This document shows positions 1 to 64,000 of a stretch of 64,000 nucleotides of DNA, in pieces (position 1 is the first letter of the stretch; every line of letters starts with the position of its first letter). The notes beneath the pieces were generated by a model. The model searched no databases. It saw only the letters and a program-made list of their open reading frames with translations, and was not told where the DNA came from. The stretch comes from Terriglobus saanensis SP1PR4 (GTDB taxonomy: Bacteria > Acidobacteriota > Terriglobia > Terriglobales > Acidobacteriaceae): assembly GCF_000179915.2 (NCBI RefSeq), contig NC_014963.1, positions 806,001 to 870,000 on the forward strand, in the 5' to 3' direction. The translations under genes were made by a program, and so were the position numbers.

Positions 1-1084
1 GGTGGATGGGCTCGGCCTTGGCGCGTTCTGCTTGCGCGGGGGTGAGCGCTTCGGTCTCCACCATGGACGAGAGTACGAGGTTGCGGCGTTCGAGCACGCG
101 GTCCATGTGCTTATAGGGGTTGAAGTAGCTAGGCCGCTGGATGATGCCCGCAAGCATGGCGCACTCGGAGGTGTCGAGCTGCTTGAGGTCTTTGCCGAAG
201 TAGGCCTGGGCGGCTTCGGAGAAGCCGGCGACGGCGAAGGAGCCACGCTGTCCCATGGGGATCTGGTTGGCGTACATCTCGAAGATCTGCTGCTTGGTGA
301 AGCGCGCTTCGAGCTGGAAGGAGATCATGATCTCGATCAGCTTGCGCTTGAATTTCTTCTCCGGAGAGAGAAAGAAGCCGCGCGCGAGCTGCTGCGTGAT
401 CGTCGAGCCGCCGCAGTTCTTTTTGCCGGAGAGGAGATCGCCGACGGCGCAGCGGATGGTGCGGCCCACGTTGATGCCGGAGTGGTCGAAGAAGCGGCGA
501 TCTTCAATCGCGGTGACGGCTTGCACCATGCGCGGAGGGATGTCTTTGTACGTGACAAGTCGTCGCTTGGTGCGGTTCTTGTCTTCGGAGAGGCCGGTGA
601 TGAGCTGTGGTTCGAGCTCGTAGGCGCTGAGAGCGACGCCGTTTTCTGCGGTGATGGCGGTGACCTGACCGTCGGGCGTGGTGATGGTCGCGCCGTCCGT
701 GGAATGGAAGCTCTGCGGACCGGGCTTGATCATGATGCTGTCGCCGTTGAGCTGGAAGCTGCCGAGCTGATCGTTGGAGTTGTAGCCAGCGCGGCGCAGC
801 TCGGAACCGATCAGCTCAGCGGTCATCTTCTGGCCGACACGGACTTCACGCGGCCCCGCGTAGATCTGCGAGGTGCTGGCGAAGAGCGGGCCGTTGTTCA
901 GGCGATCGTCTACGACGTGCTGATACTTGTAGTAATAGAAGCCAAAGACGGCCGCACCGACGACGAGGCAGGCGAGACCGACGACGAGGAAGAAGCGAAG
1001 CGCGCGGTGCAGAAAGGGATCTCTTCCGCCACGGACCGCACTGTTGGAGTCGTACTGTCCTTTGTACTTGACCTTCACTGCCAC
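1..1084 (-). CDS. Class A penicillin-binding protein (GT51), C-terminus outside window
   Basis: Bifunctional peptidoglycan synthase that polymerises glycan strands in the periplasm; only the first 361 residues are inside the window. A short basic cytoplasmic tail is followed by one membrane segment at about residues 30-50. A GT51 glycosyltransferase domain follows, with the catalytic Glu in AIEDRRFFDHSG (E194) and the GGSTITQQLARGFF motif (G225 onward), then FEMYANQIPMGQRGSFA. The transpeptidase domain should lie beyond base 1. The GTG at 1084 is preceded by an AAGGA-type ribosome site; a second in-frame GTG lies two codons later. The gene begins 28 bases after proS, last in a kdsD-tlpA-proS-pbp run. 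It has a UB2H/PBP1B-like spacer between membrane and GT51, so PBP1B-like is possible, but the missing C-terminus prevents a firm subclass. The family assignment is secure. Confidence 0.9.
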   Translation of the reverse strand, partial: MAVKVKYKGQYDSNSAVRGGRDPFLHRALRFFLVVGLACLVVGAAVFGFYYYKYQHVVDDRLNNGPLFASTSQIYAGPREVRVGQKMTAELIGSELRRAGYNSNDQLGSFQLNGDSIMIKPGPQSFHSTDGATITTPDGQVTAITAENGVALSAYELEPQLITGLSEDKNRTKRRLVTYKDIPPRMVQAVTAIEDRRFFDHSGINVGRTIRCAVGDLLSGKKNCGGSTITQQLARGFFLSPEKKFKRKLIEIMISFQLEARFTKQQIFEMYANQIPMGQRGSFAVAGFSEAAQAYFGKDLKQLDTSECAMLAGIIQRPSYFNPYKHMDRVLERRNLVLSSMVETEALTPAQAERAKAEPIH

Positions 1085-1112
1085 GGTGTCACCTGGTCTT
1101 CCTTGGAGCTGC

Positions 1113-2873
1113 TTACTGCTTGATCGCTGCCTGAAGCTGGGGAACGACTTCGTTGACCGCGCACTCGATGGTGTTGCCTGTGAGTCGGTCAACGAGTTCT
1201 ACGAGGCCGTCGACAAGTTTCTTGCCGACGTTGACACGGTACGGCACGCCGATCAGGTCGGCGTCTTTGAATTTGACGCCTGCAGACTGGTCACGGTCAT
1301 CCAGCAAAACATCAAAACCTGCAGAGTCGAGCGCTTTGGCGATGGTTTCGCCTGCTTCCGCCAGCGTCGCGTCGCTCTGTTTGGTGACGGTGACGATGAC
1401 CTGGAAGGGAGCGATGGAGGCGGGCAGGGCGTAGCGAATGTCGCCGCGATCGCTCAGGCCCATCGATGCCGCGGAGCGTTCCATGGCAGCGGTGAGGATG
1501 CGCTCGATCCCGATGCCGTAGCAGCCCATGATCGGCATGGTTTCTTTGCCGTTCTGGTCGAGGACGCGCGCGCCCATGCTCTCGGTGTATTTGTAGCCGA
1601 GCTTGAAGATATGACCAATCTCGACGGCCTTCCCGAGACGCAAGGGTTGGCCGGTGATGGGGTCGGGCTCGCCTTCGTTGATGTTGCGGATGTCGGCGAT
1701 GACTGTTGGTTTGAAGTCGCGGCCCGGCGTCACATTGCGGAGGTGATGCTCTTCCTTGTTCGCTCCGGCGATGAGGTTAGCGCGGCCTTCGAGGGCTTTA
1801 TCGAGGACGACGAGCGTCTTCTCGCTGTCGAGGCCGATGGGGCCGAGGTATCCAGCAGGCGCATTGAAGGTGGCGAAGATCTCCTCCGCAACCATGGGGC
1901 GTAGTTCCGCACCGGCGACGAGCGAACCGAGCTTGGCTTCGTTGAGCTGGTGGTCGCCGCGCAGGAAGGCCACGACGGCCTTGGTCTTCACAACACCCTT
2001 GGCGTCTGCGGGCCATGTGGCAATGAGGGCCATGGTCTTCATCTGGTGATGCTGCGCGACGTTGAGGAACGCGCTCACATCGTCGATGGTCTTCTGGCCG
2101 GGGGTGTGAACGAGCTCCGGTGCGGCCTCGCCGGGAAGGTCTTCGACCGTGACGAGGGTACTGGTGGCCTTTTCAATGTTGGCCGCATACTGGCCGTCGG
2201 GTGAGCTGGCGATGAGGTCTTCACCTGCTTCGGTGTAGACCATGAACTCCTGCGACTGCGATCCGCCCATGGCGCCCGAGTCGGCTTCTACGGCGACGAA
2301 GGAGAGGCCGCAGCGCGTGAAGATGCAGCGATAGGCTTCATCGTGCAGCTTGTAGCTGACGTCGAGGCCCTCTTCGTTGAGATCGAAGGAGTACGAATCC
2401 TTCATGGTGAACTGGCGCACACGGAGCAGGCCGCTCTTGGGGCGGGGCTCGTCGCGGAACTTGGTCTGGATCTGGTACCAGATCTGGGGCAGCTGCTTGT
2501 AGCTGCGGATCTCCGAGCGCGCGATGGAGGTCATGACTTCTTCATGCGTCATACCCAGGCAGAGATCCGCTCCCTTGCGGTCCTTGAGACGAAACATGTT
2601 ATCGCCCATGCCGGTCCAGCGGCCGCTCTCCTGCCAGACCTCGGCGGGGTTCAGGGCAGGGAGATACATCTCCTGTCCGATGCGGTCCATCTCTTCGCGC
2701 ACGATGGCTACGATCTTGTTGATGGAGCGCGTGGCGAGGAAGAGGTAGCTGTAGAGGCCCGCGCCGAGCTGACGGACGTAGCCTGCGCGGAGAAGGATCT
2801 GGTGACTGGCAACGACGGCGTCTGCCGGGGCCTCGCGGAGGGTAGGAATGAAGAGTTTTGACCAACGATGCAT
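1113..2873 (-). CDS. proS: Prolyl-tRNA synthetase
   Basis: Charges tRNA-Pro with proline in the cytoplasm. The 586-residue length fits the bacterial type with an editing (YbaK-like) insertion. The N-terminus [19 protein letters not shown] is the usual ProS start. Class II motifs are visible: motif 1 region around [18 protein letters not shown], motif 2 around [21 protein letters not shown], and motif 3 [13 protein letters not shown]. The middle part (about residues 220-400) is the insertion domain, and the C-terminal third is the anticodon-binding domain ([18 protein letters not shown]). The frame stays open upstream to 3350, but the ATG at 2873 matches the family N-terminus, so the longer version is rejected. 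It lies 49 bases after the TlpA-like gene and 28 before the PBP gene, so it is probably cotranscribed. Confidence 0.96.
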
Positions 2874-2922
2874 AAGTGTTGATTCTAACTGGCTGGCCGG
2901 AGCGATGGGCTGAATGAGCGCC

Positions 2923-3795
2923 TTAGTGGATGCCCGCTTTCGCCAACTTTGCAAGAAGCTGCCTCTCCGTAAGCATATTGACGGATTGAGCGACGAGCTT
3001 GCCTTCCCGGTCGAAGATGAAGTTGCGCGGAAGGTCGTCCACGTGAAAACTGTCGGACACCTTGCCCTCCGGATCGAAGAGAACAGTGGACTTGTACCCC
3101 ATGTCACTGATGAACGGTGTGACTTTGGCGGTGTCTTCTTGTGTGATCGACAGAACGACGAGACCCTGGCGCGCGAAGCGAGCGTGAAGGGCATCGAGGT
3201 CTGGCATCTCCTTACGGCAGGGCGGGCACCAGGTAGCCCAGAAGTTAACCACAACCACCTTGCCGCGCAGATCGGAGAGCTGTACCTTCTGGCCCTTGAG
3301 AGCATCCAGGGTGAAGTCCGTTTTCTGGATCTCCGCTTCCTCCTGCGCAAGAATCTCCTGGGCGCGGTCGATCTCCGGCCCCTTGAGATCCGTGGTCATA
3401 CCCTCGAAGCGCACGAGCTTTGCCAGCAGCATGTACGGCCGTCCGGGCCGGTTGTTGCGCATCGAAATCGGTGCTTCTTTGATCGCCTGGCTCAGCGTGG
3501 TGGTGACGGCCTGGAGCGCCGCCGCGCCGGGATCGCTTTCGGTGGAATAGCTGGCGAAGCCGGTCGCCAGCTTTCGCTTGTCTCCCCCTGCGGGAAGAGC
3601 GCGGATCTTCAGCGCAATTTCAGTGGTACGCGCGCCGCGCTGGGCGTCGGGGACCTGCCGCAGGTCTCTGATTTCCCCGGTGATCTCTTTGGTGACATCG
3701 TCCGCATCGGGCGTCGCCTGCGCGTTAAGAAACCTGTGCGCAAAGGGCGCTGCGAGGCATATCAAAGCGAGAAAAGCAGTCCGGTGAGCTTTCAT
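2923..3795 (-). CDS. Exported TlpA/ResA-family thioredoxin-like protein
   Basis: Probably a periplasmic thiol-disulfide reductase. A signal peptide ([20 protein letters not shown], cleavage near residue 25) is followed by about 130 residues with no recognised fold. A TlpA-type thioredoxin domain starts near residue 157 and carries the redox motif WCPPC (C190, C193), in [17 protein letters not shown]. The cis-Pro region is [14 protein letters not shown]. The N-terminal extension is helical and charged, and I do not recognise it. It sits between kdsD (23 bases upstream) and proS (49 bases downstream). A second TlpA-like protein is encoded divergently at 4860. Substrates could be exported c-type cytochromes or envelope proteins; the sequence does not decide. 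Thioredoxin-fold assignment is firm; the role is inferred. Confidence 0.88.
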
Positions 3796-3818
3796 GACCG
3801 GATTTTATCGCGATCTGC

Positions 3819-4796
3819 CTAGCGTTCCCAGAGGTCATGCAGATGCAGGACGCCGGTGACGGTGCGGTTGGCATTACAGGCGACGATGGCAGTGATCTTC
3901 TTTGCTTCCATAATCGCCAAGGCCGTGGCGGCGAATTCGTTCTCGTCAATCCATGTTGCGTCCGCGTGCAGGACTTCTCCTGCAGTTCGTTCCAGAGCGA
4001 AGCCGCCTTCGCGTTCGAGGAGGCGGCGGAGATCGCCGTCACTGATGACACCGAGGAGTTGGCCTTTGGGGCTGAGGACCGTGGTCATGCCGAGACGCTT
4101 TTCGCTCATCTCGTGGATGACCTTGAGCAGCGGTGTCTCCGGAGGAACCTGGGGCAGGCGTTCGTTGGCGTGCATCAGTTCGCGTACGCGCTGAAGGCGG
4201 TGGCCGAGGCGGCCTCCTGGATGGAGAAGGGCGAAGTCTTCCGGGCGGAAGTTGCGGCGTTGTCCGGCTTCGATGGCCAGAGCGTCGGAAAGCGCCAGCA
4301 TGGAGGTAGTGGATGCCGTAGGGGCGAGATTCATGCCGCAGGCTTCTATGTCCACGCTGACGTCGAGGACGAGGTCTGCGGCACAGGCAAGCGTGGAACC
4401 GGTGCTGCCGCAGAGGGCGATGAGGGCTGCTGCACGGAGCTTCAGGGTGTCGAGCAGGCGGAGAAGCTCTTCGGTTTCACCGGAGTAGGAGAAGGCGATC
4501 AGGAGATCGCGTTTGCCGACCATCCCGATGTCGCCGTGTGCGGCCTCCGCTGCATGAAGAAACTGTGCCGGGGTGCCCAAAGAGTTAAGAGTGGCGACGA
4601 ACTTCTGCGCGATATGGCCGCTTTTGCCCAAGCCGACGGCGATCACGCGACCACCAGTGTCGGCGCAGGCCACGATGCGGTGAATGGCGTCGTCAATCGA
4701 GGCTTTCATGGGGCCGCTCATGCGGTCGGCGAGGCGCATGAGGGCGTCGGCTTCGACGCGGACGCACTCGGCGGGGGTAAGCGGGGAGTTCTCCAT
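3819..4796 (-). CDS. kdsD: D-arabinose 5-phosphate isomerase (KpsF/GutQ family)
   Basis: Interconverts ribulose 5-phosphate and arabinose 5-phosphate, the first step of Kdo synthesis for LPS. At 325 residues it has the normal family length. The N-terminal SIS domain shows GLGKSGHIAQKFVATLNSLG and AFSYSGETEELL with HGDIGMV between them; two CBS domains follow (about residues 200-320, starting at RELMHANERLPQ and ending LHDLWER). The ATG at 4796 gives the family-typical start (ENSPLTPAECVRVEADAL), although its ribosome site is weak. It heads the minus-strand run kdsD-tlpA-proS-pbp and is divergent from the thioredoxin gene at 4860, leaving 63 bases for two promoters. kdsB, a later step of the same pathway, is at 39267-40007, which supports a Kdo-containing LPS. 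Confidence 0.93.
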   Translation of the reverse strand: MENSPLTPAECVRVEADALMRLADRMSGPMKASIDDAIHRIVACADTGGRVIAVGLGKSGHIAQKFVATLNSLGTPAQFLHAAEAAHGDIGMVGKRDLLIAFSYSGETEELLRLLDTLKLRAAALIALCGSTGSTLACAADLVLDVSVDIEACGMNLAPTASTTSMLALSDALAIEAGQRRNFRPEDFALLHPGGRLGHRLQRVRELMHANERLPQVPPETPLLKVIHEMSEKRLGMTTVLSPKGQLLGVISDGDLRRLLEREGGFALERTAGEVLHADATWIDENEFAATALAIMEAKKITAIVACNANRTVTGVLHLHDLWER

Positions 4797-4859
4797 CGAA
4801 CCCGATGCTACCAAAGCAAGGCCGCCGGGAAGCCGATACACTTGAAGAAGGAGTATTCC

Positions 4860-5462
4860 GTGAAGCGCAATGTCGTGGTTCTTGCCGTTATCGTTCTGTT
4901 CGTGGCCGGACTTTTCTGGGCCGGGGTCCACAATGTTCGCCGACGTCACGCCGAAGAAGCGCGCGTGCGGCAACAGCAGATCACGCTGATTCCGGATGGC
5001 AAGGCCGGCTCTCCGGTTCCGGATGACGACGTGCCGGACCTTCGCGGCAAGCAGGCGGCAGGCTTCACGCTGGCCACTCTGGAGGGCAAGAAGGTCTCGC
5101 TGGCCGATTACAAAGGCCGGCCGGTGATGGTGAACTTCTGGGCGACCTGGTGCGCACCGTGCAAGGTGGAGATGCCGTGGTTTGAAGAGTTCAGCAAAAA
5201 ATATGAGGGGCAGAAGCTGACCATCCTCGGCATTACGGAAGACGCCGTCAGCAAGGAAGAGGTCCAGAAGGCTGTGAGCAAGACCGGCGTGACGTATCCG
5301 ATTCTGCTGACGGACAACAAGGTGGATACCGCATACGGCGCGGTCAACTATCTGCCGTCGACGTTCTATATCGGACGCGATGGCAAGATCGTCGCACAGA
5401 CGGCTGGCCTTGGCAGCAAGGACGACGTTGAGGCAAGTATCAAGAAGATTGTGGGTGAATAA
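4860..5462 (+). CDS. Membrane-anchored ResA/TlpA-like thioredoxin
   Basis: A 200-residue thiol-disulfide oxidoreductase anchored by one N-terminal membrane helix (residues 4-24) with the catalytic domain outside the cytoplasmic membrane. The active site is WCAPC (C98, C101) in NFWATWCAPCKVEMPWFEEF, and the cis-Pro loop is NYLPSTFYIGRDGKIV. The start is GTG at 4860, chosen because GAAGAAGGAG lies seven bases upstream; there is no good ATG nearby. Its TAA overlaps the ATG of the DsbD-alpha gene (TAATG at 5460), indicating translational coupling and a joint redox role. Likely electron donor or acceptor for c-type cytochrome maturation or envelope protein folding. No full-length DsbD or CcdA is in the window. 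Confidence 0.9.
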   Translation: MKRNVVVLAVIVLFVAGLFWAGVHNVRRRHAEEARVRQQQITLIPDGKAGSPVPDDDVPDLRGKQAAGFTLATLEGKKVSLADYKGRPVMVNFWATWCAPCKVEMPWFEEFSKKYEGQKLTILGITEDAVSKEEVQKAVSKTGVTYPILLTDNKVDTAYGAVNYLPSTFYIGRDGKIVAQTAGLGSKDDVEASIKKIVGE

Positions 5463-5941
5463 TGCGCTTCCTCCTTGCGATGCTTTTGACAGTTTTGCCG
5501 GTGGTTCAGACGCAGCAGATTGAAGGCGCGCCTGCGGTCAATAAGCCGAAGGGCCATGTGGTGTTTGTTCCCGAGGCGCAGGTGATCGCGGCGAATAAGG
5601 CGACGACACTGGTCCTCCACTTTTCCGTGGAGGAAGGCTTCCATATCAACTCGCACACGCCGCACTCTGCAACGCTGATTCCGACAAAGCTGGCGGTGCA
5701 GGACGACCCGACGGCGAATGTGCGCACGGTGGATTTTCCCAAGGGGCATGACTATAGCTTCGCCTTCGATCCGAAGGAAAAGCTGGATGTGTATACCGGG
5801 GATTTTGCGTTGACGCTGCATGTGACGGCGAAGCCGGGTGAGCACACCATTAAGGGCGCTCTGCATTACCAGGCGTGCGATTCTGCGGCTTGTTATCCGC
5901 CGCGGTTGCTGCCGGTGGAAGTTTTGTTTACCGCGAAGTAA
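5462..5941 (+). CDS. Stand-alone DsbD alpha-domain-like periplasmic protein
   Basis: 159 residues with a short signal peptide (RFLLAMLLTVLPVV) and an immunoglobulin-like fold as in the N-terminal domain of DsbD. The diagnostic redox motif HYQACDSAACYPP is present with cysteines at 139 and 144, matching the Cys-x4-Cys-(Y/L)PP pattern of that domain. In DsbD the alpha domain accepts electrons from the membrane part and passes them to DsbC or TlpA-type partners; here there is no membrane or gamma domain fused. The overlapping upstream gene encodes a ResA-like thioredoxin, so the two may form a split redox relay. It is followed by a repeat cluster and the convergent gltX gene. Domain call firm, partner inferred. 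Confidence 0.85.
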   Translation: MRFLLAMLLTVLPVVQTQQIEGAPAVNKPKGHVVFVPEAQVIAANKATTLVLHFSVEEGFHINSHTPHSATLIPTKLAVQDDPTANVRTVDFPKGHDYSFAFDPKEKLDVYTGDFALTLHVTAKPGEHTIKGALHYQACDSAACYPPRLLPVEVLFTAK

Positions 5942-5948
5942 GCGGGAT

Positions 5949-6149
5949 GTGCCCCATTCTTCGCGGCTTTATCGCGAAGGGTGGGTTCGCGCGGAGCGCA
6001 CAAACCTGATTTGTCCGAAAGCCGAAACCGGTGCCCCATGTCCCGCTTTTGGGACATGGGTTATGCGCAAAGCGCATCTATCGCTCGAAGAGCGACCCCT
6101 AAGGAGATTCTCAAAGAGCAGATCCCGCCGCTACGCTGCGGGATGACAA
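5949..6149 (-). repeat. Composite intergenic repeat cluster (two two-hairpin units plus one REP-like unit)
   Basis: Reading the minus strand, the cluster has a REP-like unit (6149-6119: TTGTCATCCCGCAGCG to GGGATCTG), then a two-hairpin unit (6078-6030) with stem CCCATGTCCC / GGGACATGGG, then a second two-hairpin unit (6006-5949) with stem CTTCGCG / CGCGAAG closed by CCCA / TGGG. Both units end in GGGGCAC. A further small hairpin (TCGCTC GAAG AGCGA) lies at 6080-6096. The cluster fills the space between the convergent dsbD-alpha-like gene and gltX. Related units are at 15641, 24492, 33973, 35494 and 39038. Confidence 0.85.
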
Positions 6150-6163
6150 GAGTCTTCGAAGTT

Positions 6164-7660
6164 CTATTTCTTGGCGCTGGGTGCGAGCTTCTTCTGCGTA
6201 TCCACGAAGCGGCGGACGCGGTCGAGCGAACGTGCCTTGCCGAAGACGACGAGCGATTCGAGCAATGGCGGAGAGGCCGTTGAGCCAGTGAGGATCGCGC
6301 GCAGAAGCATATAGCCTTCCTTCACGCTCCACTCTTTTGCCGTGAGCAACGCGCGGAGAGCCGCGTCGATCTCTGGCTCCGTCCAGGTTGCGGCTTCGAG
6401 AGCAGTGAGAAGATCCACCGTGAAAGCGAGCGTCTCTTCGCGTGTGCGCTTCTTGGGAAGGAAGACTTCTTCCGCAGGCATCACGTTGTCGCGGAAAAGG
6501 AAGTCGGCCATGTCGCCTACCTGACCGAGGGTCTCCACGCGCGTCTGGATGAGCGGCACAAGCTGGCGGAGGATCTCATCGGAGAAGACGGTGTTGCGAA
6601 GTTCCGTGAAGTACTGCTCCGGCGTCAGTGCGCGGAGATATTCGCCGTTGAGCCACTTCAGCTTGACGAGATCGAAGACCGGCCCGCCGAGCGAGATGCG
6701 CTCGAACTGGAACTTCTCGATCATCGCGTCGAGCGTGAAGATCTCGGCGGCGCGGTTCTGTTCGGGCGTGTTGTTGTGGTCGCCCGGCGCGGGCATGCCT
6801 CCGCCCATCAGGCCGAGGAAGTTCAGCATCGTCTGCGGAAGGTAGCCCGCCTGGCGATAGTAGATGAGCGAGACAGGATTTTTGCGCTTCGAGATCTTGC
6901 TCTTGTCCACATTGCGCAGAAGCGGCATGTGCCAGAAGCGCGGCAGGTCCCAGCCGAAGGCGTTGTAGAGGAGCACGTGCTTCGGCGTGGAGGAGATCCA
7001 CTCTTCTGCGCGGATGACGTCGGTGATGCCCATAAGATGGTCGTCGACGACGTTGGCAAGGTGATACGTGGGGAAGCCGTCGGACTTCATCAGCACCTGG
7101 TCGTCCACGTTGAAGTGGTCGAAGGTGATGTCCTTGCGCAGCTCATCGCGGAAGGTGGTGGAACCCTCTGACGGGACCTTCAGGCGGATGGTGAAGGGCT
7201 TGCCCGCTGCGAGGTTAGCGTCGATCACATCCTGTGACAGATTGCGCGAGGCTCCGTTGTACTTCGGCGGCTGCTTGGCGGCGATCTGTGCTTTCCGTGC
7301 CGCTTCCAGCTCTTCCGGCGTTTCGAAGGAGCGATAGGCGTGGCCGCTGGCGAGCAGTTTGTCGCAGTATTCGCGGTAGATTTCGGTGCGTTCGGACTGC
7401 CGGTAGGGGCCGAAGGGGCCACCGACATCGGGGCCTTCATCCCACTCAAGGCCGCTCCAGCGAAGGGCGTCGAAGATCATCTGTTCGGAGGACGAGACGA
7501 AGCGTGTGCGGTCGGTGTCTTCAATGCGCAGGACGAATTTGCCACCACGTTGGCGGGCAAAGATGTAGTTGAGCAGGCCGATATAGGCAGTGCCAACGTG
7601 TGGGTCGCCGGTGGGCGAGGGGGCGATGCGGACGCGGATGGGTTTTTGAGTCTCAGGCAT
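6164..7660 (-). CDS. gltX: Glutamyl-tRNA synthetase
   Basis: Charges tRNA-Glu (and, in organisms lacking GlnRS, also tRNA-Gln) with glutamate. It has 498 residues. The class I HIGH-type motif is IAPSPTGDPHVGTAYIGLL near the N-terminus, followed by FVLRIEDTDRTR; the KMSKS-type loop reads KISKRK. The C-terminal helical region is the anticodon-binding domain. The ATG at 7660 is used because family members begin just before VRVRIAPSPTG; the frame is open further upstream but lacks support. It is divergent from the toxin-antitoxin pair at 7736, with 75 bases between. Discriminating versus non-discriminating specificity cannot be read by eye. Confidence 0.95.
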   Translation of the reverse strand: MPETQKPIRVRIAPSPTGDPHVGTAYIGLLNYIFARQRGGKFVLRIEDTDRTRFVSSSEQMIFDALRWSGLEWDEGPDVGGPFGPYRQSERTEIYREYCDKLLASGHAYRSFETPEELEAARKAQIAAKQPPKYNGASRNLSQDVIDANLAAGKPFTIRLKVPSEGSTTFRDELRKDITFDHFNVDDQVLMKSDGFPTYHLANVVDDHLMGITDVIRAEEWISSTPKHVLLYNAFGWDLPRFWHMPLLRNVDKSKISKRKNPVSLIYYRQAGYLPQTMLNFLGLMGGGMPAPGDHNNTPEQNRAAEIFTLDAMIEKFQFERISLGGPVFDLVKLKWLNGEYLRALTPEQYFTELRNTVFSDEILRQLVPLIQTRVETLGQVGDMADFLFRDNVMPAEEVFLPKKRTREETLAFTVDLLTALEAATWTEPEIDAALRALLTAKEWSVKEGYMLLRAILTGSTASPPLLESLVVFGKARSLDRVRRFVDTQKKLAPSAKK

Positions 7661-7735
7661 GATCCTAATAAGTGTATCCGCTCCTGCGGCGTTGACTAAC
7701 CTGACCAAGTTGTATACTCGCCGCAGAGGTGAGTC

Positions 7736-7981
7736 ATGGCGGCATACAACATTTATGAAGCGAAGACGCACCTCTCGGCGCTCGTGGAGCAGGCCGTCAA
7801 TGGCGAAGAGGTCATCCTGGCGAGGGCAGGAAAGCCTGTGGCAAAGATCGTACCCATCAAGGATGAGAAGCGTCCGAAAAAGCGCAAAATCTTCGGCCAG
7901 AACTTCCTTGGAATCACTTACGTCGCTCCCGATGCCTTTGATCCAATGACAGAAGAAGAGTTGAAGGAGTGGGGCCTCTAA
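7736..7981 (+). CDS. Phd/YefM-family antitoxin
   Basis: An 81-residue antitoxin likely to neutralise the PIN-domain toxin encoded next to it and to repress the pair. The N-terminal half AAYNIYEAKTHLSALVEQA followed by GEEVILARAGKPVAKIVP is the standard Phd/YefM dimerisation and DNA-binding fold. The C-terminal part is charged (EKRPKKRKIFG, then DPMTEEELKEWGL) and probably wraps the toxin. The toxin ATG lies two bases beyond this stop codon, so the pair is translationally linked. The genes sit between divergently oriented gltX and convergent ispF, as expected of a small mobile module. Confidence 0.9.
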   Translation: MAAYNIYEAKTHLSALVEQAVNGEEVILARAGKPVAKIVPIKDEKRPKKRKIFGQNFLGITYVAPDAFDPMTEEELKEWGL

Positions 7982-7983
7982 AG

Positions 7984-8358
7984 ATGGCGAGGTTCCTTCT
8001 GGATACTCATGTTCTTATCTGGCTTGACGAGGGTTCTGCCAGGCTGCCTGCCAGTTATCGCCATGCCCTCGAAGATCCTGACAACAAGATCTATCTGAGC
8101 GCCGTAACTGCCTGGGAGATCCAGACAAAGAAAGTGAAGTGCGCCCTGGCTTTCGAAGGATCGGTTGCCGCACATGGCGAACGGTTCGGGTTTATCGAGT
8201 TGCCCATTACGATCGCGCATGCAGAGGAAGCTGCCGAACTGCCGCCCTTCCACCGTGACCCTTTTGATCGCTTGCTCATAGCGCAGGCGCGAGTGGAAGG
8301 ATTGACGATGCTCAGCGTGGATGCAGCAGTTCGTCAGTACTCCGTAACCTGCCTCTAA
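7984..8358 (+). CDS. VapC-type PIN-domain toxin
   Basis: A 124-residue PIN-domain ribonuclease, probably cleaving structured RNA when free of its antitoxin. The acidic metal-binding residues are recognisable in LLDTHVLIWLDE, AVTAWEI, RDPFDRLLIAQA and the SVDAAV segment. The ATG at 7984 is preferred: the antitoxin gene carries a GGAG sequence 15 bases upstream. An alternative GTG at 7969 would overlap the antitoxin and add five residues without a better ribosome site. Together with the Phd-type antitoxin this is a type II VapBC-like system, of the subgroup in which VapC pairs with a Phd-fold antitoxin. It appears intact and presumably functional. Confidence 0.9.
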   Translation: MARFLLDTHVLIWLDEGSARLPASYRHALEDPDNKIYLSAVTAWEIQTKKVKCALAFEGSVAAHGERFGFIELPITIAHAEEAAELPPFHRDPFDRLLIAQARVEGLTMLSVDAAVRQYSVTCL

Positions 8359-8434
8359 AGGTTTGATTTACGTAGTGTCCAGGCATAAGAGTCGCAATGC
8401 CTGACTTTGATGAGAAGCTGCGCCACTTCTCGTC

Positions 8435-9043
8435 TTAAGTAATGTCGTCGGTATCGAAGGTGGGTTTGCGCCCGAGAGCGCTGGTATCGCGAACGCCGTT
8501 GACGAGCGTACGAACCACGACGTCGACGTCGATATCGTCGTCTGCTTCCGCAGTCTTTGTCTTCAGCGTGTCGGGCTCTGCGATGGGCCTGAGCAGAACG
8601 GTGCAGTGGGCCACGGCGACGCCGTCCTGGTTGAGGCCTTCGGGAGTTTTTGCCTTGATGCCGACATCGCGCGGGCTGATACAAAGCAGTTCGGCCACCT
8701 TTTCGCGGAGTTCCCCAGCGATGGGCACGATCTTGGGCTGCGCGAGAATGAGGACGGTGTCGATGTTGCCAATCTCGTAGCCTGCGGTGGCGATCTCTTC
8801 GAGCGCGGTGCGCAGGAAGATGGACGAATCGGCGTTCTTCCAGCGCTGATCGCTGGGCGGAAAGAAGGTGCCGATGTCTCCGGCGGAGACTGCGCCCAGC
8901 AGGGCGTCGGTGATCGCATGCAGAAGAACGTCGCCGTCGGAGTGGCCCGCGAGCCCGGAGTGGTGCTCGATCTTGAGACCGCCAATGACGAGGGGGACGT
9001 CCGGTTTGAATGCATGCGAGTCGAAGCCGTAACCAATTCTCAT
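8435..9043 (-). CDS. ispF: 2-C-methyl-D-erythritol 2,4-cyclodiphosphate synthase
   Basis: Fifth enzyme of the MEP isoprenoid pathway: cyclises CDP-methylerythritol phosphate with release of CMP. The N-terminal signature RIGYGFDSHAF holds the metal ligands Asp8 and His10, and GLAGHSDGDVLLHAITDALLGA carries the third histidine. KAKTPEGLNQDGVAVAHCTVLL is the usual family end near residue 157. The protein then continues for about 45 extra residues, acidic at first (EADDDIDVDVVVRTLVNG), which standard IspF proteins lack. It is divergent from ispD (83 bases between starts), so two consecutive-pathway enzymes share a promoter region. The core assignment is firm; the role of the tail is unknown. Confidence 0.95.
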   Translation of the reverse strand: MRIGYGFDSHAFKPDVPLVIGGLKIEHHSGLAGHSDGDVLLHAITDALLGAVSAGDIGTFFPPSDQRWKNADSSIFLRTALEEIATAGYEIGNIDTVLILAQPKIVPIAGELREKVAELLCISPRDVGIKAKTPEGLNQDGVAVAHCTVLLRPIAEPDTLKTKTAEADDDIDVDVVVRTLVNGVRDTSALGRKPTFDTDDIT

Positions 9044-9126
9044 AGTCGAAAGAAACCCCTCTTGCCCATTGTCTATGATCCGCGGAGATTTGCGATGAGA
9101 AGAAGAGGCGATATACTCCGATTCCT

Positions 9127-9840
9127 ATGCAAGTACACGTGATTCTTCCCGCCGCGGGCATCGGAACCAGGATGGCCGCAGGCACACATAACGTTTCAGC
9201 ACCCAAGCAGTTTCTGGCCCTTGGTGGTATTCCTATCCTGATTCACAGCCTGCGCGCCTTTGCCGCAGTGCCCTCAGTCACGACGATTCTTGTGGCGGTT
9301 CGGGCCAATGAGCGCGAACGCGTGCAGGCGCAGATTGATGAGTATGAGCTTTCCGATCGGGTAAAAGTCGTCGAGGGCGGCGACAGCCGTCAGCAATCTG
9401 TGACCAATGCGCTTCATTCTTTGAAGGCCGAAGCGGACGACGTGGTGCTGGTGCACGATGCCGTGCGCCCGTTGATCGATACGGCTTCGATTGAGCGCAC
9501 GATTGAGGCGATTGCGCGTCATGGCGCTGCCATTGTGGGGCTTCCTGCTGTGGATACGATCAAACAGGTAGATCGCACGGTGGATGGAGCGATCATTGCC
9601 ACTACCGTTCCGCGTGAGCGCATCGTGATGGCGCAGACGCCGCAGGGCGCGAAGTTTTCGCTGATGAAGCAGGCGTTTGACGAGGCGGAACGCGACGACT
9701 TCGTCGGCACCGACGAGGCCAGCCTTCTGGAGCGCGCGGGGATCGAGGTCTCCGTGGTGGCAGGTTCTCCACGCAACCTGAAGATCACGCAGCCTGCGGA
9801 TCTCGCGCTGGCCGAGTTTTACCTCTCCCAGACGGCGTAA
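9127..9840 (+). CDS. ispD: 2-C-methyl-D-erythritol 4-phosphate cytidylyltransferase
   Basis: Third MEP-pathway enzyme: couples CTP to methylerythritol 4-phosphate. At 237 residues it has normal length. The nucleotide-binding start reads VILPAAGIGTRMAAG followed by PKQFLALGGIPILIHSL. Other family blocks are VVEGGDSRQQSVTNAL, DVVLVHDAVRPLID and TPQGAKFSLMKQAF with the following TDEASLLERAG. It is transcribed away from ispF. The stop codon at 9838-9840 is directly next to the stop of the convergent GNAT gene, leaving no room for a separate terminator. Confidence 0.96.
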   Translation: MQVHVILPAAGIGTRMAAGTHNVSAPKQFLALGGIPILIHSLRAFAAVPSVTTILVAVRANERERVQAQIDEYELSDRVKVVEGGDSRQQSVTNALHSLKAEADDVVLVHDAVRPLIDTASIERTIEAIARHGAAIVGLPAVDTIKQVDRTVDGAIIATTVPRERIVMAQTPQGAKFSLMKQAFDEAERDDFVGTDEASLLERAGIEVSVVAGSPRNLKITQPADLALAEFYLSQTA

Positions 9841-10320
9841 CTACTCCCAGCCCTGCGTGTCTTCGTTCAGGCGAAGAATCATCTCGTTGTTTTGGGCAAA
9901 GCCGAAGCGCTCGTAGATAGGCCGCCCGAACTTCGAGGCATGCAGGGTGACGACGCCGATGCCGCGCTTTTTGCACTCTTCCACGCTGATACGGAGGAGT
10001 TCCTTGGCCAGGCCGCGACCGCGTGCGGCGGGAGCGGTGTAGAAGTTGGTGAGATAGCCCCGCGCCGGGGCGATGTCCATCCAGTGCGGCAGGAAATCCA
10101 TGATCCAGAGGCCGCAGGCGGCGAGGATGGTGTCGTCTTCCACGGCGAACCAGCCGAGGTAGCTTCCGTCCGCGAGTCGTGGCGTGACCCATTCGGTGAA
10201 AGCGGCTTCGAGCTGATCAAACTCCTGTTCAGTGCGGCTGAAATTGTCCGCGAACATGAGGCGGCGCTGGCGCGAGATCGTGGCGGCGTCGTCTACGGTG
10301 GCAAGTCGGATTTTGTGCAT
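9841..10320 (-). CDS. GNAT-family N-acetyltransferase
   Basis: A 159-residue acetyl-CoA-dependent acyltransferase of unknown substrate. The acetyl-CoA-binding motif A is visible as YTAPAARGRGLAKELLRISV (Q/RxxGxG/A type). A C-terminal block reads LHASKFGRPIYERFGFAQ, common in GNATs acting on amino acids or small amines. The ATG at 10320 starts MHKIRLATVDDAATI, a typical GNAT beta-1 strand. It lies divergent from tilS (14 bases between starts, so their promoters must overlap each other's coding starts) and convergent with ispD. Family firm, substrate unknown. Confidence 0.87.
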   Translation of the reverse strand: MHKIRLATVDDAATISRQRRLMFADNFSRTEQEFDQLEAAFTEWVTPRLADGSYLGWFAVEDDTILAACGLWIMDFLPHWMDIAPARGYLTNFYTAPAARGRGLAKELLRISVEECKKRGIGVVTLHASKFGRPIYERFGFAQNNEMILRLNEDTQGWE

Positions 10321-10334
10321 CTTGTGACGATACG

Positions 10335-11411
10335 ATGAAAGCGATGGCAGATCGCGCAAACCTTCCTTTGAATACCTCGCTTTTCCGACCGGGAGACCGT
10401 ATCGCCGTGGCCGCTTCGGCTGGCGCGGACTCCACCTCTCTGCTGCTGGCGCTCCATGAGCAGAGAGTCGCCCTGGGAATTGGGCTGTCGGCGGTGCATC
10501 TGCATCATGGAACCCGCGGTGCAGAGTCGGACCGTGATCGGGATTTTGTGCAGGCGCTGTGTGCGCGGCTGGACGTTCCCCTGCGTCTGGCGGAATCTGA
10601 TATTCCCGCGGCTGCCGAGGCCGACGGCGAGACGCTGGAAGAAGCTGCTCGGAATGCGCGTCTTGAACTCTTTCGGACCCTGATGTTGGGTGGCGAAGTG
10701 ACCATGGTGGCGACGGCCCACACGCAGGACGATCAGGCCGAGACGGTGCTGGCAAAGCTGCTGCGCGGCGCGTGGACTGAGGGTTTAAGCGGCATTCACC
10801 CGATCCTCTTCCTCGGCGAGGGCGAGCGTTTGCCGGTGATTCGACCAATGCTCCATCTTTCGCGGGTGCAGGTCGAGGCATTCCTGGAGGCGCGGGGCGA
10901 GGCCTGGTGTGAGGATTCCAGCAACACGTCCACAAAGCATATGCGAAACCGGATCCGTCATGACCTGATGCCGAAGATGCGCGAGTTCAATCCGCAGATC
11001 GCGTCCGCCTTGGCTACGACGGCAGAGCTGGCACGCGAGGAAGAAGCGCGCTGGGCCATTGAAATCGAACGACTTCTGCCCCAGTTGCTTCTACCGGGAA
11101 AGCCGGTGCGCGGGGGAGGCCGGGCGGTAGGAACTGCGTCGGGGGAGTCTGCTTTCTCCCTGGAGATCGAGCGTCTGCGACCGATGGACCTGCCCATGCG
11201 GAGGAGAATCCTGCGCGGGGCCGTCAAACGGCTGGGTTTAAGCCTCTCGGCGGCGGATACGCTGCGTCTGCTCCGGCTCGCGGGATTGGCTCCTGCGACG
11301 TCTCCGGTAGACCCTACGGTTTCAGCAAAAGTGGGCGCGCGCCTGTCCCTCGGATCGGGTCTGCAGGCGGAGCGGTCGGCGCGGGAACTGCGGCTCTCTC
11401 GTACCCGTTAG
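10335..11411 (+). CDS. tilS: tRNA(Ile)-lysidine synthase
   Basis: Modifies the wobble cytidine of tRNA-Ile(CAU) to lysidine so that it reads AUA; essential in most bacteria. It has 358 residues with an N-type ATP pyrophosphatase domain. The PP-loop is AVAASAGADSTSLLLAL, in which the usual SGGxDS reads SAGADS. Further family blocks are AVHLHHGTRGAESDRDRDF, VATAHTQDDQAETVLAKLLRG and the substrate loop EDSSNTSTKHMRNRIRH. It lacks a clear long C-terminal TilS domain, so it is a short form. The first ATG (10335) and a second at 10344 are both possible. ftsH follows 223 bases later, a neighbourhood shared with many bacteria (tilS-hpt-ftsH), although hpt is absent. Confidence 0.93.
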   Translation: MKAMADRANLPLNTSLFRPGDRIAVAASAGADSTSLLLALHEQRVALGIGLSAVHLHHGTRGAESDRDRDFVQALCARLDVPLRLAESDIPAAAEADGETLEEAARNARLELFRTLMLGGEVTMVATAHTQDDQAETVLAKLLRGAWTEGLSGIHPILFLGEGERLPVIRPMLHLSRVQVEAFLEARGEAWCEDSSNTSTKHMRNRIRHDLMPKMREFNPQIASALATTAELAREEEARWAIEIERLLPQLLLPGKPVRGGGRAVGTASGESAFSLEIERLRPMDLPMRRRILRGAVKRLGLSLSAADTLRLLRLAGLAPATSPVDPTVSAKVGARLSLGSGLQAERSARELRLSRTR

Positions 11412-11474
11412 GCGCGTCCTCCACAGGTACCGTTCCGTTGGTGCTGGCCCCGACAGAAAAATCGTGCGTACGCG

Positions 11475-11501
11475 TTAACTTTCCTGTCATAAGAGTAGAA
11501 T
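11475..11501 (+). promoter_or_regulatory. Candidate promoter for ftsH
   Basis: TTAACT at 11475-11480 and TAGAAT at 11496-11501 are spaced 15 bases apart (16 if GTTAAC is used), resembling a housekeeping -35/-10 pair. This would leave a leader of about 125 bases before the ftsH TTG start. The match is weak and rests on pattern only. Nothing else is recognised in the 223-base gap 11412-11634. Confidence 0.3.
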
Positions 11502-11634
11502 CGCAAGACGACATTTAGAGCGAGTCGAGTTCGTCGCATCTTTGGCGCCTGACCTTCGTCTAATGGACTAGCCCGCAGTACGGGGTGTGGCGTGCGCGGA
11601 TGTGGCTGCCTGGGAATGAATCGAGGGAATCGGA

Positions 11635-13554
<1,920 letters not shown>

Positions 13555-13569
13555 TTTTTCCTTGTTCCA

Positions 13570-13600
13570 AAGGGTGCAGCTTCGGCTGCGCCCTTTTTCT
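13570..13600 (+). terminator. Rho-independent terminator after ftsH
   Basis: An 11-bp stem (AAGGGTGCAGC / GCTGCGCCCTT, one G-T pair) with a TTCG tetraloop is followed by TTTCTTTT. It ends ftsH transcription 15 bases after its stop codon, so lptE needs its own promoter. Confidence 0.9.
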
Positions 13601-13654
13601 TTTGCGGTACGCTCCGGGTGAGGCGTTCGCAGGCGACAATGGGGAGGTATGAGA

Positions 13655-14164
13655 ATGCGTTCACTGCTGGGGCTCGGATTGGTTCTGCTGACGGGCTGCG
13701 GATATCACACGGCAGGATCGGCGACACATATTCCCGCCGGCATCTCGGTATTGGCGATACCGACCTTCAAGAACAGAACCCATGCGTATCACACGGAAGT
13801 GGCTTTCACCTCCGCGGTGATTCACGAGATGAATACGCGCACGAAGTATCGGATCATCAACAGCGCGACCGCACCGAGCGACGCGACGCTGGAGGGTACG
13901 ATCCTGACGGAGTCCGTTGCGCCTCTGACGTACGACTCCTCCAGTGGAGCGACCTCCAGCTACCTGATTACGCTGACGGCGAAGGTCGTGCTGACGTCCT
14001 CCACAGGGCGTGTGCTTTACCAGAACTCGAAGTTTTCCTTTCGGCAGCAGTACCAGTCGACGCAGGATCTTTCGGCCTTTGTGCAGGAAGATACTCCGGC
14101 AGTGGACCGGATGGCGCGAGACTTTGCGCAAACGCTGGTTTCAGACATACTGGAATCGCTCTAA
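13655..14164 (+). CDS. lptE: LptE-like LPS-assembly lipoprotein
   Basis: Small outer-membrane lipoprotein expected to act as the plug of LptD during LPS export. It has 169 residues. The signal peptide ends in the lipobox LLTGC, followed by GYHTAGSATHIPAGISVLAIPTF, the standard LptE opening. Later blocks (ATLEGTILTESVAPL, and QNSKFSFRQQYQ) fit the family. GGGGAGG at 13641-13647 is only one base from the first ATG (13649) but seven bases from the second (13655), so I take the second. The start differs by two residues only. An exported hydrolase gene follows 41 bases downstream. Family membership rests on the N-terminal pattern; LptE proteins diverge widely. Confidence 0.82.
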   Translation: MRSLLGLGLVLLTGCGYHTAGSATHIPAGISVLAIPTFKNRTHAYHTEVAFTSAVIHEMNTRTKYRIINSATAPSDATLEGTILTESVAPLTYDSSSGATSSYLITLTAKVVLTSSTGRVLYQNSKFSFRQQYQSTQDLSAFVQEDTPAVDRMARDFAQTLVSDILESL

Positions 14165-14205
14165 ATACCACCAAAGATTCGCACCACGGATTAAGGAGCT
14201 TTGCC

Positions 14206-14997
14206 ATGCGCCGTTTTTTGATTGGACTCTTCTTCGTTGCCGCTACCCTGCAAGCGCAGACCCACGACCACGGAGGCATGTTGGGGACGCAGATGAACTC
14301 AACCAACACAAAGGGCATGGTGGTGAGCTTCAAGAGTGGCGGCGAGACGGTGCAGGCCGAGATGTTTGTGGCTATGGGTAAGCAGCGGGCGGCCACGCCG
14401 GTGTTGCTGCTGATTCCGGAGTGGTGGGGCCTGAACGATTGGGTGCGTGAGCAGGCACGGACCTTCGCTGCTGCTGGCTACACTGCGATTGCGGTGGATC
14501 TGTATCGCGGTCAGGTCGCTACGGACGCGGAGACGGCGCATGAACTGATGCGCGGCCTGCCCCACGACCGCGCTCTGCGCGATCTGGATGGCGCCTTGGA
14601 GTTTGTCCACAAGACGGTAGGCGCTGGCGCTAAGGTCGGGGTCGTGGGCTGGTGCATGGGCGGCGGATACGCCATCGATTTCGCCGTGGCGCAGCCAAAC
14701 CTGCAGGCCGTCGTTGTGAACTACGGAGCGCTTCCCACGGACAAGACGACCCTTGCCAAGATTCAGGCACCCGTTCTGGGGAACTTCGGCGCTCTGGATA
14801 AGGGCATCACGCCCGCGATGGTGGACGAGTTCACCGCTTCGATGAAAGAGCTGCACAAGGACGTCGATGTGAAGGAGTACCCGGACACAGGGCACGCCTT
14901 CCAGAACGAAGACAACAAGACCGGGTACAACGCTGCCGATGCGATGGATGCGAGGCGTCGGACGATGTTGTTTTTGAACAGCCAGTTGAAGCGATAG
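14206..14997 (+). CDS. Exported dienelactone hydrolase-family protein
   Basis: A 263-residue alpha/beta hydrolase with a signal peptide (RRFLIGLFFVAATLQAQ). The nucleophile is cysteine in GVVGWCMGGGYAIDFA (C150), the hallmark of dienelactone hydrolases. The remaining triad residues probably lie in NFGALDKGI (Asp) and YPDTGHAFQNE (His). The loop LLLIPEWWGLNDWVREQA matches the family oxyanion region. Dienelactone hydrolases are usually cytosolic, so an exported form suggests a role on extracytoplasmic esters or lactones; the substrate is not evident. AAGGAG lies seven bases before the ATG at 14206. It follows lptE by 41 bases and may share its transcript. Confidence 0.9.
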   Translation: MRRFLIGLFFVAATLQAQTHDHGGMLGTQMNSTNTKGMVVSFKSGGETVQAEMFVAMGKQRAATPVLLLIPEWWGLNDWVREQARTFAAAGYTAIAVDLYRGQVATDAETAHELMRGLPHDRALRDLDGALEFVHKTVGAGAKVGVVGWCMGGGYAIDFAVAQPNLQAVVVNYGALPTDKTTLAKIQAPVLGNFGALDKGITPAMVDEFTASMKELHKDVDVKEYPDTGHAFQNEDNKTGYNAADAMDARRRTMLFLNSQLKR

Positions 14998-15028
14998 GCC
15001 CCGAACCAGCGCGTGTAACCCCAGCGGT

Positions 15029-15046
15029 GGGGGTATCTGTACCCCC
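15029..15046 (+). other. Short GC hairpin upstream of the XRE gene
   Basis: GGGGGTA and TACCCCC form a perfect 7-bp stem around a TCTG loop, 32 bases after the hydrolase stop and about 115 bases before the regulator. There is no T-run after it. It could be a weak transcript end, a Rho-site hairpin or an operator-like dyad; the sequence does not decide. Confidence 0.45.
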
Positions 15047-15160
15047 GACCCCATTCTGACCCTGAGTCTGCTTCGGCACGAATCCGGAGAGGTACGGCAA
15101 ACTCTGCATCTGCGTAGTTTGTGCTTGCCTCCGGGTTTGGCCCCCGTTACTTTGTGGTCA

Positions 15161-15574
15161 ATGGCTGACATGCACATCATGACTCCGGCGGTGCCGGCAA
15201 CACTCTCTTCGGAGCCCGTGTCGATGAATATCGGTGGGACGATCCGCGGTTTTCGTCTGCAAAAAGGCATGTCGCAGGGCGATATTGAGAAGCGCACCGG
15301 CCTCTTGCGTTGCTACCTCTCCCGCGTTGAGAACGGCCACACGGTGCCCTCGCTGGAGACGCTGAAAAAGATTGCCTCGGCGCTGGACCTACCCTTGTCG
15401 CAGTTTTTTGCCGAAGAGGGCGTGGTACGGGATATGTCCCAGCAGCTCAGCTTGTCCGAGGATGAGATCAAGTTCCTGACGCAGGTGCAGCGGTACTCGT
15501 CGAATCTGTCCGATGGCGACCGGAAGTTGCTGCTGGCGATGGTGCGGAAGTTTGCGCAGACGGCTACGAATTAG
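15161..15574 (+). CDS. XRE-family helix-turn-helix regulator
   Basis: A small DNA-binding regulator. The HTH occupies roughly residues 23-85 from this start: IGGTIRGFRLQKGMSQGDIEKRTGLL, then the recognition helix region RCYLSRVENGHTVPSLETL and LPLSQFF. The C-terminal half (SEDEIKFLTQVQRYSSNLSDGDRKLLLAMVRKFA) is helical and probably dimerises. The start is uncertain: ATG at 15161 gives 137 residues, GTG at 15119 would be longer, and the methionine just before NIGGTIRG would remove the poorly conserved first 21. It is flanked upstream by a GC hairpin and downstream by a strong terminator. No target is evident; the single-domain form suggests a stress or developmental regulator. Confidence 0.83.
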   Translation: MADMHIMTPAVPATLSSEPVSMNIGGTIRGFRLQKGMSQGDIEKRTGLLRCYLSRVENGHTVPSLETLKKIASALDLPLSQFFAEEGVVRDMSQQLSLSEDEIKFLTQVQRYSSNLSDGDRKLLLAMVRKFAQTATN

Positions 15575-15590
15575 GTTTCAGGTTTCTCCC

Positions 15591-15632
15591 AAAGCAGAAG
15601 GCCCGGACGGTTTGTCCGGGCCTTCTGCTTTT
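15591..15632 (+). terminator. Strong bidirectional terminator after the XRE gene
   Basis: An 18-bp perfect stem (AAAGCAGAAGGCCCGGAC and its complement) with a GGTTT loop ends in TTTTTG. Because the stem starts with AAA and ends with TTT, it can also stop transcription arriving from the convergent S15-type gene. Confidence 0.92.
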
Positions 15633-15640
15633 TGTTCTTC

Positions 15641-15804
15641 TTTGTCATCCCGTAGCGGAGGAGAGGGATCTGATTTTACTCAGAAACAGATCCCTCTCCT
15701 CCGCTACGGGATGACAAAAGGAAAAGGCTTCCTTAGAAATCCGGTTTGTGCGCTCTGCGCGACCCCACCCTTTGCGCGATGAAGCTGCGCAAAGAATGGG
15801 GCAC
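15641..15804. repeat. Inverted REP pair plus two-hairpin unit
   Basis: Two REP-like units face each other as a perfect 32-bp inverted repeat: 15641-15672 (TTTGTCATCCCGTAGCGGAG onward) and 15687-15718, with a 14-base spacer. A two-hairpin unit follows at 15743-15804 on the plus strand. Its stem reads CTTTGCGC / GCGCAAAG, where other copies have CTTTCGCG / CGCGAAAG, and it ends GGGGCAC. The cluster lies between the convergent XRE and S15-type genes. Confidence 0.88.
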
Positions 15805-15812
15805 AAAAGCGA

Positions 15813-17744
15813 CTACGGGAGAACGAGGAGTTCTACGCCGCTGGGGGCCGAGGCGGAGTGGAAGATTGTCTGGGTGGCCTTCACGAACTGCTCCGGTTTG
15901 GCGTGCGGGATGTCCGTGAAGGTCTGCGGGTTGCGGTCGGTCAGGGGGAACCAGCTGCTTTGGACCTGCACCATGATGCGGTGGCCACGGCGGAAGGTGT
16001 GATGGATATCCGGCATGTTGAAGTTGATCTCGGTCACTTCGCCGGGTTTGAGGGTCGTGGGATGCTCCCAGCTCGTGCGGAACTTGGCGCGGAAGGGTTC
16101 GCCGCGGAGAAGCTGCTGGTAGTTGCCCATCAGGACCGGCGGAGCGGAGACGATGCGTTTGCCCATGGCTGGGTCAATCGGAGGGCTGGGGTAGTCGGCA
16201 GGGTAGACGTCGATCAGCTTCACGACGAAGTCCGCATCGGTTCCGGTGGAGGCGATGCGGAGCTTCGGCGAGATCGGCCCGGCTACGGTGAGGTCTTCGG
16301 TCAGCGGTTCGGTCTGGTAGACGAGGACATCGGGGCGCGTCGCGGCAAAGCGCTGGTCGTCTGCCATGTAGCGCTGGGGAACGGTATCCGTGACGTAACC
16401 GACGAACGGGACGGGATGGGCCGGATCGGCGACGTACTCATCCTTGCTTTCCTTCGCGGTCGGGGCGTCGAAAGAGAGTTTGCCGTTGGCGTGGAAGTAG
16501 ACCATCTTCTTCGTCGCAGGCTTGGGCGGCCAGGCGTCGTAGCTGCGCCAGGCGTTGGTGCCGGTCTCGAAGACATAGGCTTTGGGAAGCGGCTTCGATT
16601 CCTTGTCCTTGAGGTAATGCTCAAAGAACGGGAACTGGATGTGTTTGCGGAAGTATTCTCCCGTTTTGGCGTTGAACTGCACATCGCCGAGATGGTCTCC
16701 GTCGGTGCGCGCCCAGCCGCCGTGCGTCCACGGACCGATGACGACGGTGTTGGTGGCTCCGGGGTTCAGTTCATCGATCGCGTGGAAGGTGACGAGCGGA
16801 CCGGTGAGGTCTTCGGCGTCGAACCAGCCGCCGACGGTCATGACGGCGGCGTGGACGTTGCGCATGTGGGGCGCAAGGTTGCGTGCCTTCCAGTAGCTGT
16901 CATAGGTGTTGTGGAAGGCCTGATCGCTGAAGAGGCTCTCTTTGCTGTCTTTGACGACGAGGGAGTTCAGGTCTGCCAGGTTGCCAGCATGGAGATAGTA
17001 GTCGTAGGTATCCGGCGTGCCGAAGTCGAAGTGATTGCGTTCGGCGGATGGCAGCATGGGGTTCTTCTGCGGTGTGAAGCCGGTGTAGAAGCCGAAGTTG
17101 GCTCCAAGCATAAAAGCACCGCCGTGGTAGCTATCGTCCGCGCCAATAAAGAGGTTCGTCATCGGCGCCTGGGGACTGGCGGCCTTGATGGCGGGATGCG
17201 AATCGATGATGGAAGCGGAGGTGAAGAAGCCAGGATAGGAGATACCGGTGATGCCGACGCGTCCGTTGTTATTCTCCACATGCTTCAGAAGGAACTCGAC
17301 GGTGTCGTACATATCGGAGGCGTCGTCGACGTCCTTGGGAGATTTCTTGTCGTCGATGTGCGGGCGCATCTCGGTAAAGGTGCCTTCGGACTGATAGCGC
17401 CCGCGGACATCCTGGCAGACGAAGATGTATCCGGATTCGACGAGCTCCATACTGGAGCCAGCAAAGGCGGTGGCGAACTTGTCCTCGCCGTAGGGACCGC
17501 AGGAGTAGGGCGTCCGCGTCATCAGGAAGGGATAGGGGCCTGCGTCTTTGAAGTCGCCTGACTGCGGTACGTAGACCGCCGTAAAAAGCTTGACGCCGTC
17601 GCGCATGGGAATACGGTACTCATATTTGGCATAGTGCGATGGGATGAAGTCTGCAGCGGGTGCGGCGGCCTGTGCTCGGCTATGCGGAGTGCAGAGGAGG
17701 GAGACAAAGGCAAAAAAAACGACGAGTCGCTGGAGACGGGACAT
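15813..17744 (-). CDS. Exported CocE/NonD-type S15 hydrolase
   Basis: A 643-residue secreted serine hydrolase of the X-Pro dipeptidyl-peptidase / alpha-amino-acid ester hydrolase / glutaryl-acylase family. A signal peptide covers residues 1-25. The N-terminal alpha/beta domain has the oxyanion tyrosine region MTRTPYSCGPYG and the nucleophile in GRVGITGISYPGFF (Ser169). The GGWFDAEDLTG block carries the likely acid, and PWTHGGWARTDG the histidine. The C-terminal third is the jelly-roll PepX_C domain ending in NPQTFTDIPHAK. GGAGGA precedes the ATG at 17744. Known relatives cleave amino-acid esters, cocaine or acyl side chains of beta-lactams; the natural substrate here is probably a peptide or amino-acid ester. 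It stands as a single gene behind a repeat cluster. Confidence 0.92.
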   Translation of the reverse strand: MSRLQRLVVFFAFVSLLCTPHSRAQAAAPAADFIPSHYAKYEYRIPMRDGVKLFTAVYVPQSGDFKDAGPYPFLMTRTPYSCGPYGEDKFATAFAGSSMELVESGYIFVCQDVRGRYQSEGTFTEMRPHIDDKKSPKDVDDASDMYDTVEFLLKHVENNNGRVGITGISYPGFFTSASIIDSHPAIKAASPQAPMTNLFIGADDSYHGGAFMLGANFGFYTGFTPQKNPMLPSAERNHFDFGTPDTYDYYLHAGNLADLNSLVVKDSKESLFSDQAFHNTYDSYWKARNLAPHMRNVHAAVMTVGGWFDAEDLTGPLVTFHAIDELNPGATNTVVIGPWTHGGWARTDGDHLGDVQFNAKTGEYFRKHIQFPFFEHYLKDKESKPLPKAYVFETGTNAWRSYDAWPPKPATKKMVYFHANGKLSFDAPTAKESKDEYVADPAHPVPFVGYVTDTVPQRYMADDQRFAATRPDVLVYQTEPLTEDLTVAGPISPKLRIASTGTDADFVVKLIDVYPADYPSPPIDPAMGKRIVSAPPVLMGNYQQLLRGEPFRAKFRTSWEHPTTLKPGEVTEINFNMPDIHHTFRRGHRIMVQVQSSWFPLTDRNPQTFTDIPHAKPEQFVKATQTIFHSASAPSGVELLVLP

Positions 17745-17862
17745 GCTTCCTCCGGATGAAGTGGTTGGAGAGAAGTGTACTTGGTTGTTGCTTCCGTAAC
17801 TGGAGGTATGCGACTCAACCCTGACCAGGAATTCCGTAATGGGATAGCTTGTGCCGAGAATA

Positions 17863-19137
17863 CTAGGCGACAGCTACAGAAACACCCGAGAGAATATGGC
17901 AGCAGACACGATTTCTGCCTTCGGACTTTGCACGATAGAGGGCTTGATCGGCGCGGGCGATAAGGTCCATAGGATGATCGTTTTTATTCGGAATGACAGT
18001 GGCGACGCCACAGCTCACGGTCGTTAGAAGAGAAGCAGGCGGGCGATTCGCTACGAAGCGGGAAGACCTCCGTAAGTCGGTATCGTATGCGGGTGAGCCC
18101 GCGATCTCGACTAGGGTGCGGATTCTCTCCGCGACAATCAGGGCGTGCTCTTCATTGGTGTCATCCAGAAGCACGACAAATTCTTCTCCACCGAAGCGGG
18201 CGGCGAAGTCTGTCTCTGCGCGAAGCGCCTCCGAGACGAGGGTCGCGACGCGACGGATGACGCGGTCGCCGAAGAGATGTCCGTGGGTGTCATTCAGGAT
18301 CTTGAAGTGGTCGATGTCCACCATGATGGCTGAGATGGGGCGTGGGTTCGCGATCGTATCGGCAAAGAGCTCCTGGAGGCGTAGGTCGTAGGTGTGGCGA
18401 TTGTTCAGACCGGTGAGTGCATCACGGGATGCGACGCGCTGGAGATCGAGATTGGCGGCGTCGAGGAGGGCCGTTTGGGTTTCGCTGCGAAGGCGCTGCA
18501 GATACGAGATGCGCAGAGCACGAGTAAAGGTAAAGTTGCCGATAAGCGAAAGAACCGCTGCTGCGATGACCGGAGCGGTCGCGAGGACCATACCTCCTAA
18601 GCTCAGAGCGGTGAGAGAGGCGACTCCGTCTCCGTACGCGATCAGACATAGCACCGAAGTAACCAATCCGTAGCGCAGATCGACACGAAAGACGCCGTTC
18701 AGAAGAACGAAGGCCAGAAAGAAGATCGGTTCGACCGTCGCCTGGAAGAGTTGTTCGGTGCCGCGGCCAAGATAGAGCGTGGCGCAGCAAATCGTCAGGA
18801 CAATACCGCCGATGGACGCCTCGCGTACGGCGCGTGTTTTGGCGTGGAGAATGGCGAATAGAAAGAGAAGAATCGAGGGAGTAACAACCAGTAAGCGGAC
18901 CGAAACGGCTTCACCAAATCGTGCCGGGATAAAGATTGAGTCGCCAAAGAGAAACAGGTCGAAGATGAGGAGGGCGCACAGGCCGGTCCAGGCGACGTAT
19001 TTCCGCCGTCGCCTCGCAGTAGACGCGACGTAGCTTTCCTCCAGAAGCGGGGGGAAGCGTAGGCGGCGAAAGTACGAACCTACGAAGTCCTGGATCTGTT
19101 GTTCAACCTGCGGAAGCAGCTCGGTGAAGGTAGACAT
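17863..19137 (-). CDS. Membrane diguanylate cyclase (GGDEF)
   Basis: Makes cyclic di-GMP from two GTP at the inner face of the membrane. The 424-residue protein has about six membrane segments between residues 47 and 205, resembling a small-ligand or redox sensor of unknown type. A C-terminal GGDEF domain follows (about 235-400). The catalytic loop is GGEEF (316-320) and substrate contacts lie in DIDHFKILNDTHGHLFGD. The inhibitory I-site RxxD expected five residues before GGEEF reads AETD, so product inhibition is probably weak or absent. There is no EAL domain. The gene is alone, with 118 bases to the S15-type gene and 119 to holA. What it senses cannot be read. Confidence 0.92.
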   Translation of the reverse strand: MSTFTELLPQVEQQIQDFVGSYFRRLRFPPLLEESYVASTARRRRKYVAWTGLCALLIFDLFLFGDSIFIPARFGEAVSVRLLVVTPSILLFLFAILHAKTRAVREASIGGIVLTICCATLYLGRGTEQLFQATVEPIFFLAFVLLNGVFRVDLRYGLVTSVLCLIAYGDGVASLTALSLGGMVLATAPVIAAAVLSLIGNFTFTRALRISYLQRLRSETQTALLDAANLDLQRVASRDALTGLNNRHTYDLRLQELFADTIANPRPISAIMVDIDHFKILNDTHGHLFGDRVIRRVATLVSEALRAETDFAARFGGEEFVVLLDDTNEEHALIVAERIRTLVEIAGSPAYDTDLRRSSRFVANRPPASLLTTVSCGVATVIPNKNDHPMDLIARADQALYRAKSEGRNRVCCHILSGVSVAVA

Positions 19138-19256
19138 TCGCTCTCAGTAAAGATGCCAAAGTGCGGGAGGGGTTTGTGTTGATTGCTTCGATTTTTCCGC
19201 GGCGATCCGTACCTATTAGTACGGCGCAAATTGGCATTCCGTTACGTGACTGAAGT

Positions 19257-20462
19257 TTATATTTCGAGCGCGAACTGGGAGGTTTCGACGCCATGAACAT
19301 TTGCTCGCGGCTCCGTTGCCAACTCCAGCACGAGACGTTCTAAGACGAGCCGCTTGTCTGGAGGGGAATTACGCAGTTCCAGGTCGGCCCGGGCGATCAG
19401 GCGGAGAGCGCGGGAGAGTTCGCGGCGCGACTTATAGCGGCGGGCTTGGCGGATGAGGTCGTCTGCGGCAAAAGGGGGCATGCGAAACCCCTGCCAGAGG
19501 ACCTGCCAGATTGCGCGGGAGTCGCGCACGTTCTTCTCCGCGATGATGAGCATCTGCCGGAAGGTGCGGGCCAGCATATACAGATGGCCGATGGCAGAGT
19601 CCTCCCCGCCGTCAGAGGCGTTCAACAGGCCGTGCAGGAGCCCCAGGGCGGCGGCGCGGTCGTGCAGGGAGATAGCATCTGTCAGCTCATAGAGCGACCG
19701 CTGCTTGGCGGCAAGGACGAGCGTTTCCACGTCACCGAGGGTAATGCGCGCCTCCGCGTGTTCGACACCAGCCTGTTCGCGCGGCGCGGAGACATAAAGG
19801 AGGAGCTTTTCCAACTCGGAGGCGACCAGCATCATGTCCGCGCCGAGGGCGTCGACGAGCTCGCGGGCGGCGTCGGGATCGCATTTGGTGTTCTGCTCAT
19901 CGCAGGTGGCTGTGACCCAACGGACGGCGTCCTGCTCGTCGACGCGGGCCAACTCCACCACGCCGCAGAGGTCACCGAGGGTCTCCCGGATGCGCTCGAA
20001 GCGGTCCTTGTCCTGCATGTCCATCTTGCGGAGATCGGCGGGAAGGCGGAGGTGGTCGGCGACGAAGATCAGAAGCGCCTGCGGGTTCGGCGAACGGAAG
20101 TAGGCGTCAATGGCGGCGAACTCGTCCTTTTTGGCGCCGCGCGTGTAAAGAACCTTCAGATTGCGAAAGAAGAAGACCTGGAAGGGAGCCATGAGGGACG
20201 GCGTCTGCGCCTGGTCCAGGGCTTCGAAGATGCTGGTTTCCGCGAGATCGAGATCGTGCAGACAGAAATCGCGAAGATTATCCGGAACGAGGGTCTGGAG
20301 GACGCCGCGCCGGCAACGCTCGTAGAGAAAGAGCTCGTCGCCCGCCAGAACGTATCCGGGCCGGAGTGCGGGGGATGCGATCTCGGCGAGGAAGCGGTCA
20401 GACGAAGCGAAGCTGCGGACAGGGGGCATCTGCATTGAGGATATAGGGCTAAACGCCCGCAC
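19257..20462 (-). CDS. holA: DNA polymerase III delta subunit
   Basis: Clamp-loader subunit that opens the beta sliding clamp. The 401-residue protein begins its conserved part at RPGYVLAGDELFLYERCRRG, equivalent to the HolA opening. The central AAA-like region contains LLIFVADHLRLPADLRK, and the C-terminal part has ELEKLLLYV and LAAKQRSLYELTDAISLHDR, followed by AIGHLYMLARTFRQML and a helical collar. Delta lacks a working Walker A, as here. The start at GTG 20462 is uncertain; ATGs at 20435 and 20429 would remove the first 9 to 11 residues, and no site has a good ribosome-binding sequence. It is flanked by the ADOP remnant upstream. Divergence is typical of HolA, but the pattern is clear. 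Confidence 0.85.
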   Translation of the reverse strand: MRAFSPISSMQMPPVRSFASSDRFLAEIASPALRPGYVLAGDELFLYERCRRGVLQTLVPDNLRDFCLHDLDLAETSIFEALDQAQTPSLMAPFQVFFFRNLKVLYTRGAKKDEFAAIDAYFRSPNPQALLIFVADHLRLPADLRKMDMQDKDRFERIRETLGDLCGVVELARVDEQDAVRWVTATCDEQNTKCDPDAARELVDALGADMMLVASELEKLLLYVSAPREQAGVEHAEARITLGDVETLVLAAKQRSLYELTDAISLHDRAAALGLLHGLLNASDGGEDSAIGHLYMLARTFRQMLIIAEKNVRDSRAIWQVLWQGFRMPPFAADDLIRQARRYKSRRELSRALRLIARADLELRNSPPDKRLVLERLVLELATEPRANVHGVETSQFALEI

Positions 20463-20564
20463 ATGAGGATATTGCGGTGGAATGCGTGTGGATAGCCCTG
20501 TGGATAGCCGGTCCCTAACCCCGCTTCGCTGTCTGTTCGTGCCTTTGCTGTTGGTTCTTTAGGT

Positions 20565-21209
20565 TCACTCCGCTTTCAGCATAACGGCGGGATCGATTCT
20601 GGCCGCACGGACCACGGCGGGAATGGAGGAGAGAAGTGCTGCAATGAGAAGGATCACTGTGGGCCAGAGAAGGACGGCCAGGTCGGTCGGTTTTACGCCG
20701 AAGAGGAGCGTGGCCACATAGCGCGAAGCGCCGACACCGAGCGCAAGACCGGCCATGGCTCCGAGGAGGACCATGGCAAACGTTCGCAAGGTGACGAGGC
20801 GTGCGATGTTGAACCGTCCCGCGCCAATGGCGATGCGGATACCAAGCTCGCGTTCTCGCTGGAGAACGGAATAGTTCAGGACGCCGTAGAGCCCGATGAA
20901 GGCGAGCAAAAGCGCGACGGCGGCGAAGAAGGAAGCAAGCTGCGCGAGGAGACGTTCGCGAATCGTCTGCGCGCGAATGAGCTCTGTCTGGGTGCGGATA
21001 TTGCTCACGCGAAGCTCGGGCTGCAGGCGAGAAATCTCCCTGCGGAGGGTGTCGGCAAGAGCTGTGGGATCGGCGACCGAGGTTCGGAGGACGAAGGTCG
21101 CGCCATCGTAGGCCTGGGGCACACCAGAGGGGTCGACGGAGCGCATGGGCAGATAGGCAATCGGGAGCATGGCTTCGCGCACGTCGCGATAAGCTGCGTT
21201 CTCCACCAT
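20565..21209 (-). pseudogene. Truncated ADOP/MacB-type permease (C-terminal third only)
   Basis: 214 residues matching the end of an Acidobacteria-type orphan permease. The opening MVENAAYRDVREAMLPIAYLPM corresponds to the middle of the second periplasmic domain. The C-terminal FtsX domain follows, with membrane helices around ASFFAAVALLLAFIGLYGVL, TFAMVLLGAMAGLALGVGAS and VLLWPTVILLIAALLSSIPA, and a normal end RAARIDPAVMLKAE. Full-length ADOP proteins are about 800 residues, so roughly 600 N-terminal residues, including the first FtsX domain, are missing. The remnant begins 16 bases after the PadR stop, where the full gene would normally start, so a single internal deletion explains the structure. 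No signal or start context is left, so it is probably non-functional. Confidence 0.8.
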
Positions 21210-21224
21210 GCAGAAGAGACATGG

Positions 21225-21554
21225 CTAAACCGTCCTTAGGACCTGGTTGATGGCGGAGGTGGCGGTGAGCCAGCGGGACTCTTCGACACCAAGCTGCTTC
21301 TTACCCGTGGCGGTGAGCTGGTAGATACGGGCGCGGCGGCCGGTGTCGTTCTTGATCCACTCGGCGCGGATCCATCCGGCCTCTTCCATGCGGTGGAGCG
21401 CGGGATAGAGAGAGCCCTCTTCGATCCGGAGCAGATCGTCGGAGGCTTCCTTGACTGCAGCCATGATGCCGTAGCCGTGCGTGTTCGGGCGGCGAGAGAG
21501 GATCTTGAGGACGAGGAGATCGAGGGAACCCTGTAGGGCGTCTGGCTTTTTCAT
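21225..21554 (-). CDS. PadR-family transcriptional repressor
   Basis: A 109-residue winged-helix regulator. The N-terminal PadR signature is LQGSLDLLVLKILSRRPNTH, then GYGIMAAVKEAS, with the wing EEGSLYPALHRMEEAGWIRA and IYQLTATGKKQL. This short form (about 110 residues) is the type that regularly precedes ADOP permeases in Acidobacteria and probably represses its own operon. The downstream permease is here reduced to its last third, so the regulator may be orphaned or only autoregulatory. A perfect 12-bp palindrome lies 10 bases before its ATG (21564-21575) and is the likely operator. The frame extends upstream without good starts; ATG 21554 matches the family. Confidence 0.93.
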   Translation of the reverse strand: MKKPDALQGSLDLLVLKILSRRPNTHGYGIMAAVKEASDDLLRIEEGSLYPALHRMEEAGWIRAEWIKNDTGRRARIYQLTATGKKQLGVEESRWLTATSAINQVLRTV

Positions 21555-21563
21555 ACTGAGACA

Positions 21564-21575
21564 TCTATATATAGA
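21564..21575. promoter_or_regulatory. Candidate PadR operator
   Basis: TCTATATATAGA is a perfect 12-bp palindrome lying between the divergent padR gene (start 21554) and the cupin gene. Its AT-rich sequence stands out from the GC-rich surroundings and its place suits autorepression. It could also overlap a -10 element. Confidence 0.6.
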
Positions 21576-21671
21576 CAGCTTTGTATGAGTCAAGAAAAAT
21601 CTTTGACATGCGTTTTCTTCTGGCTGGCTTACGATGGAACTCCACTGCCTCGATTGGGTCTGGGAGGATTT

Positions 21672-22367
21672 ATGGGTCATCCGCGAAAGATGTTGGCTGT
21701 TCTTTTGGCGTTTGTTGCCGGTTTTTTGACGATTCAGGCGCAGGATCCAATGAAAGCGTTTCCAAAGAACTATAGCGTGATCTTCGAGAACTCGGAGATC
21801 CAGGTCATCCATGTTCATTATGGCGCGCATGAAAAGATCGGTGTCCACGATCACTCCAAATCGCCGACGGTGTATGTCTATCTGAGCGACTCCGGCCCGG
21901 TCCGTTTCTCGCACGAGGGCGAGAGCGATTATGTGTTGCAGAGACCGCCGTTGAAGAAGGGCGCGTTCCGCGTGAGCCCGGGACGGATCGAGCGGCATGC
22001 GGTGGAAAATCTTGGTGACCTGAATTCGGATTTTCTGCGCGTGGAACTGAAGAGCATTCCTATCGGCGGGATGCTGCGTGCGTCTCGCGTAGGCGCTCCA
22101 TCGATACCTTTGAAGGATACGAATGCGATGGAGTTTCAGAGTGCGAAGCTCGAAGTGCAACGGCTGATTTGCACGCACGCTTGTGCCCTAACGGCATCCC
22201 CTCAAGGGAGTCTTGTGATTGCCTTTTCTCCTGTGCAGATCGGTACGGACGCGAGCAAGCGAAGCGTGAAGGGCGGCGAGGTCTTCTGGCTCAACGCTGG
22301 ACAGGCGGCACCCGCTACGGGCGATGCAGGGGCGCCTGTGCATCTTCTTCGTCTTGCGGTCCATTAG
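21672..22367 (+). CDS. Exported cupin-like protein
   Basis: A 231-residue secreted protein. The signal peptide is KMLAVLLAFVAGFLTIQAQ. The first cupin-like beta barrel contains EIQVIHVHYGAHEKIGVHDH, with three histidines that could bind metal, followed by SPTVYVYLSDSGPVRF. A second, less clear barrel runs from about residue 150 (SAKLEVQRLICTHACALTAS) to the end and has GGEVFWLNAGQ. A frame opens earlier at 21585, but GGGAGG directly before the ATG at 21672 and the signal peptide there decide the start. The gene is divergent from padR. No enzyme activity can be assigned; some bicupins bind small carboxylates or metals. Confidence 0.75.
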   Translation: MGHPRKMLAVLLAFVAGFLTIQAQDPMKAFPKNYSVIFENSEIQVIHVHYGAHEKIGVHDHSKSPTVYVYLSDSGPVRFSHEGESDYVLQRPPLKKGAFRVSPGRIERHAVENLGDLNSDFLRVELKSIPIGGMLRASRVGAPSIPLKDTNAMEFQSAKLEVQRLICTHACALTASPQGSLVIAFSPVQIGTDASKRSVKGGEVFWLNAGQAAPATGDAGAPVHLLRLAVH

Positions 22368-22372
22368 GGCTT

Positions 22373-22921
22373 TTACGCTCTTTGCTGGCGTTGGCGAAAG
22401 GCTGCGACCTTATGCCGGTTGCCGCAGGTTGCCATGCTGCACCAGCGGCGTTGGTGTGACTTGGTGCGGTCGTAGAACCAGAGGATGCAGTCGCTGCTCT
22501 CGCATCCACGGACAAGCGCGAAGTCTGCTGTCGCGAGGAACTCCGCGGCGGCTTCTGCGAGCGGGGTCAAAAGCTGTTCGGCAGTTCGTGTGGGATAGAT
22601 GCGATGAAGTTTATTCTGCGTGAGTGTGAGATAGCTCGGGCTCTTCGCGAGGAAGTCGTTGAGAGCTTCAGGATGAATGCGTTTGCCCTCGGCGCGACGT
22701 TCGATGAGGGGACGGACGACTTCGCGGAGCTGGCGGGTGGCATGCAGGAGCGCGTTGGGTTTCAGATTTGTCGCGGAAGGCACGGCGAAACCGAATTGCT
22801 TCAGCCAGGCGAGAACGTCACTGTCCGATTGGAGTGTGTCGGCGGGCTGGCCATCCACAAGCGCAACGGTGTTCAGGAAGTCCAGAACGGGCTCGTCGGC
22901 CAATGCAAGAAAAGAGCTCAT
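22373..22921 (-). CDS. CGNR zinc-finger (ABATE-type) transcriptional regulator
   Basis: A 182-residue protein with the stress-related ABATE N-terminal region (ALADEPVLDFLNTVALVDGQ) and a C-terminal CGNR zinc finger: RGCESSDCILWFYDRTKSHQ followed by RRWCSMATCGNRHKVAAFRQ. Four cysteines for zinc are visible. Such proteins are thought to be DNA-binding regulators, often beside oxidoreductases or hydrolases. It is divergent from the Tat-exported hydrolase at 23012, and the 90-base gap contains an 8-bp inverted repeat with a third half-site, a likely operator. The ATG at 22921 is the only good start; upstream frame extensions cross the divergent promoter region. Confidence 0.88.
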   Translation of the reverse strand: MSSFLALADEPVLDFLNTVALVDGQPADTLQSDSDVLAWLKQFGFAVPSATNLKPNALLHATRQLREVVRPLIERRAEGKRIHPEALNDFLAKSPSYLTLTQNKLHRIYPTRTAEQLLTPLAEAAAEFLATADFALVRGCESSDCILWFYDRTKSHQRRWCSMATCGNRHKVAAFRQRQQRA

Positions 22922-22929
22922 GAAAATAT

Positions 22930-22977
22930 TGTAACCGTTTTTGCATCGTTGTCCGGTTACACTCTGTCTATGTAACC
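22930..22977. promoter_or_regulatory. Candidate operator for the CGNR regulator
   Basis: TGTAACCG (22930-22937) and CGGTTACA (22954-22961) form a perfect 8-bp inverted repeat with a 16-base spacer, and a third TGTAACC lies at 22971-22977. Centre-to-centre spacing of about 24 and 17 bases places the sites on nearly the same or adjacent helical faces. They occupy the whole divergent promoter region between the regulator and the hydrolase. Confidence 0.6.
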
Positions 22978-23011
22978 AGTAATGCAATTTATGCAGGTTA
23001 TGGAGGGATGT

Positions 23012-23965
23012 ATGACACGGAGAAGCTTTGTGGCGGCAGGCAGCGGTCTGGCAGCGTTGGGAGTGAGCGGAACAGCAAAGGCAGCGGTTGCAAAAAACGG
23101 TGTGCCCATAACCTCGGTGCATCGTGTGACCGCGGACGGTGTAGAGGTCTTCTATCGCGAGGCGGGACCGAAGGACGCTCCGGTCATTCTGCTTCTGCAC
23201 GGATTTCCCACTTCGTCTTTCATGTATCGCGAACTCATTCCGCGGCTTGCGGACAAGTATCGTGTGATCGCTCCGGACCTTCCTGGCTTTGGCTTTACGG
23301 AGGTGCCCGAGGCGCGGGAATACAAGTACAGCTTCGACGCATTTGCAAAGACGATCGAGGCGTTTACGGATGCTCTTCAACTGAAGCGCTATGCACTGTA
23401 TGTCTTCGACTACGGCGCGCCGACGGGGCTTCGCCTGGCGATGGCGCATCCGGAGCGCGTGGCGGCGATCGTCTCGCAGAACGGGAACGCCTACGAAGAA
23501 GGCTTGGGCGATGCCTGGGCGCCGATCCAACTCTATTGGCGCGAACCAACCGCAGAACATCGCGAGGCGGTGCGACAGGCGTTGTCACCTGAGGGATTGA
23601 AAGACCAATACACCTATGGCGTTCCGCATCCTGAACGGATTGCGCCGGAGGGGTACACGCTGGATGCTGCGATGATTGCGCGTCCCGGCAACATGGAGAT
23701 TCAACTGGATCTGTTCCTGAACTACGCGTCGAACGTGAAGCTATATCCGCAGTTCCAGGAGTACTTCCGCAAGGCCCAGCCACCGTTGCTGGCGATCTGG
23801 GGAAAGCACGATCCGTTCTTCATCCCAGCCGGTGCAGAGGCCTACAAGCGCGATCTGCCGAAGGCTACCGTGCAGTTTCTCGACACGGGACACTTTGCCA
23901 CGGAGACGCATGTGGAAGAGATTGCCTTGGCGATGCGCGGGTTTCTGGCTACGGTGAAGTGGTGA
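23012..23965 (+). CDS. Tat-exported alpha/beta hydrolase (haloalkane dehalogenase / epoxide hydrolase-like)
   Basis: A 317-residue hydrolase. The N-terminus TRRSFVAAGSGLAALGVSG is a twin-arginine-type signal. The oxyanion motif is LLLHGFPTSSFMYRE. The nucleophile position holds aspartate in YVFDYGAPTGLRLA (Asp133), as in haloalkane dehalogenases and epoxide hydrolases rather than serine esterases. The catalytic histidine is in LDTGHFATETHVEE, and the acid lies near WGKHDPFF. An ATG occurs earlier at 22982, but GGAGGG at 23002-23007 and the Tat signal favour 23012. It is divergent from the CGNR regulator, which probably controls it. Its end overlaps the convergent GNAT gene by 17 bases. Whether it acts on halides or epoxides is not resolved. 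Confidence 0.88.
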   Translation: MTRRSFVAAGSGLAALGVSGTAKAAVAKNGVPITSVHRVTADGVEVFYREAGPKDAPVILLLHGFPTSSFMYRELIPRLADKYRVIAPDLPGFGFTEVPEAREYKYSFDAFAKTIEAFTDALQLKRYALYVFDYGAPTGLRLAMAHPERVAAIVSQNGNAYEEGLGDAWAPIQLYWREPTAEHREAVRQALSPEGLKDQYTYGVPHPERIAPEGYTLDAAMIARPGNMEIQLDLFLNYASNVKLYPQFQEYFRKAQPPLLAIWGKHDPFFIPAGAEAYKRDLPKATVQFLDTGHFATETHVEEIALAMRGFLATVKW

Positions 23966-24434
23966 GATCGAGGCGGTAAAACTCAACATCGGGAACGGCG
24001 TTGGTGTTGAAGCGCTCCGTGGGCTGGAAGCCGAGCGAGCGATAGAGGTGACCGGCTGCGGGCATCTTCTTCGGCTCGGTGTCGAGGACGACTGCGGTGA
24101 GCCGTTGTTCCCGCGCCCAGGCGATGGCGGCTTCCGCGAGCGCACGGCCTGCTCCGGAGGCACGGTGATCGGGAAGGACGTAGAGGCGTTTCATCTCTGC
24201 GACGACGTCGCTGCCGATGGTGCGTCGTTTGACCGAGACGCAGCCGAGGGCTTCGTTCTGATCGTTCTTTGCGAGAAGGAGAGGGGCTTCAGGGTTGGTC
24301 AGGTTGCTAATGTCGCCTTCCAGGCCGGTGAGGCAGATGTCGATGCCTTCAGCCTGGAGGTGTTCTCCGTAGGCACGGAGGAGAGCCTCGGCGGTGATGC
24401 GATCTTCAGGGGTGGCGACGGGGGAGATCGTCAT
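23949..24434 (-). CDS. GNAT-family N-acetyltransferase
   Basis: A 161-residue acyltransferase. Motif A is EMKRLYVLPDHRASGAGRAL followed by AEAAIAWAREQ, and the C-terminal block is AAGHLYRSLGFQPTERFNTN. This is the MarR/GNAT-like small-molecule subgroup, with unknown substrate. The final 17 bases overlap the end of the convergent hydrolase gene. Upstream lies a repeat cluster and then fabG in the same direction. It has no visible partner gene. Confidence 0.87.
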   Translation of the reverse strand: MTISPVATPEDRITAEALLRAYGEHLQAEGIDICLTGLEGDISNLTNPEAPLLLAKNDQNEALGCVSVKRRTIGSDVVAEMKRLYVLPDHRASGAGRALAEAAIAWAREQRLTAVVLDTEPKKMPAAGHLYRSLGFQPTERFNTNAVPDVEFYRLDLTTSP

Positions 24435-24491
24435 GCCTTATGGTCGTGGGGTTGTGGGGTGGTGTCAACCTTTGTCATCCATAACTTTCAC

Positions 24492-24606
24492 TTTGTCATC
24501 CCGTAGCGGAGCGGAGGGATCTGCTGTTTTATCTTCCTGTCCGATCTGTTTGTGCGCTCTGCGCGACCCCATTCTTTCGCGATGAAGCCGCGAAAGAATG
24601 GGGCAC
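24492..24606 (+). repeat. REP-like unit plus two-hairpin unit with perfect 15-bp stem
   Basis: A REP-like unit (24492-24523, TTTGTCATCCCGTAGCGGAG onward) is followed 24 bases later by a two-hairpin unit (24548-24606). The second hairpin pairs 24567-24581 with 24589-24603 without a mismatch (CCCCATTCTTTCGCG and complement, loop ATGAAGC). The unit ends GGGGCAC seven bases before the stop of fabG. Confidence 0.87.
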
Positions 24607-24612
24607 GGAAAG

Positions 24613-25359
24613 CTATGCCATGTGCATGCCGCCGTTGATGTCGAGCGTGTGCCCGGTGATGTAGCCTGCGGCGTCCGAGGCGAGGAAGGATACGGCGTGG
24701 GCGATATCCGCGTCCCGGCCGTACCGGGCGAGTGGGATTTGCGCAAGAATGGCGGACTTTTGTTCGTCAGTGAGGACGTGTGTCATTGGACTTTCGATAA
24801 AGCCAGGCGCGATGGCATTGACCGTGATGTTGCGGGAGGCAAACTCGCGCGCAAGGGATTTGGTGAGACCGATCATCCCGGCTTTGGAGGCAGCGTAGTT
24901 CGCCTGTCCGGCAGCGCCGACTTCTCCAACGACGGAGGTGATGTTGATGATGCGTCCGGAGCGGGCCTTCATCATCGACGAAAGCACGGCCTGCGTGAGC
25001 AGGAAGGCTCCGGTGAGGTTCGTGCGCAGGACGTCTTCGAAGTCGGCGAGCTTCATGCGAAGGACGAGCCCGTCCTTAGTGATGCCCGCGTTGTTGACGA
25101 GGATATCCAGCTTGCCAAAGTGTGCGATCACGGCTTTGGCGGTGGATTTGATGGAATCTTCCGAGGAGACGTCGAGGGCGAAAGTAAGGGCGGTGCCGCC
25201 TGCGGCTTCAATTTCGGCTTTGACTTCGGTGAGTTTCGACTCGTTGCGGGCCGCCAGGGCTATTTGCACGCCGTCTGCGGCGAGTTGGAGTGCGATGGCG
25301 CGGCCAATTCCCTGTGAAGCACCGGTGATGAGGGCTGTTTTTCCTGTGAGGCTGGGCAT
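24613..25359 (-). CDS. fabG: 3-oxoacyl-ACP reductase
   Basis: NADPH-dependent reduction of 3-oxoacyl-ACP in type II fatty-acid synthesis. At 248 residues it is standard length. The cofactor motif is ALITGASQGIGRAIAL, then DILVNNAGITKDGLVLRM. The catalytic tetrad is N, S (INITSVVGEVG), and Y and K in ANYAASKAGMIGLTKSLA. The end GYITGHTLDINGGMHMA is the FabG signature (ADVNGGMYM type), which separates it from generic SDRs. It is divergent from the ThyX-like gene, with 114 bases between starts, and it stands apart from the usual fab cluster, so it may be one of several paralogues. Confidence 0.93.
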   Translation of the reverse strand: MPSLTGKTALITGASQGIGRAIALQLAADGVQIALAARNESKLTEVKAEIEAAGGTALTFALDVSSEDSIKSTAKAVIAHFGKLDILVNNAGITKDGLVLRMKLADFEDVLRTNLTGAFLLTQAVLSSMMKARSGRIINITSVVGEVGAAGQANYAASKAGMIGLTKSLAREFASRNITVNAIAPGFIESPMTHVLTDEQKSAILAQIPLARYGRDADIAHAVSFLASDAAGYITGHTLDINGGMHMA

Positions 25360-25473
25360 GAAGCTCCTTACTGCTGTCGAAGGAGATTATATGAAAGCGT
25401 GGCGGCTGCTGCTGACAGAAACGGAGTCCTTCGCTGCCTGCCGGTGGCAAAGGGAAGTATTCTGGTTGGACTT

Positions 25474-27264
25474 ATGGCGAAGAACGAAACGGAAGTCTAT
25501 GCGATCCACGGGGCGGACCCGGAGGCGCTGGCGTATGCAATGGCAAAGTACTCGCGCTCGGCGTTGAGTTTGAAGGAAAGTCTGAAGGAGATCTCTTCGC
25601 AGAAGGCGGAGGAGTTTCTCAATACCTTTTACTTCCAATATGGGCATCGCTCCATTGCGGACCTGGCGCACGTGGCCTTTGCCATCGAGAAGTTAAGCCT
25701 GCTGGCGGCCATTTCTCTGGTGGATGAGCAGCGCTGGGATGGGCAGGAACGCTCGACGCGTTACCAGAATTTCCGCAAGAGCGGATGGTTTACGCCGACG
25801 TTTGAACCAGCGGATGAGGCTGTGTTTACCGATGCTGTGTCCTCCCTCTTCGAGGCGTATGAGGGTGTAGGCGCGGGGATGCTGGAAGAGTTGAAGGTGC
25901 ATACCGCTCAGCCTGATGGGATGGATGAAGCGGCGTATACGCGGACGCTGAAGGCGCGGGCCTTCGATATGGCGCGCTACCTGTTGCCGTTGGCGACGAA
26001 CACCAGTTTGGGACAGATTACGAATGCACGGACGCTGGAAGGACAGATCTCTCGTCTGCTGGGAAGCGAGTTCACAGAGATCCGCGCGCTGGGCGTGCGC
26101 CTGAAAGAGGCCGCGAGCGGCGGAGCATGGGATGTATCGCACGCTGCGGCGGCTGGCCTGATTGAAGAGATCGCCGCAGCGGATGCGGCGTTGGGTGAGC
26201 GGGCGAAAGAGGCTTGGCTGCGCGAGGTAAAGGTCTCTCCCACGCTGGTGAAGTACACGGCGGCGAGCGAGTTTGCGAAGAAGAGCGCTCAGGAGCTGAC
26301 GCAGGCTGTCTCCGAACTGATGCGCGGCGCTGCGATTGTGCAGACGCCTGCCGTGGACCTGGTGGAGACGCCGGTGGGCGAGCGGTTTTCGCTGGAGATC
26401 GACCTGGCGACGTCGTTGCTTTATTCGCACTGTCACTATGGGTATCGGCAGTTGAGAGCGGCGGTCACAGCGCTCTCTTCTGCGGCGATTGAGGAGCTGA
26501 TTGCGTTGGGAACGCGGCATCGCGGACGGCACGATGAATTGCCGCGTGCGTTCAGTGCCGCGCAGGGCTTTCGCTTCGATGTGCTGATGGATGTAGGCGG
26601 ATTTCGGGATATGCACCGCCATCGCAGGTGCACGCAGTTACTGCAGCCCTATACAGACGTGCATGGGTACGAGATGCCGGACTTTCCGGGACAGCCTGCG
26701 GTCTCTGGATCGCGTGTTGCAACTGTATTTACAGATGCGATGGAAAAGGCCTTTGCAGCCTATCGCGCGCTTGGTGGCCATGTGGCTGGTGAGGTGAGTG
26801 GAGATGCTTCGCCCCTGCCTACGCCGGACGCTGTGGATTTGAAGCCTTTCGATCCTTCCTCGCAGCGCGCTTCGGTGGTCTCTGCCGGAACGGCCCCGGG
26901 TGGACGCGGAGGTTCGATTTTCGGATCGTCGCAACGCACGGCCCATTCGCCTGCCGCCGTGCCTGTGCCGCAGTTCGGGCAGGATGGCAGCGTGCGCATG
27001 CACTGGGGCGCTCCATTGCCAGTGAAGGCCCGTGCCGAGGCGGCGTATGTGCTACCGCTGGCGACGCGTTGCCGTGCGCTCTTTACGATGGATTACGCCG
27101 AGGCGGTGTACATCTCCGAACTTCGGAGCGCGCCTGCGGGGCATTGGAGCTATCGCCGTGTGGCGTGGGAGATGTATCAGGCTGTGGCGCGGGCGCATCC
27201 CGCTTTGGGACTTAATGTTCGGATTGAGGACGTGTACGCGCCAGTGGATCTGCTGAAGCGATAG
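25474..27264 (+). CDS. Duplicated ThyX-type (FAD-dependent thymidylate synthase family) protein
   Basis: Probable flavin-dependent thymidylate synthase, in a long form of 596 residues made of two ThyX-like halves. The first half (about 1-200) has FYFQYGHRSIADLAHVAFAI and then QRWDGQERSTRYQNF, where the ExSxRY part of the ThyX signature is kept but the RHR triad reads DEQ. The second half (from about residue 305) has YSHCHYGYRQL and later FRDMHRHRRCTQLLQPY, where RHR is kept but the ExSxRY part is lost. A Pro/Ser/Gly-rich insertion of about 65 residues (about 443-508) interrupts the second half before AYVLPLATRCRALFTMDYAE. ATG 25474 is chosen; no good ribosome site marks the start. Activity as a true ThyX is inferred. 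Confidence 0.82.
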   Translation: MAKNETEVYAIHGADPEALAYAMAKYSRSALSLKESLKEISSQKAEEFLNTFYFQYGHRSIADLAHVAFAIEKLSLLAAISLVDEQRWDGQERSTRYQNFRKSGWFTPTFEPADEAVFTDAVSSLFEAYEGVGAGMLEELKVHTAQPDGMDEAAYTRTLKARAFDMARYLLPLATNTSLGQITNARTLEGQISRLLGSEFTEIRALGVRLKEAASGGAWDVSHAAAAGLIEEIAAADAALGERAKEAWLREVKVSPTLVKYTAASEFAKKSAQELTQAVSELMRGAAIVQTPAVDLVETPVGERFSLEIDLATSLLYSHCHYGYRQLRAAVTALSSAAIEELIALGTRHRGRHDELPRAFSAAQGFRFDVLMDVGGFRDMHRHRRCTQLLQPYTDVHGYEMPDFPGQPAVSGSRVATVFTDAMEKAFAAYRALGGHVAGEVSGDASPLPTPDAVDLKPFDPSSQRASVVSAGTAPGGRGGSIFGSSQRTAHSPAAVPVPQFGQDGSVRMHWGAPLPVKARAEAAYVLPLATRCRALFTMDYAEAVYISELRSAPAGHWSYRRVAWEMYQAVARAHPALGLNVRIEDVYAPVDLLKR

Positions 27265-27291
27265 CTTCTGGATCTGCTGAAGTATAGCTTC
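27245..27291 (+). repeat. Tandem duplication at the 3' end of the ThyX-like gene
   Basis: The last codons and stop (27245-27268, TGGATCTGCTGAAGCGATAG onward) are repeated directly at 27269-27291 with one deletion and one change. The second copy lies outside the coding sequence. Each copy also contains a small GAAG / CTTC dyad. Confidence 0.85.
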
Positions 27292-27367
27292 GCTTTTTGT
27301 TTGCTTTTCCCTTAGGTCTGCTGCTAGTATTTGGAAGATAATTGAGACGTGCAAAAGGGAGATTTAC

Positions 27368-28450
27368 GTGGCGGATGATCGCGGCAAGGCAATAGAACTA
27401 GCCCTCGCAGGGATTGAAAAACAGTTTGGCAAGGGTTCGATCATGCGTCTGGGAGCCAAGGATGCGATTGTTCCGATTTCGGTGATTTCTACCGGCTCAA
27501 TCTCCTTCGATCTGGCCCTGGGTGTGGGCGGTGTGCCCCGCGGCCGCGTGATCGAGATCTTTGGACCGGAGTCCAGCGGTAAGACGACGATTACCCTGCA
27601 GATTATCGCGGAAGCACAGCGCGCTGGCGGTCTGGCGGCGTTTGTGGATGCTGAGCATGCTTTGGATCCCGTTTACGCTCGCAAGCTGGGCGTGGATACG
27701 GATAACTTGTTGATTTCACAGCCGGATTACGGCGAGCAGGCTCTGGAGATCACCGAAGCTCTGGTGCGTTCCGGCGCCATCGACATCCTAGTAGTCGACT
27801 CGGTCGCGGCTCTGGTTCCCAAAGCGGAACTGGACGGCGAGATGGGCGATTCGCACGTCGGTCTGCATGCACGTCTGATGAGCCAGGCATTGCGAAAACT
27901 GACAGGGACGGTCTCCAAGAGCCGCACCTCCCTGATCTTCATCAACCAGATCCGCGAAAAGATCGGTGTCATGTTCGGCAGCCCCGAAACGACCACTGGT
28001 GGACGCGCTCTGAAGTTCTATTCGTCGGTCCGTATCGACATCCGTCGTATCGGCGCGGTGAAGGAGGGCGACGTCGTTGTCGGCTCCCGTACCAAGACCA
28101 AGATCGTGAAGAACAAGGTGGCTGCACCCTTCCGCGAGGCCGAGTTCGACATTCTCTACGGCGAAGGCATTTCGCGTGAAGGTGATGTTCTGGATCTGGC
28201 CGTCGTCCACAATATCGTGGACAAGAGCGGAGCCTGGTACAGCTACCAGGGCGAGCGTATCGGACAGGGTCGCGAGAACGTTCGTGGCTTCCTGAAGCTG
28301 AATCCCGATATCTTCGACCGCATGGACCAGGAACTGCGCGCCAAGCTGGGAATCGGCGCAGCTTCGATTACGGCAGCGCCGGTGCCGGAAGCTCCTGAAG
28401 ATGGAGCGGAGAAGGCGGCGGAAGTCGTTCGCCGGGGTAAGTCGGCGTAA
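27368..28450 (+). CDS. recA: Recombinase RecA
   Basis: Strand-exchange recombinase and SOS co-protease. It has 360 residues. Walker A is GPESSGKT (66-73), and loop L1 and L2 regions appear as [20 protein letters not shown] and [20 protein letters not shown] followed by [10 protein letters not shown]. The C-terminal domain contains [16 protein letters not shown] and ends in an acidic/basic tail. The start is GTG at 27368 with AAAAGGGAGA six bases upstream. I found no convincing LexA-type palindrome in the 103-base upstream gap. A four-fold octamer repeat and a strong terminator follow. Confidence 0.98.
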
Positions 28451-28458
28451 GCGAGCGA

Positions 28459-28490
28459 GTCAGCAGGTCAGCGAGTTAGCAAGTCAGCTC
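28459..28490 (+). repeat. Four tandem octamers after recA
   Basis: GTCAGCAG, GTCAGCGA, GTTAGCAA and GTCAGCTC lie head to tail between the recA stop and its terminator. They follow GTYAGCNN and resemble a slippage-generated short tandem array. Confidence 0.75.
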
Positions 28491-28493
28491 AAC

Positions 28494-28530
28494 AAGAAAG
28501 CCCGGGATTTTCCCGGGCTTTCTTCTTTTG
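28494..28530 (+). terminator. Rho-independent terminator after recA
   Basis: A 13-bp perfect stem AAGAAAGCCCGGG / CCCGGGCTTTCTT with an ATTTT loop is followed by CTTTTGT. It separates recA from the BlaI operon. Confidence 0.92.
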
Positions 28531-28579
28531 TACGCGCTGTTTTACAGATTTATCGAGGTTCAGGTCAAAATAAATACGA

Positions 28580-28640
28580 AACCTAAAGATTTAGGTTGAC
28601 TTTATAAAAGCTCAGATCCTAATCTCCTATTTGTTTAGGA
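28580..28640 (+). promoter_or_regulatory. Promoter and BlaI-type operator
   Basis: AACCTAAA-GA-TTTAGGTT (28580-28597) is a perfect 18-base dyad. TTGACT (28596-28601) and TAATCT (28620-28625), 18 bases apart, form a plausible promoter whose -35 touches this dyad. A second dyad with the same half-sites, TCCTAA (28617-28622) and TTAGGA (28635-28640), covers the -10 and the ribosome site of blaI. Two CCTAA/TTAGG dyads around one promoter fit BlaI autorepression. Confidence 0.65.
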
Positions 28641-28648
28641 GACGCGCT

Positions 28649-29062
28649 ATGGTCGGTCGGAAAAAAGGTTCCACCTCCCTTACACCTTTGGAGATGCAGA
28701 TCATGCAGGTGCTTTGGCGGGACGGCCCGAGCCATGTTCAGCATGTGCAGACGAGCTTGGCTCCAGAGAACGAGTTGGCTTACAACACGGTTCAAACCAT
28801 GCTGAATGTCCTGCACCGGAAGGGTAGGGTGGAGCGCTCGCTGAGCGGCCGCGCTTATGTGTATAGCACGGTGGCTTCGCGGGAGATCGTTCTTGGCCAG
28901 GCGGTAAAGGATTTTGTGGAACGCCTCTTCGGCGGATCTTCCGAGGAACTTGTGATGAGTTTGATCAAGAGTCGACAGGTCGATCCGGAACGGATTGCCG
29001 ACCTGAGCCGTAAAGTCGCGAACCTGGACAGGGCAGAGGCCAAAGGAGGGAAGAATGAGTAA
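28649..29062 (+). CDS. BlaI/MecI-family repressor
   Basis: A 137-residue winged-helix repressor. The N-terminal DNA-binding part is LTPLEMQIMQVLWRDGPSHV followed by ELAYNTVQTMLNVLHRKGRV, and the C-terminal helices (ASREIVLGQAVKDFVERLF) dimerise and normally contain the site cut by the partner protease. AGGAGA lies six bases before ATG 28649; an in-frame start 18 bases earlier is not used. The stop overlaps the start of the M56 peptidase gene by 8 bases. Classical BlaI controls beta-lactamase, but no beta-lactamase lies here; the only obvious target is its own operon. Confidence 0.92.
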   Translation: MVGRKKGSTSLTPLEMQIMQVLWRDGPSHVQHVQTSLAPENELAYNTVQTMLNVLHRKGRVERSLSGRAYVYSTVASREIVLGQAVKDFVERLFGGSSEELVMSLIKSRQVDPERIADLSRKVANLDRAEAKGGKNE

Positions 29063-30398
29063 GGTACTCGGATTCATCCTGTCTTACATTGCCAACTCCG
29101 TTTGGGAAGTGTCAGTGATCGCAGGTGCGGGGTGGCTGGTCAACTTTCTCCTGAGGAAGCTTGGTCCCAGGTCGGCACATATCCATTGGGTTGTGACGCT
29201 GCTGCTTGCGGTCGTGGCTCCTGCGCTTCCTTTTCTGCGTTGGCTCTTTGCCCTGATCTTCATGCCGCACAGCATGGTTACACGCACTTCGGTTACTTTC
29301 GTAGCGGCTCCCATCCATGTTGAAAGCTTTCAGAGGGGACTGGAGCTGCCAGATCTCACCGCGTCGTGTTTTGTTCTCCTTTACCTCGGTGTGCTGCTCT
29401 ACTTCGCCCTTCGTTTGGGCTGGACCTCGCGCAATACGCTGGCGCTTCTCCGAGAGACGTCTCCTGCGCTCCTCACTGCTGAGCAGGAGGAGATCTGGCG
29501 CCAATGCAAGCTTGCCTATGCTTTGCCCTCGGTTCAACTCCAGATCTCGGAGAAGGTATCAGGCCCGGTTACACTCGGATTTCGAAAGCCTGTGTTGCTT
29601 GTGCCGCCAAGGTTCATGGAGGGCTGTACTGCGCAGGATCTGCTCTCAGCGTTCGCTCATGAATGCGCCCACATGGAGCGTCATGATTTTGCCAAGAACC
29701 TGTTTTACGAAGTGGTCAGTCTTGTGCTGTTTTTTCATCCCGTCGTCTGGATGTTGAAGTCGCAGATTGCGCAAACGCGAGAGATGGTGTGCGATGGCAT
29801 GGCCGTGGATAGGGCCATCGATTCTCACAGCTATACCCAATCCCTGCTACGGCTCGCGTCCATGGTTTACGAGCATGCGCGAGTCCCTGTCTCACACGCC
29901 GTCGGTATCTTCGACGCCAACATTCTGGAGAAGCGAGTCATGGTCATGCGTATCAAAACGCCGAAACTAAACCCTTCCGTGCAGTATGGTCTTGTTCTTT
30001 CCGCTGTGCTATTCCTGGCTTCGGTCGCCGCCGCTGGCGCGACGAGGGCGATTGCGGTCGAGCCAGAATCAGCTTTGCAGAGAGTTCCTATGCATGGGCC
30101 CGTCTATCAAGTCGGCAATGGCGTCAGCGCACCTGTGCTTCGCTTCCAGGCCGATCCCGAATATCCGAAAGCTGCTCAAGAGGGCAACGGAAAGTTGCGA
30201 AGCGGAATGTGTTTCATCAGTTTGGTCGTGGACGCGAAGGGCATGCCAACGGATGTTCACGTTGCCAAATCGTTGAACCCTGATTTTGATGCGAATGCCA
30301 TCAAGGCTGTCCAGCAGTGGCGTTTTTCTCCAGCACGACGTTCGGGGAAGCCGGTAGCCGTTGCGCTCAACGTTGAGGTGAACTTCCAGAAGTTTTAA
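29055..30398 (+). CDS. BlaR1-like M56 membrane metallopeptidase fused to a TonB C-terminal domain
   Basis: A 447-residue membrane protein. Membrane helices lie at about 8-32, 45-68, 102-120 and 310-328. The cytoplasmic zinc peptidase loop has HECAH (H202, E203, H206) and the third-ligand region REMVCDGMAVD (E243). BlaR1 proteins normally carry a penicillin-binding sensor outside; here the extracytoplasmic C-terminus is instead a TonB_C domain (about 357-447: FQADPEYPKAAQEGNGKLRS to WRFSPARRSGKPVAVALNVE). Such a domain usually contacts outer-membrane transporters. The gene overlaps blaI by 8 bases, so the peptidase probably inactivates that repressor on an envelope signal. The sensing function of the TonB domain is inferred. 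Confidence 0.88.
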   Translation: MSKVLGFILSYIANSVWEVSVIAGAGWLVNFLLRKLGPRSAHIHWVVTLLLAVVAPALPFLRWLFALIFMPHSMVTRTSVTFVAAPIHVESFQRGLELPDLTASCFVLLYLGVLLYFALRLGWTSRNTLALLRETSPALLTAEQEEIWRQCKLAYALPSVQLQISEKVSGPVTLGFRKPVLLVPPRFMEGCTAQDLLSAFAHECAHMERHDFAKNLFYEVVSLVLFFHPVVWMLKSQIAQTREMVCDGMAVDRAIDSHSYTQSLLRLASMVYEHARVPVSHAVGIFDANILEKRVMVMRIKTPKLNPSVQYGLVLSAVLFLASVAAAGATRAIAVEPESALQRVPMHGPVYQVGNGVSAPVLRFQADPEYPKAAQEGNGKLRSGMCFISLVVDAKGMPTDVHVAKSLNPDFDANAIKAVQQWRFSPARRSGKPVAVALNVEVNFQKF

Positions 30399-30420
30399 AC
30401 ATTCCTATTTCAAGAAAACA

Positions 30421-30452
30421 GAGAGGCCCGGGAGTTATCCCGGGCCTCTCTT
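30421..30452. terminator. Bidirectional terminator between M56 and Spy-like genes
   Basis: A 13-bp perfect stem GAGAGGCCCGGGA / TCCCGGGCCTCTC with a GTTA loop lies between two convergent genes. It is followed by TTGT on the plus strand and preceded by an A-rich run that serves the minus strand. Confidence 0.85.
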
Positions 30453-30471
30453 GTGGGTGAGTCTTTATTCG

Positions 30472-31152
30472 TTAGAGCGCAGGAGAGGATACTGGCGACT
30501 CTCCGCGAGGGCCGGGGCCATTTTCTCCACGGGGTCCGCCGGGACCACCCTGGCCACCGTTCGGTCCGCCTTTGAAGCCGCGTACACCCATGCCGCCGCG
30601 CATATGATGCTCGGCCTGCAGTTTGGTCCACTGGTCGGCGGTGAGGACGCCACGGATGCTGAGGAGCATCTTGGCATTCGCCTTTTCCATATCGGCGCGT
30701 AGGTCTGCCACCTTGTTGATCTGTGCCAGCGCTTTGCCCTGATCGATGGGGTTGGTGCTGAGGAGAGGCTCGAGTTTGAGCTGCTCTTCTTCAATCGAGG
30801 CATGCAGATGGATGAGCTGGATGCGGCTCTGCATAAAGGTATCTTCGATGCGCTTCTGCTGGTCCGGGGAGAGACCGATGCGGGCGGTGAGCTCAGGGTT
30901 CTTCCACCAGATGCCGAGGGGAAGAATGCCGTCGCGACCACGCATGCCGCCTTCCATGCCATGCTCCATGCCGCCGGGACCGCGTTTATCGCCACGCATG
31001 GTCATGGCGCCGGGACCGTGGGGACCTTTGCCGTTCGGCGCTCCACCGGGGAGGGTCTGTGCGCCGTCGGAGGGTGGAGGAGGTGTTGCGTCCTGCGAAA
31101 AGGCAGGAACAGACAAGAGCAAAGAGGCTGCAAGGAGAAGCTTGGGGCTCAT
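30472..31152 (-). CDS. Periplasmic Spy/CpxP-like protein, Gly-rich
   Basis: A 226-residue exported protein with signal peptide MSPKLLLAASLLLSVPAFSQ. A Gly/Met/His-rich linker (about 35-75) precedes an alpha-helical Spy/CpxP/ZraP-like core (about 80-180). This core has IGLSPDQQKRIEDTFMQSR and SIRGVLTADQWTKLQAEHHM, where the two LTxxQ-type segments are the family mark. A second Gly/Pro-rich tail ends the protein. Related proteins are periplasmic chaperones or metal-responsive adaptors. The gene follows the anti-sigma gene with a two-base gap, so it is the last member of the ECF sigma operon and a probable target or modulator of it. Confidence 0.82.
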   Translation of the reverse strand: MSPKLLLAASLLLSVPAFSQDATPPPPSDGAQTLPGGAPNGKGPHGPGAMTMRGDKRGPGGMEHGMEGGMRGRDGILPLGIWWKNPELTARIGLSPDQQKRIEDTFMQSRIQLIHLHASIEEEQLKLEPLLSTNPIDQGKALAQINKVADLRADMEKANAKMLLSIRGVLTADQWTKLQAEHHMRGGMGVRGFKGGPNGGQGGPGGPRGENGPGPRGESPVSSPAL

Positions 31153-31154
31153 GG

Positions 31155-31643
31155 TTAGTCTTCCTTTTGGTTTTCTGTTGTAGAGGTCGTGGAGGTGAGC
31201 GGGAGGAGCGGGACCGGGACCGAAGTATTCAGATCACTCTGGATCGTGCTGAGCAGGGCTTCGTCCGAGATCTGGGGTGTCGCCTGCGTCGGCGTCACGG
31301 CTACCGGGGCCACGTTGCGATGATGCAGAGCGACGGGTGCGCCGATGGCGAAGGCAAAAGCGGCAGTGGCCATCGCAATACGAGGCATGGTGAACAAAGT
31401 ACGGCGTGCGCGCGGCAGGCGCAGAGTGCGCGGTCCTCCGATCCGATCGAGATCGCGAAGGTTTTCCGTGGCCAGCGCCGTGGTGGCGAGGCGAAGATCA
31501 CCAAAGCCCGTGCGCAGGCTGGAGAGTTCGCCGGAGCATGCGGCACAGGTCGCAAGATGCGCGGTCGCGGAGGCGCTGGGGACGCCGAAGAGGGCGATGT
31601 CGAAGTCTTCGCTGGAGAGATGCTGGCTGTTGAGAGGGTTCAT
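31155..31643 (-). CDS. Anti-sigma factor with zinc-finger-like N-terminus
   Basis: A 162-residue probable membrane anti-sigma factor. The N-terminal cytoplasmic part has HLATCAACSGELSSLRTGF, the HxxxCxxC pattern of zf-HC2/ZAS domains. One membrane helix follows at about residues 87-104 (RIAMATAAFAFAIGAPVAL), and the C-terminus should be periplasmic. Its ATG overlaps the sigma gene stop by four bases (ATGA), the usual arrangement for sigma/anti-sigma pairs. Sequence conservation in such proteins is low, so the call rests on the motif, topology and position. Confidence 0.83.
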   Translation of the reverse strand: MNPLNSQHLSSEDFDIALFGVPSASATAHLATCAACSGELSSLRTGFGDLRLATTALATENLRDLDRIGGPRTLRLPRARRTLFTMPRIAMATAAFAFAIGAPVALHHRNVAPVAVTPTQATPQISDEALLSTIQSDLNTSVPVPLLPLTSTTSTTENQKED

Positions 31644-32251
31644 TTTTTTCCTCGCTTTCGAGAAGCGGGCAGGTTGTTTGTGCGGAGGGAGTCGAGCGCG
31701 CGGTAGAGGTGGCTCTTGACGGTGGCGAGCGGAAGGTCCGTGGCGGTGGCGATCTCCGAAAGTTCGAGCTCGTCCACGTAGCGCAGAAGGAAAATGGTGC
31801 GTTGCCGCGCGGAGAGTAGCTGAACGTTCGACCAGACTTCGGCGAGGCGTTCCTTCGCGATCATGACATTCTCTGTGGACTGCGCGGGATGCCGCAGTTG
31901 CGTTGCGAGATCGTCCGCGCTGACGGCTTCCACCGCGACGCGTTTCCAGAAACGGAAGGTCTCCGTTCGTGTGTGATCGCGGAGAAGGTTGATGGCGATC
32001 CGCGTGAGCCAGGTCGCGATGGAGCACTCTCCACGGAAGGAGTCGCGGGCTTTCCATGCCTTCAGGAACGTGTCCTGCGTGATCGTGTGGGCCAGATCGC
32101 GGTCCCGCAGAGAGAGCAGGAGGAAGCGGAAGATGCGCTGTTCATACAACGCGTGAACATTGGCGATGTCCTCGAAGGGAGACACGACCGTGTGATCGCT
32201 GGACGGCGTCATGTCTGTTGCGAGAGCGGGTTGAATGGCCTGATCGAGCAT
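31640..32251 (-). CDS. ECF-type RNA polymerase sigma factor
   Basis: A 203-residue extracytoplasmic-function sigma factor. Region 2 runs from ALYEQRIFRFLLLSLRDRDL through AHTITQDTFLKAWKARDSF and SIATWLTRIAINLLRDHTR. Region 4 is LLSARQRTIFLLRYVDELEL followed by IATATDLPLATVKSHLYRAL. Regions 1.1 and 3 are absent, as expected. It heads a three-gene minus-strand operon with its anti-sigma factor and a Spy-like protein, and is divergent from the dioxygenase gene, which may belong to its regulon. ATG 32251 is used; Met14 is a possible later start. Confidence 0.94.
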   Translation of the reverse strand: MLDQAIQPALATDMTPSSDHTVVSPFEDIANVHALYEQRIFRFLLLSLRDRDLAHTITQDTFLKAWKARDSFRGECSIATWLTRIAINLLRDHTRTETFRFWKRVAVEAVSADDLATQLRHPAQSTENVMIAKERLAEVWSNVQLLSARQRTIFLLRYVDELELSEIATATDLPLATVKSHLYRALDSLRTNNLPASRKRGKK

Positions 32252-32405
32252 GTTGTCTTCATAGTGAACAGACGCTCCTTTCAGGAAGAAGCCTACGTCT
32301 TTCCGCCGAAATTTTCAGAATGCACTGTTTTGACCGGGTGAAGCAACGTATGTTTCCGCTCGTGAGAAAAGCTCGTCTATGGAGATGAAAGAAAGGCAGG
32401 ACAGG

Positions 32406-33266
32406 ATGATGGTCGGAAAGATCTGGAGTCGCAGGCGGATGCTCGCTGTGGGAGCCGCGGGCGCGGGGTGGGGATGGATGCGGGGAACATCGTTGTTCGC
32501 TCAGGAGAAGGCCGCCTGCACATTGTCTCCGGAGCTGGAGGTCGGGCCTTATTACGTCAACTATGAGTTGATGCGCAAAGACATTCGCGAAGATCGCGCG
32601 GGCGTGCCGCTACATTTGAAGATTGTGTTGATGAACTCAAAGACCTGCCTGCCCTTGAAAGATGCGGCGGTGGATGTGTGGCACTGCGATGCCATGGGGA
32701 TCTATTCCGGCTATACGAAGAACAACCCGGACTCGATGGGTGGCCCCGGTGGGATGCTGCCACCGCCTCCTCCAAAGGGTGCAGCGGGCGGCCCGCATTA
32801 TGGGCCTCCGGGTATGAAGCAGACGGATCAGGAGACGTTTCTACGCGGCGTGCAGATCACCGGGAAGGACGGATCGGCGGAGTTCCTGACGATCTATCCC
32901 GGCTGGTATGTTTCGCGCGATATCCATGTTCACCTGGAGGTACATATGGGAGGGAAGGCCGGAGAGAAGAAGTACGCAGGCGGGCATGTCTGCCACATCG
33001 GACAGATCGCGTTTCCGGATGACCTGAGCGATGCCGTGGCAAAATTGGAGCCTTACGCGCAGCACAAAAAAGAACGGACGCGGCTTGAGGACGATCACGT
33101 CTTTCATGACGATCTTGCGAATGTGATGCTGCGTTTGCAGCAGATCGATTCTTCTTCGATGACGAAGGGATTTACGGGGGAGATTACGTTCTGGGTGGAT
33201 CCCGACGCGATGCCGAAGCAGGAGGGGCCGGGTTCCGGTGGAATGCCGGAGCAGTGGGTGGATTAG
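32406..33266 (+). CDS. Exported intradiol ring-cleavage dioxygenase-like protein
   Basis: A 286-residue protein with a Tat-like signal (WSRRRMLAVGAAGAGWGWMR). The fold is that of intradiol catechol dioxygenases: ELEVGPYYVNYELMRKDIRE, PLKDAAVDVWHCDAMGIYSG and YPGWYVSRDIHVHLEVH. The Fe(III) ligands are probably Tyr100, Tyr168 (or 164), His174 and His176. A Gly/Pro-rich insertion (about 108-140, with a run of prolines) sits between the first and second ligand. The start is set at 32406 because GGCAGG precedes it by five bases; ATG 32379 is an alternative. Exported relatives are common in soil bacteria and their substrates are uncertain. It is divergent from the ECF sigma gene. Confidence 0.88.
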   Translation: MMVGKIWSRRRMLAVGAAGAGWGWMRGTSLFAQEKAACTLSPELEVGPYYVNYELMRKDIREDRAGVPLHLKIVLMNSKTCLPLKDAAVDVWHCDAMGIYSGYTKNNPDSMGGPGGMLPPPPPKGAAGGPHYGPPGMKQTDQETFLRGVQITGKDGSAEFLTIYPGWYVSRDIHVHLEVHMGGKAGEKKYAGGHVCHIGQIAFPDDLSDAVAKLEPYAQHKKERTRLEDDHVFHDDLANVMLRLQQIDSSSMTKGFTGEITFWVDPDAMPKQEGPGSGGMPEQWVD

Positions 33267-33368
33267 TGGTTGCTGCGATGACAAAAGTTTTTTGCGGCGC
33301 AACGAAGTTCCGTTACGGGATGGTTTGGTTGGCTTGAGAGGTAGAGGCGGCTTATCCTGCTGGTACGC

Positions 33369-33911
33369 ATGAAAACTGTAAAAGCGATTTATCCCGGGAC
33401 GTTTGATCCACCGACGAATGGGCACTTGGACCTGATTGAGCGCGGTGCCAAGATTGTGGATCACCTTGTGGTGGCGATCCTGCGGAACTCGAGCAAGGCC
33501 GAGCCGCTGTTTACGACGGCGGAACGCGCGGCGATGCTGACCGAGTGTGTGAAGCCTTTCGGGAATGTCTCCGTGGCGACGTTCGATGGTCTGCTGGTGG
33601 ACTTCGCGAAGCAGGAGGGCGCTCGGGCTTTGCTGCGCGGCATTCGCGCCATTTCGGATTACGAGTACGAGTTCCAGATGGCGATGATGAATCGCAAGCT
33701 CGCGCCGGAGCTGGAAACGATCTTCATGATGCCCGCGGAGAAGTACACGTATGTGTCTTCACGGTTGATCAAGGGTGTTTATCGGCTTGGCGGCGATGTG
33801 GCGGAGTTGATTCCGCCGTTGGTGCTGGAACGGTTGAAACATAAGCGTGGCGCGGTGGCGCCTGAGGGGACTGGGGTGGATCTCGTAGAAGGAAGTCCGG
33901 GGGACGATTAG
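33369..33911 (+). CDS. coaD: Phosphopantetheine adenylyltransferase
   Basis: Fourth step of coenzyme A synthesis, making dephospho-CoA from phosphopantetheine and ATP. At 180 residues it is slightly longer than usual because of a 15-20 residue C-terminal tail. The nucleotidyltransferase motif is AIYPGTFDPPTNGHLDLIER. Further conserved blocks are RALLRGIRAISDYEYEFQMA and TIFMMPAEKYTYVSSRLIKG. It lies 102 bases after the dioxygenase gene, where a degenerate REP-like sequence (GATGACAAAAG and CGTTACGGGATGG, about 33278-33322) is seen. It is followed by a two-hairpin repeat. Confidence 0.96.
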   Translation: MKTVKAIYPGTFDPPTNGHLDLIERGAKIVDHLVVAILRNSSKAEPLFTTAERAAMLTECVKPFGNVSVATFDGLLVDFAKQEGARALLRGIRAISDYEYEFQMAMMNRKLAPELETIFMMPAEKYTYVSSRLIKGVYRLGGDVAELIPPLVLERLKHKRGAVAPEGTGVDLVEGSPGDD

Positions 33912-33972
33912 GACCGAGTTTTGAATAACCGAACCGCTCCTGAATATTTCCTCATCCCGGATTCAACGGGGC

Positions 33973-34020
33973 GTTAGCATCCCACCCGCACATCGCAAAA
34001 GCGCGATGTACGGGGCACCC
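33973..34020 (+). repeat. Two-hairpin repeat unit between coaD and P450
   Basis: ACATCGC (33990-33996) pairs with GCGATGT (34003-34009), extended across one mismatch by CCCG (33985-33988) and CGGG (34011-34014). The element ends CGGGGCACCC. The first small hairpin seen in other copies is degraded here. The closing pairs CCCG/CGGG replace CCCA/TGGG of other copies. Confidence 0.75.
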
Positions 34021-34071
34021 GGGGTTTTAGCTTTCCTCAAGGCTCCTTAGGAATAGTCTTGAAGAGCCCCC

Positions 34072-35472
34072 ATGACAACTCCGCCTCCGATTCCCGACGT
34101 AACGGTTTCCACCGATGAGGCTGTGGCATTTCCAGGATTGAAGCGGGGGCTTTTTTTTTATCTCTTCAAGCCGTGGGTGAAGCTGGGACATCCGATTCTG
34201 CTCTTCGAGCACTTGCAACAGACGTTTGGAAACGTGGCGCAGTACCGCTTTCTGGGAACGCCCATTGTCTACCTGAACGATCCGGAGTATATCCGCGAAG
34301 TGCTGATCAACCAGGCTTCTGCGTTTGTAAAAGAGCGCACCGTCAAGCGGATGAAAGTTCTGCTGGGCGAAGGTCTGATTACCTCGGACGATCCGATTCA
34401 CATCCGCTCACGGCGCATTGCAGCGCCGGCGTTTCATCGGCAACGGATCGCGGCTTATGGAGATCAGATCGTTGCCATCGCTGCGAGTCAACGGGATCGG
34501 TGGCATGAAGGGCAGGTGCTGGATATCGGTGCGGCGTCGATGGAATTGTCGCTGGAGATCGTGGCAAGGACGCTTTTCGACACTGAGGTGACGACGGAGA
34601 TCCGCTCGATCAACGATGAAGTGAACACAATCATGGGTCTCTACAACTTTATCGTGGCGTTTCCGCAGTTGGAGAAGTTCGTCAATTTCCCGATTCCGGG
34701 AGTGATCAAGTTTCGGCGATCGAAGGCGCGGTTGGATGCGGTGGTGGGGCGACTGATTCGAGAGCATCGCGAAGCGTCGCTGCGAGGAGAAGAGGATAAG
34801 GGCGACCTGCTCTCGATGCTGCTTTCGTCGCGAGACGAGGAAGGCGACCACTCTGGTCTTTCGGATGAACAGGTGCGCGACGAAGTTCTGACGATCTTTC
34901 TGGCTGGATACGAGACCGTAGCGAATGCTCTGACGTGGACTTGGTATCTGCTGAGTCAGAACCCCGAGGTCGAGGCGCGCCTGCACGCCGAACTGGATGA
35001 AGTTCTGGGAGGGCGACTGCCCGTGTTGGCGGACTATGCTGCCTTGAAGTACACGGAGATGGTCTTTGCCGAGTCGATGCGTCTCTATCCCCCGGCCTGG
35101 GCGATGGGGAGGATGGCCACGCGGCCTGTGCGCGTGGGGCCGTATGAGATTCCCGAGGGCGCGCATGTGTTCTTCAGCCAGTACATGATGCATCGCGATC
35201 CACGATGGTATCCGGAGCCGCTGAAGTTCGATCCTGAGCGGTTTTCCGCCGAAAACAAGGCAGGGCGTCCGAAGTTTGCCTATTTCCCGTTTGGTGGCGG
35301 GGGAAGGCAGTGTATCGGCGAGGGGTTTGCGTGGATGGAGGGCGTTTTTTCCATTGCGACGGTGGCGCAGCGATGGCGCTTTGAGTTTCTGGGGACACGT
35401 GAGCCTGAGGTTCAGGCGAAGATTACGCTGCGGCCTGAGGGGGCAGTGCGGATGCGGGTGGTGGGTCGGTGA
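34072..35472 (+). CDS. Cytochrome P450
   Basis: A 466-residue haem monooxygenase of the CYP4/CYP102-like soluble type. The I-helix oxygen motif is AGYETVA (A278 onward), the K-helix ExxR is ESMR (E334, R337), and the haem loop is FPFGGGGRQCIGEGFAWMEG with the axial ligand Cys414. PERF-type sequence appears as FDPERFSAENK. No membrane anchor or fused reductase is present, so it must use separate redox partners, none of which is nearby. Substrates of this group are often fatty acids or terpenoids, but the sequence does not say. It is flanked by repeats on both sides. Confidence 0.95.
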   Translation: MTTPPPIPDVTVSTDEAVAFPGLKRGLFFYLFKPWVKLGHPILLFEHLQQTFGNVAQYRFLGTPIVYLNDPEYIREVLINQASAFVKERTVKRMKVLLGEGLITSDDPIHIRSRRIAAPAFHRQRIAAYGDQIVAIAASQRDRWHEGQVLDIGAASMELSLEIVARTLFDTEVTTEIRSINDEVNTIMGLYNFIVAFPQLEKFVNFPIPGVIKFRRSKARLDAVVGRLIREHREASLRGEEDKGDLLSMLLSSRDEEGDHSGLSDEQVRDEVLTIFLAGYETVANALTWTWYLLSQNPEVEARLHAELDEVLGGRLPVLADYAALKYTEMVFAESMRLYPPAWAMGRMATRPVRVGPYEIPEGAHVFFSQYMMHRDPRWYPEPLKFDPERFSAENKAGRPKFAYFPFGGGGRQCIGEGFAWMEGVFSIATVAQRWRFEFLGTREPEVQAKITLRPEGAVRMRVVGR

Positions 35473-35493
35473 CTTTGGTTTTGTTTTCGGGAA

Positions 35494-35678
35494 GGATGCG
35501 CTTTACGCATAACCCATGTCCCAGGCGGGACATGGGGCACCCGGATTTCGGGGTTCCCGCTCTTTTTGTCATCCCGTAGCGAAAGCGTAGGGATCTGCTT
35601 TCCCCCGGACAGATCCGGTTTGTGCGCTCTGCGCGCACCCCACCCTTCGCCGATAAAGCTGGCGAAAGAATGGGGCAC
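35494..35678 (+). repeat. Composite repeat: two-hairpin, REP-like, two-hairpin
   Basis: On the plus strand: a two-hairpin unit (35494-35544) with stem CCCATGTCCC / GGGACATGGG and ending GGGGCACCCGG; a REP-like unit (35565-35597, TTGTCATCCCGTAGCG to GGGATCTG); and a second two-hairpin unit (35617-35678) with stem CTTCGCC / GGCGAAAG, ending GGGGCAC. These modules occur in the same set as at 5949-6149. They fill the gap between the P450 and aminotransferase genes. Confidence 0.87.
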
Positions 35679-35751
35679 GATGGGAGCCACGGTGACGGTT
35701 CTGGAAGGTTCGGCTTTTCAGGGGTGGGGGAAATCTGAAAGACTGTAGGAC

Positions 35752-36951
35752 ATGAGCACTGTTGCGGAAGCGAAAACGATGTTAACGGAGCGGATCGGAA
35801 GAATCGAAGTATCCGCGACCATGGCGATCACGGCTGAGGCGTTGCGTTTGAAGGCGCAGGGTATGGATCTGGCGGACTTTGGCGCGGGCGAGCCACACTT
35901 CCAAACGCCGGCCCACATCAAGAAAGCCGCCATCGACGCCATTGAGAGCGGATTTACGCGCTATACCGCAGTCGCCGGTATCCCAGAGGTCCGCAAGGCC
36001 GTCGTAGAGCGGCACGCGAAAGATTTTGGAACGCAGTATGCCGTGGACGAGTGCGTCTTTACCACCGGTGGCAAGCTGGCGCTCTTCAATGCGATCCAGG
36101 TGCTGGTGGACCACGGTGACGAAGTGATTCTGCCGGTCCCCTATTGGGTCAGCTTCAAAGACATCATCCAATACGCGGGCGGCGTGCCGGTGTTTGTGCG
36201 CGGGCGCGAAGAGGAGAACTTCCGCATCACGGCGAAGATGATTGAAGGCGCGATCACGGAAAAGACGAAGGCGATTGTGTTGAATACGCCTTCGAACCCC
36301 TCCGGCGCGGTCGTCTCTCCTGGGGACCTGGAGGCGATCGTTCGGCTGGCACATAAGAAGGGCGTGTATGTGCTGCTGGATGAGTGCTACATCTACCTGA
36401 ACTACACCGGCAACCTGATCTCTGGTGGATCGTTCCTGGACTGCAAGGAGCACGTCGTCGTGCTTGGGTCGCTGTCGAAGACCTACGCGATGACCGGCTG
36501 GCGCGCGGGCTATGCGCTGGGACCGAAGCCGATCATTGCCGCGATGAGCAAGCTGCAGTCGCAGAGCACGTCGAACACCGCGAGCATGGTGCAGCGCGCT
36601 TCCGTCGCAGCGCTGACCGAGAGTCAGGATTGCGTCTTCGAGATGCGGGACGGCTATCTAAAGCTGCGCGACAGGATTCTTGCGGGCCTGAAGGAGATTC
36701 CGGGCATCACGTGCACGGTGCCTGAAGGCGCGTTCTACGTGTATCCGAATGTAAGCGCCTACTTCGGCAAGGGCGGCATCCACTCTGCTGCCGATGTCGC
36801 GGCCAAGCTGTTGAGCGAAGCACACGTTGTGGTGGTGCCGGGCGAGGCGTTCGGTACAGACGAACATATCCGTTTCAGCTATGCAGTGAGTGAGGACGTC
36901 GTGGACAAGGGAATCGAACGTTTGAAGAAGTTCTTCGGCGGACTCGCCTAA
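35752..36951 (+). CDS. Aspartate aminotransferase-type class I aminotransferase
   Basis: A 399-residue PLP enzyme of aminotransferase subgroup I-gamma (AspB-like). The N-terminus includes LADFGAGEPHFQTPAHIKKA, the substrate loop NTPSNPSGAVVSPGDL, the PLP contacts DECYIYLNYTG, and the Schiff-base lysine in LGSLSKTYAMTGWRAGY (K243). The C-terminal arginine is in DEHIRFSYAVSED. It probably interconverts aspartate and oxaloacetate; some members also accept prephenate. Its stop codon overlaps the start of the phosphohexomutase (TAATG at 36949), so the aminotransferase, mutase and HAD genes form one coupled operon. Confidence 0.92.
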   Translation: MSTVAEAKTMLTERIGRIEVSATMAITAEALRLKAQGMDLADFGAGEPHFQTPAHIKKAAIDAIESGFTRYTAVAGIPEVRKAVVERHAKDFGTQYAVDECVFTTGGKLALFNAIQVLVDHGDEVILPVPYWVSFKDIIQYAGGVPVFVRGREEENFRITAKMIEGAITEKTKAIVLNTPSNPSGAVVSPGDLEAIVRLAHKKGVYVLLDECYIYLNYTGNLISGGSFLDCKEHVVVLGSLSKTYAMTGWRAGYALGPKPIIAAMSKLQSQSTSNTASMVQRASVAALTESQDCVFEMRDGYLKLRDRILAGLKEIPGITCTVPEGAFYVYPNVSAYFGKGGIHSAADVAAKLLSEAHVVVVPGEAFGTDEHIRFSYAVSEDVVDKGIERLKKFFGGLA

Positions 36952-38384
36952 TGGCCCAGGTCGTCAAGTTTGGAACGGACGGATGGCGCGGCATCATTGC
37001 AGATGACTTTACGTTTGCCAATGTCCGCGTAGCTGCGGCTGCGGTTGCGAATTACGTGGTGGACGCGGGTGATGCGCCGAAGGGCGTCTGCATCGGCTGG
37101 GACACACGGTTTGCGTCAGAGGCGTTTGCAAAGGTGACGGCGGAGGTATTGTCTGCCGCGGGCATCAATGTGTTTCTGGCGGATCGCGTAACGGCGACGC
37201 CAGCTCTTTCGTTTGCCGTGCTTGAACGCGGCGCGGCAGGTGGCGTGATGATTACGTCAAGCCACAATCCCGCGCAGTGGAATGGCTTCAAGTACAAAGG
37301 GCCGTTTGGCGGTTCGGCTACGGCATCGATGGTGACGGGGATTGAATCGTTTCTTGGCAAAGATCTGCCAGCAGCGATTGTGCCGGGAACCATCGAGCGG
37401 GTTAATTTTCTGCCTACGTATCTCGATGCGGTGAAGAAGTTTGCCGATCTGAAGCGGATCAAAGAGTCCGGTCTTCGCTTCCTGATCGACAGCATGTACG
37501 GTGCTGGATCCGGCCTGTTGAAGAGCATCTTCGACGAGGCCGGTGTGCCTTGCGTCGAGATTCGCAGCGAGCGGAATCCGTTATTTCCTGGGATTAATCC
37601 TGAACCGATCCTGCCGCACATTGCGGAGGCGCAGAAGGCTGTCGTTGCCAACAAGTGCGACGCGGGTGTGATTACGGACGGCGATGCGGATCGTATCGGC
37701 GCGGTCGATGAGCATGGCAACGTCGTGACGGCGCACCAGATCCTGGCGCTGCTGACGTGGTGGCTGCTGGAGCGCAAGGGATGGGGCGGCGAAGTGACGC
37801 GCGCCTTCAACACGACCAAAATGGTCGATCGCATTGCGGCGAAGTACGGACGGAAGCTCCATGAGCACGGGATCGGCTTCAAGTATGTCGTGGACTTGAT
37901 GCTGGCGAATGACATCCTGATTGGCGGCGAGGAGTCGGGCGGCGTCGGCATCAGCAAACATCTGCCGGAGCGCGATGGCGTCTTCAACGCGCTGATGATC
38001 GCGAACGTGATGGCGGAAGAGAAGAAGACACTCGGCCAGCTCGTGGCGATGCTGCAGGCGGAGTTTGGTGAGCATCAGTATGGGCGCATCGATATGCACA
38101 TCGACGACACGCTGAAAAAATCCGCAATTGCGCGTGCGTCGAGCGGTCTGACCGAGATGGCAGGCATGCGTGTTCTCCGCACGGAGAACATGGACGGCAT
38201 CAAGTTTTTTCTGGATAACCCCGAGGCTGCGTCTAAGAAGAACGCCGCAGAGACTTGGCTGCTGTTGCGCGCGAGCGGAACGGAGCCTTTGCTTCGCGTT
38301 TATTCAGAGTCATGCTCGCACGAGAGTGTGGAGAAGATTCTGAAGGCGGCGGAGCAGTTTGTGTTGGAAGGGAAGTCTGCGTGA
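36951..38384 (+). CDS. Phosphoglucomutase/phosphomannomutase family protein
   Basis: A 477-residue alpha-D-phosphohexomutase. Domain 1 begins VVKFGTDGWRGIIADDFTF and has the phosphoserine loop MITSSHNPAQWNGFKYKG (Ser104). The metal loop is TDGDADRIGAVDEHG, the sugar loop GGEESGGVGISKHLPERDGV, and the phosphate-binding loop LLRASGTEPLLRVYSES. The sugar specificity (glucose, mannose or glucosamine) cannot be decided by eye; the opening FGTDGWRG is shared with glucosamine mutases, but the length and SSHNP favour a PGM/PMM type. It overlaps the aminotransferase upstream and the HAD gene downstream (GTGA). Confidence 0.92.
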   Translation: MAQVVKFGTDGWRGIIADDFTFANVRVAAAAVANYVVDAGDAPKGVCIGWDTRFASEAFAKVTAEVLSAAGINVFLADRVTATPALSFAVLERGAAGGVMITSSHNPAQWNGFKYKGPFGGSATASMVTGIESFLGKDLPAAIVPGTIERVNFLPTYLDAVKKFADLKRIKESGLRFLIDSMYGAGSGLLKSIFDEAGVPCVEIRSERNPLFPGINPEPILPHIAEAQKAVVANKCDAGVITDGDADRIGAVDEHGNVVTAHQILALLTWWLLERKGWGGEVTRAFNTTKMVDRIAAKYGRKLHEHGIGFKYVVDLMLANDILIGGEESGGVGISKHLPERDGVFNALMIANVMAEEKKTLGQLVAMLQAEFGEHQYGRIDMHIDDTLKKSAIARASSGLTEMAGMRVLRTENMDGIKFFLDNPEAASKKNAAETWLLLRASGTEPLLRVYSESCSHESVEKILKAAEQFVLEGKSA

Positions 38385-39034
38385 TCGAAGTCGAGGTGGG
38401 CGCCTTCCTGTTCGACATGGACGGGGTGCTGGTGAGTTCGATCGGATCGGTGCGGCGAAGCTGGCGGAAGTGGGCGAAGATGTACGGGCTTCCCGATTCG
38501 GAGACCTTCGAAATCCCCCACGGCCAGAGGGCGCGCGAGATCATCCAGGGTCTGATTCCGGAGAAAGACGTGGATGAGGGACTTCGCGTCATCGAAGAGA
38601 TCGAGATGGCCGACACCGACGACCTGATCATTCTGCCGGGTGTTCGCGCTCTGCTGGAGAGTCTGCCGAAGGAGCGTTGGGCGATTGTGACCTCTGCTAC
38701 GAACCGGCTGGTGATTGCGCGTCTTGAAGTAGCGGGTTTGCCGATCCCTACGCGGCTGGTCAGCGCGGATTCGGTGGAGCGGGGGAAGCCTGCTCCGGAT
38801 CCTTATCTGGCGGGGGCGAAGCTGCTTGGGATTTCTCCAGGGGATTGCCTGGTGGTGGAGGATGCTCCCTCTGGGCTGCAGTCTGGCAAGGCTGCCGGGG
38901 CGAAGCTCCTTGGGGTTTTGGGGACACATGCTTTAGAAGATCTGGGCGATGCGATGTGGGTGGTGGAGTCGATGGAATCGGTGCGGGTAGAGGTTGGGGA
39001 GCGGTTGCGGGTGAGCCTGGATGTTGTGCGGTAG
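38381..39034 (+). CDS. HAD-superfamily sugar-phosphatase-like hydrolase
   Basis: A 217-residue HAD hydrolase, subfamily IA. Motif I is AFLFDMDGVLVSSIGSVRRS (catalytic Asp pair), motif II AIVTSATNRL, motif III KPAPDPYLAGAKLLG, and motif IV VVEDAPSGLQSGKAAGA. This is the pattern of the YfbT/YniC 2-deoxyglucose-6-phosphatase or beta-phosphoglucomutase group. The start is GTG at 38381, overlapping the mutase stop as GTGA, so the two proteins are made together and probably act on the same sugar-phosphate pool. A repeat cluster follows its stop. Confidence 0.9.
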   Translation: MIEVEVGAFLFDMDGVLVSSIGSVRRSWRKWAKMYGLPDSETFEIPHGQRAREIIQGLIPEKDVDEGLRVIEEIEMADTDDLIILPGVRALLESLPKERWAIVTSATNRLVIARLEVAGLPIPTRLVSADSVERGKPAPDPYLAGAKLLGISPGDCLVVEDAPSGLQSGKAAGAKLLGVLGTHALEDLGDAMWVVESMESVRVEVGERLRVSLDVVR

Positions 39035-39037
39035 ATG

Positions 39038-39263
39038 GATCGCTTCGCGATCACCCACACATCGCAAAGAGCGCGATGTATGGGGCACCCGGCACCCGGT
39101 CTTCGTTCTTCCGATTCTCTGTCTTCCCGTAGTCCCCCTTTTTTGTCATCCCGTAGCGTTAGCGAAGGGATCTGCTTTTCTTCTCTGAATTTCCTGACAA
39201 ATCAGGTTTGTGCGCTCTGCGCGACCCCACCCTTTCGCAAAAAGCCGCGAAAGAATGGGGCAC
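39038..39263 (+). repeat. Composite repeat: two-hairpin, REP-like, two-hairpin
   Basis: A two-hairpin unit (39038-39092) has a first stem GATCGC / GCGATC and a second stem ACATCGC / GCGATGT closed by CCCA / TGGG; it ends GGGGCACCCGG. A REP-like unit (39141-39174) and a second two-hairpin unit (39205-39263, stem CTTTCGC / GCGAAAG, ending GGGGCAC) follow. The cluster separates the convergent HAD and kdsB genes. Confidence 0.87.
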
Positions 39264-39266
39264 GGA

Positions 39267-40007
39267 TCAGGCGAGCAGGGTGGCTACGCGCTGGAGGTCC
39301 TCTTCGGTGTCGACGCCAATGGTGTCGTGGTCTACGGTTTCCACATACAGGGCGATGTTGTTTTCCAAAAGGCGAAGCTGTTCGAGGCGTTCGATCTGTT
39401 CCAGGGTCGAGGGCGGCAGGGTAGCGAAGCGTTTGAGAGTTGCCGCGCGGTAGGCATAGAGGCCGATGTGCTTCCAGTACTGGACGTCGCCGGAGTTCTC
39501 GCGGTCGTAGGGGATGGCAGCGCGGGAGAAGTAGAGCGCGCGGCCGTCCGGGGCGGTCACTACCTTTATAGCATTCGGGTTGGTGATGTTCTCCGGCGTG
39601 CAGAGCACGCAGATGGTCGTGGCTTGCACATGATCGCCGAGGTCGAAGGGGCGAAGGAGGGCTTCGATGTGGTGTTCCGTCAGCGTAGGTTCATCTCCCT
39701 GGATGTTCACATAGATGTCCGCAGGGTGTGTCTTTTCAAGAGCTTCGGCGACGGCGTGCATGCGGTCGGTGCCGCTGGCCAGCTCGCGCGAGGTCATCTG
39801 GTACTGCCATCCGCGCTGCTGACAGAGGTCGGCGACTTCTGCGGAATCCACGGCGACGATGACTCCGTCGAGCTGCGGGACGCGCAGAGCGGCCTCGACA
39901 ACCCAGGCGAGGAGAGGCTTTCCGGCGATTTCGCGGAGGACTTTGCGGGGAAGGCGTGTGGATTCGAGGCGGGCCGGAATGACGGCGAGGATGCGGTTGG
40001 GTCGCAA
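39267..40007 (-). CDS. kdsB: 3-deoxy-manno-octulosonate cytidylyltransferase
   Basis: Activates Kdo as CMP-Kdo for lipid A decoration. It has 246 residues. The nucleotide-binding opening is ILAVIPARLESTRLPRKVLR, followed by VIVAVDSAEVADLC, RELASGTDRMHAVAEAL, DIYVNIQGDEPTL and YWKHIGLYAYRAATLKRFA. The end GVDTEEDLQRVATL is the usual KdsB tail. It lies alone on the minus strand, convergent with the HAD gene across a repeat cluster, and 167 bases from the divergent tRNA-Met. Together with kdsD at 3819-4796 it indicates Kdo in the LPS. Confidence 0.96.
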   Translation of the reverse strand: MRPNRILAVIPARLESTRLPRKVLREIAGKPLLAWVVEAALRVPQLDGVIVAVDSAEVADLCQQRGWQYQMTSRELASGTDRMHAVAEALEKTHPADIYVNIQGDEPTLTEHHIEALLRPFDLGDHVQATTICVLCTPENITNPNAIKVVTAPDGRALYFSRAAIPYDRENSGDVQYWKHIGLYAYRAATLKRFATLPPSTLEQIERLEQLRLLENNIALYVETVDHDTIGVDTEEDLQRVATLLA

Positions 40008-40174
40008 AAGGTATTTCCTTCGGTGGCGAAAGCCGCGTTGATCTTTGCTTGATCAGGATAGGCCAGGGCCTGTTTCCTTCAAAGCGTAGCGGCCATTTCC
40101 TGCGAAATACGTCTGCTTTTGAGATAAGATGGTGAAGTTGGAAGCAGGCTATGCCGCGTTCCGCGTCAACACCT

Positions 40175-40251
40175 GGCGGTGTAGCTCAGATGGTTAGAGC
40201 GACGGACTCATAACCCGTAGGTCACAGGTTCGATTCCTGTCACCGCCACCA
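40175..40251 (+). tRNA. tRNA-Met (CAT)
   Basis: The acceptor arms GGCGGTG (40175-40181) and CACCGCC (40241-40247) pair fully, with discriminator A and an encoded CCA. The D-stem is GCTC/GAGC and the T-arm is ACAGG-TTCGATT-CCTGT. The anticodon loop CTCATAA gives CAT. The 1-72 G-C pair makes it elongator-type, not initiator. The last anticodon-stem position (31-39) is an A-C mismatch. A lysidine-modified tRNA-Ile2 with CAT cannot be fully excluded. Confidence 0.93.
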
Positions 40252-40398
40252 CTCAAAAGTTACATTCGTTTCGCCGGATCGCAATCCCCTAAGAGCCAGA
40301 GAGTATCATTTTCACAGGGCGCTGCGTCTAAAGTGCAGGTGCGTCCTGTGGTTTGCGCTGTCCTATCTGTTTCTTTCTGTTTCCGGAGCTAAGTGCCG

Positions 40399-41670
40399 AT
40401 GCCGAAGTCGTTGCGAATCTTTCTGCTTGCCCTGTCTGTGGGTGTGGTGCTGACCGCGTTTGTGGGTGCGAATACGAGCCACGTGAGCGCTGCGAGCGAT
40501 CCGCAGGAGGGCGCGTACCGGCAGATGCAGGTGTATAGCGAAGTGCTGCGGCATGTCCAGTCGGATTATGTAGAAGACCCGAATATGGGCGCGGTGACGA
40601 GCGGCGCTCTGCGCGGCCTGGCGGAGACGCTCGACGGAAACTCCAGCTATTTGAATCCCGCAGAGTACAAGGCCTACAAAGAGACCCTTGCGTCGGACAA
40701 AAAGAGTGCGCATGCCCAGACCGGCATCAACGTAGCGAAGCGTTATGGCTATGCGACAGTGGTAAGTGTGGTGACGGACAGCCCGGCGGACAAGGCCGGG
40801 GTTTCGGATGGCGACATTCTTCAGTCCATCGGAGACAAGAGCACTATGAATCTCGCCGTAGTGACGGTGCAGGCCCTTCTGCAGGGCGAGCCGGGAACGA
40901 CCTTGACCATCGGCGTTGTGGATCCGCGCCATGCCGGACCGGAGAAGCGTCTGACGCTGACGCGCGCAAATCTGGTTCTGCCGGCGACGCTGGAGACATT
41001 TTACGAGCAGGCGAGCATTTTGTATGTGAAGCCCGAGTCACTGGATAAAGAGCATGTGCAGCAGATCGAACAGAAGCTGAAGGCCATGTCCAAAACGAAC
41101 ACGAAGAAGATCCTTCTGGATCTGCGCGATGTTTCGACGGGAGATACGGCTGAGGCGCTGAAGCTGGCGAACTTCTTCATCAAAACGGGCACGCTGGCCA
41201 CGCTTGAGGGCCAGAAGGTGCAGAAGCAGGTCTTCACCGCCGATGCTGGCAAGGTTGTGGCGGCGACCGCGCCGATGGTCACTCTGGTGAATCACGGTAC
41301 GGCTGGACCGGCGGAGCTGGTTGCGGCAGCGCTGCTGGATTCGAAGCGCTCCGAACTGGTGGGTGAAAAGACCTTTGGCGATGCTTCGCAGCAGAAGACG
41401 TTTGAACTGCCGGACGGCGCTGCCCTGATTCTTTCGATTGCGAAGTATGAAGGTCCCAGCGGAAAGAAGCTGCAGGATGAGGGCGTGACGCCTGGTGTCC
41501 TGGTGGCTTCCGCGGCGGATGACGCAACTGCGGATGATGATGGCGACGATGACGATGCGCCCAAGACTCCGGGTGTGGTGGCAAAGCCTGCGACGGTGCA
41601 GAAGCCGACCGCAAAGATCGACGATCAGTTGTCGAAGGCGCTGGAGCTGTTGAAGGCCAAGGCGGCTTAG
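40399..41670 (+). CDS. S41 (CtpA/Prc) protease homologue lacking catalytic residues
   Basis: An exported 423-residue member of the C-terminal processing protease family: signal peptide or anchor (about 4-25), N-terminal helices with LRHVQSDYVEDPNMGAVTSG, a PDZ domain (about 110-185: ATVVSVVTDSPADKAGVSDG), then the S41 core. In active members the Ser sits in G(S/T)ASASE and the Lys in TFGKG, 25 residues apart. Here the same positions read NHGTAGPAEL (Gly303) and EKTFGDASQQ (Asp328), so both dyad residues are missing. The conserved Gln (332) remains. The tail has an Asp-rich stretch. A GTG six bases earlier (40393) is an alternative start. PBP1A begins 36 bases downstream, so the pair is probably one operon. 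Likely a non-catalytic scaffold or inhibitor. Confidence 0.85.
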   Translation: MPKSLRIFLLALSVGVVLTAFVGANTSHVSAASDPQEGAYRQMQVYSEVLRHVQSDYVEDPNMGAVTSGALRGLAETLDGNSSYLNPAEYKAYKETLASDKKSAHAQTGINVAKRYGYATVVSVVTDSPADKAGVSDGDILQSIGDKSTMNLAVVTVQALLQGEPGTTLTIGVVDPRHAGPEKRLTLTRANLVLPATLETFYEQASILYVKPESLDKEHVQQIEQKLKAMSKTNTKKILLDLRDVSTGDTAEALKLANFFIKTGTLATLEGQKVQKQVFTADAGKVVAATAPMVTLVNHGTAGPAELVAAALLDSKRSELVGEKTFGDASQQKTFELPDGAALILSIAKYEGPSGKKLQDEGVTPGVLVASAADDATADDDGDDDDAPKTPGVVAKPATVQKPTAKIDDQLSKALELLKAKAA

Positions 41671-41706
41671 GCGTTTGTATCGCTCTGCATGCTAAGGTGA
41701 AGTTTC

Positions 41707-44178
41707 GTGCAAAGTCCCTTCGACAGAGATGATTCCGGGCGCAACCTTCTTTTAGAAGAGCAGGGTGGAGCGCGCTTCCGCGTGCCGAAGTTTGCCAACC
41801 GCAAGGTGGCTCGGCGTTCGGCGTTTTACGTCATGCTTGGGGCTTCCGCGATCTTTGGCGGTCTGGTGGGCCTGATGCTCATCTACTCCACGGAGCTGCC
41901 GCAGATGGCGGATCTGGAGCGCTACCGCCCCAACACCACAACTCAACTGCTGGACGTGCATGGGCGCAGCTTTGGCAGCTTTGCGCTGGAGCGCCGCGTC
42001 GTGGTGCCGTACAGTGAGTTTCCCCCGATGTTGAGGGACGCGATCCTCTCCATCGAAGATAAGAGCTTCGAGAAGAACGCAGGCGTGAACCCGATCCGTC
42101 TGGTGGAGGCGGCCTACCTCGATATGCACTCGCATGGACGCGGGCAGGGCGCCAGCACGCTGACGATGCAGCTTGCGCGCAACCTCTTTCTCTCCGCGGA
42201 GAAGACCTACAAGCGCAAGATCCTCGAGATCTTTCTCACGATCCAGATCGAGCGGCATTTTACGAAGGACCAGATTTTTGCGCTGTACGCGAACCAGATC
42301 TATCTCGGCCATGGGACGTATGGGTTTGAGGCGGGCAGCGAGTTTTACTTCTCGAAGCACGTCCACGATCTGACCCTGCCGGAGGCTGCGCTATTGGCGG
42401 CTCTGCCCAAGGGGCCGGAGAGCTATTCGCCGATACGGCATCCGCAGCGCGCGCTGAAGCGCAGGAACCTTGTGCTCAGCGAGATGTTGAGTGACAAACA
42501 GATTTCGGTGGCACAGTACGAGGTGGCGCGGCAGTCTCCGTTGGGGCTGCATATTGAGACGCCCGCGAACTCGGTGGCTCCGTATTTTGTGGAAGAGGTG
42601 CGGCGTCAACTGGAGCAGCAGTACGGTGCGGAGCAGGTACACGGCGCCGGCCTAAAGATTTACACCACGATGGATCTCGACCTGCAGATGACGGCATACA
42701 AAGCCGTGATGAGCGGCGTGGCGACGTATGAGCGCAGACATGGCTGGAAGGCGCATCTGCAAAACATCGCCGAGGCCGGGGTCGATCTGGAGACATACAA
42801 GCATCCGGACTGGACTGGACCGCTGGCGGAAGGTACTTATGTCCATGCGCTGGTGACCGACGTTACGCCGAAGAAGGTCACGCTACGCATTGGGAACCAC
42901 ATGGTGGAGCTTGCGCCGGAGGATTGGGCGTGGACGAAGTTCAAGAGCGCGGCGGAGTTTTTGACGCGTGGAGACATTGCCTACGTTCGCGTACTGGCCG
43001 ATACGGACAAGGTCGCACTGGAGCAGGATTCGGGAGCGCAGGCTTCGCTGATGGCGGTCGATAACTCCAACGGCGAAGTGCTGGCGATGGTGGGTGGACG
43101 TGACTTTGCTCTCTCTCAGTTCAACCGCGCGACGCAGGCGGAGCGGCAGGTGGGATCGTCTTTCAAGCCTTATGTGTATACGGCAGCGGTGGAAGCGGGG
43201 GCGAAGCCTTCGGACATCATTGTGGATGGGCCGACGAGCTTCTACACGCCGAACGGCCCCTATACGCCGCACAACTATGAGGCGGATTACAAGGGCGCGA
43301 TGACGCTGCTGAATGCCTTTGCGGAGTCGCGGAATATTCCTGCATTGAAGCTGGCGAACCAGGTGGGCATTCGCAAGGTGATTGAAGTAGCGCATCGGTT
43401 CGGTGTGACTTCGAATATCCCTTCGTTCTTGCCGGTGGCGATTGGTTCGGCGGGGATCTCGCTGGTGGAGCAGGTGGGGTCGTACAGCGTCTTTCCGAAC
43501 GACGGCATTCGCGTCGAGCCGCACTACATTCGCAAGGTCGTTCAGGCCGACGGTCTCCCTCTGCAGCAGAATGCGCCGCAGGTGAAGGAAGTGATCTCCG
43601 TGGAGACGGCGCGCACGATGATGAAGTTTCTGGAAGCCGTTCCGCAGTACGGTACGGCGGCGCAGGCGGGGGCGATCCTGAAGCATCCTCTCGGCGGCAA
43701 GACGGGAACGACGAACGACTACACGGATGCGTGGTTCATCGGCTTCTCGCCCAGCGTGACCTGCGGAACGTGGATCGGCTACGACGACCGCAAGTCCCTT
43801 GGAGAAAAAGAGACAGGCGCGAAGGCCGCACTGCCCATGTGGATCGACTTCATGAAGGTGGCGATTGCGCGGACGCCCAACGAGGCCTTCCCAACGGCGA
43901 ATGCGCCGAAGAAGGCTCTGCAGTTACTCGCTCCAGACGCCAATGCCGAGCCTGCGAAGCCCAAGGCCGATGCGGACGACGATGCGGATGATGACGCGGA
44001 GACGAAGAAGGCGGCTCCCGTGGAGCGCGTGGCTCCTCCAACGAGCGTGCCTGCGGATGAGTCTGCTCCTGCTGGACCCAAGCCCGTGGCGAAGCCGATT
44101 GTGATTCCGCCCAATGCGCCGGTGACGAAGCCCGCACCGGCAAACGGGCCTAAGCCTGTTGTGATTCCACCGAGCTAA
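41707..44178 (+). CDS. mrcA: Penicillin-binding protein 1A-type bifunctional peptidoglycan synthase
   Basis: An 823-residue class A PBP. After a 40-residue cytoplasmic tail and a membrane helix (about 38-60) comes the GT51 domain with the catalytic Glu in AILSIEDKSFEKNAG (E117), then GQGASTLTMQLARNLFLSAE. The transpeptidase domain has SxxK as SSFK (S484, K487), SxN in FAESRNIPALK, and KTG in GGKTGTTNDYTDAWF (K665). The last 120 residues are Asp-rich then Pro/Ala/Lys-rich and probably disordered. The start is GTG at 41707 with AAGGTGA six bases before. It follows the inactive S41 homologue by 36 bases, and its last 29 bases overlap the convergent ribF. A second class A PBP is at 1-1084. Confidence 0.94.
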   Translation: MQSPFDRDDSGRNLLLEEQGGARFRVPKFANRKVARRSAFYVMLGASAIFGGLVGLMLIYSTELPQMADLERYRPNTTTQLLDVHGRSFGSFALERRVVVPYSEFPPMLRDAILSIEDKSFEKNAGVNPIRLVEAAYLDMHSHGRGQGASTLTMQLARNLFLSAEKTYKRKILEIFLTIQIERHFTKDQIFALYANQIYLGHGTYGFEAGSEFYFSKHVHDLTLPEAALLAALPKGPESYSPIRHPQRALKRRNLVLSEMLSDKQISVAQYEVARQSPLGLHIETPANSVAPYFVEEVRRQLEQQYGAEQVHGAGLKIYTTMDLDLQMTAYKAVMSGVATYERRHGWKAHLQNIAEAGVDLETYKHPDWTGPLAEGTYVHALVTDVTPKKVTLRIGNHMVELAPEDWAWTKFKSAAEFLTRGDIAYVRVLADTDKVALEQDSGAQASLMAVDNSNGEVLAMVGGRDFALSQFNRATQAERQVGSSFKPYVYTAAVEAGAKPSDIIVDGPTSFYTPNGPYTPHNYEADYKGAMTLLNAFAESRNIPALKLANQVGIRKVIEVAHRFGVTSNIPSFLPVAIGSAGISLVEQVGSYSVFPNDGIRVEPHYIRKVVQADGLPLQQNAPQVKEVISVETARTMMKFLEAVPQYGTAAQAGAILKHPLGGKTGTTNDYTDAWFIGFSPSVTCGTWIGYDDRKSLGEKETGAKAALPMWIDFMKVAIARTPNEAFPTANAPKKALQLLAPDANAEPAKPKADADDDADDDAETKKAAPVERVAPPTSVPADESAPAGPKPVAKPIVIPPNAPVTKPAPANGPKPVVIPPS

Positions 44179-45145
44179 AGGATGATTTCAAGGTTTTGCG
44201 CAGGTGCAGATAGCGTTGCGCCTTTGCGATGTCGCGGCCGATCTGCGCTTTGAGAGCTTCGGGGGAAGGGAAGCGAATCTCGTTGCGGAGGCGAAGCTTG
44301 AAGGTGAGGCGGAGGGGTGTGGTCTCCGTGAGAGCAACAGGATGGAAGTTGAAGAGGTGGGTTTCCACGGCGAAGGAGTCCGCGCCGAAGGTGGGCCGGT
44401 TGCCGATGTTGGTCACGCCGTCGAAGCTCTCGGCTTCCGTGCCTTCGCCGATCTGTAGCTTTGTGATGTAGACGCCGTTTGCGGGCAGAAGCTCGGCGTA
44501 GGGCGCGAGGTTGATGGTGGGGACGGCGTACTGCGTGCCGTAGCCGCGACCGCTGGCGGGTGTGCTGTCGATGGAGAACTCGCGACCCAGCAGAGCGCGT
44601 GCCTGTGGGAGATTTCCTGCGGCGATCAAGGTGCGGATGCGACTGGAGGAGATGGCCTGGCCGCGCATCGATTGCGGCGCGTAGGCGTGGACGGAGAAGC
44701 CCAGCTCTTTACCGAGAGCCGCAAGGCCGTCGGTGCCTGCTTCGGCGTCGTGGCCGAAGCGGAAGTTCTCGCCTTCGTGAACCTCCTGCGCGTGCAGTGC
44801 GCGATGGAGGACATTGGTGGCGAAGTCGCGTGCCGAGGTGTTGGCGAGTTCTGTGTTGAAGGGCAGGACGAGCACGGCATCGAGGCCGGTTTCGGCGAGA
44901 AGTTCGAGCTTGCGGTCGCCGGGTGTGATGAGGCGCAGACCGCGGTCAGGACGGAGAAGCTTGGCCGGATGCGGGTCGAGCGTGACGGCGATGGCGCGTG
45001 CGGAGAGCTTCCGTGCACAGTTGATCACGTGGTCGATGACCCAGCGATGGCCGCAGTGGACGCCGTCAAAGTTGCCGATGGTGACGATAGTGTTGCCGAG
45101 ATCCGAAGGTAGGTTTTCGAGGCCCCGGATAATCTTTGCGCTCAT
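44150..45145 (-). CDS. ribF: Bifunctional riboflavin kinase / FAD synthetase
   Basis: Converts riboflavin to FMN and then FAD. The 331-residue protein has an N-terminal nucleotidyltransferase domain with VTIGNFDGVHCGHRWVIDHV and SMRGQAISSSRIRTLIAAGN. The C-terminal riboflavin-kinase domain has SGRGYGTQYAVPTINLAPYA, where family members usually show GRxLGxPTAN, and ITKLQIGEG, then GVTNIGNRPTFG and THLFNF. The first gene product in the run DUF1844-MBL-ribF is upstream; its ATG overlaps the MBL stop by four bases (ATGA). Its 3' end overlaps the PBP1A tail by 29 bases on the opposite strand. Confidence 0.94.
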   Translation of the reverse strand: MSAKIIRGLENLPSDLGNTIVTIGNFDGVHCGHRWVIDHVINCARKLSARAIAVTLDPHPAKLLRPDRGLRLITPGDRKLELLAETGLDAVLVLPFNTELANTSARDFATNVLHRALHAQEVHEGENFRFGHDAEAGTDGLAALGKELGFSVHAYAPQSMRGQAISSSRIRTLIAAGNLPQARALLGREFSIDSTPASGRGYGTQYAVPTINLAPYAELLPANGVYITKLQIGEGTEAESFDGVTNIGNRPTFGADSFAVETHLFNFHPVALTETTPLRLTFKLRLRNEIRFPSPEALKAQIGRDIAKAQRYLHLRKTLKSSFSSVESQQA

Positions 45146-45957
45146 GCGATTTCAAACTCCAGACGGAGGCCGTCGTAGGCGAGGTAGATGCCTGCGGGGA
45201 GCTCCGCGCTGACTGGCCCGTGGTCGAGGTCGTGCGAGATATGCGTGAAGTAGGTTCGCTTTGCGCCGATGCGCTGCGCGAGTGCGATGGATTTGTCGAG
45301 GTGCGAGTGGGACGGATGCGGTTCGCGGCGAAGAGCGTCGAGGATGAGGATATCCAAATTCGCTAAACGCTTGATGCTGTCTTCGGAGAGGTCGCTCATG
45401 TCTGTGAGATAGGCTGCGGAGCCGAAGCGGAAGCCGGTGATCTCGGAGCGGCCGTGAATCACGGCGACGCGTTCAAAGAGAACACCGTGGATGTCGATGG
45501 TTGTGCCGGGCACGGTGGGGATTTCTACAAGCTCCACGCGGGCGCTGGTGGGATAGCGGTTTTCCGTGCGGAAGGTGTAGTCGAAGATGCGTCGGATGGT
45601 CGCGATGGTATCGGCATCGGCGTAGAGAGGTGTTGGCGTGGCGTTCTTAAAAGTGAGCGGACGAAGGTCGTCCAGGCCGAGGATGTGGTCGGCGTGCGGA
45701 TGCGTGTAGAGCACGGCGTCCACACGCAGGATGTGATCGCGAAGGGCCTGGATGCGGAATTCCTGGCCGGTGTCGATAAGAACCAGCCTTTCCCTCGCAT
45801 CCGCATTCCTTTCACTCGCTTCGTGGAAGCGAATGGCGACGGAGGGACGCATGCGGTTATTGCGCGGATCGGTGGAGGTGCAGACCGCGCAGGTGCAGCC
45901 TAGGGTGGGCACCCCCATGGAGGTGCCGCTGCCGAGAAATGTAAGAGACGCCTTCAT
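45142..45957 (-). CDS. PhnP-like metallo-beta-lactamase-fold hydrolase
   Basis: A 271-residue MBL-fold hydrolase. The opening TFLGSGTSMGVPTLGCTCAV, with Cys-x-Cys-x2-Cys, resembles the structural zinc site of PhnP. The catalytic metal motif is YTHPHADHILGLDDLRPL, followed by YLTDMSDLSE (Asp) and DALRREPHPSHSHLDKSI with a further histidine, and THISHDLDHG. PhnP cleaves cyclic phosphodiesters; the wider group also includes lipoate- or cyclic-nucleotide-linked enzymes. It lies in a tight minus-strand run with ribF (ATGA overlap) and follows the DUF1844 gene directly. No other phosphonate genes are near, so a housekeeping cyclic phosphodiesterase role is likelier. Confidence 0.87.
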   Translation of the reverse strand: MKASLTFLGSGTSMGVPTLGCTCAVCTSTDPRNNRMRPSVAIRFHEASERNADARERLVLIDTGQEFRIQALRDHILRVDAVLYTHPHADHILGLDDLRPLTFKNATPTPLYADADTIATIRRIFDYTFRTENRYPTSARVELVEIPTVPGTTIDIHGVLFERVAVIHGRSEITGFRFGSAAYLTDMSDLSEDSIKRLANLDILILDALRREPHPSHSHLDKSIALAQRIGAKRTYFTHISHDLDHGPVSAELPAGIYLAYDGLRLEFEIA

Positions 45958-46599
45958 CTAGCGGACGAGTTTGGGTCCGCCGAGCGGCCCTCCGGGCATG
46001 CCAGGTCCGCCGGGCTGCTGTTGCTGCTTGGCCTGTGCGGAACGGGCCAGGGCCTGTGTGATTTCGAGGAAGGCCATGCGCAGTTCGAAGAGCGCGCTCT
46101 GGATCAAGGTCGTCTCGTTTTCGTTGACGTTATTGACGGATTTTTCTTCGAGGACGCGAAGCATTTCGATGCTCTGACGTGCGCCGAGAATGTCGACGCG
46201 CGGCTGTTCGCCGGGCTGTGCGCCTGCGCCGAGTTGCATCATGGCGGTCATGTAGAGCGACTGCACCAGGCGGTCGAAGGACATGGGCGGCAGGTGGTCT
46301 CCGCCGGGGTTCGAGGCGCGCATCATCGTGTCAAGACGATCAGCGGTTTGCTCGTAGGCGAACTTCACCTTGGCGATCTCTTCTTCTGTGGGCGGCGGTG
46401 GGAGCGCAGGTTCATCTTCCACGATCTCCGGCAAACCCTCGGGATGAGGCTCTGAGGTTGCTGCCGGGGTCGCTTCCACCGGAGCGACTGGAGCCTCTTC
46501 TACGGGCTGCTCCTTGTGAGCGGAGGGATCGCGCAGTTCGCCTTCCATGTTGAACTTGCGGCGGTCGTTGACGACGAAGGGCATCTCTTTTTCGGCCAT
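45958..46599 (-). CDS. DUF1844 domain protein
   Basis: A 213-residue cytoplasmic protein with no signal. The N-terminal 80 residues are Pro/Glu/Ala-rich and probably disordered (EEAPVAPVEATPAATSEPHP). The DUF1844 domain occupies about 115-190: SFDRLVQSLYMTAMMQLGAG, then ARQSIEMLRVLEEKSVNNVN and ETTLIQSALFELRMAFLEIT. A Gln/Gly/Pro-rich tail closes it. The function is unknown; DUF1844 proteins are widespread in Acidobacteriota and Deltaproteobacteria-like lineages. It lies between ygfZ (14 bases) and the MBL gene (no gap), so it is part of a four-gene run. Confidence 0.83.
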   Translation of the reverse strand: MAEKEMPFVVNDRRKFNMEGELRDPSAHKEQPVEEAPVAPVEATPAATSEPHPEGLPEIVEDEPALPPPPTEEEIAKVKFAYEQTADRLDTMMRASNPGGDHLPPMSFDRLVQSLYMTAMMQLGAGAQPGEQPRVDILGARQSIEMLRVLEEKSVNNVNENETTLIQSALFELRMAFLEITQALARSAQAKQQQQPGGPGMPGGPLGGPKLVR

Positions 46600-46613
46600 A
46601 TTGCCTCTCTTTG

Positions 46614-47582
46614 CTATTCGATGTCGGAAGCGTCGATCTGGATGGGCGAGGCGACGGGCTGTGCCGTGCCGCCCGGGAAGGTAAGGGCGAGGTTGCGGTC
46701 AAGCGCCTCGCGACGAATATAACCGAGAGCAAGGGTGCGTCCGCCGGGAAGTGTGGCGATGCTGGTGAATTCGCCGACTGGCTTTTCTTCCGCCGTGAGC
46801 GGCGTTCCGGGGGCGGGAATATCGCCCGAAAGAAGGAAGGCGTGAAAGGTGCGGTGGACGTTGCCGCGTGAGCGGATGCGTTCGACGATCTCCTGACCGA
46901 GGTAGCAGCCTTTGTTGAAGTGCAGCGCGCGCGTCTGGGCGGTCTCCTGCGGCAGGTCGCGGTCGCGGATGTCGGTGCCGAAGAGGGGTGTGCCTTCGAG
47001 AACGCGGAGCATTTCCAATGCGCCGTCTGCGAGCGGGCTGAGGCCCTCTTCGAGGAACTGGCCGGAGATGGCGTCGAGTGCCGTTGGGCTAGAGGAGATG
47101 ATCTCAAAGCGTGGCACCACGGCGCCGGGAAGGCGCGCGATCTGCGCGTCTGTGTGGCTGATTCGCGTGAGTTCTGTTGGAGGCGGCGTAAGGCCAGCGG
47201 AGTTCAGGAAATCTTCCGCACGGACGCCGAGGATTTGCAGAACGTGTTGATCTGCTGAAACGTCGGCGAGTTCCACATCGTCCATGATGATGAACCGGTC
47301 CAGCAGGGCGATGAGCTTTTCTGTCTGGGCCGGGCTCGTCTGGAGGAGGAGATGGTCTGCTTCAGCCCAGATGACAGCGTCGCCCTGGATACGGCCCTGG
47401 GCGTTGAGAAAGAAGGTGTAAGCGCCCTGGCCGGGCGCGAGGGCCTGTACGGAGTTGGTCGTCATGCCGTTGAGCCAGCGGACGCGGTCGGAGCCGGTGA
47501 CTCGGATCCAACCGGATCCGACCGAAACGAAGGCCGCGGAGGTGGTGAGGGCGCGGAGGCTGTCGGAGAGTGGCTGAGTCAT
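46614..47582 (-). CDS. ygfZ: YgfZ/GcvT-family folate-binding iron-sulfur repair protein
   Basis: A 322-residue tetrahydrofolate-binding protein of the YgfZ/IBA57 type that supports iron-sulfur cluster assembly. The GcvT-like N-terminus has WIRVTGSDRVRWLNGMTTNS and YTFFLNAQGRIQGDAVIWAE. The family signature is FNKGCYLGQEIVERIRSRGN with the conserved cysteine, near residue 225. ATG 47582 is the first clear start; a frame from a GTG at 47627 has no ribosome site. It heads the run ygfZ-DUF1844-MBL-ribF and is divergent from the metalloprotease gene, with 81 bases between. Confidence 0.92.
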   Translation of the reverse strand: MTQPLSDSLRALTTSAAFVSVGSGWIRVTGSDRVRWLNGMTTNSVQALAPGQGAYTFFLNAQGRIQGDAVIWAEADHLLLQTSPAQTEKLIALLDRFIIMDDVELADVSADQHVLQILGVRAEDFLNSAGLTPPPTELTRISHTDAQIARLPGAVVPRFEIISSSPTALDAISGQFLEEGLSPLADGALEMLRVLEGTPLFGTDIRDRDLPQETAQTRALHFNKGCYLGQEIVERIRSRGNVHRTFHAFLLSGDIPAPGTPLTAEEKPVGEFTSIATLPGGRTLALGYIRREALDRNLALTFPGGTAQPVASPIQIDASDIE

Positions 47583-47663
47583 GCTTGGTTTTGGACGCTC
47601 GTGCGCAGGTGTTTGGCGCGGGTACACTGTTGATTATACGAGTTTGGGATAACTGAGGATCGT

Positions 47664-49193
47664 TTGCGACAGACGAGATGGATGAAGGTACGAGGGCTCT
47701 GCGCGGCGGGCCTTGTGAGTGTGGCGGTGTTTGCGGTTGCGCAACCAGTTGGGACGCCCCAATCTGCAGAAGCGGCGAAGCCTGCCGCTCCCATGACGAA
47801 GGCGCAGGGTGACGAACTGCTGCGGTCGGTGGATGAGATTCTGCAGTTTGCCAGCAAGGATACGCATCTAGCCATCAAGAGCAAGGTGAAGAAGAAGCTT
47901 CTCTCCCGGGGGGAAGTGAACAAGTTTCTAGTCAAGAAGTTCGAAGAGGACAAGGGCGCACAGAGGTTGGAGCGCAGTGAGGTCATTCTGAAGAAGTTTG
48001 GTCTGTTGGACCACGACTTTCACCTGCGTCCTTTCCTGATCAGCCTGTTGACGGAACAGATAGCGGGCTTCTATGACCCCAAGACCCGTACGGTGAACCT
48101 GCTGGACTGGGTGGCGGTGGAAGAGCAGAAGCCGGTGATGGCGCACGAGTTGACGCATGCCCTTCAGGACCAGCGCGTGGAGATGGACAAATGGAGCGAT
48201 CCACTGTCGATGGAAATCAGCAAGGACGCACGCGACGACAATCGCCACATCCAGAGCGATGAAGCCAATACCTCGCGCGACGCTGTAGCCGAAGGCCAAG
48301 CGATGGTGGTCTTTGTAGACTACGCTCTGAAGCCCTCAGGCAAAACGCTGGCGGATTCCCCGGATCTTGGCGAAAAGATGCAGGATATGGCCGGCGATTC
48401 CTCGGGATCTCCGCTGATGGCGCGTGCACCGTTGCTTCTGCAGAAGTCGCTGCTCTTTCCCTATACGACCGGACTTGCCTTTGAGCAGGTGCTGCTGAGG
48501 CGAGGCGTGGATGTGGCCTTTGCGGGCGCGCTGGATCGTCCGCCGAGTTCATCGCATGAGGTCATGCATCCACAGGATTACCTTTCGCGCACGCCCGTAC
48601 CGCTGCTGACGATGCCGGATATTCACCCACTGCTGGATAAGGACTGGGCACCTTATGATGTCGGTGTGATGGGCGAACTCGATGTCGCCATCACGACGGA
48701 GCTCTTTGGTGGCAAGGAGATTGCCTCGGCGGTTGCGCCGGAGTGGGCGGGTGGAATCTACTTCGCCGCGCAGAAGCGAAGCGCGATAACGGCGGAGCAG
48801 AAGCAGTCGACCGCTTCGCTGGGGCTGATGTACTACTCGCAGTGGAAGAATGAAGATTCGGCGAGAAGCTTTATGCGCGTGTATGCGTCGCAGCTGGGAA
48901 GGAAATATTCCAAACTGAGCCGTGTTGTAGAGAAAGACCCGGATGACGATCACCAGATCTTCGAAACAAACGAAGGCGATGTGGTGCTTTCGCTGGACGA
49001 CAAGGGTGTGTACGTGAGCGAAGGGTTCGATCGCGAAACGGCACGCAAGATGGAAGAGATGGTGCGAGGAGCACAGGGTACTGGGCCTCTTCGCAGCGCA
49101 ACGTTGCAGATGCCTGGGACAGGTCCGTCCGAGAACTTTGCATCGTGGATGTCCGGTTTTGGAATGATGAAGTTCGCATTGCAGTCAAAGTAA
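47664..49193 (+). CDS. Exported HExxH zinc metalloprotease-like protein
   Basis: A 509-residue secreted protein with signal peptide (about 1-27: VRGLCAAGLVSVAVFAVAQP). The gluzincin-type zinc site is VMAHELTHALQDQ (H161, E162, H165), with the third ligand probably Glu210 in RDAVAEGQAMVVF, 48 residues later. An upstream block EQIAGFYDPKTRTVNL is typical of this uncharacterised family of Acidobacteria and Myxobacteria. The C-terminal half has no recognised domain (IYFAAQKRSAITAEQKQSTA). TTG 47664 has AGGA five bases before it; ATG 47682 is an alternative that shortens the signal. It precedes mtnP by 11 bases and may share its transcript. Confidence 0.8.
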   Translation: MRQTRWMKVRGLCAAGLVSVAVFAVAQPVGTPQSAEAAKPAAPMTKAQGDELLRSVDEILQFASKDTHLAIKSKVKKKLLSRGEVNKFLVKKFEEDKGAQRLERSEVILKKFGLLDHDFHLRPFLISLLTEQIAGFYDPKTRTVNLLDWVAVEEQKPVMAHELTHALQDQRVEMDKWSDPLSMEISKDARDDNRHIQSDEANTSRDAVAEGQAMVVFVDYALKPSGKTLADSPDLGEKMQDMAGDSSGSPLMARAPLLLQKSLLFPYTTGLAFEQVLLRRGVDVAFAGALDRPPSSSHEVMHPQDYLSRTPVPLLTMPDIHPLLDKDWAPYDVGVMGELDVAITTELFGGKEIASAVAPEWAGGIYFAAQKRSAITAEQKQSTASLGLMYYSQWKNEDSARSFMRVYASQLGRKYSKLSRVVEKDPDDDHQIFETNEGDVVLSLDDKGVYVSEGFDRETARKMEEMVRGAQGTGPLRSATLQMPGTGPSENFASWMSGFGMMKFALQSK

Positions 49194-49204
49194 AAGGGAG
49201 AGAG

Positions 49205-50071
49205 ATGGAGCAGAGGGCAGAGATCGGAATTATCGGCGGCAGTGGTTTGTACAACATGGCCGGTTTAACGAATGTGACGGAAGAGCGCGTAACGACGCCG
49301 TTTGGCGACCCTTCGGAAGCGATCGTCCTGGGCGAACTGGAAGGCCGCCGTGTTGCCTTCCTGGCGCGGCATGGGCGGGGGCATCGGTTGTTGCCGAGCG
49401 AACTTCCGTTTCGCGCGAACATCTACGCGCTGAAGCAGCTTGGTGTAGAGCAGATTCTTTCCATCTCCGCAGTGGGATCGTTGAAGGAAGAGCATAAGCC
49501 GACAGACTTTGTGATTCCCGATCAGTTCATCGACCGCACTTTTGCGCGCACGGCGACGTTCTTTGGCGATGGCATTGTGGGTCATGTTGCCTTTGGGGAT
49601 CCGATCTGTGCGGACGTGGCAAAGGTCTTCGCCAGTGCATGTGCCGAGCTCGGCGTGGTCGGCAAGCTGGGCGGTACGTATGTCTGCATGGAAGGCCCGC
49701 AGTTCTCCACACGCGCAGAGTCGAATCTGTATCGCAGCTGGGGTGCGGACGTGATCGGCATGACGAACCTACAGGAGGCCAAGCTCGCTCGTGAGGCGGA
49801 GATCTGCTATGCCACGCTGGCGATGGTGACGGATTACGACTGCTGGCACACCGGTCACGACGATGTCACGGTGGAGCAAGTGATCGCCGTATCGCATGCG
49901 AATGCGGGCAACGCGCAGCATGTGTTGAAGGCCGCGATTCGCAGCATGCCGAAGGGCGAACGCACCTGCGGATGCGCGAGCGCTCTAAAGTTCGCCATCA
50001 TGACGGACAAGGCTGCGATTCCCGCGGAGACGCGGAAGAAGCTGGCCCTGCTTTTGGATAAATACAACTGA
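49205..50071 (+). CDS. mtnP: S-methyl-5'-thioadenosine phosphorylase
   Basis: Cleaves methylthioadenosine to adenine and methylthioribose 1-phosphate in methionine salvage. It has 288 residues. The phosphate-binding opening is IGIIGGSGLYNMAG, then TPFGDPSEAIVLGELEGRRV, FLARHGRGHRLLPSELPFRA and GGTYVCMEGPQFSTRAESNL, followed by DVIGMTNLQEAKLAREAEIC and TDYDCWH. AAAGGGAGAG precedes the ATG at 49205. A PfkB-family kinase follows 16 bases later, which fits purine or adenosine salvage. It is distinguished from purine nucleoside phosphorylase by the MTAP-type GMTNLQEAKLA block. Confidence 0.95.
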   Translation: MEQRAEIGIIGGSGLYNMAGLTNVTEERVTTPFGDPSEAIVLGELEGRRVAFLARHGRGHRLLPSELPFRANIYALKQLGVEQILSISAVGSLKEEHKPTDFVIPDQFIDRTFARTATFFGDGIVGHVAFGDPICADVAKVFASACAELGVVGKLGGTYVCMEGPQFSTRAESNLYRSWGADVIGMTNLQEAKLAREAEICYATLAMVTDYDCWHTGHDDVTVEQVIAVSHANAGNAQHVLKAAIRSMPKGERTCGCASALKFAIMTDKAAIPAETRKKLALLLDKYN

Positions 50072-50087
50072 GATTCTGGAGAGTTTG

Positions 50088-51035
50088 ATGTCGATTCTGG
50101 TAGTTGGTTCGGTGGCGTTCGACACGATCGAAACGCCGCATGGAAAGCGTGAGCGCTGCCTCGGCGGAGCTGCAACGCACTTTGCGCTGGCTGCAAGCTT
50201 CTTTACCGATGTGCGCGTGATCGGTGTGGTGGGTGATGATTTTGGTGTAACCGAGGAAGCCGTCTTTGCGAAGCGCGGAATTGATATCACCGGCATCGAG
50301 CACATTCCTGGCGGCAAGTCCTTCCACTGGAAGGGCAGCTACGAGGGTGCTCTGAACGAGGCGAAGACCTTGGCAACGGACTTGAATGTCTTTGCGGATT
50401 TTTCGCCGAAGATCCCCGAGGCGTATCGTGATTCCGAATATCTTTTTCTGGCAAACATCGATCCTGTCTTGCAGGCGCGCGTACGCACGGGGATGCCGGA
50501 CGTCCGCATGGTTGCTGGCGACACGATGAACTACTGGATCGCCGATCATCGTGAGAACCTGCTGAAGACGCTCGCGATGCTGGATACTTTGATCATCAAC
50601 GACGGTGAGGCGCGGATGCTGAGCGGCGAACATAACCTGGTCAAAGCTGCGCAGGCTGTCATGAATCTGGGACCGAAGTCGCTCGTGATCAAGCATGGCG
50701 AATACGGCGCGACGGCGTTCTTCTGCGAACGTAGCTTTGCAGGAGCACCGAAGGATGTAAAGCCTTTCCGCGCGCCTGCCTTGCCGATTGAAGAGGTCGT
50801 CGATCCAACCGGTGCGGGCGATTCGTTTGCAGGCGGGTTCTATGGATACCTTGCGTCGCAAAAAGAGTTGACGCCTGCAGTGTTTCGCACGGCGCTGTTT
50901 TACGGCGGCGTGATGGGTTCGTTCTGTGTAGAGAAATTTGGAACGGAGCGTCTGCAGAACACGACGCGGGAAGAGATTGAAGAGCGGTTTGAACTCTTCC
51001 GGGAGATCTCACACCTTGATTTTCAGATCCAGTAA
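50088..51035 (+). CDS. PfkB-family sugar/nucleoside kinase
   Basis: A 315-residue ribokinase-fold kinase. It opens ILVVGSVAFDTIETPHGKRE and has LGGAATHFALAASFF, then the anion-hole signature EEVVDPTGAGDSFAGGFYGY. The position after mtnP (16 bases) and the sequence around VAGDTMNYWIADHRENLLKT suggest adenosine or other nucleoside kinase activity, so that adenine and nucleosides released in salvage are rescued; the substrate is not proven. The ATG at 50088 is used (a TTG three bases upstream gives one more residue). The membrane glycosyltransferase gene follows 13 bases on. Confidence 0.88.
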   Translation: MSILVVGSVAFDTIETPHGKRERCLGGAATHFALAASFFTDVRVIGVVGDDFGVTEEAVFAKRGIDITGIEHIPGGKSFHWKGSYEGALNEAKTLATDLNVFADFSPKIPEAYRDSEYLFLANIDPVLQARVRTGMPDVRMVAGDTMNYWIADHRENLLKTLAMLDTLIINDGEARMLSGEHNLVKAAQAVMNLGPKSLVIKHGEYGATAFFCERSFAGAPKDVKPFRAPALPIEEVVDPTGAGDSFAGGFYGYLASQKELTPAVFRTALFYGGVMGSFCVEKFGTERLQNTTREEIEERFELFREISHLDFQIQ

Positions 51036-51048
51036 GTCACAACCGCGC

Positions 51049-52740
51049 ATGTTGAAGCCCGGCGCCCTCGGACGGACTCCGGGGCGCGCGCCAGGAAGCA
51101 CAAAGGGTCGCGTGGTGTTGCCACCACGCGACCCTGATGCCGTCGTGGCAGCAACGCGGCAGGAGCTTGCTCCGGTGGCGCTGGCCGCTCTGATTCTGGC
51201 GGTGCTGGCGCTTCTGGTTTCGGCCTCGCGCGGCCTGATGTTGTTGTACGGCGACGCAGTTGCGCACCTGGGCATCGCGCGTCGCATCCTGGATTCTCGG
51301 TGGCCAGGGTTGGGGCAGCTTGGTGGCGTATGGCTTCCGTTGCCGCACCTGCTCATGCTTCCGTTTGTCCAGAAGATGGAGTGGTGGCAGAGCGGTCTGG
51401 CTGGAGCGTGGCCTTCGCTGCTGTGCTACATCGTATCGGTGATCGGCTGCTACAAGCTTGCACGGCACATGATGCCGATGACGTGGGCGTTTGCGGCGAC
51501 GGCGTTCTTTGCGCTGAATCCCAATCTGCTTTATCTTTCGACGACGGCTATGACCGAGCCTCTGTTTCTCGCACTCCTCCTGTGGTCCGTAGTGGTCACG
51601 GTCGAGGGTGTGCAGGCGCTTGGACACAGCAAGGGAGCAGCGGTCGCGCGATCACGGATGTGGATTGCCGGGGCGCTCACGTTTGCCATGGTGTTTACGC
51701 GTTACGACGGCTGGATCGTCGGTGCTGTGGTTTGGCTGGTCTTCGCCGTGGCGTGGTGGAAGAGTGTCGAGAAGGTTCGCGCAGCCTCACGCAATGCCTT
51801 CTTGGGACTTACGTTGATCAGTCTTGCAGGGCCGCTGCTTTGGTTCTGGTACAACTCCCACTTTGCGGGAGACTGGCTCGACTTTCTGCGCGGACCTTAC
51901 TCTGCAGCGGCGATTGATAAGAAGACCTCGCCTCCGGGATCGAAGCACTATCGCGGTTGGCATAACCCTGGCTGGTCGCTATTGTTCTACACGCGCACAG
52001 CGCAGGTGGACGCTGCGTTCTGGGAAACGGGTTTTGCGGTCATGGTGGCTGCACTCGTCGGCGCGTGGATGGTCTGGAAGCGGCATCTGCATCGAGCCGC
52101 ACTTCTGCTCTGGGTGCCTCTGCCGTTTTATGTTTACTCGGTCGCGTGGGGATCGGTGCCGATCTTCATTCCGCAGCTCTATCCGCACTCGTTTTACAAC
52201 TCGCGCTATGGGATGGAGATGCTTCCGGCGCTGGCGATTTTCGGTGCGTTTACGGTCATGGTTCTGGAACGAAGAGTTCGCGCGTGGAAGCCCAAGGTCG
52301 CTGGATGGATGCTGCCTGTGACCTTGCTGTTCGTCGCGGTGAATCTTGTGATGATGATCCGTAGCACGCCGCTGGTGCTCAAAGAAGCGCAGAAGAATTC
52401 GGCGACGCGTATTCCGTTTGAGACCTCTGTCGCGCAGCAGTTGAGGCAGGCTCCTGCAGGCACACCTATTCTGATCGATACTTCCGACCACATCGGAGCG
52501 TTACAGCAGGCCGGCATTCCGTTGAAGCAGACATTGAGCCCCGGTGACTCCGACAGCTTTAACCGCGCGCTGAAAGCACCCGCGGAGAGTGCTGCGCTCG
52601 TCGTGTCGTTTGGCGATGATGCCGTGGCGAAGTCGGTAGCGGCGCATCCACAGGGGCTGGCTGAGATTCTGGTGATGTGTACGAGCGGGCAGGGATGTGC
52701 GCGCTTTTATCGAAGCGATTTGTATAAGGGGACGCGATGA
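51049..52740 (+). CDS. GT39-like polytopic membrane glycosyltransferase
   Basis: A 563-residue membrane protein with about eleven hydrophobic segments between residues 40 and 455 and a C-terminal soluble part of about 100 residues. The N-terminal region has LYGDAVAHLGIARRILDSRW, where the acidic first-loop residue is expected in polyprenyl-phosphate sugar transferases (GT-C fold). Other blocks are LGGVWLPLPHLLMLPFVQKM and FYNSRYGMEMLPALAIFGAF. It is probably an ArnT/PMT-like enzyme acting on lipid-linked sugars at the periplasmic face. ATG 51049 lacks a good ribosome site and an earlier start inside pfkB cannot be excluded. Its last codon overlaps dapF (ATGA), so it is translationally coupled with it. 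Confidence 0.78.
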   Translation: MLKPGALGRTPGRAPGSTKGRVVLPPRDPDAVVAATRQELAPVALAALILAVLALLVSASRGLMLLYGDAVAHLGIARRILDSRWPGLGQLGGVWLPLPHLLMLPFVQKMEWWQSGLAGAWPSLLCYIVSVIGCYKLARHMMPMTWAFAATAFFALNPNLLYLSTTAMTEPLFLALLLWSVVVTVEGVQALGHSKGAAVARSRMWIAGALTFAMVFTRYDGWIVGAVVWLVFAVAWWKSVEKVRAASRNAFLGLTLISLAGPLLWFWYNSHFAGDWLDFLRGPYSAAAIDKKTSPPGSKHYRGWHNPGWSLLFYTRTAQVDAAFWETGFAVMVAALVGAWMVWKRHLHRAALLLWVPLPFYVYSVAWGSVPIFIPQLYPHSFYNSRYGMEMLPALAIFGAFTVMVLERRVRAWKPKVAGWMLPVTLLFVAVNLVMMIRSTPLVLKEAQKNSATRIPFETSVAQQLRQAPAGTPILIDTSDHIGALQQAGIPLKQTLSPGDSDSFNRALKAPAESAALVVSFGDDAVAKSVAAHPQGLAEILVMCTSGQGCARFYRSDLYKGTR

Positions 52741-53552
52741 TTCCGTTTGTAAAAGCGCATGCATGTGGCAATGATTTTCTGATCGTGGAGGAAAATCTAG
52801 CGCAGGGACGCCATGCAGAGTTGGCTCGCAGGCTCTGCGCGCGCACTACGAGTGTGGGTGCGGACGGTGTGGAGTTTCTGGAGCGCACGGCGGAGGGTGC
52901 TTTCAACCTGCGGCTCTTCAACGCGGACGGATCCGAGGCTGAACTCTCAGGGAACGGCACACGCTGCGTCGCGGCATGGCTGGCGGTGCACGAGCGCATT
53001 ATGGAAGTAACCCTGCATACGCACGGTGGTCCACGGACCTGCAGGACACTGCGCGTCGAGGGCGAAGAGTGCATGATTTCTACGCTGATGGGCGTGCCGC
53101 AGGTGATGCCGCATTCGTTCGATGTGGATGGTGTCGGAAACGTGCAGGGCGTGGACGTGAATGTGGGCAATCCGCATTTCGTGGTCTTCACTGATGCCGA
53201 GGATTTTTCCTCGCATGGACTGTCCTGGGAAGAACTGGGGGCGAAGATCTGTACGCATCCTGCGTTTCCGTCGGGAACGAACGTGGAGTTTGTCCGCGTA
53301 CTGGATGAGGACCGCATCGAGTTTCGTATCTTTGAACGCGGCGTTGGACCGACGCATTCTTCGGGAACGGGAACGTGCGCTTCGAGCGCGGCGAGTATCG
53401 CTCTTCGTGGCGCTGGGCATATTCTTGCGGCAACGTCGATTGGTGGAACACAGCAGGTTGTCTGGCCTGCGCGTGATGAAGAGATGGAGTTGACCGGGCC
53501 TGCGGAGATTGTTTGCGTCGGTGAAGTAAGCGTCGATGAGGTGCTGGGTTGA
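52737..53552 (+). CDS. dapF: Diaminopimelate epimerase
   Basis: Converts LL- to meso-diaminopimelate for peptidoglycan and lysine. It has 271 residues. The opening IPFVKAHACGNDFLIVE is typical, and the two catalytic cysteines lie in LSGNGTRCVAAWLA (C77) and HSSGTGTCASSAASI (C214). VNVGNPHFVVF and the GTNVEFVRVLDEDRIEFRIF block complete the family. Its start overlaps the membrane protein gene (ATGA) and its stop overlaps the LD-carboxypeptidase start (TTGA). The arrangement dapF-ldcA-mpl groups DAP supply with muropeptide recycling. Confidence 0.95.
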   Translation: MIPFVKAHACGNDFLIVEENLAQGRHAELARRLCARTTSVGADGVEFLERTAEGAFNLRLFNADGSEAELSGNGTRCVAAWLAVHERIMEVTLHTHGGPRTCRTLRVEGEECMISTLMGVPQVMPHSFDVDGVGNVQGVDVNVGNPHFVVFTDAEDFSSHGLSWEELGAKICTHPAFPSGTNVEFVRVLDEDRIEFRIFERGVGPTHSSGTGTCASSAASIALRGAGHILAATSIGGTQQVVWPARDEEMELTGPAEIVCVGEVSVDEVLG

Positions 53553-54481
53553 AGCTGCGCGCGCTGCGAGCAGGTGGACGCATCGCCGTTATCTCTCCAG
53601 CGAGCGCGCCGAAGGCCGAAGCCGTGGAGCGCGGCGTGGAACGCCTCTGTGCTCTTGGATATGAAGTCGTACTAGGTGAGCATGCCCTGGCGCGCGGTCC
53701 TCTTTACTATGCGGGCGATGTAAAGTCTCGTGTTGCGGATCTGCACGCTGCCTTTGCGGATCCGACGGTGGATGCGATTGTTTGCACGCGTGGTGGATGG
53801 GGCTCTGCGGAGCTTCTGCCTCATCTTGATGCGGAGTTGATTCGTACGCACGCGAAGCCCTTCGTCGGCTACAGCGACCACACGTCGCTCGCGATCTGGC
53901 TGCAGAACGAAGTTGGCTTCGGCATGTTCTACGGACCGATGGTGTCTGCCGATTTTGCGTGTGGCCGCGCGGTAGAAGAGTCGGTCGATCTTGCCTCGTG
54001 GCGTCATGCACTGCAAGGCGATGCAGCATGGGGCGTCGGTGCGATGGAGGGCATGCGCATGCTGCGCCCTGGAGATGCCGAGGGTGTGTTGTTTGGCGGC
54101 TGCATCTCTATTCTTGCTGAATCGCTGGGAACGCCATATGCACTGCGGCCACCTTCTGATGGCGGCGTGTTGTTTCTTGAAGATGTGGGAACGAAGCCGT
54201 ACCAGTGGGACAGGCTGCTCGTGCATCTTCGATACGCTGGCGTGCTCGATGCGGCAAAGGGAATCGTCTTCGGCGATATGGAGCAATGCGCCGATGTGTT
54301 TGAAAATGAATTGTTGGAGCAGGCGATTCTGCATAGCCTTCGCGACTTCGCAGGACCGATTGCGATCGGCTTACGGTGCGGCCATGTGTATGGGCCAAAT
54401 GTGACGCTTCCGCTCGGAGCGAAGGTGCGCTTGAGTGCGCGGGAAGTGCGGCTGGAGATTCTAGAAGCGGTGGTGGGCTAG
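53549..54481 (+). CDS. LD-carboxypeptidase (S66 family)
   Basis: A 310-residue serine carboxypeptidase that removes the terminal D-Ala from murein tetrapeptides. It opens ALRAGGRIAVISPASAPKAE, then TRGGWGSAELLPHLDAELIR, and has the nucleophile in FVGYSDHTSLAIW (Ser around residue 112). The Glu is in GVLFLEDVGTKPYQWDR and the His in IGLRCGHVYGPN. No signal peptide is present, so it is the cytosolic recycling form (LdcA type). The start is TTG at 53549, overlapping the dapF stop. Mpl begins two bases after its stop codon. LdcA product (tripeptide) is the substrate of Mpl, so the order is functionally coherent. Confidence 0.92.
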   Translation: MKLRALRAGGRIAVISPASAPKAEAVERGVERLCALGYEVVLGEHALARGPLYYAGDVKSRVADLHAAFADPTVDAIVCTRGGWGSAELLPHLDAELIRTHAKPFVGYSDHTSLAIWLQNEVGFGMFYGPMVSADFACGRAVEESVDLASWRHALQGDAAWGVGAMEGMRMLRPGDAEGVLFGGCISILAESLGTPYALRPPSDGGVLFLEDVGTKPYQWDRLLVHLRYAGVLDAAKGIVFGDMEQCADVFENELLEQAILHSLRDFAGPIAIGLRCGHVYGPNVTLPLGAKVRLSAREVRLEILEAVVG

Positions 54482-54483
54482 AG

Positions 54484-55929
54484 ATGCGAGAGACGAAACA
54501 TGTTCATCTGATCGGGATCTGCGGCACAGCGATGGCTTCGCTTGCGGGGATGCTGCAGGCGCAGGGGCATCGCGTTACGGGATCGGACGCCGCAGCGTAT
54601 CCGCCGATGAGCGATCAGTTAGCCGAAATGCACATTCCCGTGATGCAGCCATATTCGGAAGCAAACCTTACGCCCCGTCCTGACATGGTCGTGGTGGGAA
54701 ATGCAATCTCGCGCGGGAATCCAGAGTTGGAGTATGTGCTGGATCAGCGTGTCTGCTTCGTCTCCATGGCGGCGTTGATCCACGATGAGTTTCTGCAAGA
54801 GCGCGAGCCGCTCGTGGTCTGTGGGACGCATGGGAAGACCACGACGACGAGCATGCTGGCGTGGATCTACGAAGTGGCTTCGCGCACCATGCCGGAGCTG
54901 GCGGCTTCGTTTCTGATCGGCGGCGTGGCTGAGAACTTCGGAACGTCGTTTCTTGTGCGACTAGAGACGAAGCCCTTCATCCTCGAAGGCGATGAGTACG
55001 ACACGGCCTTCTTCGACAAGGGGCCCAAGTTTCTGCACTACTTTCCCGACGCCGCGATCTTGACGCATGTGGAGTATGACCATGCGGACATTTACGCGGA
55101 CCTGGAGGCGGTAAAGACCGCCTTCAAGCGCCTCGTAAATCTGGTGCCACGGCGCGGACGGATCGTGGCCTTCGACGGAAGCGCGAATGTGACAGAGTGT
55201 GTCGCGCGCGCGTTCTGTGCAGTGGAGCGGTATGGATTTGAACCCAGCTCCTATTGGCAGATGAAGGACTTCAAGGGCGGCGCTTCAACCAAGTGGACGT
55301 TGTTGCGCGAAGGGAAGCACTTTGCCGACCTGGAGCTTCCGATGGCCGGCGAGCACAACGCGCTGAACGCCACGGCAGCGGCTGCGATGGCAGCGGGACA
55401 GGGCGTTCCCGCAGTGGCGATTGTCGAAGCACTGGCGAGCTTCCGCAGTGTGAAGCGTCGGCTGGAGGTACGCGCGGAGGTCAACGGCATCACGATCATC
55501 GACGACTTCGCGCATCACCCGACGGCGATTCGGGAGACGCTGCGCGCTCTGCGTAGTGCTTATCCCGATCGGCGACTGATCGCCGTGCTGGAACCGCGCT
55601 CGAATACTTTGCGTCGCAACGTCTTTGAAGCGGATCTGATCGATAGTCTCTCGGGAGCGAATGAGGTGGCGTTGGCGAGTGTTTTCAAGAGCGAAGCGAT
55701 TCCGACGACGGAGCGTCTGGAGCCTCAGCGCGTCGTTGCGGGGCTGACGCAGATCGGGATACCCGCTCAGCTTTACTCCGATGCGGACGCCATCGTGACG
55801 GGTCTGACACCCAGGCTACTGCCTGGAGATGTAGTCGCCATTCTTTCGAACGGCGGATTTGGCGATATTTATACCAAGCTGCCGCGCGCGATTGCAGCTC
55901 AGAACAGCGAAGCTGAGAACGGGGAGTAG
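54484..55929 (+). CDS. mpl: UDP-MurNAc : L-Ala-gamma-D-Glu-meso-DAP ligase
   Basis: Re-attaches recovered murein tripeptide to UDP-MurNAc, closing the peptidoglycan recycling loop. It has 481 residues. The N-terminal Rossmann opening is HVHLIGICGTAMASLAGMLQ, close to MurC but with the Mpl-type GTAMASLA. The ATP loop is VVCGTHGKTTTTSM (about 112-124), and the middle domain includes FILEGDEYDTAFFDKGPKFL and ILTHVEYDHADIYADL. The recycling-type features DEYDTAFFDKxxKF and VLEPRSNTLRRN separate Mpl from MurC. It lies two bases after ldcA, and plsC begins seven bases after its stop. Confidence 0.94.
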   Translation: MRETKHVHLIGICGTAMASLAGMLQAQGHRVTGSDAAAYPPMSDQLAEMHIPVMQPYSEANLTPRPDMVVVGNAISRGNPELEYVLDQRVCFVSMAALIHDEFLQEREPLVVCGTHGKTTTTSMLAWIYEVASRTMPELAASFLIGGVAENFGTSFLVRLETKPFILEGDEYDTAFFDKGPKFLHYFPDAAILTHVEYDHADIYADLEAVKTAFKRLVNLVPRRGRIVAFDGSANVTECVARAFCAVERYGFEPSSYWQMKDFKGGASTKWTLLREGKHFADLELPMAGEHNALNATAAAAMAAGQGVPAVAIVEALASFRSVKRRLEVRAEVNGITIIDDFAHHPTAIRETLRALRSAYPDRRLIAVLEPRSNTLRRNVFEADLIDSLSGANEVALASVFKSEAIPTTERLEPQRVVAGLTQIGIPAQLYSDADAIVTGLTPRLLPGDVVAILSNGGFGDIYTKLPRAIAAQNSEAENGE

Positions 55930-55936
55930 GCAGAGA

Positions 55937-56647
55937 ATGTTTGCGGCTTTCAAGATGGTGTTTGTGTTTATGGCGCTGGGAATTCCAGCGTGGGTGTTGG
56001 GGATGCCCTGGACGCTTCTAACGAAGAGTGTCGATCGCATGTACATCTGGGGAAGACAGGTCGCCGCGCTTGGTGTACGTGCCGCGGGCATTCGCGTGAA
56101 GGTCTCCGGGCTGGAGAATATTCCGGCGGAAGCCTGCCTCTTCATGAGCAATCACTGCTCGAATCTGGATCCGCCGATTTTGATTCCGGTGATCCCACGG
56201 TTGCCTTCGGTGATGGTGAAGAAGGCGCTGATGAGTCTTCCGCTGCTGGGTTCCGCCATGAAGATAGGCAAGTTCGTTCCGGTAGAGCGGGATAGCAGAG
56301 AGGGAGCTGTACGGGCGATGCGCGCCGGGTTGGACGCCGTCCGCTCGGGCAAGTCGATGGTGATCTTTGCCGAGGGAACGCGTTCGCGCACGGGGCGCCT
56401 GTTGCCCTTTAAGAAAGGCCTGTTTCACCTGGCGCAGAGCACCGATGCACCTATCGTTCCGGTCGTGCTGCTTGGTACGGAAGCGATGATGGGCAAAGGC
56501 GGTTGGCGCGTCTATCCAGGGACTGCAGAGGTGAAGTTTCTGGAAGCTGTAAATACGGCGGCTTTTCCGAAGCGCGAAGATCTGATGGCGGAGGTCCGGA
56601 GGCGCATGGTGGAGGCTCTGCCGGAGCATATGCGGCCGTTAGAGTAG
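55937..56647 (+). CDS. plsC: 1-acylglycerol-3-phosphate acyltransferase
   Basis: Adds the second acyl chain to make phosphatidic acid at the inner membrane. It has 236 residues, with an N-terminal membrane helix (about 4-25). The HxxxxD catalytic block is CLFMSNHCSNLDPPILIPVI, the second motif KFVPVERDSREGAVRAMRAG, and the third MVIFAEGTRSRTGRLLPFKK, followed by PIVPVVLLGTEA. The AG-rich ribosome site GGAGTAGGCAGAG precedes ATG 55937. It is the last gene of the plus-strand run that starts near 47664 and ends at a degenerate REP-like sequence. Confidence 0.93.
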   Translation: MFAAFKMVFVFMALGIPAWVLGMPWTLLTKSVDRMYIWGRQVAALGVRAAGIRVKVSGLENIPAEACLFMSNHCSNLDPPILIPVIPRLPSVMVKKALMSLPLLGSAMKIGKFVPVERDSREGAVRAMRAGLDAVRSGKSMVIFAEGTRSRTGRLLPFKKGLFHLAQSTDAPIVPVVLLGTEAMMGKGGWRVYPGTAEVKFLEAVNTAAFPKREDLMAEVRRRMVEALPEHMRPLE

Positions 56648-56655
56648 AAGAAAAA

Positions 56656-56690
56656 GCGGATTCCTTCGCTTTGCTGCGGAATGACAAAGA
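56656..56690 (-). repeat. Degenerate REP-like unit
   Basis: GCGGATTCCTTCGCTTTGCTGC followed by GGAATGACAAAG resembles the minus-strand REP form (GATCCC..GCTACG..GGGATGACAAA) with several changes. It lies between the convergent plsC and SPOR genes, the same kind of place as the better copies. Confidence 0.5.
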
Positions 56691-56720
56691 AGCTACGGAG
56701 CGACAAACAAAAGGCGGAAG

Positions 56721-57422
56721 TTATTTCAGGATGGCGTTGTAGCCGTCGCCTTGAAGGCGCAGGCGCATGGCTTCCGCGTCCTTTTTGTTACTGAAGGGGC
56801 CGATCTGCACGTGGATCAGCTTATCTCCCGTATTCGTGTGGTTTGAAACGGCGTAGCCGTGGCGCTTGAGTGCAGAGGTGAGTACGTCCGCATCTTCCTG
56901 ATGGCTGACGGCCGCGATCTGCACCATGATGGATTGCCCGCCGACGACGAGGTTTCCTCCCTGTGATACGACGGGTACGGGTGCCGTCGAGGGTCGCTCC
57001 ACCGGAGCGGCTGCCCGGAGGGCTGCTGCGGGCGAAGCTAGCGGCGTGCCTGAACTTGGTTTCGGAACGGGCTTGGGTGCTGGGGGCGCAGGTGCTGTCG
57101 TGGCTGTCGTGATCGACGGGCTGTCTGAATCGTCGTTGTCGGTTGGCTTCTTTGCCGGGCTGGCAGGACTTCCCGGAGAGGGCTTGAAGTTGCTGAAGCT
57201 GCTGCTGTTTGCCGGGGGCGTGGTCTCGGTAGTCTCCGCAACAGGCGCGGGCTGTGCCGACTTGCGACCGAGCGTGTAGCCAAAGCCGAAGAAGACCGCG
57301 CAGATCAGGGCGAGGGCGAAGAAGATGCCGAGCACCATGCCGGTGCCAAGAGTCACTTCTTTATCGCGTGAGGAAGAGCGATGGTGGCCGAGATCGTCAT
57401 CGTCATCGAGCAGATGATTCAT
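56721..57422 (-). CDS. SPOR-domain membrane protein
   Basis: A 233-residue bitopic protein. A short charged cytoplasmic tail (LLDDDDDLGHHRSSSRDKEV) is followed by a membrane helix (about 28-50) and a long Pro/Ser/Ala/Thr-rich periplasmic linker (about 55-155). The C-terminal SPOR domain (about 162-233) reads VQIAAVSHQEDADVLTSALK, then VQIGPFSNKKDAEAMRLRLQ. SPOR domains bind denuded septal glycan, so a cell-division or wall-remodelling role is likely (FtsN- or DedD-like). It lies three bases after the slipin gene on the same strand. Confidence 0.9.
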   Translation of the reverse strand: MNHLLDDDDDLGHHRSSSRDKEVTLGTGMVLGIFFALALICAVFFGFGYTLGRKSAQPAPVAETTETTPPANSSSFSNFKPSPGSPASPAKKPTDNDDSDSPSITTATTAPAPPAPKPVPKPSSGTPLASPAAALRAAAPVERPSTAPVPVVSQGGNLVVGGQSIMVQIAAVSHQEDADVLTSALKRHGYAVSNHTNTGDKLIHVQIGPFSNKKDAEAMRLRLQGDGYNAILK

Positions 57423-57425
57423 GGG

Positions 57426-58214
57426 TTAGGCGTGATCCTTGGGATCGGTGCCAGAGTTGGGTGCGACGGCGCGATTGAAGAGGGTCATCAGTTCCATGGG
57501 CAGAGGGAAGACGATGGTGGTGTTCTTCTCCACGCCAATCTCGGTGAGGGTCTGCAGATAGCGCAACTGGATCGTCATGGGTTGTGTGGAGAGCAGGGCA
57601 GCCGCTTCGACGAGCTTGGCGGCGGCGTTGAACTCGCCTTCGGCATGGATGATCTTGGAGCGGCGCTCGCGTTCCGCTTCGGCCTGCTTGGCCATGGCGC
57701 GCAGCATGTTTTCGGGCATGTCCACCTGTTTCACTTCGACGGAGATGACCTTGACGCCAAAGGGCGAGGTGTGGCCGTCGATGATGGTCTGGACGCGCCG
57801 ATTCAGGGCATCGCGGTGGGCGAGCAGTTCATCGAGATCGACTTCGCCAAGGACGCTGCGGAGAGTGGTCTGTGCGAACTGCAGGGTTTGGTAGATGTAG
57901 TTGCTCACCTGGATCACGGCGAGCACCGGGTCGACCACGCGCAACGTCAGAACGGCGTTGACCTTGAGTGTGACGTTGTCGCGGGTAATGACATCCTGCG
58001 AAGGGATCTCCATCGCTTCCTGCCGCAGACTCATGCGCACAATCTGGTCGAGCGGACGGAATACGAGGATGACGCCGGGCCCGGAGGCGTCCTTACGGAC
58101 ACGTCCGAGCCGAAAGACAACGGCCCGCTCATACTCTTTGAGGATCTTGACGGAGTTGATCAGGTAAAACGCAACGATGACACAGGCGATCAGGATCGGA
58201 GTGGCGAGATTCAT
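57426..58214 (-). CDS. Slipin (SPFH/stomatin-like) membrane protein
   Basis: A 262-residue SPFH-domain protein of the slipin type. An N-terminal membrane helix (ATPILIACVIVAFYLINSVK) is followed by the slipin core ILKEYERAVVFRLGRVRKDA, then GVILVFRPLDQIVRMSLRQE and TLRSVLGEVDLDELLAHRDA. The oligomerising coiled coil includes AKQAEAERERRSKIIHAEGE, and the end IVFPLPMELMTLF is the slipin C-terminal motif. Slipins form ring scaffolds and pair with NfeD, which here is encoded two genes upstream (59020-59733). The SPOR gene follows after three bases, so the two are probably co-expressed. Confidence 0.93.
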   Translation of the reverse strand: MNLATPILIACVIVAFYLINSVKILKEYERAVVFRLGRVRKDASGPGVILVFRPLDQIVRMSLRQEAMEIPSQDVITRDNVTLKVNAVLTLRVVDPVLAVIQVSNYIYQTLQFAQTTLRSVLGEVDLDELLAHRDALNRRVQTIIDGHTSPFGVKVISVEVKQVDMPENMLRAMAKQAEAERERRSKIIHAEGEFNAAAKLVEAAALLSTQPMTIQLRYLQTLTEIGVEKNTTIVFPLPMELMTLFNRAVAPNSGTDPKDHA

Positions 58215-58241
58215 GGTGATGGCTCCACGTGCGTGAGCGAA

Positions 58242-58913
58242 TTAGAAGTGGAAGACGAAGCCGATAACGGGTTCACTCGTATATGTCCGTTGCTTGGTGG
58301 TGATGTACTTCTGTCCGAAGTCTGGAGCCAGATAGAAGAGCTGGCGGAAACCGAGGCGTACCGAGAAGAAGTCCGCGAAGGCCGGGACATCGACGCCCGC
58401 CGAATAGTAATAAACCGCGCGCGCCTGGGTGGTAAGACCCTGTCCGCCGTTGACGGTGGGACGGAAAGCGAGCGTGCCGGCGCCGACCGAGGCGTAGGGC
58501 TTGGCTCCAAGGAACTCATGAGGAGGATGGACCACGTAGCCGAAGGTGTACTCGTAGGCGTTGGTCTGCGCGCCACCCTGCAGGTTGCAGCAGTCGTAAG
58601 TCTCCGTAAAGCGCTGATAACCGATGTTTCCTTCAAGCCCGACGTAGGGACTCTTGGTCGCACGTAGGGTGAACAGGGCTCCGAAGGTATTGCTGGTGTC
58701 CTGCGTGACCGTAGCGCCAGCATTGGTCACGCTGCTGGAGGTGACCGTACCCGTCGTCGACTTGGTGAAGACGCCGGTGCCGTTCAGGGCTACGTCGATA
58801 TGGGAAAGGGCCTTTTCGAGCGGTGTCTGGGTTGCTGCCTGTGCGCGCATTGCGGTGGAAGACATGAGGCATAGCGCGAAGGCCGCGAAGAGGATGCGGG
58901 ACTGCTTCAACAT
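58242..58913 (-). CDS. Outer-membrane beta-barrel protein
   Basis: A 223-residue predicted outer-membrane protein. The signal peptide ends near residue 25 (FAAFALCLMSSTAMRAQA). The remainder shows alternating hydrophobic strands with aromatic caps: FGALFTLRATKSPYVGLEGN, EYTFGYVVHPPH, FFSVRLGFRQLFYLAP, and the final strand PVIGFVFHF ending in Phe, the typical BAM recognition end. An unusual pair of cysteines (TYDCCNLQGG) lies in a loop. It is placed between nfeD (106 bases) and slipin (27 bases). No enzymatic or transport role can be read. Confidence 0.82.
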   Translation of the reverse strand: MLKQSRILFAAFALCLMSSTAMRAQAATQTPLEKALSHIDVALNGTGVFTKSTTGTVTSSSVTNAGATVTQDTSNTFGALFTLRATKSPYVGLEGNIGYQRFTETYDCCNLQGGAQTNAYEYTFGYVVHPPHEFLGAKPYASVGAGTLAFRPTVNGGQGLTTQARAVYYYSAGVDVPAFADFFSVRLGFRQLFYLAPDFGQKYITTKQRTYTSEPVIGFVFHF

Positions 58914-59019
58914 GAACTTTCGGTACTCCCTTGGCCGTTGCCCGTTGCGGGCAGCCAGCGTCTAGTCTACTCTGCCGTGGCCTGAATTTATGCCCCGGGG
59001 CGCGGATTTCCGAGGTACG

Positions 59020-59733
59020 CTACTCCGTGGGAACGGCGTGTGGCGCGGGAATCACGGTGAGCAACAGGCCCTTCGAGGCGACGATCCGTACGGTTTCCCC
59101 CACCATCGCGTGTGTTGCAGGACTCAGGAGCTGCGCAGACCAAATCTCTCCACGCACCAGGACCTGCCCTGAAGGGGCCAGGGGCGTTTGAGCGACGGCG
59201 ATGCAGCCAAGCATGGCTTCTTCGCCGATACGAACTTTTTCCCGGCGAGCCCGCCCACCCAGAACCGCCAAAGCGCAGGCGATTGCTCCGAAACCGATGC
59301 CCGCACCGACCGCAATGCCTCGATTAACCTGCTGCCGGGGATCGTCCGTGGCGATCAGATGCGCGAGCGATGTGACCAGTGCGGCGATTCCAGCCAGTGC
59401 GATCAGGCCGCGGCTGGGAAATTTGGCTTCCGCCAGAAGCAGGGCAAGGGCTACCACGAGGAGCGCCGTAGCACCGGGGCTGAGGTGCATCCTCTGCAGC
59501 TCGAAGAGCGCGAGCAGGACGCAGAGGACCCCGACAGCGCCGGGAAGGACAGCGCCCGGAGCGTTGAACTCGATCAGGATAAGAAATCCACCGAGCGCGA
59601 GTAGAAGCACCGCGGCGTTGGGGTTTGCGAGATAGACGGCATGGGCGGCGGGAGTCTGCTGGGCAGCCAGAGCAAACGGAAGGCAGCAGGCGATCAGGAT
59701 CGCAAGATGCCGACGCGCCCCGGAGAAGCTCAT
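59020..59733 (-). CDS. NfeD-family membrane protein
   Basis: A 237-residue NfeD protein without the N-terminal ClpP-like protease. A signal or first helix is followed by four membrane segments (about 38-60, 62-85, 88-105, 140-165), with LIEFNAPGAVLPGAVGVLCV, the usual NfeD sequence block. The C-terminal OB-fold domain (about 172-237) has LGCIAVAQTPLAPSGQVLVR and GETVRIVASKGLLLTVIPAP. It starts inside the end of the TPR gene (ATGA overlap). Its usual partner slipin is separated from it by a beta-barrel gene, a notable departure from the common adjacent pair. Confidence 0.92.
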   Translation of the reverse strand: MSFSGARRHLAILIACCLPFALAAQQTPAAHAVYLANPNAAVLLLALGGFLILIEFNAPGAVLPGAVGVLCVLLALFELQRMHLSPGATALLVVALALLLAEAKFPSRGLIALAGIAALVTSLAHLIATDDPRQQVNRGIAVGAGIGFGAIACALAVLGGRARREKVRIGEEAMLGCIAVAQTPLAPSGQVLVRGEIWSAQLLSPATHAMVGETVRIVASKGLLLTVIPAPHAVPTE

Positions 59734-61310
59734 GGCAGTTGGGTGCCGCGCGTCGCCAGCGCTTGGCGGAGGCCGAGTGCGGCGCTGTTAGTGGGTTCCA
59801 GTTGTAGCGCGTGCGATACGTTGGCCGCAGAGGCGGCGTTTGCGCCGGTTTGCAGGTCGAGCCGTGCGAGCACCAGGTAAGCCTGGACGTTGGGTTTCAG
59901 CGTAATGGAGGTCTGCGCCTCGGTGCGCGCCTCGGCTGTGTTGCCGCTGCGCTCGCGCACTTCTGCGAGGCCCGCGTGTGCTGCTGCGTTCTTCGGATCG
60001 GCGTTCGCCGCGGATTGAAACTCGCGCTCGGACTCGAGAACAAGGCCTTGAGCGAGGTAATCGCGGCCAAGCTGGGTGGTCTGAGCGGCGCGCTCAGAGG
60101 GCGGAAGTGCCGCCATCTTCATGAGGCGGAGTTGGTCAAGCTGAAAAGCGGCTTGACGGAAAGAGGCCTCGGAGTATGTGCGACGAACCCGTTCTTGCGG
60201 ATCGAATCCATTGCTGGTCTTCTGTGGTGCGGCTACGGAGAGGGCTGTGCGCAGTTCCGTTGCTTCGCCATCGTTGGTGTGGATCTGCAGAGCCTTGTCG
60301 ATCTCAAGGCGCGCGTTGACGAAGTCTCCACGGCGGCGCAGAGCTACCGCAATATTGAAGTGGTAGTCGGCATCCTGCGGATCGGCAGCGGAGGCACGCT
60401 GCAAGAGCGGCGTCGCGTCTTTCTTCTGCCGGGCCTGAGCCACGCCCTGGTTATTGACGACTTCGGGCAGGGGAAGACGGCTGGCGACAAAGCCAAAGGA
60501 GCTTTCGGCGTCAGCGTAATGCGCCGTGTTGAAGCGGGCCAGGCCGCGATAGAAGCCTGCCTCAAGCGCCAGAGGACTGTTCGCGGGGATCCTGGCAAAG
60601 GTGGCTGCAGCGCCGTCGTAGTCGCGCACAGCATACTGCGCCTTCCCCAACGCAAGCAGCGCTGCGGGATAGGTGGGCGAGATGAGAACTGCCGCCTGGA
60701 GACGCTTAAGGCGCTCGTCGTCGTTTAGCGTGCTGATGCCGCGGATGTAGTTTTCGTAGGCATCGAGCTTGATGTCATGCGAGGTGGCGACGAAGGTACC
60801 GAGCGCCACGTTGAAGTTGGGATCCATCTGCTTCGCGATCTTCCAGGCGATGCTGTTTTCGAGATCCAGCAGGCGCGGCAGGTCCGACGAGTCATCCATG
60901 GGCTTCGACAGGGACAGCTGGTTGATGCGTAGTAGCTGTGCCTGTGCAGAGACCTGATTGTCGCGCATGGAATAGCTGCCGACGACGACATACTCGGCGT
61001 CCAGCGTCTGTGCGATGCGGATGGTGGTCGCGCGCGACGGGCGGAATCCCGGGGGCAGACCGAGATGGTCGAGCGCGTACTGGCGGTCGTCCCTGCTGAT
61101 GGTGAGGAAACCGGCGGATGTCAGGCGCTGGTTGAGCGTCTCGGCGAAAGACTCGCCGATCCAGTCGAGCGACGGCTGTCCGCTCCGATTGTCGAAGGGA
61201 AGAACGAGGACGACACGACCGCCGGTGTCGGTGCTTTGTGCTCGAGACGCGATAGGCATCACGCAGGCGAACAGGACGAGGAAGCAGCGAAGGCGAACGA
61301 AGCGTGTCAC
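59730..61310 (-). CDS. Exported TPR protein with TolB/FlgO-like N-terminal domain
   Basis: A 526-residue periplasmic protein. GTG 61310 begins a signal peptide (TRFVRLRCFLVLFACVMPIA, cleaved near SRAQ). Residues 30-160 resemble the TolB-N/FlgO-like ADP-binding-like fold: VVLVLPFDNRSGQPSLDWIG, then AETLNQRLTSAGFLTISRDD and AQTLDAEYVVVGSYSM. The rest is TPR repeats: YPAALLALGKAQYAVRDYDG, SPLALEAGFYRGLARFN, DYHFNIAVALRRRGDFVNAR, and AAAHAGLAEVRERSGNTAEA, at least six copies. Probably a scaffold in an envelope complex. Its stop overlaps the NfeD start (ATGA), linking it to the NfeD-slipin module. Confidence 0.87.
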   Translation of the reverse strand: MTRFVRLRCFLVLFACVMPIASRAQSTDTGGRVVLVLPFDNRSGQPSLDWIGESFAETLNQRLTSAGFLTISRDDRQYALDHLGLPPGFRPSRATTIRIAQTLDAEYVVVGSYSMRDNQVSAQAQLLRINQLSLSKPMDDSSDLPRLLDLENSIAWKIAKQMDPNFNVALGTFVATSHDIKLDAYENYIRGISTLNDDERLKRLQAAVLISPTYPAALLALGKAQYAVRDYDGAAATFARIPANSPLALEAGFYRGLARFNTAHYADAESSFGFVASRLPLPEVVNNQGVAQARQKKDATPLLQRASAADPQDADYHFNIAVALRRRGDFVNARLEIDKALQIHTNDGEATELRTALSVAAPQKTSNGFDPQERVRRTYSEASFRQAAFQLDQLRLMKMAALPPSERAAQTTQLGRDYLAQGLVLESEREFQSAANADPKNAAAHAGLAEVRERSGNTAEARTEAQTSITLKPNVQAYLVLARLDLQTGANAASAANVSHALQLEPTNSAALGLRQALATRGTQLP

Positions 61311-61345
61311 AGCCTGATTATAGTTCTCGCGGCTTTTCTCGAAGA

Positions 61346-62950
61346 TCAGGGAAGGCGCAGATGGGCGTCCATGGTGCGGGGAAAGCGAAGAACGGCGGCC
61401 CACTCGCCTTTGCGGTCTGCCTGCCATACGACGTCTCCGTGGAGCAGGCGTGCGATCTCCTGCGGAGGCATGTCGTCGTGGAAGTCGAAGTACTTGGTGT
61501 CGTTCGGCATGTTTGTCGTGCTGGACGTCCCGGGCGGAAGGTACTTGGTGGAGAAGACGATGGCGGTGTCGAAGCGGTCCTGCTCGCCCATCGCCTTCAC
61601 GATCTCCTGCGCAGAGAAGTTCTCAAGGGGCGTCATACGAAGAGGTATCCTGACGTATCCAAGCTCCGGGCGGATCAGGTCGGCCCCGACCGGCCAGGCA
61701 GTGAGAATGGTCGCCTGCGGCCAGCGATGCGCAACGACACTGATGGCCTGCTGATGCAGCTCGATCATGTCGCGATAGGCGAGGTTGTCTTCCGGAGCAT
61801 AGGGATAGTTGGGGTTTACCTCGCAGGCCACCGCGAAGCCCGCAAGCGCGACCGTCGCGATGAGAGGCCACTGCGCAAAGCGCTGTCTCCAAAGCGAGAC
61901 GCATATCAAAAGAAGCAGCGGATAGATCGGCAACAGATAACGCGTGAGGAGTGCACCACCGAGGATGGAGAAGGCAATCCAATTGGCCACACCGATGAAC
62001 GCGATCGCCCAGAGGGCGTGCTGCGACAGGGTAGTGCGATCTTCACCGTTGCGCGTGCGAAGCGGCGGAAGCAGAAGCACCGCTGCCGTGCACAGCGTAA
62101 CCACCCAGAGGTTCATGTGGAAGGTGAGATGAACCAGGCGATGCCAGAGGCTAAGCAGGATGCGATGCACGCTCATGTTCGCCGTGGCGTTGTAACGAAG
62201 ATACTCGGGATTGCCAAAGGTGAAGCCCGTCTTCAGGCGATGGAAGATGTACCAGGCGATAAGCGGAAAGACGGTAGAGGAGATCCACGCAAAGATTTGT
62301 AGATGTTCGCGTCGGATAAGGCTGTTCCTGCGGTTGCGCCACGCCAGGAAAAGTTCATAAGCCGAGAGTGCCGCTGGCGTGACGATGGCGGTTTCCTTCG
62401 CCATCACAGAGAGCGTGAAGAGGAGGAGGCAGAGCGGCCGCGCGTACTTCCGTTTCTGGGTGAAGTAGAGCGTGAGGGCCCAGAGCGTCGCCGCTGCCGC
62501 GAAGATGTCCGCATGGGCAAGACTGCTCTGCGCAAACCAGATTGGGTAGATCGCCGTAAGCACGGTGACCGTGGCGGCCACGGCTTCGTCCGCGAGGATT
62601 CGGCCCAGCCGATACACCGCGAGCAGGGCCAGTGCTGCGATCAGGCAGACAAAAAGCCGCGTGCTGTAGATGTGAAAGCCCGCGATCTTCCACCATGCCG
62701 CAAGCAGGATCGAGGGAAGCGGCGGATGCGCGTTGCGCATCGTGGAGACCGGAAGTACGGTGCCAAAGCGGAAGAAGTCCCACGCCGCAGGGATGTAGTA
62801 TCCACCTTCATCCCAGAAGTAAGGAAGGCGCAGAAGCGTGAAGTGCAAGATATAGACCGCTACGAAGATCGGCGGATAGAGCATCCAGAGTGGAAGCGCT
62901 GCGAGTTGTTTCTCCCCGTTACGGGCGCTTTGGAGCCGTTTGCGAAGCAT
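61346..62950 (-). CDS. GT39-family (ArnT/PMT-like) membrane glycosyltransferase
   Basis: A 534-residue polytopic protein with about ten to eleven membrane helices. The catalytic acidic site of the GT-C fold is in the first loop: LLRLPYFWDEGGYYIPAAWD, with DE. Further family blocks are NAHPPLPSILLAAWWKIAGF and SSLAHADIFAAAATLWALTL with a conserved HAD sequence, and LGGALLTRYLLPIYPLLLLI. Likely transfers a sugar from a polyprenyl-phosphate donor to lipid A, protein or another envelope acceptor. The DUF3467 gene ends six bases upstream, and the TPR gene begins 35 bases downstream. It is a second GT39-like gene in the window (the other is at 51049-52740). Confidence 0.9.
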   Translation of the reverse strand: MLRKRLQSARNGEKQLAALPLWMLYPPIFVAVYILHFTLLRLPYFWDEGGYYIPAAWDFFRFGTVLPVSTMRNAHPPLPSILLAAWWKIAGFHIYSTRLFVCLIAALALLAVYRLGRILADEAVAATVTVLTAIYPIWFAQSSLAHADIFAAAATLWALTLYFTQKRKYARPLCLLLFTLSVMAKETAIVTPAALSAYELFLAWRNRRNSLIRREHLQIFAWISSTVFPLIAWYIFHRLKTGFTFGNPEYLRYNATANMSVHRILLSLWHRLVHLTFHMNLWVVTLCTAAVLLLPPLRTRNGEDRTTLSQHALWAIAFIGVANWIAFSILGGALLTRYLLPIYPLLLLICVSLWRQRFAQWPLIATVALAGFAVACEVNPNYPYAPEDNLAYRDMIELHQQAISVVAHRWPQATILTAWPVGADLIRPELGYVRIPLRMTPLENFSAQEIVKAMGEQDRFDTAIVFSTKYLPPGTSSTTNMPNDTKYFDFHDDMPPQEIARLLHGDVVWQADRKGEWAAVLRFPRTMDAHLRLP

Positions 62951-62956
62951 CGCTGG

Positions 62957-63274
62957 CTAGTGCACGGGCCCGTTGGCAGCAGGGAACTGCGGCTCCAGAT
63001 GCACTTCGCCAAAGGTCTGCTCGTACTGTGCGAGGTTCTGCCCCAGCACGTTCCAGAGCGCCTTCGCCTGCTGCGGGCTGAGATAAATCCCCTGCAGATT
63101 GCGGATGTTGACTTCGTCCGGAGAGGTTGTGGGCTGCAGGGTTCCGAAGACGAGCATGAAGTCCCAGACGCTCATCTTCACCTGCACGCTGTTCGCATAG
63201 GTGTCGCGATAATCCGGTGCATCAGTGAGCGTCAGCTTCTGCTGCTGTAGATCGGGGACCTTCATCTCGCTCAT
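62957..63274 (-). CDS. DUF3467 protein
   Basis: A 105-residue cytoplasmic protein of unknown function. The conserved segments are [20 protein letters not shown] and [20 protein letters not shown] followed by [15 protein letters not shown], the DUF3467 pattern. The frame stays open upstream across tRNA-Leu, but ATG 63274 (or 63265) is the realistic start. It precedes the GT39 gene by six bases and lies 24 bases after the tRNA-Leu gene in the same direction. Seen in many Acidobacteriota and Planctomycetes-type genomes. Confidence 0.83.
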
Positions 63275-63297
63275 CGTTTCACTCTTTGTTCCCAATT

Positions 63298-63382
63298 TGG
63301 TGCGAAAGGGGGGACTTGAACCCCCACGGATTGCTCCGCCAGATCCTAAGTCTGGTGCGTCTGCCAATTTCGCCACTTTCGC
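63298..63382 (-). tRNA. tRNA-Leu (TAG)
   Basis: On the minus strand GCGAAAG (63382-63376) pairs with CTTTCGC (63308-63302), with discriminator A and encoded CCA at 63300-63298. The anticodon loop CTTAGGA gives TAG, reading CTA/CTG leucine codons. A variable arm of about 12 bases is present, as expected for class II tRNA-Leu. The T-arm is GGGGG-TTCAAGT-CCCCC. Confidence 0.95.
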
Positions 63383-63467
63383 GCTTGATCAGTGTAAATC
63401 AGCAGCCTTATGCCGTGTGTCGCACGGTGTGTTGCGTCGCGTAAACTTAGGCCGAAGGAAAAGGCAC

Positions 63468-64000
63468 ATGAAGGCACTTGTGAAGGCGCGCGCCGAGCGC
63501 GGATTGTGGATTGAAGATGTGCCCGAACCCGAGATGGGCATTAACGATGTGAAAATTCGAGTGCTGGCCACTGGCATCTGCGGGACCGACCTGCATATCT
63601 ACGAATGGGACGCTTGGGCGCAGAAGACCATCCCTGTGCCGCTGGTGATCGGGCATGAGTTTGTTGGCGAAATCGCGGCTGTCGGATCGAATGTGACCGA
63701 CTTTCATGTCGGCGACCGTGTAAGTGGCGAAGGCCACGTCGTCTGCGGGCGCTGCCGGAACTGTCTCGCTGGCAGGCGACATCTGTGCGCGCATACGCAG
63801 GGTGTCGGCGTGAATCGCGCAGGGGCCTTTGCGGAGTACATCGTGTTGCCGATGACGAACATCTGGCGGCACGACCACGGCATCGACCTCGATGTCGCGG
63901 CGATCTTCGATCCCTTCGGCAACGCGGTGCATACGGCCCTGGCGTTTCCCGTATTGGGAGAAGACGTTCTGGTAACCGGTGCCGGTCCGATCGGGATTAT
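63468..64000 (+). CDS. tdh: L-threonine 3-dehydrogenase, C-terminus outside window
   Basis: Zinc-dependent medium-chain dehydrogenase that oxidises threonine to 2-amino-3-oxobutyrate. Only the first 177 residues are in the window. The N-terminus [19 protein letters not shown] and the catalytic zinc site [20 protein letters not shown], with IGHEFVG, are typical of Tdh rather than general alcohol dehydrogenases (the TDLHIYEWD block). The structural zinc cysteines are in [15 protein letters not shown]. The nucleotide-binding loop [10 protein letters not shown] begins just before the window edge. AAGGAAAAGG lies about six bases before ATG 63468. It is divergent from tRNA-Leu. Confidence 0.93.

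Follow-up and report, generated by a model that had tools for sequence, protein, structure and literature searches.

The window (i.e., the whole 64,000-nucleotide stretch of DNA that was analysed, bases 806001–870000 of the single 5,095,226 bp contig of Terriglobus saanensis SP1PR4) carries nine copies of a dispersed repeat. An earlier note, made from the letters alone, had described all of them as keeping one frame: a small hairpin, ACCC, a second hairpin and GGGGCAC. The nine stretches are indeed present where the note had placed them, the first two on the minus strand; a second palindromic repeat that shares their intergenic clusters is listed last:

5949..6006, minus strand: class F copy, found by the class F RNA model and by the frame scan
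6030..6078, minus strand: class D1 copy (ATGTCCC stem), found by the frame scan; contig positions 812031-812060 are in the list of D1-type cores
15743..15804, plus strand: class F copy, stem one base longer on each arm (CTTTGCGC/GCGCAAAG), found by the class F RNA model
24548..24606, plus strand: class F copy, base fully paired (CCCATTCTTTCGCG/CGCGAAAGAATGGGG), found by the RNA model and the scan
33973..34020, plus strand: class D2 copy, fourth pair G-C, without a recognisable first hairpin, found by the frame scan
35494..35544, plus strand: class D1 copy, first hairpin GGATGCGCTTTACGCATA, then ACCCATGTCCC-AGGC-GGGACATGGGGCACCCGG
35617..35678, plus strand: class F copy, bulged stem (CTTCGCC/GGCGAAAG), found by RNA model R1 (E 1.6e-16)
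39038..39092, plus strand: class D2 copy (ACATCGC/GCGATGT), found by the frame scan and the exact D2 core search
39205..39263, plus strand: class F copy, in one intergenic cluster with the D2 copy and downstream of it, found by the RNA model and the scan
15640-15677, 15684-15718 (reverse), 24491-24528, 35564-35601, 39141-39178: second palindromic repeat, TTTGTCATCCCGTAGCG...GGGATCTGC

Three classes can be distinguished by their stems: class F (n = 5: 5949, 15743, 24548, 35617 and 39205), whose first hairpin reads GTTTGTGCGC..., class D1 (n = 2: 6030 and 35494), with the ATGTCCC stem, and class D2 (n = 2: 33973 and 39038), with the ACATCGC stem. The complete frame is seen in eight of the nine, 33973–34020 being (by eye) the one without a first hairpin. 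Eight copies, and nothing else in the window, were also recovered by scanning for CCC, a stem and GGGGCAC in this order; the one missed, 35617–35678, has a bulged stem. In 30 windows simulated with a first-order Markov model, four matches arose in total (mean: 0.13 per window) against the eight observed, which rules out chance palindromes. The strings GGGGCAC and GTGCCCC occur 11 times in the window, and nine of these occurrences belong to repeat elements. The second palindromic repeat, dispersed through the same intergenic clusters, contains GTAG.

Copies across the genome and at the ends of Y1 transposase genes

A covariance model and a whole-genome search had been proposed in the earlier note as a check. 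Built from 19 own-genome copies of class F outside the window, such a model matched at least 150 copies in the genome (all with E ≤ 6.6e-9), a lower bound in that 150 of 4882 first-look candidates were scored, all 150 of which matched. Exact cores number 25 for the D1 type, two of them being the ends of a transposase gene at 465 kb, and 27 for D2; the F and D1 counts both take in the own ends of transposase genes. The string TGGGGCACCCGG occurs 43 times (its reversed control: 0), including two sites without a frame hairpin (L017 and L037). At 23 of 43 D sites, an F copy follows head-to-tail on the same strand within 150 bp. Among the 97 copies whose surroundings were analysed, seven lie inside a predicted gene. 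At three of the TGGGGCACCCGG matches (L009, L012 and L036), a GGTCGCTCTTCGAGCGA hairpin is joined straight to the D2 3' end, as if the middle had been lost by deletion between short repeats.

The genome has two Y1_Tnp matches, at 399 kb and 465 kb, and both genes are flanked by inverted, outward-facing frame hairpins. Those of the 399 kb gene are of class F on both sides and were independently recovered by the class F model, even though GGGCCCC replaces GGGGCAC at one end; the gene itself is frameshifted, its HUH motif and its tyrosine motif lying in different frames. The 465 kb gene has a D1-type stem and is intact. Its product scores above the cut-off for NF047646 (REP-associated tyrosine transposase), matches TnpA_REP 4er8 with an E-value of 4.7e-11 and, over its 163-residue translation, has Y1_Tnp as the only Pfam domain; it has no second genomic match in T. 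saanensis at E 1e-10. The outer stem CCCATGTCC/GGACATGGG is common to the D1 copy 35494..35544 and to the ends of this gene, and the two differ at an inner pair: the 5' arm of the gene ends carries ATGTCCG and their 3' arm CGGACAT, and in 22 of the 23 other listed D1-type copies the 3' arm has GGGACAT, so that the inner-stem difference is a paired one.

An intact local enzyme is thus absent for two of the three classes, the class F transposase being frameshifted and none having been found for D2. The exact D2 core is present in seven of 300 genomes of the family, five of them in the genus Terriglobus. One congener, G240 (L267), has a truncated homologue of the 465 kb gene with a D2-type hairpin immediately upstream, as well as an exact D2 core next to a 27-residue transposase-like match, which taken alone is weak (E 6e-4). 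Because D2-type hairpins adjoin a transposase remnant in this congener, D2 probably lost its enzyme in T. saanensis.

Homologues of the 465 kb protein are found in 162 of 200 genomes of its family (E ≤ 1e-10), and in a phylum-wide draw of 297 genomes, all 25 that match at E ≤ 1e-15 belong to the same family. We examined 90 loci, i.e., the own gene and 89 from relatives (30 returned by the family search, own gene included, and 60 picked from its list, mostly best first). The motif PEHVH occurs in 77 of these homologues and Y[IML]HRNP in 75. An outward frame hairpin (CCC-stem-loop-stem'-GGGGCAC) accompanies 70 of the 90 loci, on both sides in 42 and on one side in 28, with none in 20. Within 300 bp of the loci, 132 hairpins face outward vs. 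26 inward, and shuffled flanks would be expected to give 0.1; at 30 control loci, taken from stronger Y1_Tnp matches, a frame hairpin was found once.

The stem follows the transposase: between the two ends of a single transposase, stem agreement is 0.94 (31 of 42 identical) vs. 0.43 between different transposases, and stem identity rises with protein identity, from 0.35–0.43 below 65% to 0.65 at 65–70%, 0.89 at 70–80% and 0.97 above. Over 70 loci, stem and transposase similarity are correlated (Mantel r 0.358, reached in 0 of 2000 permutations). Four stem patterns were then set against 23 genomes picked for their known ends (92 cells). Counting the transposases' own ends (which, in G157, are the only two matches), matches occur in all 14 cognate cells, in which a nearest transposase end has the stem in question, and no match occurs in 69 of the 78 non-cognate cells. 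Copies are present in the other nine, one of which (G002) has the hairpin in a transposase locus, not as the nearest end.

Paired divergence, decay and strand

The beside-gene hairpins comprise 85 distinct ends, of which 82 are long enough for a pairing test. Over stem positions 4–10, their pairing is 0.911 vs. 0.519 with the arms swapped (maximum over 1000 swaps: 0.591), a fair control because the hairpin finder itself requires pairing. In 17 transposase-end hairpins of equal length, five of ten pairs change on both sides, with 18 both-sides cells vs. 4.9 in shuffles. The covariation score of these 17 ends was reached in none of 500 shuffles and four of five measures exceeded all 500, figures that do not amount to a probability because the 17 sequences are related; the fifth measure, the number of further pair types, was nothing out of the ordinary (243 of 500). 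A C.A mismatch at pair 5 recurs in 28 of the 85 end hairpins. The wobble asymmetry of these hairpins (top-strand C.A vs. G.T: 36 to 5) was considered as an indicator of the folding strand and dropped, as 28 of the 36 C.A are the pair-5 mismatch, leaving 8 to 5.

Among the class F copies, 58 of 97 have the consensus stem; eight misparsed copies, six of which belong to the CCATTCTT type, are left out of the variant counts. Of 15 single-copy variants, 11 are changed in one arm, three are changed in both arms and paired, and one is otherwise broken, whereas of the five variants found in more than one copy, four have changes in both arms and remain paired, one of the four with a wobble. Gains or losses of one base made symmetrically in the two arms are also among the variants. 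An RNAalifold run on class F, in which 0 of 14 pairs showed compensation, was discarded: its alignment was gapped in the stem, and direct parses show the paired variants. The pattern of one-arm and paired changes fits a filter acting at propagation and followed by decay. Such a source-filter model does not predict the three paired single-copy variants unless their siblings are unsampled; these variants could be unsampled subfamilies or products of arm-to-arm correction.

Comparison with the sister species (G283) indicates that copies can decay once they have landed. The orthologue of 35494–35678 is present there with weakened hairpins, the folding energy going from −20.6 in T. saanensis to −9.2 kcal/mol in the sister for D1 and from −18.1 to −8.2 kcal/mol for F, whose orthologue has an 11-base deletion. 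At one place the sister species has an inverted D2 doublet that T. saanensis lacks, and another D2 locus is kept in both. The earlier note had read the retained pairing as a sign of selection or copying acting on structure. Pairing is indeed kept across stems, and a copying system that depends on the fold, in single-stranded DNA, would explain it best; selection for the fold of each copy is not supported, given the much weaker hairpins of the sister orthologue and the 11 of 15 single-copy F variants altered in one arm only.

The strand of the copies tracks GC skew. With the elements masked, GGGGCAC lies on the locally G-rich strand in 68 of 77 F copies and 19 of 20 D copies (87 of 97 in total), and when copies less than 30 kb apart are grouped, 36 of 43 groups agree with the skew, with two ties. 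Genes, stranded by a codon-trained gene caller, do not follow it (330 of 692); with the genes on both sides running against the skew, the copies still go with it in 29 of 31 cases. In other genera, with a different stem, copies agree with the skew in 16 of 18, 3 of 3 and 14 of 20 cases, the last (G125) being the weakest test (p 0.115). Since the leading strand is usually the G-rich one, the strand of the elements would correspond to the lagging-strand template, as in IS200/IS605. The correlation suggests replication-coupled insertion into single strands, but a strand-asymmetric, i.e., skewed, target preference could give the same result. Copies are also concentrated in the chromosome half centred on contig position 0 (F: 116 of 150; TGGGGCACCCGG sites: 41 of 43), the centre being chosen to maximise the count; of 200 uniform simulations on thinned sets, none reached this concentration. 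The second palindromic repeat of the window, the one with GTAG, leans with GC skew as well (20 of 28). Along the sampled chromosome stretches, the skew itself switches sign many times in a way that gene strand does not explain, which suggests many inversions.

Origin of the repeats and comparison with known systems

In our reading, to which we give a probability of about 0.8, the repeats are REP-like non-autonomous elements: loose copies, single or in tandem, of the hairpins at the ends of Y1 (HUH) REP-associated tyrosine transposases, a family common in Acidobacteriaceae. A constant frame, with CCC at the base and GGGGCAC outermost, would be combined with a stem peculiar to each transposase lineage; the enzyme would recognise its own class as a folded single strand and spread copies of it, probably on DNA that is single-stranded at the replication fork, and this would determine on which strand the copies lie. 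Stem changes would mostly survive in spreading lineages if they affect both arms, and copies would decay after landing. Catalysis, mobility that is still active, a single-stranded intermediate and coupling to the fork are presumed parts of this scheme.

The location of the copies might at first sight speak for an element that works as RNA or at mRNA ends (as a terminator, a 3'-end stabiliser or a small RNA), with the fold of each copy selected in the transcript: 90 of 97 lie outside predicted genes, the nearest gene end is a stop codon for 70 of these 90 (at a median distance of 14 nt), and 41 of the 90 stand between convergent genes vs. 80 of 315 among intergenic gaps of at least 80 bp. Yet strand goes with GC skew and not with gene direction, copies in tandem settings sharing the gene strand in only 13 of 42 cases; no T run comes right after the stem (CACCCGG intervenes in D); and intrinsic terminators are unsupported at the five elements scanned in 33000–40000, none of which coincides with a called terminator-like site. 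Nor is a known RNA family involved, as two tRNAs are all that reaches the Rfam gathering score in the window. Together with the weaker hairpins of the sister orthologue and a stem class that tracks the transposase, this makes such a role unlikely.

Complementarity might instead be passive, arising when the polymerase switches template between the arms (quasi-palindrome correction) without any enzyme reading the fold. The symmetric one-base indels and the three paired single-copy variants of class F are of the expected kind, as is the paired change between the D1 copies and the ends of the 465 kb gene; but 11 of the 15 single-copy variants changed in one arm only, and the process leaves unexplained the constant frame at transposase ends, the match of stems with transposases and of classes with genomes, and the dispersal itself, so that we consider it quite unlikely. 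Finally, host chromosome sites scattered for architecture (nucleoid or topoisomerase binding), with an incidental or ancestral link to the transposase, would agree with the enrichment in one chromosome half (given its count-maximising centre) and with the tracking of skew by copy strand. Stem classes are replaced between related genomes, however, and the copies decay in the one orthologous pair examined closely, which leaves this explanation very unlikely.

If the repeats are loose transposase ends, their closest published relatives are the tyrosine transposase genes flanked by inverted repeats (TIRtrons, or TIRYT) of Di Nocera 2013 (PMC3733652). According to the available text of that paper, several TIRYT share the motif GGGGWSAS, some are dispersed as single, paired or clustered copies, and the T. 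saanensis gene tsa 392 belongs with other Acidobacteria genes to the most sharply defined group. The earlier note knew of no named family with this form, which has to be corrected in part, since GGGGWSAS terminal repeats around tyrosine transposases, one of them in T. saanensis, were already in print; in the accessible portions of the searched literature, the term TIRYT is used in PMC3733652 and PMC6006769 only. The likeness lies in the inverted repeats that flank both T. saanensis Y1 genes and, on both sides, 42 of the 90 loci. The present GGGGCAC fits GGGG-SAS, without the W base, and a constant frame with covarying, transposase-following stems and a strand bias, as found here, is not described in the available text of PMC3733652.

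REP sequences and their TnpA_REP/RAYT enzymes offer the second comparison. In the available sections of Quentin 2018 (PMC6006769) and Corneloup 2021 (PMC8266576), REP are short palindromes, largely intergenic and often around an HUH-Y1 transposase gene; the latter source adds that TnpA_REP co-evolves with REP in other groups and that the E. coli enzyme contacts a stem mismatch, to which the recurrent C.A at pair 5 is a parallel. Membership in the REP-associated tyrosine transposase family (NF047646, 4er8) is shared with the GTAG-tagged REP/RAYT, but no GTAG or GT[AG]G tag adjoins the main hairpin in the nine window copies (by eye). The transposase motifs, mostly PEHVH and Y[IML]HRNP, are not in the motif table of PMC6006769, as far as this table is accessible. 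The same source, in its available part, reports that no REP-like sequences were found near TnpA_REP subclass 2.1 genes, and the C-terminal HTH or DnaA-C-like domain of that subclass has no Pfam match in the 465 kb protein. CGTC-tagged REP, which have no transposase association, are likewise unlike the present elements, with their GGGGCAC tag and their transposases. REPIN doublets (PMC3116915, from its available text) resemble the inverted D2 doublet of the sister species, but in T. saanensis an F copy stands head-to-tail behind many of the D sites (23 of 43).

With IS200/IS605, which transpose as single strands on the lagging-strand template (PMC6006769, in its available part), the elements have HUH-Y1 enzymes and end hairpins in common. 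The Y-x-x-x-Q motif given in that text is lacking in the 465 kb gene, 75 of the 90 homologues having Y[IML]HRNP, and, unlike IS200/IS605, the 465 kb gene is single in its genome at E 1e-10 and fits the REP-associated model.

Altogether, three features are apparently new with respect to these systems: a stem code that diversifies together with the transposase, enzyme motifs that the published table lacks, and a copy strand that tracks GC skew. The dissemination of REP is called poorly understood in Corneloup 2021 (PMC8266576), as far as its available text goes, and a strand bias that goes with GC skew leads to the testable prediction that REP-like elements insert during replication. With 85 distinct end hairpins beside transposases and a fixed frame, the residues behind specificity should be mappable by comparison. 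Going further, we tentatively raise the possibility, in our view less probable than its opposite, that Acidobacteriaceae hold a lock-and-key library: dozens of transposases whose catalytic core reads one frame and whose stems differ, with copies serving as strand-resolved footprints of past replication direction that survive inversions. If true, such a library would record both sides of the code side by side, and the insertion strand would be set by fork direction.

Among the stronger Y1_Tnp matches at L047–L071, in other genomes of the family, many are of a different class, which has two hairpins per side (for example AGGGCCGAAGGCCCG then TAGCCCAG...CTGGGT), some of them apparently GTAG-tagged. 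One genome (G054) has 33 Y1_Tnp matches, several with nearly equal scores, a set that looks like a recently active IS200-type element. In G125 (G125:C1:838941-839187), four AGGTCTC-stem hairpins stand head-to-tail with a spacing of 71–73 bases.
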